Shown here: piece after piece, positions 1-42,736 of the stretch
Numbering within the stretch: position 1 is the stretch's first letter
Layout: the number at the start of each line of letters is the position of its first letter
From: an uncultured delta proteobacterium
Lineage (GTDB): Bacteria > Myxococcota_A > Polyangia > Polyangiales > Polyangiaceae
NCBI GenBank assembly: GCA_903894755.1
Contig: CAITRH010000042.1
Coordinates: forward strand, 1 to 42,736
Reading direction: 5' to 3'
Length of the DNA stretch: 42,736 nt
Program-made: the position numbers and the translations under genes
The notes under the pieces: generated by a model
The model's database searches: none
What the model was told of the DNA's origin: nothing
The model's input: only the letters and a program-made list of their open reading frames with translations

Positions 1-63
1 AGGTGGTCTGGTCTTTGGACCAGGTGGTCTGGTCTTTGGACCAGGTGGTCTGGTCTTTGGACC
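1..63. repeat. 21-bp tandem repeat, three copies, cut by window edge
   Basis: Three identical 21-bp units run head to tail from the first base. Each unit holds a short inverted repeat, TGGTC-TTTG-GACCA. The array may extend to the left of the window. It lies downstream of the hybrid kinase gene, whose stop is at 174-176. A function is not evident; a local hairpin or protein-binding array is possible. Confidence 0.9.
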
Positions 64-108
64 ATTTCGTTTGAAACCAGGTCGCATTTTTGTCCATCGA
101 GCCTGACC

Positions 109-161
109 GGGCCAAAACGGAGGTTGGCGGGAACGGCGGCTTTCGAGATGGGCGTGATTTA
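109..161. repeat. Half copy of dispersed palindromic element (right arm)
   Basis: This stretch matches the right arm of the 147-149-bp palindromic elements at 17175-17323 and 33861-34007. It starts GGCCAAAACGG and ends in GTGATTTA. The left arm is only faintly recognisable (about 73-108) and the central part is missing. The right edge lies 12 bp from the stop codon of the minus-strand hybrid kinase gene, the same placement as in the two full copies. Confidence 0.8.
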
Positions 162-173
162 GCAGCCCCGGAC

Positions 174-3100
174 GTTCATTTCCCACTTCCCACTGCAAGC
201 TGGAACTCCTCGAAAGCAGGTCGCAGCTCTGTCAACGTCCCCGCCGCGTCGTCGGTCATGCCTCGTGCTCCCGCCTGTTCGAGCCGTGCGGCCAGGTCGC
301 GCATGCGTGGCGCCGACACTGTAGCAGACGCCGCTGCCAACATGTGAGCAACGCGCATGACTGTCTTCATATCGTTGACCACAACGGCCTCGCCAAGTGC
401 GCGAAGCTGCGCGCCAGCCTGGTGCACGTAACCTGCCACGACCGTACGCAGAAAAGCAGCATCCGTTCCCACCCGTTTGGTCAGCTCGTTCCGATCAAAC
501 GCCACTGAAAAAGACCCGCTTCTGTCGCCTCGCTTGCCTAACCATCGTTCCAAGCACGACGCCAGCGAGCGCTGCTCCAGTGGCTTGGACAGGTAGTCAT
601 CCATGCCAGCCTCAAAGCACTCCTCTCGAAACCCTCGCATTGCGTGTGCGGTCAGCGCTACCACGGCAACTTGTGGATTCTGCGCCTCGCCGCGACGAAT
701 CCGACGGGTCGCTTCAAAGCCATCCATGTTGGGCATCTGCACATCCATGAACACGAGGTCGTAGGACTGATGCGATAGGGCCTCGAGTGCCTCTTTGCCA
801 TCCACCACCGCATCTACGACAACGCCAAGCTGTTCGAGCATGTGTACTGCAACCTTGCGGTTCGTGACGTTGTCTTCCGCAACCAGAACTCGGCCCCCAC
901 GCGCAGACCTAGGCGCCTCGGACCGCGCCCGCGGCAGCTGCGAGCGTCGTACCAACAGCCTACGCAAGCACGCTCGCAGCTCCTGCTTGCGGACAGGCTT
1001 GGCCATCGACGCCGCAAACCGCTCGTGCGCCACTGGCCGATCTCCCAATGTCGTCAAGACCACCAGTTTGCTCGACGCAAGGCTCGGGTCGCTCTTGATA
1101 GCCTTGGCCAGCATCTGCCCGTCGAACCCAGGCAGACCAGCTTCCACGAACACAACAGAAAAGGGCCCCTGCGGTCCTCGCAATACGCGCAGCGCATCAA
1201 TGGAGTCGGCCGCTTGCACCGTGCGACATCCCCATGCCTCCAGCATGGACGCCATCGCCTCCCGGCTCGACACCTGATGATCCACCAGGAGCACAGGAAC
1301 ATCGAAGCGCTCCTTGGAAAGTCCTTCCTGCCTTACAACCCCTAAGGGGACAGAAAACCAAAAGGTCGAGCCCTTTGCAGGCTCGCTGTCGACACCTATG
1401 TGTCCTCCCATGCGCTCCGCAAGGTCCTTGGAAATGGCCAACCCTAGGCCTGTACCTCCAAACCGACGGGTGTGCGAGCTATCGGCCTGAACGAATGGGC
1501 GAAACAGCCGCCTCATGGTCTCTTCTTCAATCCCGATCCCTGTGTCCCGAACCGAAAACCTGACCACACAGGCCGCGTCAACGGTCTCGCAGGTCACCCG
1601 AATTGCCACCTGCCCCTGCTCCGTAAACTTGATGGCATTGCCAACCAGATTGACAAGGACCTGACGCAATCGAGCGGGGTCTCCAGAGACCAGCTCGGGA
1701 ACGTCGTCTGCGGCGAGGTAGGTCAGCTCGAGCCCCTTTTCCGATGCTCGAAGGGCAAACATGTCCAGTGTGTCGTCGAGCACCGCAGTCAGATCGAACT
1801 GCCGTGTCTCAATGTCGATGCATCCCGCTTCTATCTTCGAGAAGTCTAGGATGTCATTGATGACAGTGAGCAGTGCTTCCGTGCTGCTGCGGATGATCCC
1901 TGCAAACTCGCGCTGCGTGTCTGTGAGCTCCGTATCGAGCAGGAGCGAGGTCATCCCCAGAACCCCGTTCATGGGAGTTCGGATCTCGTGACTCATGTTG
2001 GCAAGGAACTGGCTCTTGGCCAGGTTGGCGGCTTCTGCAGCCAGCATCGCCTCTTTGAGCTGCTGCTCGGCGTCGCGCCGCTCGGTGATGTCCTCGCAAA
2101 TCCAGATGCTGCCTGCTGTGGGATCCCCGGGATCCACTGCCTTTCCGTGGATGCGAATCCAGATCAGCGAGCCGTCCTTGCGACACATCTCGCGCTCGGT
2201 GCGGTATTCCCCCCCTTGGATCAGCACAGGATACCAGTGTGCCCCCATCTCCTCGAAGGACTCTTGCGTCGGATGGAGTATGCGGATAGATTGGCCCACC
2301 ATCTCCTCGGCGGAATACTGGAACATCTCCAGCATCTTGCGGTTCATCCACACCAGTTTCCGATCTTGCAATCGGGATATGCCCACGCTGGTGTGTTCTA
2401 GAATCACATTCTGCTCGAGCAGGATCGCATTCAGTCGATCTTGAAGGTGCCTCCTCTCGGTCGTGTCCGTGTGCGTCCCCGCCATGCGCAGGGGATGTCC
2501 CTCGGGGTCCCTCTCGGTGACCTTGCCGCGGTCCAGGATCCATAACCACTCGCCACTCTTTGTCCGAACCCGGTGCTCACACTCGTAGCGAGAGGTCTCT
2601 CCTGCAAAATGAGCGTGCAACGCTGCAGTGCTCCGAGCGAGATCGTCGGGATGGACCATCTGGCCCCAACTGCTTGCCTGGCTCGTGACTTCACCTGCCT
2701 GATAGCCGAGCATTTCGGACCAGCGGCGGCTGAACACAGTCTCGCCGGTCAGCACATTCCAATCCCAAAACCCGTCGTCCGTGCCGTCCAGTACCCGCGT
2801 AAGGCGCGCTTCGCTCTCACGAAGGGAGTCCTCCGCAGCTTTCCTTGCAGTAATGTCGTTGAACGACACCACCACAGCCTGCAATGTGTCCGTGCCCAGA
2901 TCCCGAATGGGCTCGGTGCTCACCGTGATCCACCTCAGACCGCCATCTGGACGGAACACCCCCACCAGTACGTCGCGTCGCGGCTGCCCATCACGTAGGC
3001 TCACAGCGGAAGGCAGCTCGGAGGGAGGCCATGGGGTCCCGTCCGGTGTCACCATCCTCCAAGCAGCATCATCTACGGTGCGCGCTAAGCATTCATCGGC

Positions 3101-4036
3101 AGTCAGTCCGAGGATACGCGCTGCAGCAGGATTGACTGTCACCAGCGTGCCATGAACATCGTAGACCAGAACGCCTTCGGCCAATGCAGTCAACGCAGAG
3201 CGGTAACGCGCTTCGCTCTCACGCAGTGCGGTCTCGGCAGCTTTGAGCGGCGTGATGTTCTCTTCTACCCCAAGGTAATGGGTAATCCGACCGCCGCTGT
3301 CGAAGATCGGAGCAATTTGCGCCGACTCCCAGTACGAGGTCCCGTCCTTTTTCCTATTGTGGAAAGTTCCCCTCCAGGTTTGCCCGCCGCTGATAGTGCT
3401 CCAGAGTTCGGCTTGATCGGCAGGACTGGTATCGCTTGACTTTAACAATCGTGAGTCTTGGCCCATAGCCTCCGCCAACGAGTACCCTGTCTGCTCGGTA
3501 AAACACGGATTGGCATACTCGATGTGCCCATCGACGTCGGTGATCACAATCGACACAGGACTCTGCTCCACCGCAAGAGAAAGCTTGCGACGCTCATCCT
3601 CCAGCCGACGTCGGTCGGTAATATCGTGAATAATCGAATAGAGGAGCGTACTCCCTGCGATATTCAGTGGCCCCGAATGAACCTCCACATCGCGCACCTC
3701 GCCGCTGGCCAGGCGGTGCCGAAAGAAAAAGTGCCAGCGCTCCTCTATCTTCGCCTGGGCCATCTCGTCGGAGATTTGCTGGGGCGTAAGCATATTGATC
3801 TCGTAGATATGCATCCGACGAAGCTGCTCGAGCGGATAGCCATAATAGGTGCTGGAAGCCTCATTGGCGTCCACGATGCGCCCGTCGCTCGGATCGACCA
3901 GCAACATCGTTACCCGGGACTTCGCGAAGAGCGTGCGAAAGTACAACTCGCTCTCTTCAAGCGCTTTCTCCATGCGCCCCTTCTCGCAGTCTGCCGAGGA
4001 TCGTCCCTCTTTTTCTACAGCCGGCAGCTTGCTCAT
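174..4036 (-). CDS. Multi-PAS hybrid sensor histidine kinase with two receivers and HPt
   Basis: A 1286-aa soluble hybrid histidine kinase for phosphorelay signalling; no membrane segment is visible, so the ligand is probably cytoplasmic. Five PAS/PAC modules occupy roughly residues 25-140, 145-268, 272-400, 405-530 and 535-656. The HisKA domain has the phospho-accepting His at 683 ([11 protein letters not shown]), followed by HATPase_c at about 785-898 (N box, DTGIGI, GTGLGL). Receiver 1 (913-1028) has Glu965 where the phospho-accepting Asp should be, so it is probably a pseudo-receiver. Receiver 2 (1048-1166) is intact with Asp1098 (FMDVQMP) and Lys1151. A C-terminal HPt domain keeps its His at about 1231 but has AA in place of the usual KG. 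The gene is divergent from the VWA lipoprotein gene with 124 bp between starts. The start shows no clear Shine-Dalgarno; Met22 is an alternative. The input signal and output partner are unknown. Confidence 0.93.
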
Positions 4037-4160
4037 GACTGGACAATGACCCGATAATCCATCCGCATCGGCCCAACACTATTACGCCCGACCAAAAAAG
4101 CAACCGGCCCGCTGTAAGTCCCTCACCTGCCGGCCGTTGCCACGCCATCGGAGGTTTCTC

Positions 4161-5750
4161 ATGACGTTTTCCTGGTCCCGCCGCATCATTGCGCCTCTCG
4201 CCTTGGTCTCCCTCGCTGCCTGCGGAGGCTACGCGGGCATGGCCAGCCCTCGCGTTTCCCCAGCATCAACCCCTTCCCCAAGCGCCTTCGCGCTCCCCGA
4301 CGCTGCTGAACAGCCCAACACCGAGTCCTACCAACGCATCGACGAAAACCCGTTCCTCGAAACCTCTCGAAACCCACTGTCTACCTTCGGTATCGACGTC
4401 GACACCGCTTCCTATAGCAATGTTCGGCGCTTCCTGACCAAAGAAGGGCGACTCCCCCCCAAAGACGCTGTCCGTATCGAAGAGCTCATCAACTACTTCT
4501 CTTACAACTACCCCGCTCCCCAAGGCTCCGCCCCCTTCTCCGTTACCTCCCACCTCACCGACTGCCCCTGGAACCCCTCCCACCGTCTCCTCCGCATTGG
4601 ACTCCAAGGGAAGAAAGTAGACCTCGCTCGCCTCCCGCCGCGAAACCTGGTCTTCCTCATCGATGTCTCCGGCTCCATGAACGACCCCAACAAACTCCCC
4701 TTGGTCAAAGGCGCCCTCAAACTCCTCGTCGACCAACTCGGAGAAAATGACCGCGTTGCCATCGTCGTCTACGCCGGCTCCGAAGGGCTCGCCCTCCCCT
4801 CTACACCAGGACACAAAAAACAGGACATCTTGCAAGTCCTCTCCAACCTCGAGGCCGGTGGCTCCACCAATGGAGGTGCTGGAATCCGCCTTGCCTACCG
4901 CACAGCTCGCGAAAACTTCCGCCCCAATGGCATCAACCGCGTGATCCTCGCCACCGATGGCGACTTCAACGTTGGTACCAGTAGCCCCAGTGACCTCGAA
5001 CGCCTCATTGAAGAAGAACGCAAAAGTGGCGTGTTCCTCACGGTCCTCGGTGTCGGTACCGGCAATGTCAAAGACTCCACCATGGAACGCCTCGCCGACA
5101 AAGGAAATGGTAACTACGCCTACCTCGATTCCATGCAAGAAGCCAAGAAAGTCCTCGTAACCCAGGCCGGTGGAACCCTCGTCACCATCGCCAAGGACGT
5201 CAAACTTCAAGTCGAGTTCAACCCGAAGCGCGTGCAAGCCTACCGCCTCATCGGCTACGAAAACCGACTGCTGCGCGCTGAGGACTTCCGCGACGACCGC
5301 AAAGATGCCGGTGACCTTGGCGCGGGCCATTCCGTTACCGCCATCTACGAGATCGTCCCCCCGGGCAGCATTGCCCCCACTGGAGCTGTCGACCCCCTCA
5401 GGTACCAGTCCCCTACCGCTGCAAGCCCAGCAGCCGATTCCACGGAGCTCGTCACAGTCAAGCTCCGCTACAAAGAACCCTCCGAGACCGCCAGTAAGGA
5501 ACTGGTGTTCGTCGTGCCCGACCGCTTGACCAAACTCGACACCGACGCCGATCTCCAGTTCGTTTCCAGTGTCGCCGCCTTCGGTATGCTGCTTCGAGGT
5601 TCGGAACACAAAGGCGCTGCGACCTACGGCTTGGTGCGCTCCCTTGCAACAGCAGGAAAAGGCCCCGACCGCGAAGGCTACCGCGCTGAATTCCTCCGTC
5701 TCGTCGACCTCGCCGACAAGCTCACTGGGATCCCAGTCGTGACCCGCTGA
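4161..5750 (+). CDS. VWA-domain lipoprotein, YfbK family
   Basis: A 529-aa predicted lipoprotein. The start at 4161 is chosen over a TTG 24 bases upstream because GGAGG at 4150-4154 sits six bases before the ATG and the signal peptide then begins normally. The signal peptide ends in a lipobox with the lipidated Cys21 (SLAACGG). A YfbK-type N-terminal domain covers about 60-140 (ENPFLETSRNPLSTFGIDVD). The von Willebrand factor A domain follows, with the MIDAS motif DVSGS at 168-172, and the C-terminal DUF3520-like region completes the protein. VWA domains bind metal and protein partners; the family's exact role is unknown. It converges with the pseudokinase gene: the two stop codons abut at 5750/5751. 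Confidence 0.92.
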   Translation: MTFSWSRRIIAPLALVSLAACGGYAGMASPRVSPASTPSPSAFALPDAAEQPNTESYQRIDENPFLETSRNPLSTFGIDVDTASYSNVRRFLTKEGRLPPKDAVRIEELINYFSYNYPAPQGSAPFSVTSHLTDCPWNPSHRLLRIGLQGKKVDLARLPPRNLVFLIDVSGSMNDPNKLPLVKGALKLLVDQLGENDRVAIVVYAGSEGLALPSTPGHKKQDILQVLSNLEAGGSTNGGAGIRLAYRTARENFRPNGINRVILATDGDFNVGTSSPSDLERLIEEERKSGVFLTVLGVGTGNVKDSTMERLADKGNGNYAYLDSMQEAKKVLVTQAGGTLVTIAKDVKLQVEFNPKRVQAYRLIGYENRLLRAEDFRDDRKDAGDLGAGHSVTAIYEIVPPGSIAPTGAVDPLRYQSPTAASPAADSTELVTVKLRYKEPSETASKELVFVVPDRLTKLDTDADLQFVSSVAAFGMLLRGSEHKGAATYGLVRSLATAGKGPDREGYRAEFLRLVDLADKLTGIPVVTR

Positions 5751-7346
5751 TCACATCCAGGTGGCTCCGTAAATGCAAGCGGGGTCACCCACCCCCTCAC
5801 AAGCCGTCTTGTTGACCTCCGCATTGCGTGCACCAAGACGTGCCATGGTGGCACTTAGAATCCCTGTAAAACAGGCGCATACCGCAAGACGAGGCTCGGG
5901 ATGTCCCCGCAGCTCGAGACGCCCATACCCCCGTCCCACATTCGCAGCCCTCGCCTTCGCATATCCCAACATCTTTGCCCAGTTTGTGGCTACCTGATCG
6001 AAAAACAGCTCCGGAGTCAGCGGTCCCTGCTCGGCCAGGAGCCGTACCATCGCATCCGATTGCGCAGCGGCCTCCCCCACCACGTTGCAGAGAAGCCGAT
6101 CCCCGGTCCCATAACGCACGTCGCCCATTTCAAGGGCCTTGGCAAGCTGCACAAAAGGAATCGGCCCAGGCCCAAGTTTCCCAAGCCCGTCCACCTGCGC
6201 TGCAACAGATCCCCATAGATTTCCTAAGCGCGCTCGAAGTGACAATAGGATAGCAAGAGGAAGTACCCCCTGAACCACCAGTCCCGATGCTGCTGGCAAC
6301 CTGTGTTCCCCCCGACGCTCCCGACGGCTCAACGCTCGAAGATCGGCAATGTGCGTCTCGGTCACCGACGAGGGATCGTCCTCCCCCACGTAGGCATAGG
6401 CAAGCAGGCAATCTCGCATTTCTTTGGCTGTGTCGAATCGCGCCTCAGGATGCGGATTGGCAGCCCGCGTTGCAATGGCATCGATCGTCGGAGGGACCCC
6501 AAGACGCAATAAGTCGGAGCCAAAGTGTACCATGCCCACCGGTGACAAACAGGCTGCCAGGATCACACCTGCGGCAAAGATGTCCTCCCGACGGCTCGTG
6601 GGGGCCCCCCGTTCGCGCTCCGGTGGCTCGTACGCCCGCGGAACGAACACAGTTGGAAGTGCCGCAGCCTCCAGGGCATCCCCAAGCGACGCTGGACGGT
6701 GTATTTTTGCCTCCACTACAGTGGAGCCAAAGTTGGTTACAATTGCGTGCTCGACCCCGGACTCACTCATCTGGAGCAGTACCGACTCGGGGGAAAGCAG
6801 TCGATGCACAAACCCTGACTCGTGAAGCGCTGCCAGCCCAGATAGAATGTCGCACACGATGGTCGCCGCTTGCGAAAGCCCCAATGGCGCATCCACCGAC
6901 AGCGCCGCTGCAAGGCTTCGACCTCGCACGTACTCGTAGGCAACATAGGCGAGCCCCTCGGATGATAGCCCCGCATCCACCAGCGCATGAATGTGAGGTC
7001 CCGCCACCGAGCTCATCAAACGAGCCTCCCGGAAGAACCGGTTCAAAGCCGATGGATGCTGAAGAAACACCGAGGGGAGGATGCGAAGCGCCACATGCCT
7101 CCCCACAGTCACGTGCTCGGCCTTGTACACGGCACCAAATGGCCCGGTCCCAAGCACCCGAACGATGCGGTAACGCTTGTCAATCAGCTGCCCGACGAGG
7201 CGTTCGTCCCCCCCAATGGCCCGTCCCGTCTTCTCACAACGTTGCTGATCGCCAGGGTGCGTCGCGCCGCAGTGCGGGCAGGAAATGCGGGAAACGGGCA
7301 GCAATACGCTATCAGTCATGGTGTCTTGCCCGCAGCATAGCGACAT
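5751..7346 (-). CDS. Pseudokinase (Hanks-type fold) with zinc knuckle and V4R-like C-terminus
   Basis: A 531-aa protein with the Ser/Thr kinase fold but without its catalytic residues. An N-terminal CxxC knuckle (C23, C26, then C37) precedes the kinase-like domain at about 59-330. The glycine loop is kept (GTGPFG, 66-71). The VAIK lysine is Arg88 (VALR), the HRD aspartate is Leu183 (HRLLSPES), the catalytic-loop Asn is Ser188 and DFG is NFG (205-207). The DxxxxG of the F helix remains (DIFAAG, 255-260). The C-terminal part (about 350-531) ends in CEGVGDPACIYGATW, resembling V4R/haem-NO-binding-type domains and the DUF2378/TIGR02265 group seen in myxobacteria; this part is inferred. It probably acts as a scaffold or sensor rather than as a kinase. 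Met10 (at 7319) is an alternative start; neither start has a strong ribosome site. Confidence 0.88.
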   Translation of the reverse strand: MSLCCGQDTMTDSVLLPVSRISCPHCGATHPGDQQRCEKTGRAIGGDERLVGQLIDKRYRIVRVLGTGPFGAVYKAEHVTVGRHVALRILPSVFLQHPSALNRFFREARLMSSVAGPHIHALVDAGLSSEGLAYVAYEYVRGRSLAAALSVDAPLGLSQAATIVCDILSGLAALHESGFVHRLLSPESVLLQMSESGVEHAIVTNFGSTVVEAKIHRPASLGDALEAAALPTVFVPRAYEPPERERGAPTSRREDIFAAGVILAACLSPVGMVHFGSDLLRLGVPPTIDAIATRAANPHPEARFDTAKEMRDCLLAYAYVGEDDPSSVTETHIADLRALSRRERRGEHRLPAASGLVVQGVLPLAILLSLRARLGNLWGSVAAQVDGLGKLGPGPIPFVQLAKALEMGDVRYGTGDRLLCNVVGEAAAQSDAMVRLLAEQGPLTPELFFDQVATNWAKMLGYAKARAANVGRGYGRLELRGHPEPRLAVCACFTGILSATMARLGARNAEVNKTACEGVGDPACIYGATWM

Positions 7347-7369
7347 GGCGCGGCGCGAAGTGCAAAATC

Positions 7370-7415
7370 GCGGACGGTGAGGTCCGCGTCCGTAATGGGC
7401 CGACCGCGATCGCGG
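7370..7415. promoter_or_regulatory. Two palindromes upstream of pseudokinase start
   Basis: GCGGAC and GTCCGC form an inverted repeat with a 6-base spacer at 7370-7387. A perfect 12-bp palindrome, CCGCGATCGCGG, lies at 7404-7415. Both lie just upstream of the pseudokinase start and next to the 21-bp array, so they are candidate operator sites. No promoter boxes could be assigned with confidence. Confidence 0.3.
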
Positions 7416-7423
7416 GCCGTTGC

Positions 7424-7622
7424 GATCAATCCCCCCTGGAGGGGGATCAATCCCTCCTGGAGGTAGATCAATCCCTCCTGGAGGTAGATTAATCTGGCCG
7501 CCTGGGTAGATTGATCCCCCCTGGAGGGTGATTGATCCCCCCTGGAGGGTGATTGATCCCCCCTGGAGGGTGATTGATCCCCCCTGGAGGGTGACTAATC
7601 TGGCCGGCTGGCCAGATTAGTC
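7424..7622. repeat. Nine-unit 21-bp tandem array ending in a 30-bp palindrome
   Basis: Units start at 7424, 7445, 7466, 7487, 7509, 7530, 7551, 7572 and 7593, so the spacing is 21 bp with a single 22-bp step. Typical units read GATTGATCC followed by CCCC-TGGA-GGG, which is itself a small inverted repeat. Two units (7487 and 7593) are variants containing AATCTGGCC. The last one forms a near-perfect 30-bp palindrome at 7593-7622. That palindrome overlaps the stop codon (7617-7619) of the acyltransferase gene and may act as its terminator. The array lies between the acyltransferase and pseudokinase genes, both on the minus strand, and so is upstream of the pseudokinase. Confidence 0.93.
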
Positions 7623-8996
7623 CCTCTCGGCGGCCACCCGAAGCTCATCGAGGGCGACAGGAAGCTCCTCGACGAGCTCCCATAGGTCGGGCACGAGGTC
7701 GCGGCAGGCCACCATGGAGAAGTTTAGCTGTCCGGCGTAACTCCATGCCGTCATGTTGAGACCAATCCCCTCGAGCACAGGTCCCACGGAAAAGAACGCA
7801 TCGACTTTCATCCCTCCAAAGGTCAGCTTCTCAGGTGGGCCTGGGACATTGGACAGCAGCAGATTCTCGGAAAACTTACCTGCTTGCACGGCAGTTCGCA
7901 ATCCGAGGGCGAGCCCCTTGCACAGCAGGGGAGGCAAGAACTCCAGCCAGTCTTCGAAGCGGGCTCCCCGTGTTTCGCGAAACTCCCGCTTGGAGATATC
8001 CGCATACGTCTTGCACCGTCGCAGCCGCTCTGCAGGGTCTGCGATATCTGTTGCAAGCGTTACCCACATGCGAGCAAGTCGGTTCCCCAAGGTCCCTTGG
8101 TGCTCCGGGAGACGCGTGGAGACCGGCAGTCCAGCTACCAGAGGGAGCCCAGGCAGCGCGCCACGACGCTGGAGGTAACGGCGCAGCCCTCCTGCCACGG
8201 TGGCAAGCACGATATCATTGATGGTGACCTCGAACACTTTGCGAACAATGCGGGCGCTTTCGAGGGGGGCCGATGCGAAGGCGAAGGCACGGGCCGGGGT
8301 GATGCTCCGGTTGAACGGCGTGGCAGGAGCCGTAAACGGCAAGGGGGGATAATCCGGACCGCTCATCGCCTTGCCAGCCCGAGCCCGCTCCAGTGTAGCT
8401 GGAAGGTTGTGACGCACAAATGACAGATGGTCGGAGAAGGCCCAGAGGGCGTGTGCAATCTTGGGAGGGACCGGTTCGGGCTCCCAGGTCTGCGCGGGGG
8501 GAGGAGCCACGAGGCGTTCCGGCCCCTCGTCATGCACCCGTCGCAGGAACTCTGCGCTTGCAACCCCGTCCGCGACCGCGTGGTGGACCTTGGCAACGGC
8601 AGCAACGCGTCCCCCCTCGAGCCCTTCGAGGATCCAGAGCTCCCAGAGTGGACGGTTTCGGTCGAGCATGGGTTCGGTGAGGGCTGCTATGGCTTCAGCA
8701 AATTGCCGATCGTTTCCAGGGGGGGCGAGGCGGACTCGACGCAAGTGGGTTTCGAAGGCGAAGCGAGGGTCTTCGATCCAGAGGGGGTGACCGAGGTCGA
8801 AGGGGGCAGGAAGGAGCTTACGTCGAAAGGCTGGGAGCAGGTGGAGACGTTGTTCGAGGGTATGTTTTACGTGGTCGTAGGCGGAGTCGGTGGCAGTTGG
8901 GTCTGGCTGGAGGACAGATATTTTGAGCGTGTGCATGGGAGTCGACGGGGTTTCTTGGTGGAGAAACTGCGCGTCGAGCCCAGATAGACGTTGCAT
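7617..8996 (-). CDS. WS/DGAT-type wax ester synthase / diacylglycerol acyltransferase
   Basis: A 459-aa acyltransferase of the bacterial WS/DGAT family, which transfers acyl groups from acyl-CoA to fatty alcohols or diacylglycerol to make storage lipids. The catalytic motif HHxxxDG is at 138-144 (HHAVADG). Other family signatures are PLWELWILEG near 117, NDIVLATVAGGLRRYL near 260 and SNVPGPP in the C-terminal half. Length is normal for the family. The stop codon lies inside the palindrome that ends the 21-bp array. The substrate preference cannot be read from the sequence. Confidence 0.92.
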   Translation of the reverse strand: MQRLSGLDAQFLHQETPSTPMHTLKISVLQPDPTATDSAYDHVKHTLEQRLHLLPAFRRKLLPAPFDLGHPLWIEDPRFAFETHLRRVRLAPPGNDRQFAEAIAALTEPMLDRNRPLWELWILEGLEGGRVAAVAKVHHAVADGVASAEFLRRVHDEGPERLVAPPPAQTWEPEPVPPKIAHALWAFSDHLSFVRHNLPATLERARAGKAMSGPDYPPLPFTAPATPFNRSITPARAFAFASAPLESARIVRKVFEVTINDIVLATVAGGLRRYLQRRGALPGLPLVAGLPVSTRLPEHQGTLGNRLARMWVTLATDIADPAERLRRCKTYADISKREFRETRGARFEDWLEFLPPLLCKGLALGLRTAVQAGKFSENLLLSNVPGPPEKLTFGGMKVDAFFSVGPVLEGIGLNMTAWSYAGQLNFSMVACRDLVPDLWELVEELPVALDELRVAAERD

Positions 8997-9034
8997 GGAG
9001 GGTGGTCTTTGTGTTTGGCGGGTTGGAAGGGAAA

Positions 9035-9073
9035 GGCCCGGTATCCCTCGAAAGTGGAGAGGGACACCGGGCC
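9035..9073 (-). terminator. Hairpin downstream of Cys-rich lipoprotein gene
   Basis: GGCCCGGTATCCCTC (9035-9049) pairs with GAGGGACACCGGGCC (9059-9073), with one mismatch and a 9-base loop. On the minus strand it lies just after the lipoprotein stop codon and is followed by TTTCCCTT. It is therefore a plausible but not ideal intrinsic terminator. Confidence 0.6.
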
Positions 9074-9088
9074 GGAGGGATGGGCAGG

Positions 9089-12000
9089 CTACTTAGGAGT
9101 GGGTATGACGCCGCAGACGCCGGGGGTGCCAGCACCGCCGCAGACTTCTGGGTCGACACATGTGCCGCAATTGAGGGGGTGTCCGCACCCGTCGGTGGTA
9201 TTTCCACAATTGAGGTTCTGTGCGGGACAAAGGCGAGGCGTGCAGGACGTAATCCCACAGACTCCGGTAACTCCGCCGCCGCCGCAGGTTTGCCCGGCGA
9301 TGGTGCAAGTGCCGCAGCTGAGAGTACCGCCGCAGCCGTCGCCGGCAGCTCCACAGAAGAGACCGAGCTGCAAGCAGGTCTTTGGGGTGCAGGCACTTCC
9401 GCACTTTCCGGGGAATCCGCCGCCGCCACAGGTTTGCCCTGCGACTGTGCAAGTGCCGCAGCTGAGAGCATCGCCGCAGCCGTCACCTGCAGGACCGCAG
9501 TTGAATCCGAGGGCTGTGCAGTTTGTTGGCAGGCACGCTCCGGAGTCAAGGGAGGCGCATTTGCCAGGGGCGCCACCGGCACCGCAGTATTGACCGGTGG
9601 GGCAGGTTCCACAAGCGAGGGCGCCACCACACCCGTCACCGGCGGGGCCGCACACGAAGCCTAGGCTTGTACAGGTCGCTTTGGTGCAAGTGGAAGCGCC
9701 ACAGACGCCAGGAGTGCCGGCGCCGCCGCAGGTTTGTGGGTCAACGCAGGGTCCGCAGTTGAGGATATTGTTGCAGCCGTCCCCGGTGAATCCGCAAGCA
9801 AGGCCCTGGGTTTGGCAGGTCTTGGGGATACAGCCACCGCAGACGCCTGGAGTACCACCGCCGCCGCAGGTTTGGGGCGTGGAGCAGGGGCCGCACTGGA
9901 GGAGGTTTCCGCAACCGTCGCCGATGGACCCGCAGGTAAACCCAAGCTGTCCGCAGGTCTTGGGTTGGCACACGGGGGGGACGTCGGGAGTCACGCAGGA
10001 GGCGAGGTCGAAGAGCATGAACTCGAGGACCTTTTCCTGAGCGGTCATGGTCAGGGTGCTGCCGCAACTGCCGGGGAAGGTGGCCGATCCACTCGAGTTG
10101 TTGACATGGAAGTCGCTGAAGAGGACCCTTCCACATTGTTGTGCGGCGGCGGAACCTACCGGGGTGTTGAAGGTGAGGTGCTGGACGGTGTTCTTGTCTG
10201 GGTTGGGGCTCGTGTTGATGCCGTAGATCCACCCCTGCGTGGGGGCGACGACAGCGTCGACGTCATGCCGGGTGACATTGAGGGAGACCTTTCCAGCCGT
10301 GGTGAGGGCACCGAGGTTGCGGAGCCAGTCGGAGAAGGCCTGACCACGACCGCCTACAATGGTGGTATCGATGGTACCGAGGAATGGGTCTTGCGGCGAG
10401 CTCTGGTTCTTGTTCCAGGTAGCGACGGTATTGAATGGAGACACATTGTAGAGCCAGGTGTAGCTGTAGTGGGTGGCAAACACCCTACCGCCTTTGTTGG
10501 CGTAGTCGACCAAGTTCTTCTGGTGCGTCGTGTTCTTCGAGTACTCGCCCCCCTGGCAAGCGAAGATGGCCATGTCGTATTTGGCCAGAGTGGCGGGGAC
10601 CCCCATGAGATCGTTGTAGGATGGTGTTGCTGAGGAAATCTTGGCGCCGGGGCCGCTGGGGGGGAGGTAAAACTGGATCCGTCCTCCGGTCACGGGATTG
10701 GTGAACTCGCTGTCGTCGATTCCGATCTTGCGAAGGACACACTCGAGGGCGTCGACGGAGCCGGTGACCATGGCGGTAAGAGGGATATTGCCCTCCGTTT
10801 TGTTTCGAGGGAGGCGGGTCTGCTCTGGGAGAAGGACCTTTTCGGTGCAGGCGGTGATGGCGGGGACCGTGATCTGACGTCGCCAGCGACCGAGCTGGAT
10901 GACGAGGGGAAAGTCAACGCCGGCGGGGACATTGGTAAGGGTGAAGGTTCCGTCAGCTGCGCTGATGGCGGTGACGAGGGGGGCACCGGAGGCTTGTGCA
11001 CCGCACTGGTCGCAGGAGACGCCTGTGGGGAAAGCCGCGACGGTTTCGTTGGGGACGTAGACGACAGCGCCGTAGAGCGGGTCGCCGCAGGTGGGACAAC
11101 TTGTCCATTTGCCTTTGGCTGGGGAGTAGACAGTGCCTTTGACGGTAGTTGTCGCACCGCCGTCGCACTTGACCTGTTTTCGACAGAAGTTTGTGCAGGT
11201 GCTTCCACATTTACCAGCGAGGCCACCGCCGCCGCAGGTGTCTGGGTCCGTGCAGGTTCCGCAGTTGAGGACATTGCCGCAGCCATCACTGGTTTGGCCG
11301 CAGGAGAGTCCTTGTTGGGTGCAGGTGCTGGGGACGCAGGAGTGTCCACATTTGCCGTATTCTTGACCGCCGCAGCTATCTGGTGCGGTGCAGTGGCCGC
11401 AATCGAGGAGCGTTCCGCAGCCGTCGCCGACGGAGCCGCAAGACAGCCCGAGCGCCAGGCAGGTTTTGGGGATACACCCGGTGGTTCCTCCGCAGGAACC
11501 GGGCTGAGCGCCGCCGCCGCAGGTTTGCGGTGGGGTGCAGTTTCCACAGTCGATGGCGTTCCCGCAGCCGTCCCCTGCAGGACCGCAGTTCAAGCCGAGC
11601 GCGGAGCAGGTCGTGGGGACACAAGGATTGGCGTCGACGAGGACAGGGGAGCCACAAACGTAGGGAGTTCCACCTCCGCCGCAGGTTCCCGCCTCGCACG
11701 TACCGCACTGGACGAGGTTTCCGCAGCCGTCATTGGCGGGGCCGCACTGGATCGACTGATCTAGGCAGGTGCGAGGAGGGCAGGGAGGTTTGCCGCATGC
11801 GCCGGAGACACCGCCGCCTCCGCATGACTCTCCATTTATGCAGGTTCCACAGGAGAGCGTGGCGCCACATCCATCTCCCGTGCTACCGCACGCGAGCCCC
11901 TGCTGGACACAGGTCTTCGGCGTGCAGGTTGTCCCACACTCGAAAGGGAGGCCGGCGCCGCCACAGGTTTGCCCGGTCGGGCAATCGCCACAAGACAGCA

Positions 12001-12301
12001 TGGCCCCGCACCCGTCGCTGATGCGACCGCAGTTGGCCCCGCCGTCAAAGAAGTCGGCGCAGATTTTGGCCGCGCAGTTGGGGGGGATGTATGCGTCACT
12101 CGACGCGTCCCCGAAAATACTTCCGTCTGGACGGCGCACGGTGCCGTCGCCGGCGCCCGCCCCATCGACGAGGGGGATGGACGCATCGACGCTCCCTCCC
12201 CCGTCCTTGTTATCCGTGAAAACCGAACTACTTCCGCTACCGCCGCACGCCGCCAAAGCTAACGCGCACGGTAGGGCCACGAATCTGACGGGCCAACGCA
12301 T
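9089..12301 (-). CDS. Cysteine-rich repeat lipoprotein (6 + central module + 6 repeats)
   Basis: A roughly 1070-aa predicted lipoprotein. The ATG at 12301 is preferred over an upstream one because GGAGG (complement of 12308-12312) precedes it and the signal peptide MRWPVRFVALPCALALAACG then has its lipobox Cys at 19. Twelve repeats of 44-47 aa follow the pattern C-x4-C-x6-C-G-x4-DGCG-x4-CG-x-C-x5-CGGGG-xPG-x-CG, with eight cysteines each. Six repeats lie before and six after a central module of about 380 aa. That module starts with a carboxypeptidase-regulatory-like beta domain (VKGTVYSPAKG), then a segment reminiscent of a glutamine-amidotransferase/ThuA-like fold (YDMAIFACQGGEY, GGRVFATHYSY). 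The latter assignment is inference. A surface or periplasmic binding role is likely. Confidence 0.85.
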   Translation of the reverse strand: MRWPVRFVALPCALALAACGGSGSSSVFTDNKDGGGSVDASIPLVDGAGAGDGTVRRPDGSIFGDASSDAYIPPNCAAKICADFFDGGANCGRISDGCGAMLSCGDCPTGQTCGGAGLPFECGTTCTPKTCVQQGLACGSTGDGCGATLSCGTCINGESCGGGGVSGACGKPPCPPRTCLDQSIQCGPANDGCGNLVQCGTCEAGTCGGGGTPYVCGSPVLVDANPCVPTTCSALGLNCGPAGDGCGNAIDCGNCTPPQTCGGGAQPGSCGGTTGCIPKTCLALGLSCGSVGDGCGTLLDCGHCTAPDSCGGQEYGKCGHSCVPSTCTQQGLSCGQTSDGCGNVLNCGTCTDPDTCGGGGLAGKCGSTCTNFCRKQVKCDGGATTTVKGTVYSPAKGKWTSCPTCGDPLYGAVVYVPNETVAAFPTGVSCDQCGAQASGAPLVTAISAADGTFTLTNVPAGVDFPLVIQLGRWRRQITVPAITACTEKVLLPEQTRLPRNKTEGNIPLTAMVTGSVDALECVLRKIGIDDSEFTNPVTGGRIQFYLPPSGPGAKISSATPSYNDLMGVPATLAKYDMAIFACQGGEYSKNTTHQKNLVDYANKGGRVFATHYSYTWLYNVSPFNTVATWNKNQSSPQDPFLGTIDTTIVGGRGQAFSDWLRNLGALTTAGKVSLNVTRHDVDAVVAPTQGWIYGINTSPNPDKNTVQHLTFNTPVGSAAAQQCGRVLFSDFHVNNSSGSATFPGSCGSTLTMTAQEKVLEFMLFDLASCVTPDVPPVCQPKTCGQLGFTCGSIGDGCGNLLQCGPCSTPQTCGGGGTPGVCGGCIPKTCQTQGLACGFTGDGCNNILNCGPCVDPQTCGGAGTPGVCGASTCTKATCTSLGFVCGPAGDGCGGALACGTCPTGQYCGAGGAPGKCASLDSGACLPTNCTALGFNCGPAGDGCGDALSCGTCTVAGQTCGGGGFPGKCGSACTPKTCLQLGLFCGAAGDGCGGTLSCGTCTIAGQTCGGGGVTGVCGITSCTPRLCPAQNLNCGNTTDGCGHPLNCGTCVDPEVCGGAGTPGVCGVIPTPK

Positions 12302-12549
12302 GCTGCACCTCCGAATGCACTTACGGTACGAGCTTTGGGAAGCGATGCAATGACATTGAAGGGCCAAGGCGATCTTTTGTTGGGGTCGCAGAATTCCTGC
12401 GCAGTCTTACGATGTACGAGACAGGCAACAAGGGGCAGAAATAGTCCGACATCGTGTCCGGCGTCCAACCCAACGTTGCACTCATGTCAAGCATAAAAGG
12501 GAGCACGAAAGGCAGGTGGGGGACCGTGGAAGTCCGATAGACTCGCACC
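12302..12549. other. Divergent intergenic region, lipoprotein / trmO
   Basis: These 248 bp separate two divergent genes and should hold both promoters. Apart from the GGAGG of the minus-strand lipoprotein at 12308-12312, no convincing box, hairpin or repeat is visible. Confidence 0.5.
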
Positions 12550-13353
12550 ATGAGCCTGGGGAGCTTGACGATGACGCCCATTGGTGTGGCGCACACGCCG
12601 TATGTCGATCGGGTGAGCGCGCCTCGTCAGCCGTACGCGTCGTTCGGGGTTCGGGGGACCCTCGAGCTTTTGCCGGGGTTCGAGTTTGCGCTTTGCGACC
12701 TCGAGAGCTGGGATCGCTTGTGGGTGCTGTTCTGGTTTCACCTGAACGAGACGGGAGCGTGGCGCTCGAAGGTGCTCGCCCCTCGAAGTGCGGGCAAACG
12801 TCGAGGAGTGTTTGCGACGCGTTCTCCGCATCGTCCCAACCCCATTGGGCTTTCTGTGGTGCGCCTAGAGGCCGTGCGGGGACTGACGCTGCATGTGCTC
12901 GATGTGGATTTTCTGGATGGGACGCCGGTGCTTGACGTGAAGCCCTATGTGCCGTGGGCCGATGCGTTTCCGGAAGCGTCACGCGGATGGGTCGAGCCGC
13001 TAGACAGAGGGCCAGGTGACCCGGAGCCAGGGTTCGAGGTGGCGTGGTCTCCATTTGCTTGGCAGCAGGTCGCATGGCTTCGTGCCGAACACGGGCTCGA
13101 TCTCGACGAGCGCGTGATCAAGGTGCTTGCGCTGGGGCCGCAGCCGCATCCTTACCGTCGGATTCGACGCGATGGGGACGGTTTTCGACTTGCTGTCAAG
13201 GACTGGCGTGTACGGTTTCGCGTCGAGGGGCGGCAGGTGACGGTGGAGCGGGTAGAACCGGGGTACGGACGCTCCGAGCTTGCGTTGTCGCAGGCGGCCG
13301 AAGTGGTCTTGCAGCGAGCGTTTGTTGAGAGGTTTGCGGGGGCTTGCCCCTAA
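12550..13353 (+). CDS. trmO: tRNA (N6-threonylcarbamoyladenosine37-N6)-methyltransferase TrmO
   Basis: A 267-aa SAM-dependent methyltransferase of the UPF0066/YaeB family, which methylates t6A37 in some threonine tRNAs. The family signatures are clear: TPIGVAHTPY at the N-terminus, DRLWVLFWFH, VFATRSPHRPNPIGLSVVRL near 95-115, and DFLDGTPVLDVKPYVPWAD near 120-140. The C-terminal small domain carries RVRFRVEGRQVTVERV. It is the first gene of a plus-strand run reaching 15527. Met8 (12571) is an alternative start. Confidence 0.93.
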   Translation: MSLGSLTMTPIGVAHTPYVDRVSAPRQPYASFGVRGTLELLPGFEFALCDLESWDRLWVLFWFHLNETGAWRSKVLAPRSAGKRRGVFATRSPHRPNPIGLSVVRLEAVRGLTLHVLDVDFLDGTPVLDVKPYVPWADAFPEASRGWVEPLDRGPGDPEPGFEVAWSPFAWQQVAWLRAEHGLDLDERVIKVLALGPQPHPYRRIRRDGDGFRLAVKDWRVRFRVEGRQVTVERVEPGYGRSELALSQAAEVVLQRAFVERFAGACP

Positions 13354-13383
13354 CCTTGGGCCGCGTGGGTCCGTAACAACGGC

Positions 13384-14391
13384 ATGCGCGTGGTGGAAGC
13401 AGCGTCGGGGGCGGTAGCGTTTCCGAGCGGAGCGTTTCCTAGCGGAACGAAGCTTGGACGGGTTCGCGACATGGGAGGTCATTTCCCGGGTCTTCGGCCG
13501 GTGGCGGTTGTACGGGCCGAGGAGCTTGATGTCCGAGCCGACCGGTCGGGGAAGACCCGCGTGTGGCTAGCTCTCGAGGCCCTGCAGGTAACGGGAAGCT
13601 TCAAGGTGCGTGGGGCGCTCGTGGCGCTCGTTTCCCAACGCGGGGCGTGCGTGGTGACCGCAAGCCAGGGAAATCACGGGATAGGCGTGGCGTATGCCGC
13701 GCACATGCTGGGCCTGCACGCCACCGTGTTCGTGCCGCGTTCGACTCCAGCGACCAAGTGTCGTCACATCACACGTTGGGGAGCGGAGCTCGTGGTGGTC
13801 GGCTCGGATCGCTACGAGGCGGCCGAACAGGGGGCCAGAAGGTTCGCAGAAACCACTGGGGCACCGTTTCTATCGCCCAGTGACGAAGCCGTAGTGCTGG
13901 GTAATGGTGCGTCCATAGGGTTCGAGCTGGTCGATGCGCTTAGAGGAATCCCCGAGCGGGTGCTCGTACCGCTTGGAGGCGGCGGGCTAGCCACCGGACT
14001 TGCGTGGGCACTGGCGGAAGAAGGAGCCGAGCCCACAGTCGATCGTCCCGTGTGGGGGGTTCAGAGCGAGCAGGGCTGCGCCGTTGCGATGGCCCTTGCG
14101 GGGAAGACGTCGGAAGATGGAGAAGCAACCGCCTGCGTCGAGCGCATTCGAGCGGCGATCGGAGGCGTGCTGCTTGTAAGGGAGCGTGCGATAGACGACG
14201 CGCTCGACTTCGCACGGCGCGAGCTTGGAATGACCCTTGAGGCAAACGGCGCGCTCGGACTAGCCCCGCTGTTTTGTGGTCTTCCCGAGCGTCTTTGCGG
14301 CGGTGACGTAGTAGCGCTGCTGACGGGAAGAAATGTCGACGCGGTCCCCGTGCGGACACATCGGGCTTCGCCTCCCCCAAGGGCGTGCTAA
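13384..14391 (+). CDS. PLP-dependent lyase of the threonine dehydratase family
   Basis: A 335-aa fold-type II PLP enzyme. The PLP lysine is Lys74 in TGSFKVRGA, the substrate loop is SQGNHGIG (94-101) and the phosphate loop is GGGGLATG near 197. Such proteins deaminate or racemise serine or threonine; the sequence does not settle which. There is no C-terminal ACT domain, as in catabolic threonine dehydratases and serine racemases. The N-terminal 30 residues, with AFPSG twice, lie outside the conserved fold, so Met30 is an alternative start. The TAA stop shares one base with the udk ATG (TAATG), so translation is probably coupled. Confidence 0.82.
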   Translation: MRVVEAASGAVAFPSGAFPSGTKLGRVRDMGGHFPGLRPVAVVRAEELDVRADRSGKTRVWLALEALQVTGSFKVRGALVALVSQRGACVVTASQGNHGIGVAYAAHMLGLHATVFVPRSTPATKCRHITRWGAELVVVGSDRYEAAEQGARRFAETTGAPFLSPSDEAVVLGNGASIGFELVDALRGIPERVLVPLGGGGLATGLAWALAEEGAEPTVDRPVWGVQSEQGCAVAMALAGKTSEDGEATACVERIRAAIGGVLLVRERAIDDALDFARRELGMTLEANGALGLAPLFCGLPERLCGGDVVALLTGRNVDAVPVRTHRASPPPRAC

Positions 14392-15038
14392 TGACGCGCG
14401 CCAGCATGGCGGACAAGAAACCTCCCTTTCGACCGCTCATTCTTGGCATTGCAGGTGGCTCGGGTTCGGGAAAGAGCACCATTGCCAAGGGGATTCTCGC
14501 CGCGTTGCCCGACGGGGCCGGCGCGCTTCTCGAGCAGGACCACTACTATCGACCCCAGCCGCACCTTCCGCTCGAAGAGAGGCAGCGTCTCAACTTCGAT
14601 CATCCCGATGCCATCGAGCTCGAACTGCTGTCGGGACACCTCGACCTCCTGCACGCCGGAACGGCCATCGTGCGCCCAACCTACGACTTCGCCGTTCACG
14701 ACCGGTGTCCCGAAGGGCTGCGTATCGAGCCAACGCCGGTCATCGTGGTCGAGGGGATCTTGGTCCTGGCCGACGATCGGTTGCGGGCACGTTTCGACAT
14801 AAAGCTCTTCGTAGACACCGACGCGGATATTCGGCTTATGCGACGTATTCGTCGCGATCTCGAGCAACGCGGAAGGTCTTTTGCGCAAATTCGAAAGCAG
14901 TATTACGAAACGGTGCGTCCCATGCACCTCGCGTTCGTGGAGCCGTCCAGACGCTTTGCCGATCTGATTATTCCCGAGGGGGGGCAAAACCGAGTGGCGC
15001 TCGAAATGATCCTAAGCCACGTTCGATCGAGCTTTTAG
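14391..15038 (+). CDS. udk: Uridine kinase
   Basis: A 215-aa P-loop kinase that phosphorylates uridine or cytidine in pyrimidine salvage. The Walker A is GIAGGSGSGKST, followed by EQDHYYRP, the NFDHPDAIE substrate motif, PTYDFAVHDR and VVEGILVL (Walker B), all typical of Udk. It overlaps the preceding gene by one base. A GTG six bases upstream and Met6 (14406) are alternative starts. The closing RRFADLIIPEGG matches the usual C-terminal part of the family. Confidence 0.93.
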   Translation: MTRASMADKKPPFRPLILGIAGGSGSGKSTIAKGILAALPDGAGALLEQDHYYRPQPHLPLEERQRLNFDHPDAIELELLSGHLDLLHAGTAIVRPTYDFAVHDRCPEGLRIEPTPVIVVEGILVLADDRLRARFDIKLFVDTDADIRLMRRIRRDLEQRGRSFAQIRKQYYETVRPMHLAFVEPSRRFADLIIPEGGQNRVALEMILSHVRSSF

Positions 15039-15048
15039 GCGGTCGCCT

Positions 15049-15216
15049 ATGCACGTTCTATCGTTTCTCGCCGTCGCCCTCGTGGTTGTCCTTGGCGCGT
15101 GCAGTTCCCCTCCCAAGGTCCCGATGGGACCGCCTCCAGAATACGAGGAAGACCCGATGGAGCAGGACGCGGGAGCGGCGGACACGGGACGTCTACTTCA
15201 GCCTGCTCCCCGATGA
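15049..15216 (+). CDS. Small 55-aa lipoprotein
   Basis: A short gene starting 10 bp after udk. The product begins MHVLSFLAVALVVVLGACSS, a signal peptide with the lipobox Cys at 18. The mature part is only about 38 residues, proline- and acid-rich (PPEYEEDPMEQDAG). Its stop overlaps the next gene's start in the arrangement ATGA (15213-15216), which supports real, coupled translation of both. No family was recognised. Confidence 0.7.
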   Translation: MHVLSFLAVALVVVLGACSSPPKVPMGPPPEYEEDPMEQDAGAADTGRLLQPAPR

Positions 15217-15527
15217 TCCCGCCGTTTGCCCAAGGGTTTCCAAAGGGGCCGGAGGTTGACGCGCTCCTTCAAGCCTTCAACGACGGCGACTACAGCCAAG
15301 TGCAGACACTCGCCAGGCAAACCCTCCGTGAGTCGAAAGACCCCGCCGTGCGCGATGCCGCCAACGTGCTCCTCAACAGACTTCGACCTGACCCCATCGC
15401 CGTGGTCGCCATCGTAGTAACCGCCCTCCTGCTCCTCTTCCTCACCCTCTGGTGGACCCCCTGCGGGGGGGCAAAAAGGGGCTTCGCCCCTACGCTCCCG
15501 TTGGTCGCTCCCCCTTCCTGCGGGTAG
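15213..15527 (+). CDS. Small tail-anchored protein with helical repeat
   Basis: A 104-aa product whose ATG overlaps the TGA of the small lipoprotein gene. Residues 13-52 (EVDALLQAFNDGDYSQVQTL and on) look like a TPR-like helical pair. One hydrophobic segment follows at about 58-80 (IAVVAIVVTALLLLFLTLWW). The last 20 codons lie in a GC-rich palindromic tract (AGGGGC-TTC-GCCCCT at 15477-15491), so the native C-terminus may have been replaced. Function is unknown; the neighbour suggests an envelope role. Confidence 0.65.
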   Translation: MIPPFAQGFPKGPEVDALLQAFNDGDYSQVQTLARQTLRESKDPAVRDAANVLLNRLRPDPIAVVAIVVTALLLLFLTLWWTPCGGAKRGFAPTLPLVAPPSCG

Positions 15528-15583
15528 GTCCTGGTGGATTGCTCTCTGCGTGATCTGCTTGGAAGCTCCTCGCGTCACTCCCG

Positions 15584-15686
15584 CGGACCTCACCCCCACA
15601 CGATTCGGAGCGTTCACATCGTCCCCCTCCCCATCGATGGGGAGGGGGAATTTGTAGGAGCGCGAAGTCGCGGGGGGTGAGGTCCG
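15584..15686. terminator. Nested palindrome between convergent genes
   Basis: An outer inverted repeat, CGGACCTCACCCCC (15584-15597) with GGGGGTGAGGTCCG (15673-15686), encloses a perfect 26-bp palindrome at 15623-15648 with centre ATCGAT. It lies between a plus-strand gene ending at 15527 and a minus-strand gene ending at 15735. A bidirectional terminator is the simplest reading, although no T-tract follows. Confidence 0.5.
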
Positions 15687-15734
15687 ACGGTCGGCGAGGT
15701 GGCTGCGGACTGGTGGGGGCGGTCGGTACCGATA

Positions 15735-16421
15735 CTACGCGCTCGCTTCTAACCCCAGCGCGATGGGGAACAGCCCGTTGCTTTCAAGATGGAGCTGACG
15801 TCGCACCCCCACCTGCAGCGACTCGAACACCGCGGCTAGCGACGGATCCTCCAGCTTGCTGCACTTCCCACCCATGTCACTCAGGAGCTCGACGATGCGG
15901 TTGTGCACGCCGCGCGCCTCGGTGATGAGAACGGGAAGCGACGGGCCATCCGGGTCGGGCCACGGGCCTCGTCCATCTCGCGCCCTTTCAAACGCCCTAA
16001 TTCGTGGGAACACCACCGTTTCCTCGCGCCTCATATGCGCCAAGAGAAGCGCCGCCAACCGTTCAAACACCACCATGTCGAGACCGCGAAAAGACCGCTC
16101 CGCCTGAGAAAGCGCTTGACGGGTCCGCCCATGGTGCGTCTCAACCAGATGCTCCATCAGGTCTTCCGCAGTCGTGTGCTGCCATTCGCGATCTTCGCCT
16201 GGAGCCTCCTCAACCGACGGCATCGGCAGAACCCGTCCGTCGGCAAGCCCTCCCGTGGTGCTCGCACTTCTCAGGGACTGGTCTTCGCCCCACGCGCACT
16301 CCATGTCCCACTGATCGAGCAGATGGCTTGCGCGGGAACTTTCGAGGGCGATACGACTGATAGGGAAAGTGAGCCCATTGCGTCCTTGCACGCTTCCTTC
16401 GGGCGTCCGAGCTGTTTGCAT
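15735..16421 (-). CDS. Divergent RIC/YtfE-type di-iron (hemerythrin-like) protein
   Basis: A 228-aa relative of iron-sulfur cluster repair (RIC, YtfE/ScdA) proteins. The start at 16421 is set by GGAGGA four bases upstream; the frame is open further, but the extra sequence is not conserved. The N-terminal ScdA-type domain is degenerate: Cys42 aligns with the first conserved Cys, and the second is lost. The hemerythrin-like bundle keeps likely iron ligands in EHLVETHH (His91, His96/97), AHMRREETVVFP (His129, Glu133), GVHNRI (His173) and QLHLESNGLFP (His211). It is a paralogue of the protein at 28383-29258 (shared GVxRQxHLExNxLFPxAL). Repair of nitrosatively damaged clusters is inferred from the family. 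Confidence 0.82.
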   Translation of the reverse strand: MQTARTPEGSVQGRNGLTFPISRIALESSRASHLLDQWDMECAWGEDQSLRSASTTGGLADGRVLPMPSVEEAPGEDREWQHTTAEDLMEHLVETHHGRTRQALSQAERSFRGLDMVVFERLAALLLAHMRREETVVFPRIRAFERARDGRGPWPDPDGPSLPVLITEARGVHNRIVELLSDMGGKCSKLEDPSLAAVFESLQVGVRRQLHLESNGLFPIALGLEASA

Positions 16422-16454
16422 GATGTCCTCCGCAAAGCGCAACGCACTGCACAA

Positions 16455-16473
16455 CGCATGCTCACAGCATGCG
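16455..16473. promoter_or_regulatory. Operator-like palindrome upstream of RIC-type gene
   Basis: CGCATGCT-CAC-AGCATGCG is a perfect 8-bp inverted repeat with a 3-base spacer. It is centred about 43 bp upstream of the minus-strand ATG at 16421. Its position suits a repressor or activator site. It does not match the FNR, NorR or NsrR consensus as I remember them. Confidence 0.4.
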
Positions 16474-16603
16474 CTGAGGTCGCTTTTGTTTCCCCCGACA
16501 GCAATGACCGCCGCAGCGTGTGGAGACAATCCGGAACGCGCATCCAAACCCCCGCGCTCTCACCGCGTCTTCTGCAGCAAAACGCAAGCCTTGCGACGGA
16601 CCC

Positions 16604-17125
16604 CTATTTCCACTTGACGCTGCAGCCGATAGGAGACGTCTCGGCTACCTCAGGCAATCGTCCATCGAGAAGCGCATCAAGAGCCAACCGAAGATCCTGA
16701 CGCTTCACCCTGGAGGCGTCCCCGTAGTTGTCGTCAATCCGCCCGTGGTAGCGAAGCAGTCGAGCCTGATCGAACACGAACACCTCGGGCGTGAAACGAG
16801 CCCCAAGTGCCCGCACTGTCTCCTGCGCGTCGTCCCGTACATACGGGAACTCGAAACCGCGCTGACGCCCGCGAAGAACCATCTTGTCCATGGAATCCGC
16901 TGGATAGCGCACTGTGTCGTTGGCGTTGATCGCGAGCAACCGTACCCCTTTGTTTCGATAGTCGCGCTCCAACGCGACCATCCGCTCCTCGTATGCGACC
17001 ACGTAAGGACAGTGGTTGCACGACACAATCACCACAAGCAGCTTCGCCTCGCCGAATTCGTCCAGCGTATGCAAATGACCGTCGGTGCCGGGAAGCTCAA
17101 AAGCGGGACAAGGGGTACCAAGCAT
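16604..17125 (-). CDS. Thioredoxin-fold (redoxin) protein with CNHCPYV motif
   Basis: A 173-aa thioredoxin-fold protein of the AhpC/TSA-like redoxin group. The active site is VSCNHCPYV, and the protein ends in GCSVKWK, both typical of this small family. LLAINANDTVRYPADS follows the usual pattern. ATG 17125 (MLGTPCPAFELPG) is preferred, as the upstream part starts only from a TTG at 17164. No signal peptide is visible, so it is probably cytoplasmic. A dithiol oxidoreductase role is likely; the substrate is unknown. A full copy of the palindromic element lies just upstream. Confidence 0.85.
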   Translation of the reverse strand: MLGTPCPAFELPGTDGHLHTLDEFGEAKLLVVIVSCNHCPYVVAYEERMVALERDYRNKGVRLLAINANDTVRYPADSMDKMVLRGRQRGFEFPYVRDDAQETVRALGARFTPEVFVFDQARLLRYHGRIDDNYGDASRVKRQDLRLALDALLDGRLPEVAETSPIGCSVKWK

Positions 17126-17174
17126 GAGGAACAGGACGGTACGACGGACGGAGGCCGTCCGCAACGAGGTTCTC

Positions 17175-17323
17175 TAAACCACGTCCAGATCGAGCCCCGC
17201 CATTTCTGCCAGACGAGGCTTTGGCCGAGGAGCCCGCGCAGCGTACTTAAAGTACGTGAGCAGGCACCGCAGGCCAAAACGGAGGTTGGCGGGAATGGCG
17301 GGTTTCGATCTGGACGTGGTTTA
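17175..17323. repeat. Full 149-bp dispersed palindromic element, copy 1
   Basis: An imperfect palindrome whose ends are TAAACCACGTCCAGATCGA and its exact complement. The arms pair over about 50 bp to CTTTGGCC/GGCCAAAA, and the centre is CGTACTTAAAGTACG, a palindrome in its own right. The right end TTA (17321-17323) is the complement of the TAA stop codon of the upstream minus-strand ATPase gene. A second full copy is at 33861-34007 and a half copy at 109-161. Confidence 0.92.
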
Positions 17324-19144
17324 CCCCATCGTGGTCACCCGAAGGACCTCTTCGAGCGTCGTCAAACCCGCCGCTATCTTCGACGCTGCAGCTTCCCGAA
17401 GACTCCGCATCCCTCGCCCACGTGCCAATGCCTCGATCTCGGTGGAAGCCTTCCCGCGTGCAATCAGCTCCCGTACGTCCATGTCCGCCGTCAGCATCTC
17501 GAAGATCCCACTTCGCCCGAAATACCCCGTGTTCCTGCACCTGGGACACCCCTTGCCCTTCCGAAGTCCCCCCTCGTTCGGCGACTCCAGTAAAGGCACT
17601 CCAAGCTTCGCGATCTCGTCGGCCGCTAAATGCGTCGGTACCGCGCAGTGCGGACACACCGTGCGCACCAGACGCTGCGCCATCACCCCTAGAAGCGCTC
17701 CGCCTATGAGAAATGGCGTAACCCCCAGATCCGCTAAACGTGTCACCGCCTCGGCCGCGCTGTTGGTGTGCAATGTGGACAACACCAAATGCCCTGTCAA
17801 CGCCGCCTGGACCGCGTTCTGTGCCGTCTCTCGATCCCGAACTTCCCCCACCATGATGATGTCTGGGTCCTGACGTAGGATATGACGAAGCGCGGTCGCG
17901 AAATCGAGGTCGATCTTCGGCTGCACCTGAATCTGATTGAACCCTTCGTAGACAATCTCGATGGGGTCTTCGATGGTCGTGACATTCACCTCGGGCCCTG
18001 CCAACGCTTTGAGCGCCGCGTAGAGCGTCGTCGTTTTCCCCGACCCCGTGGGACCTGTCACCAGAATCATCCCGTGCGGGTGCGCAATCCACCCTTCGAA
18101 AAGCTCGCGCTCGATCGGGTCGAACCCAAGCTGCGAGAGATCTTGCACCGCGACTTCAGGATCGAAGATGCGTAGCACCACCTTCTCCCCAAACGCCGTC
18201 GGCACCGTAGACATCCGAAGCTCGACTTCCCGTTCCGCTCGCACCGTCTTGATGCGCCCATCCTGAGGACGACGCTTCTCGGCAATGTCCATTCTTGCCA
18301 GCGTCTTGAGACGCGACACCACCGGCGGATGGGCCGCGGCGGGCATGTTGTGCACCGCATGCAACACGCCGTCGATGCGCAATCGAACCAGGGACCCGTC
18401 CCGCCTTGGCTCGATATGGATATCGCTCGCGCGTTGGTCGAACGCGTAGCGAAGCAGGTACTCGACCGCTGCGACCACGGGACGATCGTCGGCCGCAAGC
18501 TCGCGGTTGGTGGACGCGAGGGTCACAAGCTGCTCGAGGTTCTGGATCGCGGGTCCCGACGTGGCTGCATCCACAGCCGCCGTGATGCTTCGGTTGAACC
18601 CGTAGGCGTGATCCACAGCCTTGAGGATCTCGCTCTTGGCCGCCAGGCGAAGTTCCACCGGCCCTCCCACTAGCGACGACAGATTGTCGGCGAGGACCCG
18701 ATCGAACGGATTGGCGCAGGCGACCACCAGCGCTCCTCGGCTCCATTCGAGCGGAAGCACCACGTGGCGCTCGGCAAAAGGTCCCGACAACGTGTGCGCG
18801 ATCACCTTCATGTCGAGCTTGAGCGGATCGATGCGCTGATACCGCACGCCTGTCGCCACCGCGATGGCCTCCGTGACGATCTCTTCGTCGAGGACCACGC
18901 CTGGACGGTCTTGGACTGGGAACGCATACGAGGCGACGATCTCGACAGGCGACACCTCGTAGGTCTTGCGACGTACCCGTTCGCCCCGTTCCCGCAGAAG
19001 CCGAGCGCGCACGGAGATTTGCGCGGCGAGAACTTCCTTGGACTGCGCCGGGGTCAGAAGTCCAGCCCGCACCAGCGCGTCGAGTACGAAGTCAAGGTTG
19101 AAGTCGGCAGGGCGAAGCGAGACGGGTGGGGGAGCGGACGGCAC
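17321..19144 (-). CDS. GspE/PilB-type secretion or pilus assembly ATPase
   Basis: A 607-aa hexameric AAA-type ATPase of the type II secretion/type IV pilus family. An MshEN-like N-terminal domain (about 15-182) is followed by N2 and the ATPase core. Walker A is GPTGSGKT (364-371), the Asp box is around EDPIE (392-396), Walker B is IIMVGEVRD (429-437) and the His box is STLHTNSA. The tetracysteine zinc motif is present: CPHC (497-500) and CPRC (533-536). No cognate secretin, inner-membrane or pilin gene is nearby. The TAA stop is contributed by the end of the palindromic element. Only 6 bp separate it from the upstream hypothetical gene, suggesting an operon. Confidence 0.9.
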   Translation of the reverse strand: MPSAPPPVSLRPADFNLDFVLDALVRAGLLTPAQSKEVLAAQISVRARLLRERGERVRRKTYEVSPVEIVASYAFPVQDRPGVVLDEEIVTEAIAVATGVRYQRIDPLKLDMKVIAHTLSGPFAERHVVLPLEWSRGALVVACANPFDRVLADNLSSLVGGPVELRLAAKSEILKAVDHAYGFNRSITAAVDAATSGPAIQNLEQLVTLASTNRELAADDRPVVAAVEYLLRYAFDQRASDIHIEPRRDGSLVRLRIDGVLHAVHNMPAAAHPPVVSRLKTLARMDIAEKRRPQDGRIKTVRAEREVELRMSTVPTAFGEKVVLRIFDPEVAVQDLSQLGFDPIERELFEGWIAHPHGMILVTGPTGSGKTTTLYAALKALAGPEVNVTTIEDPIEIVYEGFNQIQVQPKIDLDFATALRHILRQDPDIIMVGEVRDRETAQNAVQAALTGHLVLSTLHTNSAAEAVTRLADLGVTPFLIGGALLGVMAQRLVRTVCPHCAVPTHLAADEIAKLGVPLLESPNEGGLRKGKGCPRCRNTGYFGRSGIFEMLTADMDVRELIARGKASTEIEALARGRGMRSLREAAASKIAAGLTTLEEVLRVTTMG

Positions 19145-19150
19145 GACGGT

Positions 19151-19867
19151 TCAGCGCTCGACCCGCGACAGCTCGAGAACGAGCTCGGGGGCTCCTGGCG
19201 GACCGTAGGGGCCTTCGAAGCGAACGAGCCGATGCGGCGCCGCGACCTCGAACCACATGTGATATTTCGGGATTAGCGGCTTGACCAGGTCGGTCAGGAT
19301 CGCGCCGATTTTTACCCAATCAGACAGGTCGGGGTACATGACGACCTCCCAGGTTTCGACGGTCCCCACCGGAACAAGGCAGCGGTGAGGCTTGCGACTG
19401 CTCTCGTAATAAACGCGCGCCACGAAGCGATCGGTCACCCATGCGTGGGTGCTCCGCCGGGTGCCGTCGAAGGGCTGAAAGCGCAGCAGGAAGGGGATCA
19501 GGACCTCTGGGTAGGTCCCCTCGGGAAACGGCAGGAGCCCCTTGGTGAAATCGATGCGCTCATGTCGTGCCGTGGTCCCGTCGGCCATCGTGACCTGGCG
19601 CTCGAAGGTGAGGGGACGAAGTACGCAGTCGGCTTCGAGCACCGAGCTTTCCGTGAGCGTGCCGCGAGCGAGCTGGTGTCGGCTCACGATTTCAAGACGT
19701 CGCTCGGAGCCGGCGCCGGTGAGGCGGTGTTCGACCACGGTTTGTCCGGGCTCTCGAAAGAGTAGCTGCGCGTCGAGCACCGTACGAAACGCGCGCTTGG
19801 CACGGGGACTGGCGACGTAGTGAGACCGTTCTTCTCCCTCGAAGCGAGGCGGCAACAATGTGTGCAT
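19151..19867 (-). CDS. Hypothetical beta-rich protein
   Basis: A 238-aa protein of unknown function. It has no signal peptide, no membrane segment and no recognised motif. It is predicted beta-rich, and its layout (YPEVLIPFLLRFQP, VARVYYESSRKPHRCLVPVG) loosely recalls DUF3108-type proteins; that is a weak guess. It ends 6 bp before the ATPase gene and is probably co-transcribed with it. Confidence 0.65.
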   Translation of the reverse strand: MHTLLPPRFEGEERSHYVASPRAKRAFRTVLDAQLLFREPGQTVVEHRLTGAGSERRLEIVSRHQLARGTLTESSVLEADCVLRPLTFERQVTMADGTTARHERIDFTKGLLPFPEGTYPEVLIPFLLRFQPFDGTRRSTHAWVTDRFVARVYYESSRKPHRCLVPVGTVETWEVVMYPDLSDWVKIGAILTDLVKPLIPKYHMWFEVAAPHRLVRFEGPYGPPGAPELVLELSRVER

Positions 19868-19889
19868 TCAGCCGAGCGTATCAGCTTGC

Positions 19890-20027
19890 GGGCAGCATGA
19901 AAAAACTCACGCCGCGGGAATGAACCCCACCGGCTGGATGTCTTTTCTAGCGACCCAAGCACGGGGCTCATAGCCCCGGACCTCAGCGCCCGAAGCGGTC
20001 CTCCTCCCCGCTTCGGGCGTTTCTTTT
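19890..20027 (+). ncRNA. Candidate small RNA ending in an intrinsic terminator
   Basis: No coding gene precedes the strong plus-strand terminator at 19987-20027, so something else should be transcribed into it. A 7-bp hairpin CGGGGCT-CAT-AGCCCCG (19962-19978) lies just before it. The 5' end is a guess, and no known RNA family was recognised. Confidence 0.35.
19987..20027 (+). terminator. Strong rho-independent terminator, plus strand
   Basis: CGCCCGAAGCGG (19987-19998) pairs perfectly with CCGCTTCGGGCG (20008-20019) over 12 bp with a 9-base loop, followed by TTTCTTTT. The T-tract is on the plus strand only, which sets the direction. The adjacent minus-strand gene starts at 19867, so this terminator belongs to an unannotated transcript. 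Confidence 0.85.
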
Positions 20028-20046
20028 GAAAAACGCACGGAGTCGC

Positions 20047-20430
20047 CTTGTCACCCACCGACCAGCCAACTCCACGTCGTTGCACTCGTCTTGTCGCTGA
20101 ACGACCGAGCCCCACCATTCCCCGGAAGTGGCCTTGCCTTTGAGCGACGAGGCCGCTCCGGGCCCCAGAGTCGCCTCGTTGCTGAACGACCGGGCCGTTT
20201 CAGTTCCTGGAGTTGCCTTGTCGTCAACGCCTGCGTGACATCGGAACCCTCGGAGTTGCCTTGTCGCCGAACGACCAAGGCCTACCGGGCTCTCGGAGTC
20301 GCCTTGTGGCTTAGGCACCGAGCTCCTCTTGCCCTCGAAGTGGCCTCGTCGGTGACCTTCAAGGCTGGTTCTAGTGTCCGGAGCGACCTTGTCGGTCAAC
20401 GCCATGGCAGCTCCGCGCGAATCGACCGCA
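20047..20430. repeat. Nine-unit degenerate tandem array, period 42-43 bp
   Basis: Units begin at 20047, 20090, 20133, 20175, 20217, 20260, 20303, 20345 and 20388, with steps 43, 43, 42, 42, 43, 43, 42, 43. The conserved core reads CTTGTCGCTGAACGACC, and each unit tends to end in GGAGTYGC. The mixture of 42 and 43 does not keep a reading frame, so this is not a protein repeat. It lies upstream of the TPR gene at 20506. The 19868-20505 gap thus holds a candidate RNA, its terminator and this array. Confidence 0.85.
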
Positions 20431-20505
20431 CCGGATCGCGGCGCGGGCTCCTTTTGGGGTTTCCAGAACTACGGTTCGGTTATCGTACGGGCTTGGAGGT
20501 TTGCG

Positions 20506-21177
20506 ATGTTCGAAGCCATCAATCCGCTGATCGACAAAAAAGAAGTCCCAGGAAACCTTGTTCGCGCCGTCGAGTTGCTCAATGAGCTCAAGAAACAGCA
20601 CCCAGCCGAGGACCTAATCCGCGGGAAGCTTTCCCACGCCTACTACTTCAAAGGACGCTTTCAACCCGAGGGGAGCCGTGAGCGCGAGCACCTCTTCGAG
20701 CTGGGAATGGAGTCAGGACGGGAGGCGGTGACGCTCAACCCGCGCAGCGCCTACGGTCACTTCTGGTACGCCGCCAACACGGGTCTTCTTGGCCTCGCCC
20801 GAGGGATCATGCAGTCGCTCCGCGGCATCGAACCCATGCACCAGTCGCTTCTGACCTGCCTCAAAGAGAACGAGCGCTTCTTCTTTGCAGGTCCCCATCG
20901 GGCGCTCGGACGGCTGTACCACCAGGCGCCAGGATGGCCCCTTAGCATCGGAAGCAAGACCAAAGCGGTCGAGCACCTCGAGCGCGCCGTGGAGCTTGCC
21001 CCCCAGTTCTTTTTGAATCGACTCTTTCTCATCGAGTTCTACGTCGACGTAGGCAAGAAGAAGCAGGCGCAAGAGCACGTAGACTACATGCTGAACACGC
21101 CGATGAACCCCGACCACGTCATCGAAGACGGCGAATACCGCGACCAGGCCGCCAAGATCCGCCAGCGCATCATGTGA
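20506..21177 (+). CDS. TPR protein resembling TRAP-transporter TatT component
   Basis: A 223-aa helical repeat protein. The start at 20506 is set by GGAGG at 20495-20499; the frame is open upstream, but there it runs into the repeat array. Tetratricopeptide-like helices span most of the chain, including SAYGHFWYAANTGLLG and KAVEHLERAVELAPQFFL. The SAYGHFWYAANTG segment resembles TatT-type proteins associated with TRAP transporters; no TRAP genes are nearby, so the partner is unknown. No signal peptide is visible. It is first in a plus-strand run to 25682. Confidence 0.78.
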   Translation: MFEAINPLIDKKEVPGNLVRAVELLNELKKQHPAEDLIRGKLSHAYYFKGRFQPEGSREREHLFELGMESGREAVTLNPRSAYGHFWYAANTGLLGLARGIMQSLRGIEPMHQSLLTCLKENERFFFAGPHRALGRLYHQAPGWPLSIGSKTKAVEHLERAVELAPQFFLNRLFLIEFYVDVGKKKQAQEHVDYMLNTPMNPDHVIEDGEYRDQAAKIRQRIM

Positions 21178-21243
21178 TCGACCGCGGCGGGACGTTCTCC
21201 GCCGTGTCCTCCTAAGTGAGCGCTGATACACTCGCCTCCGCCC

Positions 21244-23379
21244 TTGGCCACAATCCATCCTCCGACCGCTGCTCCTTCGAGAAAGGTCCTCGACCTGGTC
21301 TTGCAAGAAGGCCTGATCCGTCCCGAGCAACACGGCCAGGCAGTCGACGTGATGAACCGTACCGGCGAACGCGCCGAAGAGGTCCTGCTCGATCTCGGGC
21401 TCGTCGAAGAGGCTGACCTCCTCAAGCTTCTGGCGCTCCACTACCGAACCAACTTCGTCTCCACCGAAAAGCTGGCCAAGGCGGAAATCCCCAGGTCGAC
21501 CATCGACCTTATCCCCGCGCGTTTTGCCGAAAGTCGCCTGATCTTCCCGGTGCTGTACGACGTCAATTCCTTCACCCTCAGCGTCGTCACGCCCGACCCC
21601 GACCAGCGCGACAACTTGTCCCAGGTGAAGATCGCTTCCGGGGCGCGCGACGTAAGGGCTCTTTTGGCTCGTCCCGCGGCGGTCAAGGCCGCCATCGCCA
21701 GGGCCTACCAAGGGGATGTCCGCGCCTTCGCGATGCTTGAACGCCAGCAGGTGCAGTTCTCCTCGCGCGCCTACGAAATCGAATTCACCCCAGGCGGCGG
21801 CCCCCAGCTTGTCGCCCAGCCGACGTCCACTTCCCTGCCACTGCCGGCCGTGACGCCTCCGGTGCCCGCAAGACGCTTCACCGACCGGCGTGATCCCTAT
21901 GGTCCACGCAGCGACGAGCCACAGCCCGTCCTGATGCTCGACAAGCCAAAGGTCGCATCCGTCGCCCCTCAGGCCATCCCACCTAAAGCCAAATCAGCGC
22001 CTCCGTCGGTTGCCGACTCCATGAGCAGCACCGGCACCATCCCCATCTACGAAGAGGCCACCACCCAGAACGTCAAAGCCATCGTTGCGGGGGACGTCGT
22101 CGTGGAGCTCCTCAACGTCATGGTGAGCCTTCTCGAAAGCTCCCGTCAGGACCTCCGAGGACACTCCTCTCACGTCGCACGCCTGGCCCGTCGCCTTGCC
22201 GAGCGCATGGGACTTGCCCCCGGCAGCACCGCCGATCTGGTGGCCGCCGCCTACCTCCACGACCTCGGCAAGATGGGGCAGTTTCACCTCACCGCGCTCA
22301 ACGTCGGCGAATACGACGGGCACCGGGTCGCTGCACAAAAATGCTTCAGCACCCCAGCCCGTCTCCTCGAGGCGGTCCGACTCTCGCCCGACGCCATCGC
22401 CGCCACCGAGCACCTCTACGAGCGCTACGACGGCAAGGGGTTCCCGGACGGCCTCAGCCAAAAAGAGATCCCCCTCGGGTCGCGCCTGCTCGCCATCGCC
22501 GACACCTACGCCGACCTCACCCTCAACCCTCGCAACCCCTATCGCAAGCAGCTCTCGCCCCAAGAAGCCACCTCGGTCCTTGCCAAGTACAAAGGCACCT
22601 TGTTCGACCCCAACATGGTCGATCTGCTCCACACCACCGTCATGGGACAGGACGTCCGCGAACGTCTCTTGTCCAACCGCTACGACGCCCTGATCATCGA
22701 CACCGACCCTGAAGAAACCACCGTCGTGGAGCTTCGCATGGTGGAGCAGGGCTTCGAAGTGAAGACCGCGCGTTCCGCGGAGCAGGCGATGAAGATCCTT
22801 GCCGAGGGGGGGACGGACCTTGTCCTCAGCGAGCTCGACTTGGCCCAGGGCGACGGCCTCAAGCTCCTTGCCGACGCTCGCAAGCAGCCCTGGGGAAAGG
22901 ACCTCCCGTGGGTCATCTACACGCGCCGTCAGGAGCGCGCCGACGCACAAAAAGCATTTGCCCTTGGGGTCCTCGACTTCGTGATCAAGCCGGCCACCAC
23001 CGACGTGCTGGTCGCTCGCCTCAAAGCGATGCTCGATCAGCGCGAGGCCCGAGGGAGCGCTCGTGGAGTCTCCGGTTCGCTCCACGAAATGGGTCTTCCA
23101 GACCTGGTTCAAATCCTCTTCCACGGTCGCAAGACAGGCAGCCTTCGGATCCGCAGCGGCGCGACCTCGGGCGAGATCCATCTCGAAGATGGCAACGTGG
23201 TCCATGCCCTCTGGGGCGCGCAAAAGGGCGAGGAGGCCTTCTATGGAATGTGCCGCGTGACCGACGGCGAGTTCTCCCTCGACCCGTCCTTCAAACCAAA
23301 GCAGCGCACCATCAACCAGTCCAGCGAAGCGCTCTTGCTCGAGGGGATGCGTCGGCTCGACGAAGGCATCGGCGTCTGA
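21244..23379 (+). CDS. MshEN / HD-GYP / pseudo-receiver / PATAN protein
   Basis: A 711-aa soluble signalling protein. Residues 12-158 form an MshEN-type domain, a fold that binds c-di-GMP in some family members. A linker of about 100 aa follows. Residues 285-470 form an HD-GYP-like phosphodiesterase domain: His310, HDLGK at 339-343, His360, EH at 389-390, and DGKGFPDGL (GYP is GFP). Residues 480-598 form a receiver with Glu530 in place of the phospho-accepting Asp, although the acidic pocket (486-488), Thr560 and Lys582 remain. Residues 608-705 form a DUF4388/PATAN domain (GSLHEMGLPDLVQIL). The start is TTG 21244 and no ATG is available near the domain, so the start is uncertain. c-di-GMP turnover or sensing is inferred. 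Confidence 0.85.
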   Translation: MATIHPPTAAPSRKVLDLVLQEGLIRPEQHGQAVDVMNRTGERAEEVLLDLGLVEEADLLKLLALHYRTNFVSTEKLAKAEIPRSTIDLIPARFAESRLIFPVLYDVNSFTLSVVTPDPDQRDNLSQVKIASGARDVRALLARPAAVKAAIARAYQGDVRAFAMLERQQVQFSSRAYEIEFTPGGGPQLVAQPTSTSLPLPAVTPPVPARRFTDRRDPYGPRSDEPQPVLMLDKPKVASVAPQAIPPKAKSAPPSVADSMSSTGTIPIYEEATTQNVKAIVAGDVVVELLNVMVSLLESSRQDLRGHSSHVARLARRLAERMGLAPGSTADLVAAAYLHDLGKMGQFHLTALNVGEYDGHRVAAQKCFSTPARLLEAVRLSPDAIAATEHLYERYDGKGFPDGLSQKEIPLGSRLLAIADTYADLTLNPRNPYRKQLSPQEATSVLAKYKGTLFDPNMVDLLHTTVMGQDVRERLLSNRYDALIIDTDPEETTVVELRMVEQGFEVKTARSAEQAMKILAEGGTDLVLSELDLAQGDGLKLLADARKQPWGKDLPWVIYTRRQERADAQKAFALGVLDFVIKPATTDVLVARLKAMLDQREARGSARGVSGSLHEMGLPDLVQILFHGRKTGSLRIRSGATSGEIHLEDGNVVHALWGAQKGEEAFYGMCRVTDGEFSLDPSFKPKQRTINQSSEALLLEGMRRLDEGIGV

Positions 23380-23421
23380 CGCCGCTCTTTACTTTCGCCC
23401 ACGGTCGCGTCATGGAGCGCC

Positions 23422-24321
23422 ATGAGCGATTTACGACTCCAAGGCACCTACACCGCGATCGTCACTCCGTTCCGCGCCGACGGCTCCATCGACTGGGCGG
23501 CTTTCGATGTCCTGCTCGAGGCCCAGGTTCATGGCGGGGTCGAGGGGATAGTCCCCTGCGGCACCACAGGTGAAAGCCCCACCCTCACCCACGAAGAGCA
23601 CATCGAAGTCGTCAAACGCACCGTGTCGAGGATTGCCGGGAGGCTCCAAGTCATCGCGGGGACCGGCTCGAACTCCACCCACGAGGCCATCTCTCTGTCG
23701 AAGGCCGCGGAACAAGCCGGCGTTCAGGCCATCATGGTGGTGGTCCCCTACTACAACAAGCCCACACAAGAAGGGCTCTATCGCCACTTCGTCGAGGTCG
23801 CCAACGCGGTCCGCTGCCCTGTCGTCATCTACAACATTCCTGGACGCACCGGGATCGACCTCCTTGCCGACACGCTCGCTCGCATCTGCGAAGCGTCCTC
23901 GAACGTGATCGGGACCAAAGAGGCCACGGGCAATGTCCTTCGGGCCCAGCAGCTGGTGCTGCGTCTCGGGAAACGTCTGACCGTGTTGTCCGGCGACGAC
24001 GCGCTCACGCTGGCGATGATTGCGTGCGGTGCTCGGGGGGTGATCAGCGTGACCTCCAACGTGCTTCCCGCCGAGGTCGCACGGGCCACGCGGCTGGCTC
24101 TCGAGGGGAAACTCGACGAGGCAAGGCGTGCTCACTTGGCGCTTCTTCCCGTGCACGAGGCGATGTTCCTCGAGGCCAATCCGGGTCCGGCAAAGGCGGC
24201 GCTTTCGTCGCGCGGCATCATGCTCGATGCGGTGCGAGGGCCGCTCGCTCCGGTGAGCGAGAACACGCGAAGGGCCATCGTGGCGACGTTAGCCGAGTAT
24301 GGACGCGGGGCGCGCGGTTGA
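23422..24321 (+). CDS. dapA: 4-hydroxy-tetrahydrodipicolinate synthase
   Basis: A 299-aa TIM-barrel lyase that condenses pyruvate with aspartate semialdehyde in lysine and meso-DAP synthesis. Family motifs are visible: GTYTAIVTPF, GTTGESPTL, VVPYYNKPTQEGLYRHF, YNIPGRTG and the Schiff-base lysine in GTKEATGN. Length is standard. Its TGA stop shares one base with the dapB ATG (TGATG), giving coupled translation. Confidence 0.96.
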   Translation: MSDLRLQGTYTAIVTPFRADGSIDWAAFDVLLEAQVHGGVEGIVPCGTTGESPTLTHEEHIEVVKRTVSRIAGRLQVIAGTGSNSTHEAISLSKAAEQAGVQAIMVVVPYYNKPTQEGLYRHFVEVANAVRCPVVIYNIPGRTGIDLLADTLARICEASSNVIGTKEATGNVLRAQQLVLRLGKRLTVLSGDDALTLAMIACGARGVISVTSNVLPAEVARATRLALEGKLDEARRAHLALLPVHEAMFLEANPGPAKAALSSRGIMLDAVRGPLAPVSENTRRAIVATLAEYGRGARG

Positions 24322-25094
24322 TGCGTCTCGCTATCGTTGGGGCCGGCGGGAAAATGGGACGTGCTCTGGTACGTCTTGGCACCCAAGCCGGCGACAGCAT
24401 CGCTGCGGCCATCGACGCGTCCTTCGTCGGAGTTGACGTCGGGGAACTTGCCGGCATCGGCTCTCTTGGAGTCCGCGTCACGTCGGACCTCGAAGCGATC
24501 GCGGGGACCGATGTGGTCCTCGACTTTTCGACTCCATTGGCAACGGTATCCGTTGTGTCGGCGGCTCGGCGGGCTCGGGTTCCGCTGGTGTGCGGCACGA
24601 CCGGTTTGAGCGACGAGGCCAAGCGGGCGCTTGACGATGCGAGCGTCGAGGTACCTGTGTTTTGGGAGCCCAACATGAGCGTGGGGGTGTTTGTCCTTGG
24701 CGAGCTGGTGACGCAGGCTGTGCGAAAGCTGGGGTTGGGATTCGATGTCGAGGTGGTGGAGACGCACCATCGGCTGAAGGCGGATGCGCCGAGTGGAACC
24801 GCGCTACGTCTTGCGGAGCTTGCGGTGGCCGCGCGGGATGACGGGGCACGGGTGACATGCGGGAGAGAGGGACGTCCTGGGCCCAGGCCGCAGGCGGAAG
24901 TGGGGGTGTTTGCGGTACGAGGGGGGGACGTGGTTGGGGATCACACGGTGCATCTCGTGGGTTTAGGGGAGCGTCTTGAGCTGACGCACCGTGCGACCAA
25001 CCGCGATGTGTTTGTTCACGGGGCATTGAGGGCGGCTCGGGCGCTCTTGGGCAAAGCGGCGGGGCGCTACCGGTTTGCCGATCTTCTTGGATAG
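24321..25094 (+). CDS. dapB: 4-hydroxy-tetrahydrodipicolinate reductase
   Basis: A 257-aa NAD(P)H-dependent reductase, the next step after DapA. The dinucleotide-binding motif GAGGKMG is at 7-13, followed by DFSTP, CGTTGLS and the catalytic signature ETHHRLKADAPSGTA. The start at 24321 overlaps the dapA stop, and the dinucleotide fold then begins at residue 1. With dapA it supplies meso-DAP, the residue on which the downstream-encoded Mpl acts. Confidence 0.96.
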   Translation: MRLAIVGAGGKMGRALVRLGTQAGDSIAAAIDASFVGVDVGELAGIGSLGVRVTSDLEAIAGTDVVLDFSTPLATVSVVSAARRARVPLVCGTTGLSDEAKRALDDASVEVPVFWEPNMSVGVFVLGELVTQAVRKLGLGFDVEVVETHHRLKADAPSGTALRLAELAVAARDDGARVTCGREGRPGPRPQAEVGVFAVRGGDVVGDHTVHLVGLGERLELTHRATNRDVFVHGALRAARALLGKAAGRYRFADLLG

Positions 25095-25111
25095 GGGTGA
25101 CCCTGAGGCCA

Positions 25112-25144
25112 AGTGAACCGTTACACTGCACGGGGCAGTGAACC
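25112..25144. promoter_or_regulatory. Direct and inverted repeats upstream of LysM gene
   Basis: AGTGAACC occurs twice with a 25-bp offset (25112 and 25137), and CACTGC/GCAGTG form a 6-bp stem (25124-25140). They lie 20-55 bp before the ATG at 25167, so this may be an operator or a small leader hairpin. Confidence 0.3.
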
Positions 25145-25166
25145 ACTGCGTATGGAGGGATAGAAC

Positions 25167-25682
25167 ATGGCGATATTGACATTGGGCTCGAAGGGATCTG
25201 GGGTTGCTACATTGCAGCAGGCGCTCGTCGAGCAAGGCTATTCCGTCGAGGTAGATGCTGTTTTTGGGCCGAAGACACAGAAGGCCGTGCGAGCGTTTCA
25301 AGCGGCGAACGGTCTTGCCAAGGACGGCATCGTGGGGCCCAAGACCTGGGCCGCGCTGACCGACGAAGAACTGGGGGAGGACGGTGAGCTGAAGGACGTA
25401 GATGAAGAAGAGGAGGAGGAAGACGAGGAGGAGGAAGAAGAGAAAGAAGAGGAACAGGGGGACGACGACGACGAGGAGGATGACGACGAGGAGGAGGAGG
25501 AAGCGGAGGGGCTCGTGTACACGGTGAAGCGCGGCGACACGCTGTCGGCACTGGCGAAGAAGTTCTACGGGGACGCAAGCCAATACAAGCGGATCTTCGA
25601 AGCCAACCGGGACGTCATCACCGATCCCAATGTCATCGAGGTCGGCTGGAAGCTCGTCATCAAGGATCCCGTCCTGTCCTGA
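25167..25682 (+). CDS. Peptidoglycan-binding / acidic linker / LysM protein
   Basis: A 171-aa protein with GGAGG at 25154-25158 before its ATG. Residues 5-66 are a PG_binding_1 domain (LGSKGSGVATLQQAL, FGPKTQKAVRAFQ, GIVGPKTWAAL). Residues 70-114 are almost wholly Asp and Glu. Residues 116-168 are a LysM domain of the YgaU type (VYTVKRGDTLSALAKKFYG, RIFEANRDVI). There is no signal peptide, so export would need another route; phage-tail-like or contractile-system LysM proteins also lack one. The acidic tract is encoded by purine-rich, near-repetitive DNA that could slip during replication. Confidence 0.85.
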   Translation: MAILTLGSKGSGVATLQQALVEQGYSVEVDAVFGPKTQKAVRAFQAANGLAKDGIVGPKTWAALTDEELGEDGELKDVDEEEEEEDEEEEEEKEEEQGDDDDEEDDDEEEEEAEGLVYTVKRGDTLSALAKKFYGDASQYKRIFEANRDVITDPNVIEVGWKLVIKDPVLS

Positions 25683-25729
25683 AGCGTCGTCACCCGGCGA
25701 GCCGCTCCTCGACGCGGGCGAGGCACAGG

Positions 25730-27007
25730 TCACCGTCGCCCAGCATCGGCCGCACCGACCTCGCTGACCCCGGGCACGCCAAGAAGCTGCGGGACATCGA
25801 CCGCTTCCCCCAAGAAGGTTCGCCACTGCACTGTGTAACGTCCGCGCACGAGCCCCAAGAGCACCTCCCGTGCTCCCGGTGCAACCCACAGGAGCGCGAC
25901 TCCATCGACCCACACCGCAAGAAGCTGGTCGGTGCTGTTGACAAGCACAAGTCCAGGTTCGGTCGGGGACGCGTCCGGGGCGCTCGGTAGATCGACGGGG
26001 GCGGTGCGGAAGGTTGGAAGGTCGGAGCGCGGCACGAGGAGCTCGGCGGGGGGCAAGGGCAGGTCGGTGCCAAGGAAGGTGCCTACGGGGGGAGCGGACA
26101 GATCCTGGGGGCGCAGGTCGGCTCGGTGCTCGATGCTGAGAACGTCGAAGACGAGGCCGCCGCTAGGGGACCAGGAGAACGTGGCATGGAGAGGGAGCTC
26201 GTCGGGACCGCACACTGGAGTTGACGGAGCAGCGTTCAGGAAATCGAGAAGCGTTCGGCAGAGCAGGCTTGCGCTGTCGGTGGTTTCGCGGATTGTGGCG
26301 AGGTCGATGGTGGCTTTGCCCGCGCGGGTGTCCACCTGCACCCGTCGTGTGCGCAGGTTGTGAGCGCGGCTCCCTTCGCCCGAGAGACCTACGTACGCGG
26401 TGGCGAGCGGGGCAACATCGAGGCGACGTTCGCCGAAGAGCGCACGCAGCGAGCCTGGCGCAGCGAGGCGGTAGCCGTTGGTATCGGGCCACACGACGAC
26501 ATGTCCATAGCGGTCGGCCCGTGCGCGTAGCTCAGTGCCGACGGGCAAGACAAGGCCCGACGAGGCCACGACGATGCGAAGGCGTGATGCTGCGAGCTCG
26601 ATGAGAAGGCGTCCATCGGTCTTTCGGCGTGCGGCTTCGAGGGCTGGGGCGTTGAGCTCGGGGCTTTTGGTCCAGGCGGGCGTTTCGAGAGGACGGAGCG
26701 AGGCGGTAAGGCGTAGGCCGGCAAGGTCACAAGGCTCGCGAGACTCACGCGGCGCAGCGGCATCGCGAGGCCCCTCACGCACCTCGCGGGGGACCGAGTC
26801 GGCGGCGAGGGGACGATCGGCTCGAAACGGCAGCGGGATCACGGCAGCGTCCATTGGGCCTGGGGAGGCGGCGGTTCCGAGAGGGGTGCCCACGAGGACC
26901 ACGGGCTCGGCAGAGGCCTGGGGGCTGGCTGCAGCGTCGAGGGGCTCGGCGGCTCCGGAGCGGCATCCAAGGACAAAGAGCCATGCCGCGGCGTCGATTC
27001 GATTCAT
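25730..27007 (-). CDS. Hypothetical lipoprotein
   Basis: A 425-aa product starting MNRIDAAAWLFVLGCRSG, with the lipobox Cys at 15. A low-complexity Ala/Pro segment extends to about residue 95. The rest contains alternating beta-type segments (LVLPVGTELRARADRYGHVVVW) without a recognised family. The C-terminal part (ALLWVAPGAREVLLGLVRGRYTVQW) resembles short carbohydrate-binding or PEGA-like beta repeats, as a weak guess. It is divergent from dnaJ with 53 bp between starts and converges with the LysM gene. Confidence 0.7.
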   Translation of the reverse strand: MNRIDAAAWLFVLGCRSGAAEPLDAAASPQASAEPVVLVGTPLGTAASPGPMDAAVIPLPFRADRPLAADSVPREVREGPRDAAAPRESREPCDLAGLRLTASLRPLETPAWTKSPELNAPALEAARRKTDGRLLIELAASRLRIVVASSGLVLPVGTELRARADRYGHVVVWPDTNGYRLAAPGSLRALFGERRLDVAPLATAYVGLSGEGSRAHNLRTRRVQVDTRAGKATIDLATIRETTDSASLLCRTLLDFLNAAPSTPVCGPDELPLHATFSWSPSGGLVFDVLSIEHRADLRPQDLSAPPVGTFLGTDLPLPPAELLVPRSDLPTFRTAPVDLPSAPDASPTEPGLVLVNSTDQLLAVWVDGVALLWVAPGAREVLLGLVRGRYTVQWRTFLGEAVDVPQLLGVPGVSEVGAADAGRR

Positions 27008-27060
27008 CTGGATTGGTCACTCCCCTGGCAACGTTTCATGGTACTGGCGCGCTATCTCGA

Positions 27061-28185
27061 ATGTCACAAAGTCAACGGGATCATTATGAGGTGCTCGGAA
27101 TCGGTCGCGGGGCGACGCCTGAGGAAGTCAAGGCGGCGTTTCGGAAGCTGGCGTCCCAGCATCATCCTGATCGAAACCAAGGCGATCCGAACGCGTCGAC
27201 GCGGTTCAAGGAGCTCAACGCGTCGTATCAGGTGCTGAGTGATCCGCAGCGTCGCTCGCTCTACGATCGGTTTGGTCATAAGGCCGAGGCGCCTGGCTCG
27301 CCATTTAGTGCGGGGAGTCCTTTCGAGGGGGGGGTGGTGGACCTCGGCGACTTGGGGTTTGACGGAATCCTCGGGGATCTGCTCGGGGCGTTTGGGGTGG
27401 GACGGGGCGATCGAGGCGATCTCAAACAGGACCTCGAGGTGAGTTTCGAGGAGGCGGCCTTCGGCTGCACGAAGGAGCTTCGTTACGATCGGGTGACGAG
27501 CTGTGCCGAGTGCCGAGGGAGCGGGGCGGCCGCGGGGAGCGTTCCGGAGTCGTGCAGCGCGTGTCATGGGCGGGGTCGAGTGCGCTTTCAGCAGGGGTTT
27601 CTTCCCATTGCTGTGGAGCGAACCTGCCCACGCTGCCGAGGAACGGGACATCTTGTGCATGACGCCTGCACGACGTGCCGCGCGAGTGGGCTTGTGACGA
27701 GTGCAAACACCCTGGAGGTAACGATCCCACCTGGGGTCGAATCGGGGGCGACGCGCCTGGTGACCGGAGCAGGAAACCGTCCTCGCACCGATCGACCTGC
27801 GGGAGATCTCGAGATTACGATTCACGTCCGGCCCCATCCTTTTTTCCGTCGGGTCAACGACGATGTGACGTGTCATGTGCCCATCAGTTTTGTCCAGGCG
27901 GCGCTCGGGGCGGAGGTGGATGTCCCGACGTTGGATGGCAAGGGCAAGCTGCGGGTGCCAGCGGGGACCCAACCTGGCAGTGTGCTTCGTTTGAGGGGCC
28001 AAGGGGTTCCGCATCGCGGGGGGGTAGGGCGGGGCGATCAGAGGGTCGAGGTGGCACTCGAGGTGCCAACGTCGCTGTCACCCCGTCAGCGCGAGCTTCT
28101 CGAGGCGTATGCCAAAGAGACCGGCGAAGACGTGCTTCCCCAGCAGAAGTCGTTTATGGACAAGCTCAAGGAGCTGTTCGACTGA
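27061..28185 (+). CDS. dnaJ: DnaJ-type co-chaperone (Hsp40)
   Basis: A 374-aa type I Hsp40 that stimulates DnaK ATPase and presents unfolded substrates. The start at 27061 gives the J domain at residue 6 (RDHYEVLGI) with HPD at 35-37. A Gly-rich segment spans 75-120. Four zinc-binding motifs follow at 148-155, 165-172, 189-196 and 203-210; the fourth is CTTCRASG with Ala in place of Gly. The C-terminal substrate domains end in KLKELFD. No dnaK or grpE is in the window. An open frame extends upstream, but it is antisense to the lipoprotein gene. Confidence 0.93.
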   Translation: MSQSQRDHYEVLGIGRGATPEEVKAAFRKLASQHHPDRNQGDPNASTRFKELNASYQVLSDPQRRSLYDRFGHKAEAPGSPFSAGSPFEGGVVDLGDLGFDGILGDLLGAFGVGRGDRGDLKQDLEVSFEEAAFGCTKELRYDRVTSCAECRGSGAAAGSVPESCSACHGRGRVRFQQGFLPIAVERTCPRCRGTGHLVHDACTTCRASGLVTSANTLEVTIPPGVESGATRLVTGAGNRPRTDRPAGDLEITIHVRPHPFFRRVNDDVTCHVPISFVQAALGAEVDVPTLDGKGKLRVPAGTQPGSVLRLRGQGVPHRGGVGRGDQRVEVALEVPTSLSPRQRELLEAYAKETGEDVLPQQKSFMDKLKELFD

Positions 28186-28316
28186 GTCGAACTGTGCGGA
28201 CGCGTCATGCAGACCGCGCAGCGTCACGCAATTCGTGCGCTCGGAGCGGAACTGGAACGGCCGAACGGTGTCGAGAACTTGCCTATATCTGAGCGGCAGC
28301 GGGTCACGGTGGTGTC

Positions 28317-28328
28317 GTCAGGCCTGAC
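28317..28328. promoter_or_regulatory. 12-bp palindrome upstream of second RIC gene
   Basis: GTCAGGCCTGAC is a perfect palindrome 54 bp before the ATG at 28383. It is a candidate operator. It differs from the site upstream of the paralogue at 16455-16473. Confidence 0.3.
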
Positions 28329-28382
28329 TACATTGTGAGCATGAAGTGTGCAACCGCTCCCGCCGCAGTTTGGGAGGACACC

Positions 28383-29258
28383 ATGAACATCGGCCTGACA
28401 ACTCCAGTAAAGACCATCGCGTTGGGCAACGCCAAGGCAATGGATCTGCTTGACGAATGGCGCATCGACTATTTCTGTCGGGGGGACGACACGCTGGAGC
28501 AGGCGTGTGTTGCGGCCGGTGCGAACTGCAAAGAAATTCTCCCCATTCTGACCGCCCTGTTTGGCCAGACCGGCGAAGGAGAGGCACGGGATTGGCGACG
28601 GGCGGGGGTCAACGAGCTTATCGACCATGTGGTGTCGGGCTACCACGTGAGGACTCGGTCGAAGATTGCCGAGGTTGAGGATCTTCTTCGCGCACTCGAG
28701 CCAGCCTGGGGCGATGGGCCGGCAGAACCCGAGTTGCCGCTGGCGGCGGGGCTTCTCGACGCGTTTCGAGAAGCGGCGCGTCGGATTACAGCGCAGATGG
28801 ATCACGAAGAAGGCGCGGTGTTTCCGCGCATCGGGGCCATGAAGCGGTTTCGCGAGGGGCGAGGGCCTCTTCCACCGCCGTGTGACGAGAGCCTGACCGA
28901 TTGCATCGCGTCCATTCGGATCGAGCACGAGGCGATCGCGGTACCCTTGCGGGTCCTTCGCGATAGCCCGTCGACGCTGCGGGGCGATCATGAAGGTGGG
29001 GTGGTGCTCGAAGCAGCATTTCGTCGTTTCCGAATTGGAGTCCAGCGGCAGATTCACCTCGAAGGCAACGTGCTTTTCCCAAGGGCGCTCAGTCTAGAGC
29101 CGGAAAGCGCACTCCCGCCCCCGTCAAGCAGCCGTTGGCCGACCACGGTGCGGGCCGAGTCGCGAAGCTCGTGGCCGCCGGCTCCAAGATCCGAACCTAC
29201 GATCGCAATCCCCGCGAGAACCCAACGCGACGCCACCTGGTCGCGTACGGCCCGCTAG
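28383..29258 (+). CDS. RIC/ScdA-type iron-sulfur cluster repair protein
   Basis: A 291-aa di-iron protein of the RIC family. The start is set by GGAGGA five bases before ATG 28383, nearly the same leader as in the paralogue at 15735-16421. Residues 10-58 are a ScdA_N (DUF542) domain with Cys32 and Cys42 (YFCRGDDTLEQAC). The hemerythrin-like domain holds NELIDHVVSGYH (His82, His88), MDHEEGAVFPRI, IEHEAIAVPL (His182) and RQIHLEGNVLFP. In the HMxxEE position the His is Gln138. The last 50 residues after the domain are Pro/Ser/Arg-rich and lack conservation signals, so the true C-terminus is uncertain. Repair after nitric oxide or oxidative stress is inferred. Confidence 0.85.
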   Translation: MNIGLTTPVKTIALGNAKAMDLLDEWRIDYFCRGDDTLEQACVAAGANCKEILPILTALFGQTGEGEARDWRRAGVNELIDHVVSGYHVRTRSKIAEVEDLLRALEPAWGDGPAEPELPLAAGLLDAFREAARRITAQMDHEEGAVFPRIGAMKRFREGRGPLPPPCDESLTDCIASIRIEHEAIAVPLRVLRDSPSTLRGDHEGGVVLEAAFRRFRIGVQRQIHLEGNVLFPRALSLEPESALPPPSSSRWPTTVRAESRSSWPPAPRSEPTIAIPARTQRDATWSRTAR

Positions 29259-29273
29259 GGGCTCCTCCCCTCC

Positions 29274-32200
29274 TTGCTGCTCCCCAGTCTTTCCACTGCT
29301 CCCAAGAACCCACCCACATCAGGCATAGCGACCGAGGGAAGCGTCGGGGCGAAGCCGCATATTCGGCCCCCCGCAGGGCGCCAGTGGTCCCGAACGCTCG
29401 CTAGGTTCTTCTGCGCCCTCTTCGCCTGCATCGGGGTCTTGCCCTTTGCCGTCATGACGCTTCTTAAATGGAGCGGCCTCCGAAACTGGGCGGCCGACCA
29501 AACCACCGCCATCCTCCATCAACAAGGCATCGTCGCCCGCTACAACCTCGATGTCCAGGTGATCCCCCTCGCCCTCGAGCTCACCAACGTCCGCGTCGAC
29601 TCTGTTGACGGTGGCGACCCGCTCCTCTTCGCTAACCGCGTCACCGTCCGCCCTCGCCTCTTCTCGCTCCTAAACGGTAAATTCACCATCGACCACGTCG
29701 ACATTGACTCGCCTCGTATCCGCGTCGTCCTGCGCTCAGGCAAACTCGTCAACCTCCCCATCGAGCTCCCCAAGTCCGAGCCGGACCCCACGAACAAATT
29801 TGAAGTCCCCTTCAATGTCTTCGCCGTCACCGACGCAAGCATCGACCTCGACGTTGACGGCGCCAGGCTCTTTGCCTCCGATATCGACATCGACGTCAGC
29901 GCAGAATCCGAAGGTTCCGGCGGTTCGATCCTCGAGATCGCCCTTCACGCAGGCAAAGCCCGATTCCAACTTGCACGCGTGGTTGGCGACAAGGGCGACC
30001 AGGACAACCAGGGCGGCACCGCTCCCACGGTCCATGTCGACGACGACGCGTTGTGTTTCATCGACGCTCGCCTCCGCTACGAGCCAAACCGCATCACCGT
30101 GCGACGCTTCACGGCCACAGGCTCCGTCGATCTCGACCCCTTCCCCGACACCACACCTCGCTGCGACCTCGACCTCACTGACAAACGGCGCGTCGAAGTC
30201 GAAATGAACTACGTTCGCGTGTTCCTTCCGCCAACCCACGACGACAAGCTTCGCGTCGACGCTCGCCGGATCCGCGCTCGCGCCCCCCTCGCCCTCGCCC
30301 AACGTGCCGTGTCCCTTCCCGAAACCGACGGCTGGATCGGGCTCGACCTCGGCGGTCAATACACCGGCACGACCATGCTTCCGGAAATCTCCGGAACCCT
30401 CGAGGCCCACGACATCAAGCTCGATCACTTCCGCTTTGCCCAGGAGATCCACGCAGACTTCGCCATCCAGCGCGACATCATCCGCAGCAAAAGCCTGGTC
30501 GTACGCATCGCCGACGGGGAAGCGGCCCTCTCGAACGTCGTCGTCAAAGACCTTGCCCGCGGCGGCGCCATCGAAGCCTCCGCCATGCTTCGCGGAATCA
30601 ACTTCACCTCCCTCATGCGCGACCTCGGCGTCCATCCCCACTCCTACGTCGCCTGGGACATCAAAGACATCTCCCTCCCCAAGCTTCGCGGCACCTTTGT
30701 CCCCCTCAAGCTCGACGCCGACTTCGTCGCCCACACCACAGGGTTTGCCATCTACGACCACCCCGCCACAGACCCCGCCCGCGCCCGCCTCTTCGGCCTT
30801 GGCACAGCCGACATCACCGCCCACCTCGCCGTGCGTCCCAATGCCGTCGAGTTCCAAAGAGCCAATGTGCGCGTCGGCGGCGCTAGCCATGTCGAAGGCG
30901 CGTTCGTGTCGCTCGGGTTCGATGAGCAAATCCGTGCCGAGGTCCCTCATGCCCATGTCGATCTCGCTGACATCACGCCGGTGGGGGCCGTGCACATGGG
31001 AGGCAAAGCCGACCTTGAATTCCACATGGGGGGCAAGTTCAGTCACCCCACTCCCGAAGGGGAAATCCGCAACTTCGAAGACTTCTCTGTCGCCGACCTG
31101 CGCTTTGGCAATCTGTCGTCGGGACGGTTCAAGCTCGATGTCTCCGGGCCTGTCCTCGACCTTAGCGGTGTGCGGGCAAAGAAGGGGGCGAGTCCCTACG
31201 AAGTCCCGAGTGTCCGCTTGGACTTTGGACGCCACGGAGGTGGCTTCGTGGTTGACGCCCTTGCCACTTCCACAGGCCTTGGACTGCGAGACCTCTTTGC
31301 CATGTTCAAGTTGGAGGACGACCCCCGTTTCGAGGGGCTCGACGCTAAGCTTGCAACCCGCGGCCTTGCCCGGGTCCATGTTGCCATCGGAGGACCCGAA
31401 GACCGCTGCCGCGGCGGCTTGATCCAGATTGAAACGCGCCTGAGGACCTTCGATATGAACCTCTTCGGAGAGCGCTTCGACCAAGGCGAGGCAGAGCTGC
31501 GCATCGATTGGACAGACCGACGTCCTGGCCTCGTAGGCGCTGACATTGAAGTCCCATCGCTGCTCTTGGTGAAACGAACTCCAGAGGGAGCCTCGGGCAC
31601 CATTGCAGGTTCCGCCGCCCTGCGCACTGGAGGAGCACTGTCAGCAAACTTCGTGATCGAAGGGATTCCAATCGCTTCCCTAAACAGCCTCAGTGTGTCC
31701 TCCACCGTGGTCGACGGGCGCATCTCCGGCGTCGCGCAGGCTCAAGGGACCCTCGACGAGTTCTCCCAAGGTGGCTTCACAGTGGAAGCCGACGTCGACG
31801 TGACCCCCGTGCGCATTCGACGTCGCGCAGTGCTTGGCAAATCGCGTGTCCACCTCACCATGACCGACGCTGCGGCGCAGACGCCAGTATCCGATGATAA
31901 GAGCGGCTGTGGACGTCCCATCGGCCGTCCCTTTGACAAAAAGGCCTTCCTTGCAGACCGATCGAGTCGCGGAAGCTACACGGTGGACGGGACCCTGCTT
32001 GATGGACAAGTACGTCTTCGCAAGGTATCGCTGACGCGGGCTAAGGCGCCGGTGCTCACGGGACGGGTGGAAGTGCGCGCCCTTGACCTCGGCACACTAT
32101 ACCGAGCCTTGCACAGTCCCGAGCGCGCTGGCGAAACCAGTAGCTCAGAGTTTTCTGGTGAAATATGGGGAGACCTTGCCCTTGACGATGTCCCGCTGCG

Positions 32201-33833
32201 GGATCTTGCCAACGCGCGCGCCCGGTATTTCCCTGGGGTCACCGTGATCGAGACCAGCGGGGCACGTCTTGCGTTGGTTCCTCCCAAGTTGCCAGTGTTG
32301 GTGCAGGGGGACATGCTCACGTTACCCGGTGAGCTCGAGGCACGGCTGCAGACGTCGGCTGGATTGAGCAGTGGCGTAAGGGTGACTGGAGGCCTTCAAG
32401 ACCTGAGCAAAGCGGACCCGCAGATCGGAGTGCGACTGGTGTTGGATCCGCTGGATCTTTCCGTAGTGCCGAAGTTTGTCCCCAAGGTCGAACGGGCGTC
32501 AGGGACAGTCCGCGGGGAGGTCACGATGACCGGATCGCTGCAAGCGCCGAAGGTTTCAGGCGAGTTTTCGCTGCGAGCCGACGATCTTGATATCCGCGGG
32601 TTGCAGGGGGGTCTCAGCGATGTCGTGCTGGACGCCAAGGCGAGCGAGAGGGAAATCGAGGCAACCGGTTCGGCGAGCTTGGCGGGGGGGACCTTGGCGT
32701 TTCGAGCTGCAGTCCCGCTTCGAGGGTTTGCATTCGGGAACGTCGACGCCATGTTTGGTCTTCGCAACATCAGCCTGACTCCCGCGGACGGGATTTCGGC
32801 AACGTTGGATGCGGACCTAGCCATGAAGATCGACACGTCCGACCCCACCGTGCTTCCTCACCTAAGAGGGGAGATCACGTTGAAGTCCTTCGACTACACG
32901 CGTCCCATCGTGCTTGCATCGGACTTCGCGAGTCTGGGGGGACGTACCAAGCGCACGGTGGTGGAGTCCTATGATCCGTCTCTGGACACGCTGACCTTTG
33001 ACTTGCGACTAACCGCGCGTCAACCGCTCCGTGTCCGCAACAACCTTGTAGACTTGTCGCTTGGCATTGATTCCAACGTACTCGAGGTGAGCGGCACCAA
33101 CCAGCGGTTTGGGTTGCGAGGGGGGCTTAAGACCAATGCTGGGGGACGGTTTCGATTTCGGTCGAACGACTTCGATATTCGCCAGGGGCTCATTCGGTTC
33201 GACGATCCGACGCGCATATCTCCCAATGTCGACGTGGTGGCGGTGACCGAATACCGGCGGTCGACGGACAGCTCGGCGGGGGCGAGCTCGGTAGCGTCGG
33301 CGGGAGTGGCGGGAGTTGGGTCATCGCGGGGGGGGGCATTGTGGCGCATTGCGCTTCATGCATACGGCGACACGGAAAGGTTACGACTTGACCTGACGAG
33401 CGAGCCACCGCTGTCGCAAGAGGATCTGCTTTTGCTGCTTACGGTGGGGATGACGCGTGCGGAGCTTGATCAGCTACAGGCGGGATCACTGGGGGCGAGT
33501 CTTGCGTTGAACTACCTAGGTGCGGCGAGTGGGGCGGACCGACTGGTACGGGAGGCGATTCCACTGATCGACGATTTCCGGTTTGGAAGTGCCTATTCAT
33601 TGCGTACGGGGCGGACCGAGCCGCAGCTCACGCTGGGCAAGCGGATCACGGACTCGGTGCGGGCGACCGTGACGACAGGGATTGCAGAAGATCGACAAGT
33701 GCGGTCGGACATTGAGTGGCGTCTAGGGCAGCGGTTCAGCGTGCAGGGGTCTTACGACAATGTGTACGATGTGACGTCGTCGTCGCTTGGAAACGTTGGG
33801 GTGGACCTGCGGTATCGTCTCGAGTTCCGTTGA
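29274..33833 (+). CDS. tamB: TamB-like translocation/assembly module protein (DUF490)
   Basis: A 1519-aa envelope-spanning protein. One membrane segment near residues 43-65 anchors a very long beta-rich periplasmic domain with AsmA-like features at the start (LELTNVRVDSVDGGDPLLFA). The C-terminal DUF490 region (about 1100-1519) contains GGLKTNAGGRFRFRSNDFDI, SQEDLLLLLTVGMTRAEL and the closing beta strands LGNVGVDLRYRLEFR. TamB-type proteins move lipids or outer-membrane proteins between membranes, commonly with a BamA-family partner TamA; none is in the window. The start is a TTG with no nearby ATG, 15 bp after the RIC gene. It ends against copy 2 of the palindromic element. Confidence 0.85.
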   Translation: MLLPSLSTAPKNPPTSGIATEGSVGAKPHIRPPAGRQWSRTLARFFCALFACIGVLPFAVMTLLKWSGLRNWAADQTTAILHQQGIVARYNLDVQVIPLALELTNVRVDSVDGGDPLLFANRVTVRPRLFSLLNGKFTIDHVDIDSPRIRVVLRSGKLVNLPIELPKSEPDPTNKFEVPFNVFAVTDASIDLDVDGARLFASDIDIDVSAESEGSGGSILEIALHAGKARFQLARVVGDKGDQDNQGGTAPTVHVDDDALCFIDARLRYEPNRITVRRFTATGSVDLDPFPDTTPRCDLDLTDKRRVEVEMNYVRVFLPPTHDDKLRVDARRIRARAPLALAQRAVSLPETDGWIGLDLGGQYTGTTMLPEISGTLEAHDIKLDHFRFAQEIHADFAIQRDIIRSKSLVVRIADGEAALSNVVVKDLARGGAIEASAMLRGINFTSLMRDLGVHPHSYVAWDIKDISLPKLRGTFVPLKLDADFVAHTTGFAIYDHPATDPARARLFGLGTADITAHLAVRPNAVEFQRANVRVGGASHVEGAFVSLGFDEQIRAEVPHAHVDLADITPVGAVHMGGKADLEFHMGGKFSHPTPEGEIRNFEDFSVADLRFGNLSSGRFKLDVSGPVLDLSGVRAKKGASPYEVPSVRLDFGRHGGGFVVDALATSTGLGLRDLFAMFKLEDDPRFEGLDAKLATRGLARVHVAIGGPEDRCRGGLIQIETRLRTFDMNLFGERFDQGEAELRIDWTDRRPGLVGADIEVPSLLLVKRTPEGASGTIAGSAALRTGGALSANFVIEGIPIASLNSLSVSSTVVDGRISGVAQAQGTLDEFSQGGFTVEADVDVTPVRIRRRAVLGKSRVHLTMTDAAAQTPVSDDKSGCGRPIGRPFDKKAFLADRSSRGSYTVDGTLLDGQVRLRKVSLTRAKAPVLTGRVEVRALDLGTLYRALHSPERAGETSSSEFSGEIWGDLALDDVPLRDLANARARYFPGVTVIETSGARLALVPPKLPVLVQGDMLTLPGELEARLQTSAGLSSGVRVTGGLQDLSKADPQIGVRLVLDPLDLSVVPKFVPKVERASGTVRGEVTMTGSLQAPKVSGEFSLRADDLDIRGLQGGLSDVVLDAKASEREIEATGSASLAGGTLAFRAAVPLRGFAFGNVDAMFGLRNISLTPADGISATLDADLAMKIDTSDPTVLPHLRGEITLKSFDYTRPIVLASDFASLGGRTKRTVVESYDPSLDTLTFDLRLTARQPLRVRNNLVDLSLGIDSNVLEVSGTNQRFGLRGGLKTNAGGRFRFRSNDFDIRQGLIRFDDPTRISPNVDVVAVTEYRRSTDSSAGASSVASAGVAGVGSSRGGALWRIALHAYGDTERLRLDLTSEPPLSQEDLLLLLTVGMTRAELDQLQAGSLGASLALNYLGAASGADRLVREAIPLIDDFRFGSAYSLRTGRTEPQLTLGKRITDSVRATVTTGIAEDRQVRSDIEWRLGQRFSVQGSYDNVYDVTSSSLGNVGVDLRYRLEFR

Positions 33834-33860
33834 TTGCGCCGCAGTACCGCAGGGGCAGGT

Positions 33861-34007
33861 TAAACCACGTCCAGATCGAACCCGCCATTTCTGCCAGACG
33901 AGGTTTGGCCGAGGAGCCCGCGCAGCGTACTCGACGTACATGAGCAGGCACCGCAGGCCAAAACGGAGTATGGCGGGAATGGCGGGTTTCGAGATGGGCG
34001 TGGTTTA
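33861..34007. repeat. Full 147-bp dispersed palindromic element, copy 2
   Basis: The same palindrome as at 17175-17323, with about 90 per cent identity by eye. The left end is TAAACCACGTCCAGATCGA and the right end is the complement of TAAACCACGCCCATCTCGA. The centre is CGTACTCGACGTAC. It lies between the convergent tamB and acyl-CoA dehydrogenase genes, and its TTA end (34005-34007) is the dehydrogenase stop codon. Confidence 0.92.
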
Positions 34008-35834
34008 GACGGCGAAGACAGCTTCGTCGACGTCGAGAGCAGTTCGGTCCCCGTCCTTCATGATAGCGAGCGAGGCGCCGATTTCGGGAACGACATTTCT
34101 TACAAAGAACCGCGCAGAGGCCACCTTGCCGCAGTAGAACGCGTAGTCCACGTGGTCCTGCGGGAGCGACTCCAAGCGCGTACGGGCGATCAGAGCCATC
34201 TCCAGAAGCAGCTTACCGGCGTAGAGTCGTCCAGTGGCATGCAGCATACGGGTAGCGAAGAGCTGCACCATGCCAGGTTGGCCGGGTTGGCTGTACCCAC
34301 GCAGTACGGCCTGCATGGCATCATAGTCGGCCAAGGCGCCCTGCATGATCGTGAACTCGCGCTCCATGCCAGGGGTGTTTGCGTGTTGGCCTATGAAGTC
34401 AGAGATCTCCTTCAGCCAGAGTGCAAAGCCTTTGCCCTTGGAGCTGGTCATCTTTCGACCCACCAAGTCCATGGCCTGGATGTAGTTCGTCCCCTCCCAG
34501 ATGGGATATATCCTAGCGTCGCGTAGAAGCTCCGCGATCGGGTACTCTTCGGAGAAGCCGTACCCGCCGTACACCTGGAGGGCTTCCGAGATGCACTGGA
34601 GCGCCATGTCGGAGCAGTACGCTTTGACAATGGGGGTATTGACCTCCAGTATTTGGGAAGCAGCGGTCACGGTTGCAGGCGCGCTGCTATGCTTCTTGAG
34701 ATCCACGCAGTAGAACGACTTCAGCACCATCGCTCGGAAAGCCTCGATATGGGCTTTTTGAAACATGAGCATTCGGCGCACGTCCTCATGTCTGACAATG
34801 GCGGCTCTCTTGCCTTTCGGGTCGGCTGTGGGTCTGCCTTGTACGCGCTCACTGGCGTATTGGACCGCATTGTGATAGGCAACCGCGGCGAGTGAAAGCG
34901 CCGCAGTTCCGGTCATCAAGCGTTCTTCATTCATCATGTTGAACATTTGGGCCAACCCGAGGCCAACCCCCGCGACAGGCGGTTCGCCCAGTAGGAATCC
35001 CAGGCAGTCGCCATCGTCACCAAAGGACAGCACACAGGTAGGAGATCCTTTGAGGCCTAGTTTATGTTCGATCCCGACGCAGCTCACGTGATTGAAACTG
35101 CCGATGCCTCCTTTTTCATCAGGAAGGTACTTCGGGACGACAAACAGCGAGAGGCCCTTGGTGCCGGGCGCGGCGCCTTCCGTGCGGGCCAGGACCAAAT
35201 GGATGATGTTTTCTGTAACATCTTGGTCTCCACCGCTGATGAAGCACTTGGTGCCGTTGATCTTGTATACGCCGGGACTGGACGTTGGATTGGCCTTGGT
35301 GAGCGCATCGCCCACGTCCGAGCCAGCGGATGGCTCGGTCAAGTCCATGGTTCCGGTCCAGTCGCCACAGAACATCTTCTCGAGGTAGGTGTTCTTGATC
35401 TGCTCACTCCCGAACTCTTCGATGAGGCCCGCTGCGCCCGAGGTGGCCAGATACAGGGTCGAGACTGCAGGATTGGCCCCGACTAGGTACTCATTGATGG
35501 CCCACAAGACACAAAGGGGGACCGCTGCGTCGTTCTTGGGGTCGTAATTGCTGCTGGCCAGGCCGTTGTGCTGAACGAAGAAGTAGGCATCCTTGGTAGA
35601 CTGCGGCGTGGTCACCTGGCCGTTCTCGAACTTCGCCCCGATCTTGTCGGAGTCCCCACAGGACGGAGCGACCTTCTCACGAGCCATTTTTAGCCCGTTG
35701 TCTAAGATGACCTCGATGTCGTCTACAGTATAGGTGCCTTTGAATCTGTCGGTATCTAGTATCAGGCTCATGTCGAGCCACTCACGGAAAATGAACTTGT
35801 GGTCGCGGTTGCTGTTCTTGAAGTTCGATGACAT
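34005..35834 (-). CDS. Acyl-CoA dehydrogenase (DmdC-like, extended C-terminus)
   Basis: A 609-aa FAD-dependent acyl-CoA dehydrogenase, longer than the usual 380 aa because of an N-terminal and a C-terminal extension (acyl-CoA_DH_C type). Signatures are WTGTMDLTEPSAGSDVG near 160-175, KCFISGGDQD near 210, YGGYGFSEEYPIAELLRDA near 425 and the catalytic Glu region IYPIWEGTNYIQ near 447. It catalyses the first beta-oxidation step; the substrate chain length is not deducible. It is 49 bp after mpl on the minus strand. Its TAA stop is the end of the palindromic element. Confidence 0.93.
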   Translation of the reverse strand: MSSNFKNSNRDHKFIFREWLDMSLILDTDRFKGTYTVDDIEVILDNGLKMAREKVAPSCGDSDKIGAKFENGQVTTPQSTKDAYFFVQHNGLASSNYDPKNDAAVPLCVLWAINEYLVGANPAVSTLYLATSGAAGLIEEFGSEQIKNTYLEKMFCGDWTGTMDLTEPSAGSDVGDALTKANPTSSPGVYKINGTKCFISGGDQDVTENIIHLVLARTEGAAPGTKGLSLFVVPKYLPDEKGGIGSFNHVSCVGIEHKLGLKGSPTCVLSFGDDGDCLGFLLGEPPVAGVGLGLAQMFNMMNEERLMTGTAALSLAAVAYHNAVQYASERVQGRPTADPKGKRAAIVRHEDVRRMLMFQKAHIEAFRAMVLKSFYCVDLKKHSSAPATVTAASQILEVNTPIVKAYCSDMALQCISEALQVYGGYGFSEEYPIAELLRDARIYPIWEGTNYIQAMDLVGRKMTSSKGKGFALWLKEISDFIGQHANTPGMEREFTIMQGALADYDAMQAVLRGYSQPGQPGMVQLFATRMLHATGRLYAGKLLLEMALIARTRLESLPQDHVDYAFYCGKVASARFFVRNVVPEIGASLAIMKDGDRTALDVDEAVFAV

Positions 35835-35883
35835 GGGAGAGCCTCGCTATTCGCTGGGCTCATACCTAGCCTGTGCTGGAGTG

Positions 35884-37353
35884 TCAATGCAAAATAAGAA
35901 AAGCGTCCTGATGCGTGAGCCGTTGCCCCTGAAGTGCTGCCATCAGTTTCCCATGAAGCCCCCCAAACGCCCCGTTCGACAACAGCACCACCGTGTCGCC
36001 CGCTGACACGCCCCCCACCACACGCTCGCAAAGCCCCTCCACACTTGCCAACGCCTCCGCCTTTGCTCCCAGTGCCTTAGCTAATGCCCCCAGATCCAGA
36101 CGCTCCGTCGCTGCAATGTCGCTCCTCCCAAGAGGCGCAAACAGCACCCGATCCGCAGCATCGAAAGCTCGCGTGTAGTCGTCCTGGTGCGTCTTCCTGC
36201 ACGCCGTCGCACTCCTAGGCTCGAAAATCGCCCACAGCGCCCCCTCGGCATGCTTCGCCCGCAACGCCCGCAACGTCTCCCGCACCGCCGTAGGATGATG
36301 GGCAAAGTCGTCGTATACCCTCACTCCACCTGGTACCCCCAATAGATCCTGTCGACGTGCCACCCCCTCGAATGACCCTAGCGCCCTTCCACCTGCCCCA
36401 AACGGAACCCCAAAGCCCTCCACACACGCCGCCAATGCCCCCACTGCGTTCCTCACATTGTGAAGTCCCGGCACTCGCAACAAAAAGCGCCCCGCCAAAG
36501 TCCCCGCAACAACCACATCCACCGACTGCGCCCCCTCGAACTGTCCAGGCGAACCAAGCCACGTTGGCGTCACCTCTCCAACTGCATCCCCTTCGAGCCC
36601 GTAAAACACAGTCCGCGCCGTCGCCTCACGCGAAACAATTGCCACCGCCCGCGCATCGTGCGCATCGCACACCACCAGTCCCCCCGCAGGCACTCGCCTC
36701 ACGAAGGACACAAACTGCTCCTCGTAGGTCGCTACATCAGGATAAATGTCCACGTGATCCAGCTCCACACTGGTCACTATCGCCACATCATCCGGACCTA
36801 CCCCCACATAGTCGAAAAACTTTGGCTCCTTCTGCCAATACACTGCGTCGTACTCGTCCCCCTCCACCACAAAAGGTCCGCGAGGCGCTGTAACACTGCG
36901 TCGCCCTAGCCCCGAGCCTCCTGGAAGGTTCTTAGGAAGTCCTCCGATAAACCAACCTGGCTCGAGTCCCGCCCCCTGCAGAATCCACGCGGCCATCGAC
37001 GACGTCGTGGTCTTCCCATGGGTCCCTGACACCACCAGCGGCTTGCGATGCAATAGGAAAAGCTCTCGTAGCGCTCCCGACATGCTCGCGCGTCTAAGCC
37101 CCAATCGCTCCGCCTCCATGGCCTCCACATTGGAGCGTCGAATGACATTGCCCACCACCACCAGGTCCAGACCTGCCCCTAGATGCTCGGGCGCATAGCC
37201 CCGAAAACACTGGATCCCTGCCTGCTCGAGAAACGGCCCAATGGGTGGGTCGAACGACGTGTCCGACCCGCTTACGTCGTGCCCAGCCTGGCGCAACAGT
37301 GCTCCAAGCGCTCCCATCCCAGTGCCGCACACGCCTATCAGATGAACTCGCAT
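35884..37353 (-). CDS. mpl: UDP-MurNAc:L-Ala-gamma-D-Glu-meso-DAP ligase
   Basis: A 489-aa Mur-ligase-family enzyme that reattaches recycled tripeptide to UDP-MurNAc. The start at 37353 (MRVHLIGVCGTGMG) fits the family; the frame is open upstream into clpB-like sequence. The ATP motif is SGTHGKTTTS, followed by VEGDEYDAVYWQKEPKF, SVELDHVDIY, PGLHNVRNA and DDFAHHPTAVRETL. These distinguish Mpl from MurC. It starts 7 bp after the ClpB-like stop codon, so the two are co-transcribed. Function links to dapA/dapB elsewhere in the window through meso-DAP. Confidence 0.93.
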   Translation of the reverse strand: MRVHLIGVCGTGMGALGALLRQAGHDVSGSDTSFDPPIGPFLEQAGIQCFRGYAPEHLGAGLDLVVVGNVIRRSNVEAMEAERLGLRRASMSGALRELFLLHRKPLVVSGTHGKTTTSSMAAWILQGAGLEPGWFIGGLPKNLPGGSGLGRRSVTAPRGPFVVEGDEYDAVYWQKEPKFFDYVGVGPDDVAIVTSVELDHVDIYPDVATYEEQFVSFVRRVPAGGLVVCDAHDARAVAIVSREATARTVFYGLEGDAVGEVTPTWLGSPGQFEGAQSVDVVVAGTLAGRFLLRVPGLHNVRNAVGALAACVEGFGVPFGAGGRALGSFEGVARRQDLLGVPGGVRVYDDFAHHPTAVRETLRALRAKHAEGALWAIFEPRSATACRKTHQDDYTRAFDAADRVLFAPLGRSDIAATERLDLGALAKALGAKAEALASVEGLCERVVGGVSAGDTVVLLSNGAFGGLHGKLMAALQGQRLTHQDAFLILH

Positions 37354-37360
37354 CCTTGAC

Positions 37361-40003
37361 TCACTGTTTGGTAAAGACAAAGTCGTCTCCCTTGGTGTCC
37401 ACCAAGAGGACACTCCCAGGTGGATACCGTCCCGCGAGTATCTCCTCAGCAAGCGGATCTTGGATCGCTTTGAGGATTGCACGCTTCAGAGGACGTGCCC
37501 CGAAGGCGGGTTCGTATCCGATTTCGACAAGCCTGTCTTTCGCGGACTCCGAAAGCTGCAACTTGATCTCCCGATCCGCCACCAGCTTCTCGAGACGTCG
37601 CAACTGTATCCCCACAATCCCTTTCAGGTCCGCCTTCGACAGCGGTCGAAATACGATGATGTCGTCGATGCGGTTCAGAAACTCGGGACGTAAGAAGTTG
37701 CGGAGCTCCTCTCGAAGCACATCTCGTAGAGCGTCCCTCCCCTCCTCGGACTCGAAAAGACGTGGGTCGGTCTCCAGTATCCGCTTCGACCCAATGTTGC
37801 TGGTCATGATGACCACCGTGTTGGAGAAGTCCGCTGTGCGTCCGCGCCCATCGGTCAGCCGGCCATCGTCGAGCACCTGCAGCAGCAAATTGAACACGTC
37901 GGCGTGCGCCTTCTCCACCTCGTCGAAAAGAAGAACACTGTAGGGACGTCTCCGGACCGCCTCGGTCAGAAACCCCCCTTCCTCGCTGTCGACATAGCCT
38001 GGAGGTGCCCCCAAAAGACGCTGCGCCATGTGCTTCTCCATGAACTCGCTCATGTCGAGACGCGTCATGGACAGTTCGTCATCGAACAGAAACTCCGCGA
38101 GCGCCTTGGCAAGCTCGGTCTTGCCTACTCCGCTGGGACCCAGATAGAGGAAGGAACCAATGGGTTTTCCAGGGTCGCGAAGTCCCACCCGTCCACGGCG
38201 CACTGCGCGGGCGACTGCGCGGACAGCCTCGTTCTGTCCTACCACGCGGGCCGACAGGCGTTCCTCCATCTTGAGGAGCTTTTCCGACTCGCCTTCGAGC
38301 ATCTTGGAGGCAGGGATCCCAGTCCAGTCGCCAAGGACCGCTGCAACGTCGTGCTCGCCTACAATGTTCGATGAGGCCGTGGTGCCTTGAGCGCCAAGGG
38401 CGGCTTCGGCTGCGTCGAGACGGCGTTTTACATCGGCGAGCTGCACATGTTCGATCTCGCCGGCGCGGGCGAAGTCGTGGCTCTTGCGGGCGGTGTCGAG
38501 CTCCGTCGTGAGCTTCTCGTGTTCGGCCCGTAGGCTCGCTTGGGCCGCGAGTGCGCCTCGACGGGAGTCCAGCTTGGAACGCATGACTGCAACCGTGGGT
38601 TCGAGCGAGGCCATCTCCTTTTCGATCCGTTCGCGGGTTTTCGTGCTCATCGAATCCGTGTCGCCGGCAAGGGACGCGAGCTGCGCTCGAAGAGACGAGA
38701 CGCGACGAATGGCGTCGTCAACTTCGGCGGGGACCCCATCGAGCTCGACGCGTTTTCGTGCTGCGGCTTCATCGAGCAGGTCGATGGCGCTGTCGGGAAG
38801 GGCCCGGTCTTGGACATAGCGCTTGGCAAGACGGACGGCGGCGACAATGGCAGGGTCGCCAATCTGCACCTTGTGGTGGATCTCGTAGCGGGTGGCAATG
38901 CCTCGCAATATTTCTGTGGCTTTTTCTGCGGAAGGCGGGTCGATGGGGAACACAGAGAAGCGTCGGAGAAGGCCAGTGTCGCGCTCGCTGAAGCGCCGGA
39001 CCCCTTCGGGCGTCGTGGAGGCAAGCAAGCGGACTTCGCCCCGAGCGAGCAGCGGCTTGAGAAGATCGCCCACGCCCCCTCCGGCTGCCCCCTGGCCTAG
39101 CAGCGAGTCGATCCCAGGGATATACAGAAGGATATCGCTGGAGCCTCCCTTTACACTGGAGAAGACCTGTTTGAGGCGCTCTTCGATCTCGCCGCGGAGG
39201 CGCGCACCGGCCAGGAGAGAGCCTGTTTCGAGCTCGAGGATACGCATGCGTGATAGGTTTTGAGGGACTTCACCTGCAGCGATGCGCATGGCAAGGGCGC
39301 CTACGATAGCGGCTTTGCCGACACCTGGTTCTCCCACGAGGAGCGGGTGGTTTTTCTGTCGACGTTCGAGGATCTGCAGGAGCCGTCGGACCTCGAGGTC
39401 GCGTCCAATGACAGGGTCGAAGCCGCCTTTTCGTGCGCGTTCGACGAGGTCCTGGGTGAACTTTGCAAGCAGGTCGCTGGGTGGTGTGGGTCCAGAGTCG
39501 CGGGAGGCAGGGCGCAATGCGCTCATATGGGGTCGCAGGGAGCCTGGACCGAGGCTGAAGGCTTGGAGGACCACGGCAGCGGGGCCGCGGAGCTCTTGGG
39601 AGAGGGCATTGAGGAGGTGTTCGACGCCGACAGTATCCGCAGCGGCTTCCTTCTCGGCTCTAGCGAGGAGAGCGAGCATGGCATTGGAGAGGTAGGCGAG
39701 GCCACCGGAGCTTTTGCCGAGGCGGGCGAGCTGGGATTCGGCTTCGACGGCGAGGTCCGAGGGGTCGGCGCCGGCTTTGCGGAACACCTCGGAGATACCG
39801 CGGTCGCGGTCGATGGCGCGGGCGAGCAAGTGGAGCGGCTCGACCTGGGGGTGTTTTCGCTCGTCGGCTAGGCTTTGGGCGGCCCCGACGAGGGCTTTTG
39901 CTTCTGGGGCGTAGCGTTCGAGATGGATGGTCTCTGCCATGGTGCGGGCGACGGTAGCATGGGGTCGTCCGATGACTTGCTCGAACCGTATTTTGTACGC
40001 CAT
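37361..40003 (-). CDS. ClpB-like AAA+ disaggregase with degenerate first ATPase domain
   Basis: A roughly 880-aa Hsp100 protein. The start at 40003 has a GAGG five bases upstream; the conserved part begins at [10 protein letters not shown] (39940). A Clp N-domain (about 22-160) is followed by NBD1. There, Walker A reads GEPGVGKA (Thr lost), and Walker B, normally ending in DE, reads LLYIPGID, so the acidic pair is replaced by Pro-Gly (about 296-297). A coiled-coil M-domain of about 120 residues follows. NBD2 is intact: [28 protein letters not shown], and the [11 protein letters not shown] sensor region. ATP binding or hydrolysis in NBD1 is probably impaired. A canonical ClpB may exist elsewhere. 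It heads the run clpB-like, mpl, acyl-CoA dehydrogenase. Confidence 0.88.
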
Positions 40004-40140
40004 ACTGGCCTCATGAATCTCCCGCAGTGGGCAGAACATGCGCCTTGCGGCGAAGAGCTCCCCTTCAGCAACCCCGTATGGGCGTCAAGCACCGCATGAC
40101 CGGGGAAAAAGAAGTCCCAACGGCAGCGCGGACGGGGCTC

Positions 40141-40735
40141 GATCGGACGGGCGATCCCTGCCGGGGCGGTTGGACGGGGGCGGATCCGGGAAACGATCGC
40201 AGGTCGTCCAGGCTGCCAGAGGGGAGATCCACTGCCGATCGGGCGTGCGCCAATGTGTCCGGGATGGGGTCGGGAACCGGATCGCACGATCTGGCAAGTT
40301 GCCTACCAGGGATCGGCCGCCACTGTGTGGTGTGGCAGGCGCTCCGGCCCTAGATCCAGAATCGATGTGCCTCCCGTGCAAAGTTGCCGGGGTAAGATCC
40401 GGAACCTATGGGGTGCAATCCGCGGATTCCGCCAACGTGGGGGGCGCAGGATCGGGTCCCGGAGCAAACTGCCGGAGTGGGATCCGGAAGTCTAGAGACC
40501 GCGGCCAGATGTGCCGGAGGCGCCCTGGGAGTTCTGCCCCGGTGAGGCCGCGTGGCCAAGGGGCGATCCGGTGGAACGGAGGGGAAGCGCGATTTGGCCT
40601 GCGGGGCTTCTGGGATCCATCCTGCGTGCGGCCAAAGCGGCCGGGGGGCGATCGGGGACCAACGTGGCATGTGGCAGATGCTCCGGGGGGAGATTCGGCG
40701 GTTCAGACCTGGCGTGCACGCGGTCGTACCTGGCC
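40141..40735. repeat. Degenerate tandem array, period about 42.5 bp, about 14 units
   Basis: Units starting GATCSGG occur at 40141, 40183, 40226, (40268), 40311, 40353, 40396, (40438), 40481, (40523), 40565, (40608), 40650 and 40692; brackets mark units with a degraded first motif. Many units carry a second GATC about 12 bp in (GATCCGGAANCGATCG) and end near TGCCGGRGG. The alternation of 42 and 43 rules out protein repeats. It fills most of the 40004-40813 gap, upstream of the ClpB-like gene; no other gene or promoter is evident in that gap. Confidence 0.8.
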
Positions 40736-40813
40736 TCGACATCTCGAGGTCGGAAAACGCGGTTCGGACGAGCGCATCGTGCGGATTGTTCGCGGCCCCG
40801 CCCCGGTTATTTT

Positions 40814-41926
40814 CTATGGACGCGGCTCCGAAGCGCTCGGAGCCACGGGGACACTACTCAACCCCGGGACCGGACTCGATCCCCCTTTAGTCCTCTTCTC
40901 GGCCCAACCCGCGTACGTGACGATGGCGCCTGCCACGAGCGCAAGGAGCACCACGGCAACCAAAAGGCCGGTCCATCTTTTCGCCGGTGGAGCGGCAGTC
41001 GCAACGATAGGCGCGGCAGGCCCCTTCGAACGCGAGGGACCTTCTGGCGACACGGGCGAACGCTCGGGAGGGGGAGTCAACGGGAGAGGGGGCGTCGACG
41101 CGACCGAAGCAACGTCGTCGATAATGACTGTTTTGGGTTCCGACGGAGAGTCGGGAACCGCACGGGGCTTGGCGAGATCGAAAAGCGGGTTGTGACCGAT
41201 CTCTTCGATCGAGCCACCGGCCTCGCGCAGGGCTTCGTCGAGGAGCTCGGACGCTTGCTTCATCACGGTCTGTTCGTGCACAAGCGCCTTGCTCTCTTTG
41301 GCCGGGCCCGTCGGAAACATGGGGGCAGGTGCGGGGAACATCGGACCCGATGCCGGTGCGGCCGCCGGGCTTGTCGACGACGACAGCGCCCCGAGGCCTA
41401 GAATGGTCGCTTTGCGGGGACCGACCATGGCACCGCTGAGTGGACGACCCGAGGGGGAAATCCTGACCGGGCTCGACGCAGTGGCCGCTGGACGAATGAC
41501 GGGGACAAGGGGCTCGGGACGCTCCTCGAGGTCACCCGCCTCCATGGGCATTTCCGACTCGTAGGCCCGTCCAGCATCGGCCTTCGCCGCCATGAGCCGC
41601 TCGATCACGGCTTTGGAAGGGTCATCGAGCTTGATGAACTTGACCCCCATTCCCGCTGGACGCTCGGGGGCGATCGGAGGCTCACGTTTCCACACGACCC
41701 GTCCCACCCCCGAGATCACGGCCTGGTCTTGGGCAAGGCGTATCTCGAACTTGAGCAACGTGCCCGGCACAAATGGTGATTGGGTTTTGATGAAAATCCC
41801 ACCGCGGCTGACATCGTGGGAGTGATTGTCAATGAACTCGTCAACCGTGGCGCTCTTGTAGCGCACGTTCAAGCTAACGATCTTCACGCGGCGGTCCTTG
41901 CGCGTCTCTTGCGTCATGGTGCCCAT
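40814..41926 (-). CDS. PilZ-domain protein with C-terminal membrane segment
   Basis: A roughly 370-aa protein of the TIGR02266-like PilZ group seen in myxobacteria. The PilZ domain near the N-terminus has RKDRR for the RxxxR motif and HDVSRGG for (D/N)xSxxG, the two c-di-GMP contacts, both intact. A long Pro/Ala/Ser linker follows. A membrane helix near the C-terminus (WTGLLVAVVLLALVAGAIVTY) is followed by a short tail, so the PilZ domain probably faces the cytoplasm. Starts at 41926 (MGTMTQETRK) and 41917 are both possible; an upstream extension to 42007 is less likely. It is divergent from the next PilZ gene. Confidence 0.82.
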   Translation of the reverse strand: MGTMTQETRKDRRVKIVSLNVRYKSATVDEFIDNHSHDVSRGGIFIKTQSPFVPGTLLKFEIRLAQDQAVISGVGRVVWKREPPIAPERPAGMGVKFIKLDDPSKAVIERLMAAKADAGRAYESEMPMEAGDLEERPEPLVPVIRPAATASSPVRISPSGRPLSGAMVGPRKATILGLGALSSSTSPAAAPASGPMFPAPAPMFPTGPAKESKALVHEQTVMKQASELLDEALREAGGSIEEIGHNPLFDLAKPRAVPDSPSEPKTVIIDDVASVASTPPLPLTPPPERSPVSPEGPSRSKGPAAPIVATAAPPAKRWTGLLVAVVLLALVAGAIVTYAGWAEKRTKGGSSPVPGLSSVPVAPSASEPRP

Positions 41927-42045
41927 CTCTGGCGCTCGATTTGAACGCCTTTCGACCCTTCGCGCCATGCTAGCGCGGTCGGTGGGAAGAAAGCCAATAG
42001 ACGGCAACGACGTGGCGGTTTTGGTTTAGCCTTCCTTGACCTTCC

Positions 42046-42402
42046 GTGACCCAGACGCCGCACTTTCGAGTCCATGGACGCCTCACGACGTGCCTCAAGG
42101 CCAAAGTCACGCACATCGAGACGGGCTGGCAGCGCGACGGGACCGTGGTCGATATGGGCCTTGGTGGAGCCCGCATCACGCTTGCCGATCCTGCGGCGTT
42201 GGGGGACATCGTGACGCTGTCGATCCCAACGGAGCGGGGCGAGGATCCCATCGTGTTCCGGACCCTGGTGACCTGGTCGGCGGCAGGGGAGATGGGCGTC
42301 ACCTTCGATGTCAAGAGCGTCGCTACGGCGCGCGCTTTGGTGAGGCTCGCGGGGAGGCTCGACCCAGACGAGGCCCTCGCCAGAGCACGGGCGGCGCATT
42401 AG
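42046..42402 (+). CDS. Small PilZ-domain protein
   Basis: A 118-aa single-domain PilZ protein starting at GTG 42046. The N-terminal FRVHGRLTT resembles the RxxxR region, and VVDMGLGGARI stands where DxSxxG is expected, with Ser replaced by Gly. Binding of c-di-GMP may be weakened or lost. The rest follows PilZ strands (VTLSIPTERG, FRTLVTWSAAGEMGVTF). It precedes def by 10 bp and may share a transcript. Confidence 0.72.
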   Translation: MTQTPHFRVHGRLTTCLKAKVTHIETGWQRDGTVVDMGLGGARITLADPAALGDIVTLSIPTERGEDPIVFRTLVTWSAAGEMGVTFDVKSVATARALVRLAGRLDPDEALARARAAH

Positions 42403-42412
42403 ACTCGACCCG

Positions 42413-42736
42413 ATGGCTGTCCGAAGGATCCTTCACTATCCCGATCGTCGCCTGCGCGAGCGTGCCAGGCCGGTCCCATCTTTGACCCGAGAGGTCGAGC
42501 AACTCATCGAAGACATGGCGGAAACCATGTACGCGGCTCCCGGTGTCGGGCTTGCCGCCCCCCAGATTGGCGAACCGGTGCAAGTCTTCGTGATCGACGT
42601 AGCCCCAGACGGAGAGCCGAGCGACTTGCGGGTGTTTCTCAACCCAGAGATTGTCGAGCGCCAGGGGAGTCTCAAGTACGAGGAGGGGTGTTTGAGTTTC
42701 CCTGGGGTGCGTGAAGACGTTATCCGGGCCGAGAAG
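42413..42736 (+). CDS. def: Peptide deformylase, 5' part
   Basis: The first 108 codons of a peptide deformylase, which removes the formyl group from nascent proteins. It begins MAVRRILHYPDRRLRERARP and contains GVGLAAPQIG and EGCLSFPG, motifs 1 and 2 of the family. Motif 3 (HEXXH, metal ligands) lies beyond the window edge. No clear ribosome site precedes the ATG. Confidence 0.93.
   Translation, partial: MAVRRILHYPDRRLRERARPVPSLTREVEQLIEDMAETMYAAPGVGLAAPQIGEPVQVFVIDVAPDGEPSDLRVFLNPEIVERQGSLKYEEGCLSFPGVREDVIRAEK

Follow-up and report, generated by a model that had tools for sequence, protein, structure and literature searches.

Both complete copies of a short palindromic element in the window, i.e., the whole 42,736-nucleotide stretch of DNA analyzed here, are inserted, as judged by comparison with orthologues and computed empty sites, inside the pre-existing stop codons of their host genes. 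The element is best explained as a non-autonomous miniature inverted-repeat element (MITE) with a TA target (TNA in two relatives), from which harmful insertions have been removed by selection, and we consider this explanation reasonably probable. A repeat that supplies a gene's stop codon is known in kind from the pneumococcal BOX repeat; the present analysis adds the family, the rule by which TA or TNA targets regenerate the stop, and the test against a background.

Results

Sequence and copies of the element

The window holds two complete copies and one half copy (Table 1). The arms of copy 1 run from 17175 to 17226 and from 17272 to 17323, and copy 1 folded as RNA has a minimum free energy of -101.9 kcal/mol (z of -13 vs shuffled sequence). 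In the window's genome (6.78 Mb, 778 contigs), at least 40 copies were scored from 152 first-look candidates. The element is multicopy, carries terminal inverted repeats and has no coding capacity, as is the definition of a MITE. TA is kept at both ends in 28 of 46 projected copies, most of the remaining ones being cut or mutated at one end, and the flanks outside the terminal TA of the fetched copies are unrelated to one another. Neighboring elements have one TA in common (L052, L054, L066), as expected after TA duplication; the TA at both ends and the single shared TA fit a TA-target MITE of the IS630/mariner type. The inner sequence begins with A at both ends (TA/AACC...GGTT/TA). An Rfam search with the element gave no match above the gathering score. 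Deletion forms of 40 bp (L070 3990-4029) and 89 bp (L062 2598-2686) are both still TA-ended, and the 89-bp form supplies the stop codon of both neighboring genes (665 and 413 codons). Elsewhere in the window, a tandem repeat of 21 bp, AGGTGGTCTGGTCTTTGGACC, occupies the contig start (1-73), and an array of ~140-bp coding repeats, cysteine-rich-looking, extends over 9089-12367 (families D1-D5 and D8).

Table 1. The element, its conserved core and the adjoining genes in the window
Feature	Position	Strand	Basis or remark
Element copy 1, complete	17175..17323	+	149-bp near-perfect palindrome, TAAACCACG...CGTGGTTTA; strand set by core
Hairpin core of copy 1, conserved	17220..17278	+	covariance model R1: 81.8 bits on +, 16.4 on -
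Element copy 2, complete	33861..34007	+	147 bp, 91-92% identical to copy 1
Hairpin core of copy 2, conserved	33904..33962	+	R1, 72.6 bits
Half copy, right arm only	110..161	+	
Type II/IV secretion ATPase (T2SSE, MshEN), host gene	17321..19144	-	Pfam; orthologue C-termini
TAA stop of ATPase	17321..17323	-	TA target duplicate and first A of element; empty-site reading TAG
Acyl-CoA dehydrogenase, host gene	34005..35834	-	Pfam; orthologue C-termini
TAA stop of acyl-CoA dehydrogenase	34005..34007	-	from element end; empty-site reading TAA
PAS/HisKA/receiver/Hpt hybrid kinase	176..3973	-	stop 14 bp from half copy; Pfam
TamB-like gene	29454..33833	+	3' end 27 bp from copy 2 left arm; Pfam
Redoxin gene	16604..17125	-	start 49 bp from copy 1 left arm; Pfam

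Stop codons of the host genes

The terminal TTA of each complete copy, with which the right arm of the palindrome ends, had been named in the original prediction as the stop codon of the minus-strand ATPase and acyl-CoA dehydrogenase genes, and it is the last codon of both. About 19 orthologues were compared with each host protein; none carries the element behind its stop, and, with two exceptions, their ends fall 0-6 residues from the same point. The orthologue C-termini match the window genes, ending in ...EEVLRVTxxx (ATPase) and ...AAFATV (acyl-CoA dehydrogenase) directly before the stop. Since the orthologues finish at the same residues, the two window proteins are not shortened and the element lies inside their own stop codon; the proposed check against element-free orthologues thus gave matching C-terminal ends and no truncation.

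The half copy had been placed 12 bp from the stop of the hybrid kinase, and the gap is 14 bp (half copy to 161, stop from 176). In the window, all three right arms do point toward the 3' end of a gene, as described originally, but the left arm of copy 2 likewise faces the 3' end of the TamB-like gene. That the orientation is always the same was tested in nine locus sets and does not hold as a rule: stops are found at the right arm in seven cases and at the left arm in six in the window's genome, and the nine sets pooled give 53 right-arm vs 31 left-arm stops (P = 0.02, uncorrected and with copies that are not independent). The right-arm excess is a mild bias at most, with a small-sample effect on top in the window's three of three.

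Enrichment in stop codons

Empty sites were computed, each of 33 complete copies being collapsed by script to one TA before gene calling. Read in this way, 11 copies lie in a TAA or TAG stop, 21 are intergenic and 1 is coding; the rest of the non-coding TAs in this sequence give a background of 88 stop and 1287 intergenic sites (88/1375, 6%), which is inflated on its non-coding side by missed genes, the home-made codon-usage gene caller covering 77% of the sequence. The excess of element copies at stop codons in the window's genome corresponds to an odds ratio of 7.7 (Fisher P = 4.5e-6). It is no reading-frame accident, because the stop is present after the element is removed, which is the case in 11/11 stop-codon copies.

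The same holds across nine Myxococcota locus sets, in which copies were compared with insertions simulated at the non-coding TAs: a stop is the site of 75 of 167 copies vs 427/4024 TAs (10.6%), with an odds ratio of 6.9 and P = 9e-28, and each set has a P below 0.02, these P values being descriptive since some sets came from an exact pattern search and copies within a genome are akin. The exact stop position is occupied by 13 of the 15 copies in the QMMC genome. In the relatives' sets, gene stops gather at the element edge, ~66-78 nt from the core center (82-96 in G167), and gene starts do not. The distance from element end to stop, proposed originally as a check across genomic copies, therefore came out in favor of the prediction, with 11/33 copies exactly in the stop.

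Target rule

In two relatives, G004 and G131, the core lies between 3-bp TNA direct repeats (TAA, TTA, TGA, TCA), the middle base being equal in 13/13, as in TNA-target MITEs of the IS5/IS1031- or Harbinger-like type. Each of these triplets spells a stop on one of the two strands, and with a TA target the adjoining A of the element completes a TAA either way round, so that regeneration of the stop follows from the target rule itself. Beyond TA, the target flanks show a weak preference only (CTAA and ATAG are favored) and no extended motif.

Hairpin core across the Myxococcota

A core of ~50 nt is found again in other genera, families and classes of the phylum, where the hairpin arms around it differ; by record name, its carriers are Sandaracinaceae, Polyangiaceae, other Myxococcales/Deltaproteobacteria MAGs and Minicystis rosea. 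The alignment of the TAAACAG type (31 copies) has 53 pairs, 31 of them changed on both sides, and 97.7% of the cells are paired vs 84.5% after shuffling. Non-Watson-Crick cells on the core + strand are 129 G-U and 10 A-C (alignment A2, copies in L126-L254). The + strand is the better folder in 138 of 167 copies (143/167 for the arms alone), a bias that is partly by construction, as the predicted structure was picked on the + strand, and that comes from few independent lineages. These data suggest that one hairpin strand may be kept foldable, as RNA or as single-stranded DNA; relative to the gene next to it, the favored strand is mostly antisense. In L071-L094, L125-L204, L216-L255 and L276-L315, the core shows helices that covary and unpaired bases that are fixed (GA/GCA), with arms exchanged between lineages. 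Several copies of G051 (L237, L238, L242) adjoin tRNA-like sequence at the element edge.

A second MITE family and candidate transposases

A second TA-ended MITE family, more numerous than the element, is present in the window's genome, with ends TAAACCAAACCCATCTTG... (also TAAACCAAACCCATCTTGAAAACCGC), 422 end matches and a different cargo. Its ends (TAAACC) are identical to the element right arm at 22/26 positions. The terminal TAA is a gene stop at 9/93 of its ends vs 10/61 for the element (P = 0.22), the expectation being ~3-5%. A sister MITE with other cargo and the same stop use indicates that the habit goes with the TA-type ends, not with the hairpin or a 3'-UTR module. Palindromic cargoes of the second family are, e.g., CCCAGGACCCAGTCCTGGG and CTCACCCCC...CCTCTCCCTCGACAT; its sites include L213 536-824, L215 1462, L256-L275 and L390-L449, and many of its ends are at contig ends. 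The second family probably broke the assembly.

DDE_3 fragments are present in the window's genome, one of them inside or beside a TAAACCAGACC... end (L215), of the end type that matches the element right arm at 22/26. A MITE-type end beside a DDE_3 fragment points to an IS630-type transposase as the likely mover, and from the TA ends and this terminal match we infer that the transposase is IS630-like. A complete transposase with matching ends was not found in the fragmented 778-contig assembly. IS630 copies whose ends could be read (L212, L214) were considered as the partner and rejected, as their termini differ (GAGCTACTA). Fragments of an IS630-family transposase gene stand at the contig starts of L212, L213 and L214; they end in CCGCGAGCTACTA, and their termini do not resemble those of the element.

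Discussion

In the reading we favor, the element would be a non-autonomous palindromic MITE that depends on a DDE-type transposase acting in trans, with cleavage at TA and duplication of the TA. A stop codon, TAA or TAG, struck in this way would be re-closed at once as TAA in any orientation, leaving the protein unaltered. Insertions within or ahead of genes would be harmful and lost over time, and copies would accumulate in stop codons and at gene 3' ends by that loss. We infer that selection, not active aiming, is behind most of the stop enrichment. Genomes have neither flanking genes nor positions in common, not even the congeneric G004 and G131; a search for ancestral positions common to genomes found none convincing, the sole identical pair being one genome in duplicate. 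The proportion of copies that lie between divergent genes is 16% in young sets and 3% in older ones, and it rises with the identity to the nearest copy (Spearman 0.88, P = 0.002). Both the unshared positions and the age trend fit a mobile element filtered by selection. Yet passive selection may explain only part of the enrichment. Between convergent genes no promoter is at risk, and stop TAs are still preferred in these intervals (3/5 vs 24/140, P = 0.045), and strongly so in tandem intervals (8/16 vs 55/581, P = 7e-5); weighting for the tetranucleotide preference of the target raises the expected stop share from 6.3% to 9.5% only, vs the 33% seen. A transposase that prefers stops or gene 3' ends beyond TA and selection, or a coupling to the ends of transcription or translation, is possible but rather doubtful in our opinion: it would account for the 7-10 fold preference for stop TAs over other TAs even in convergent and tandem intervals, for a habit already present in young, ~95%-identical copies, and for the exact stop position of the QMMC copies, but more than half of the copies sit elsewhere, flanks beyond TA are only weakly preferred, the sister MITE is only ~2-3 fold over background per end, and the age gradient fits selection. 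Of the two origins proposed in the original prediction, site-directed insertion at gene ends is thus close, in that there is a TA/TNA site and stops are over-represented; the transposase may seek gene ends or, more probably, selection removes the insertions elsewhere.

The other proposed origin, a 3'-UTR or terminator module inherited with the stop, is disfavored. If the hairpin were a terminator or an mRNA stabilizer held behind genes by selection, its high stability, its location at gene 3' ends and the covariation of 31/53 pairs would fit, but we regard such a function as unlikely: a pre-existing stop is used, no positions are common to genomes, the sister MITE without the core has an equal stop habit, and the foldable strand lies antisense to the adjoining gene more often than not (stops at 53 right arms vs 31 left arms, with 138/167 folding better on +). 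Nor do the ends look like an intrinsic terminator, as CGTGGTTTA at the element ends is followed by variable sequence and the arms finish TTTA, with no U-tract. By sequence logic, any gene whose reading frame runs into an inserted TAA would end there, and the TAA might merely close the stumps of genes cut short by the element; this is very improbable and was rejected, given that the original stop is still there after removal in all 11 copies and that the orthologue ends of the two window genes agree. An origin by single-strand mobilization, as chromosomal retron msDNA or as REP/RAYT elements, has in its favor hairpins of ~144-150 nt with one strand kept foldable, and msDNA-like repeats are reportedly present in Nannocystis (Lampson and Rice, 1997, by its title). 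We find it scarcely credible. The 3-bp duplications of TNA suggest that both strands are cut, in staggered fashion; an msr-msd beside a reverse transcriptase was not found, reverse transcriptase being absent from several high-copy genomes (G004, G131, G028, G184, G217) and no core lying beside any that was found; and a Y1 (HUH) transposase flanked by the repeat was not found in the carriers, with no Y1 transposase in G004, G051, G167 and G318 and no core beside the four matches elsewhere. Integron attC-like sites, prompted by the folding of the strand antisense to the upstream gene, were also considered and set aside, as the ends misfit RYYYAAC/GTTRRRY and the copies are scattered.

Among known repeats, BOX of Streptococcus pneumoniae is the nearest in behavior, encoding the stop of 36 genes at their very 3' end with no evidence of truncation vs orthologues in the part of that study drawn on here (Croucher et al. 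2011, PMC3049150). Both BOX and the element are, on that partial account, short repeats that supply a gene stop without truncation; BOX is modular (boxA/B/C) and is likened to the element by behavior, not by sequence. The same part of the study describes pneumococcal repeats as over-represented between convergent genes and reads them as tolerated parasites, and it does not contain the regeneration of the stop by TA/TNA or the background test given here for the element (PMC3049150). The pneumococcal RUP is a ~107 bp MITE with TA ends and inferred IS630-type (IS630-Spn1) mobilization in trans (PMC2229807); RUP and the element are both TA-ended, the element differing in that it is a single long, near-perfect hairpin whose core occurs phylum-wide, and no complete matching IS was found for the element. 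ERIC/IRU, a ~127-bp intergenic repeat with TA ends that may affect mRNA stability (PMC2229807), differs from the element in its core and, by inspection, in its ends, and the element has no Rfam match. REP/REPIN sequences with RAYT are palindromic and mostly downstream of genes, between convergent or tandem genes (PMC3733652); the element is palindromic too, but has no GTAG tag at its foot, has target duplications, and several of its carriers are without a Y1 transposase. A search covering part of the literature found no paper on the element's family.

Taken more broadly, and as a tentative and rather doubtful proposal, an Rfam-absent hairpin family of the Myxococcota may move with its core and foldable strand conserved while arms and target rule are swapped, the captured ends spelling stops both ways, maybe with active targeting of gene ends. 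If true, this would be a general stop-codon-sparing way of life, in which each lineage captures ends that spell stops in both orientations. For annotation, this means that a mobile element can contribute a gene's final codon and leave the protein unaltered. The effect was measured against background in nine locus sets, with the second MITE family as an internal control, and it offers a simple and testable reason why some bacterial repeats may become stop codons: TA/TNA duplications would rebuild the stop either way and spare the gene.
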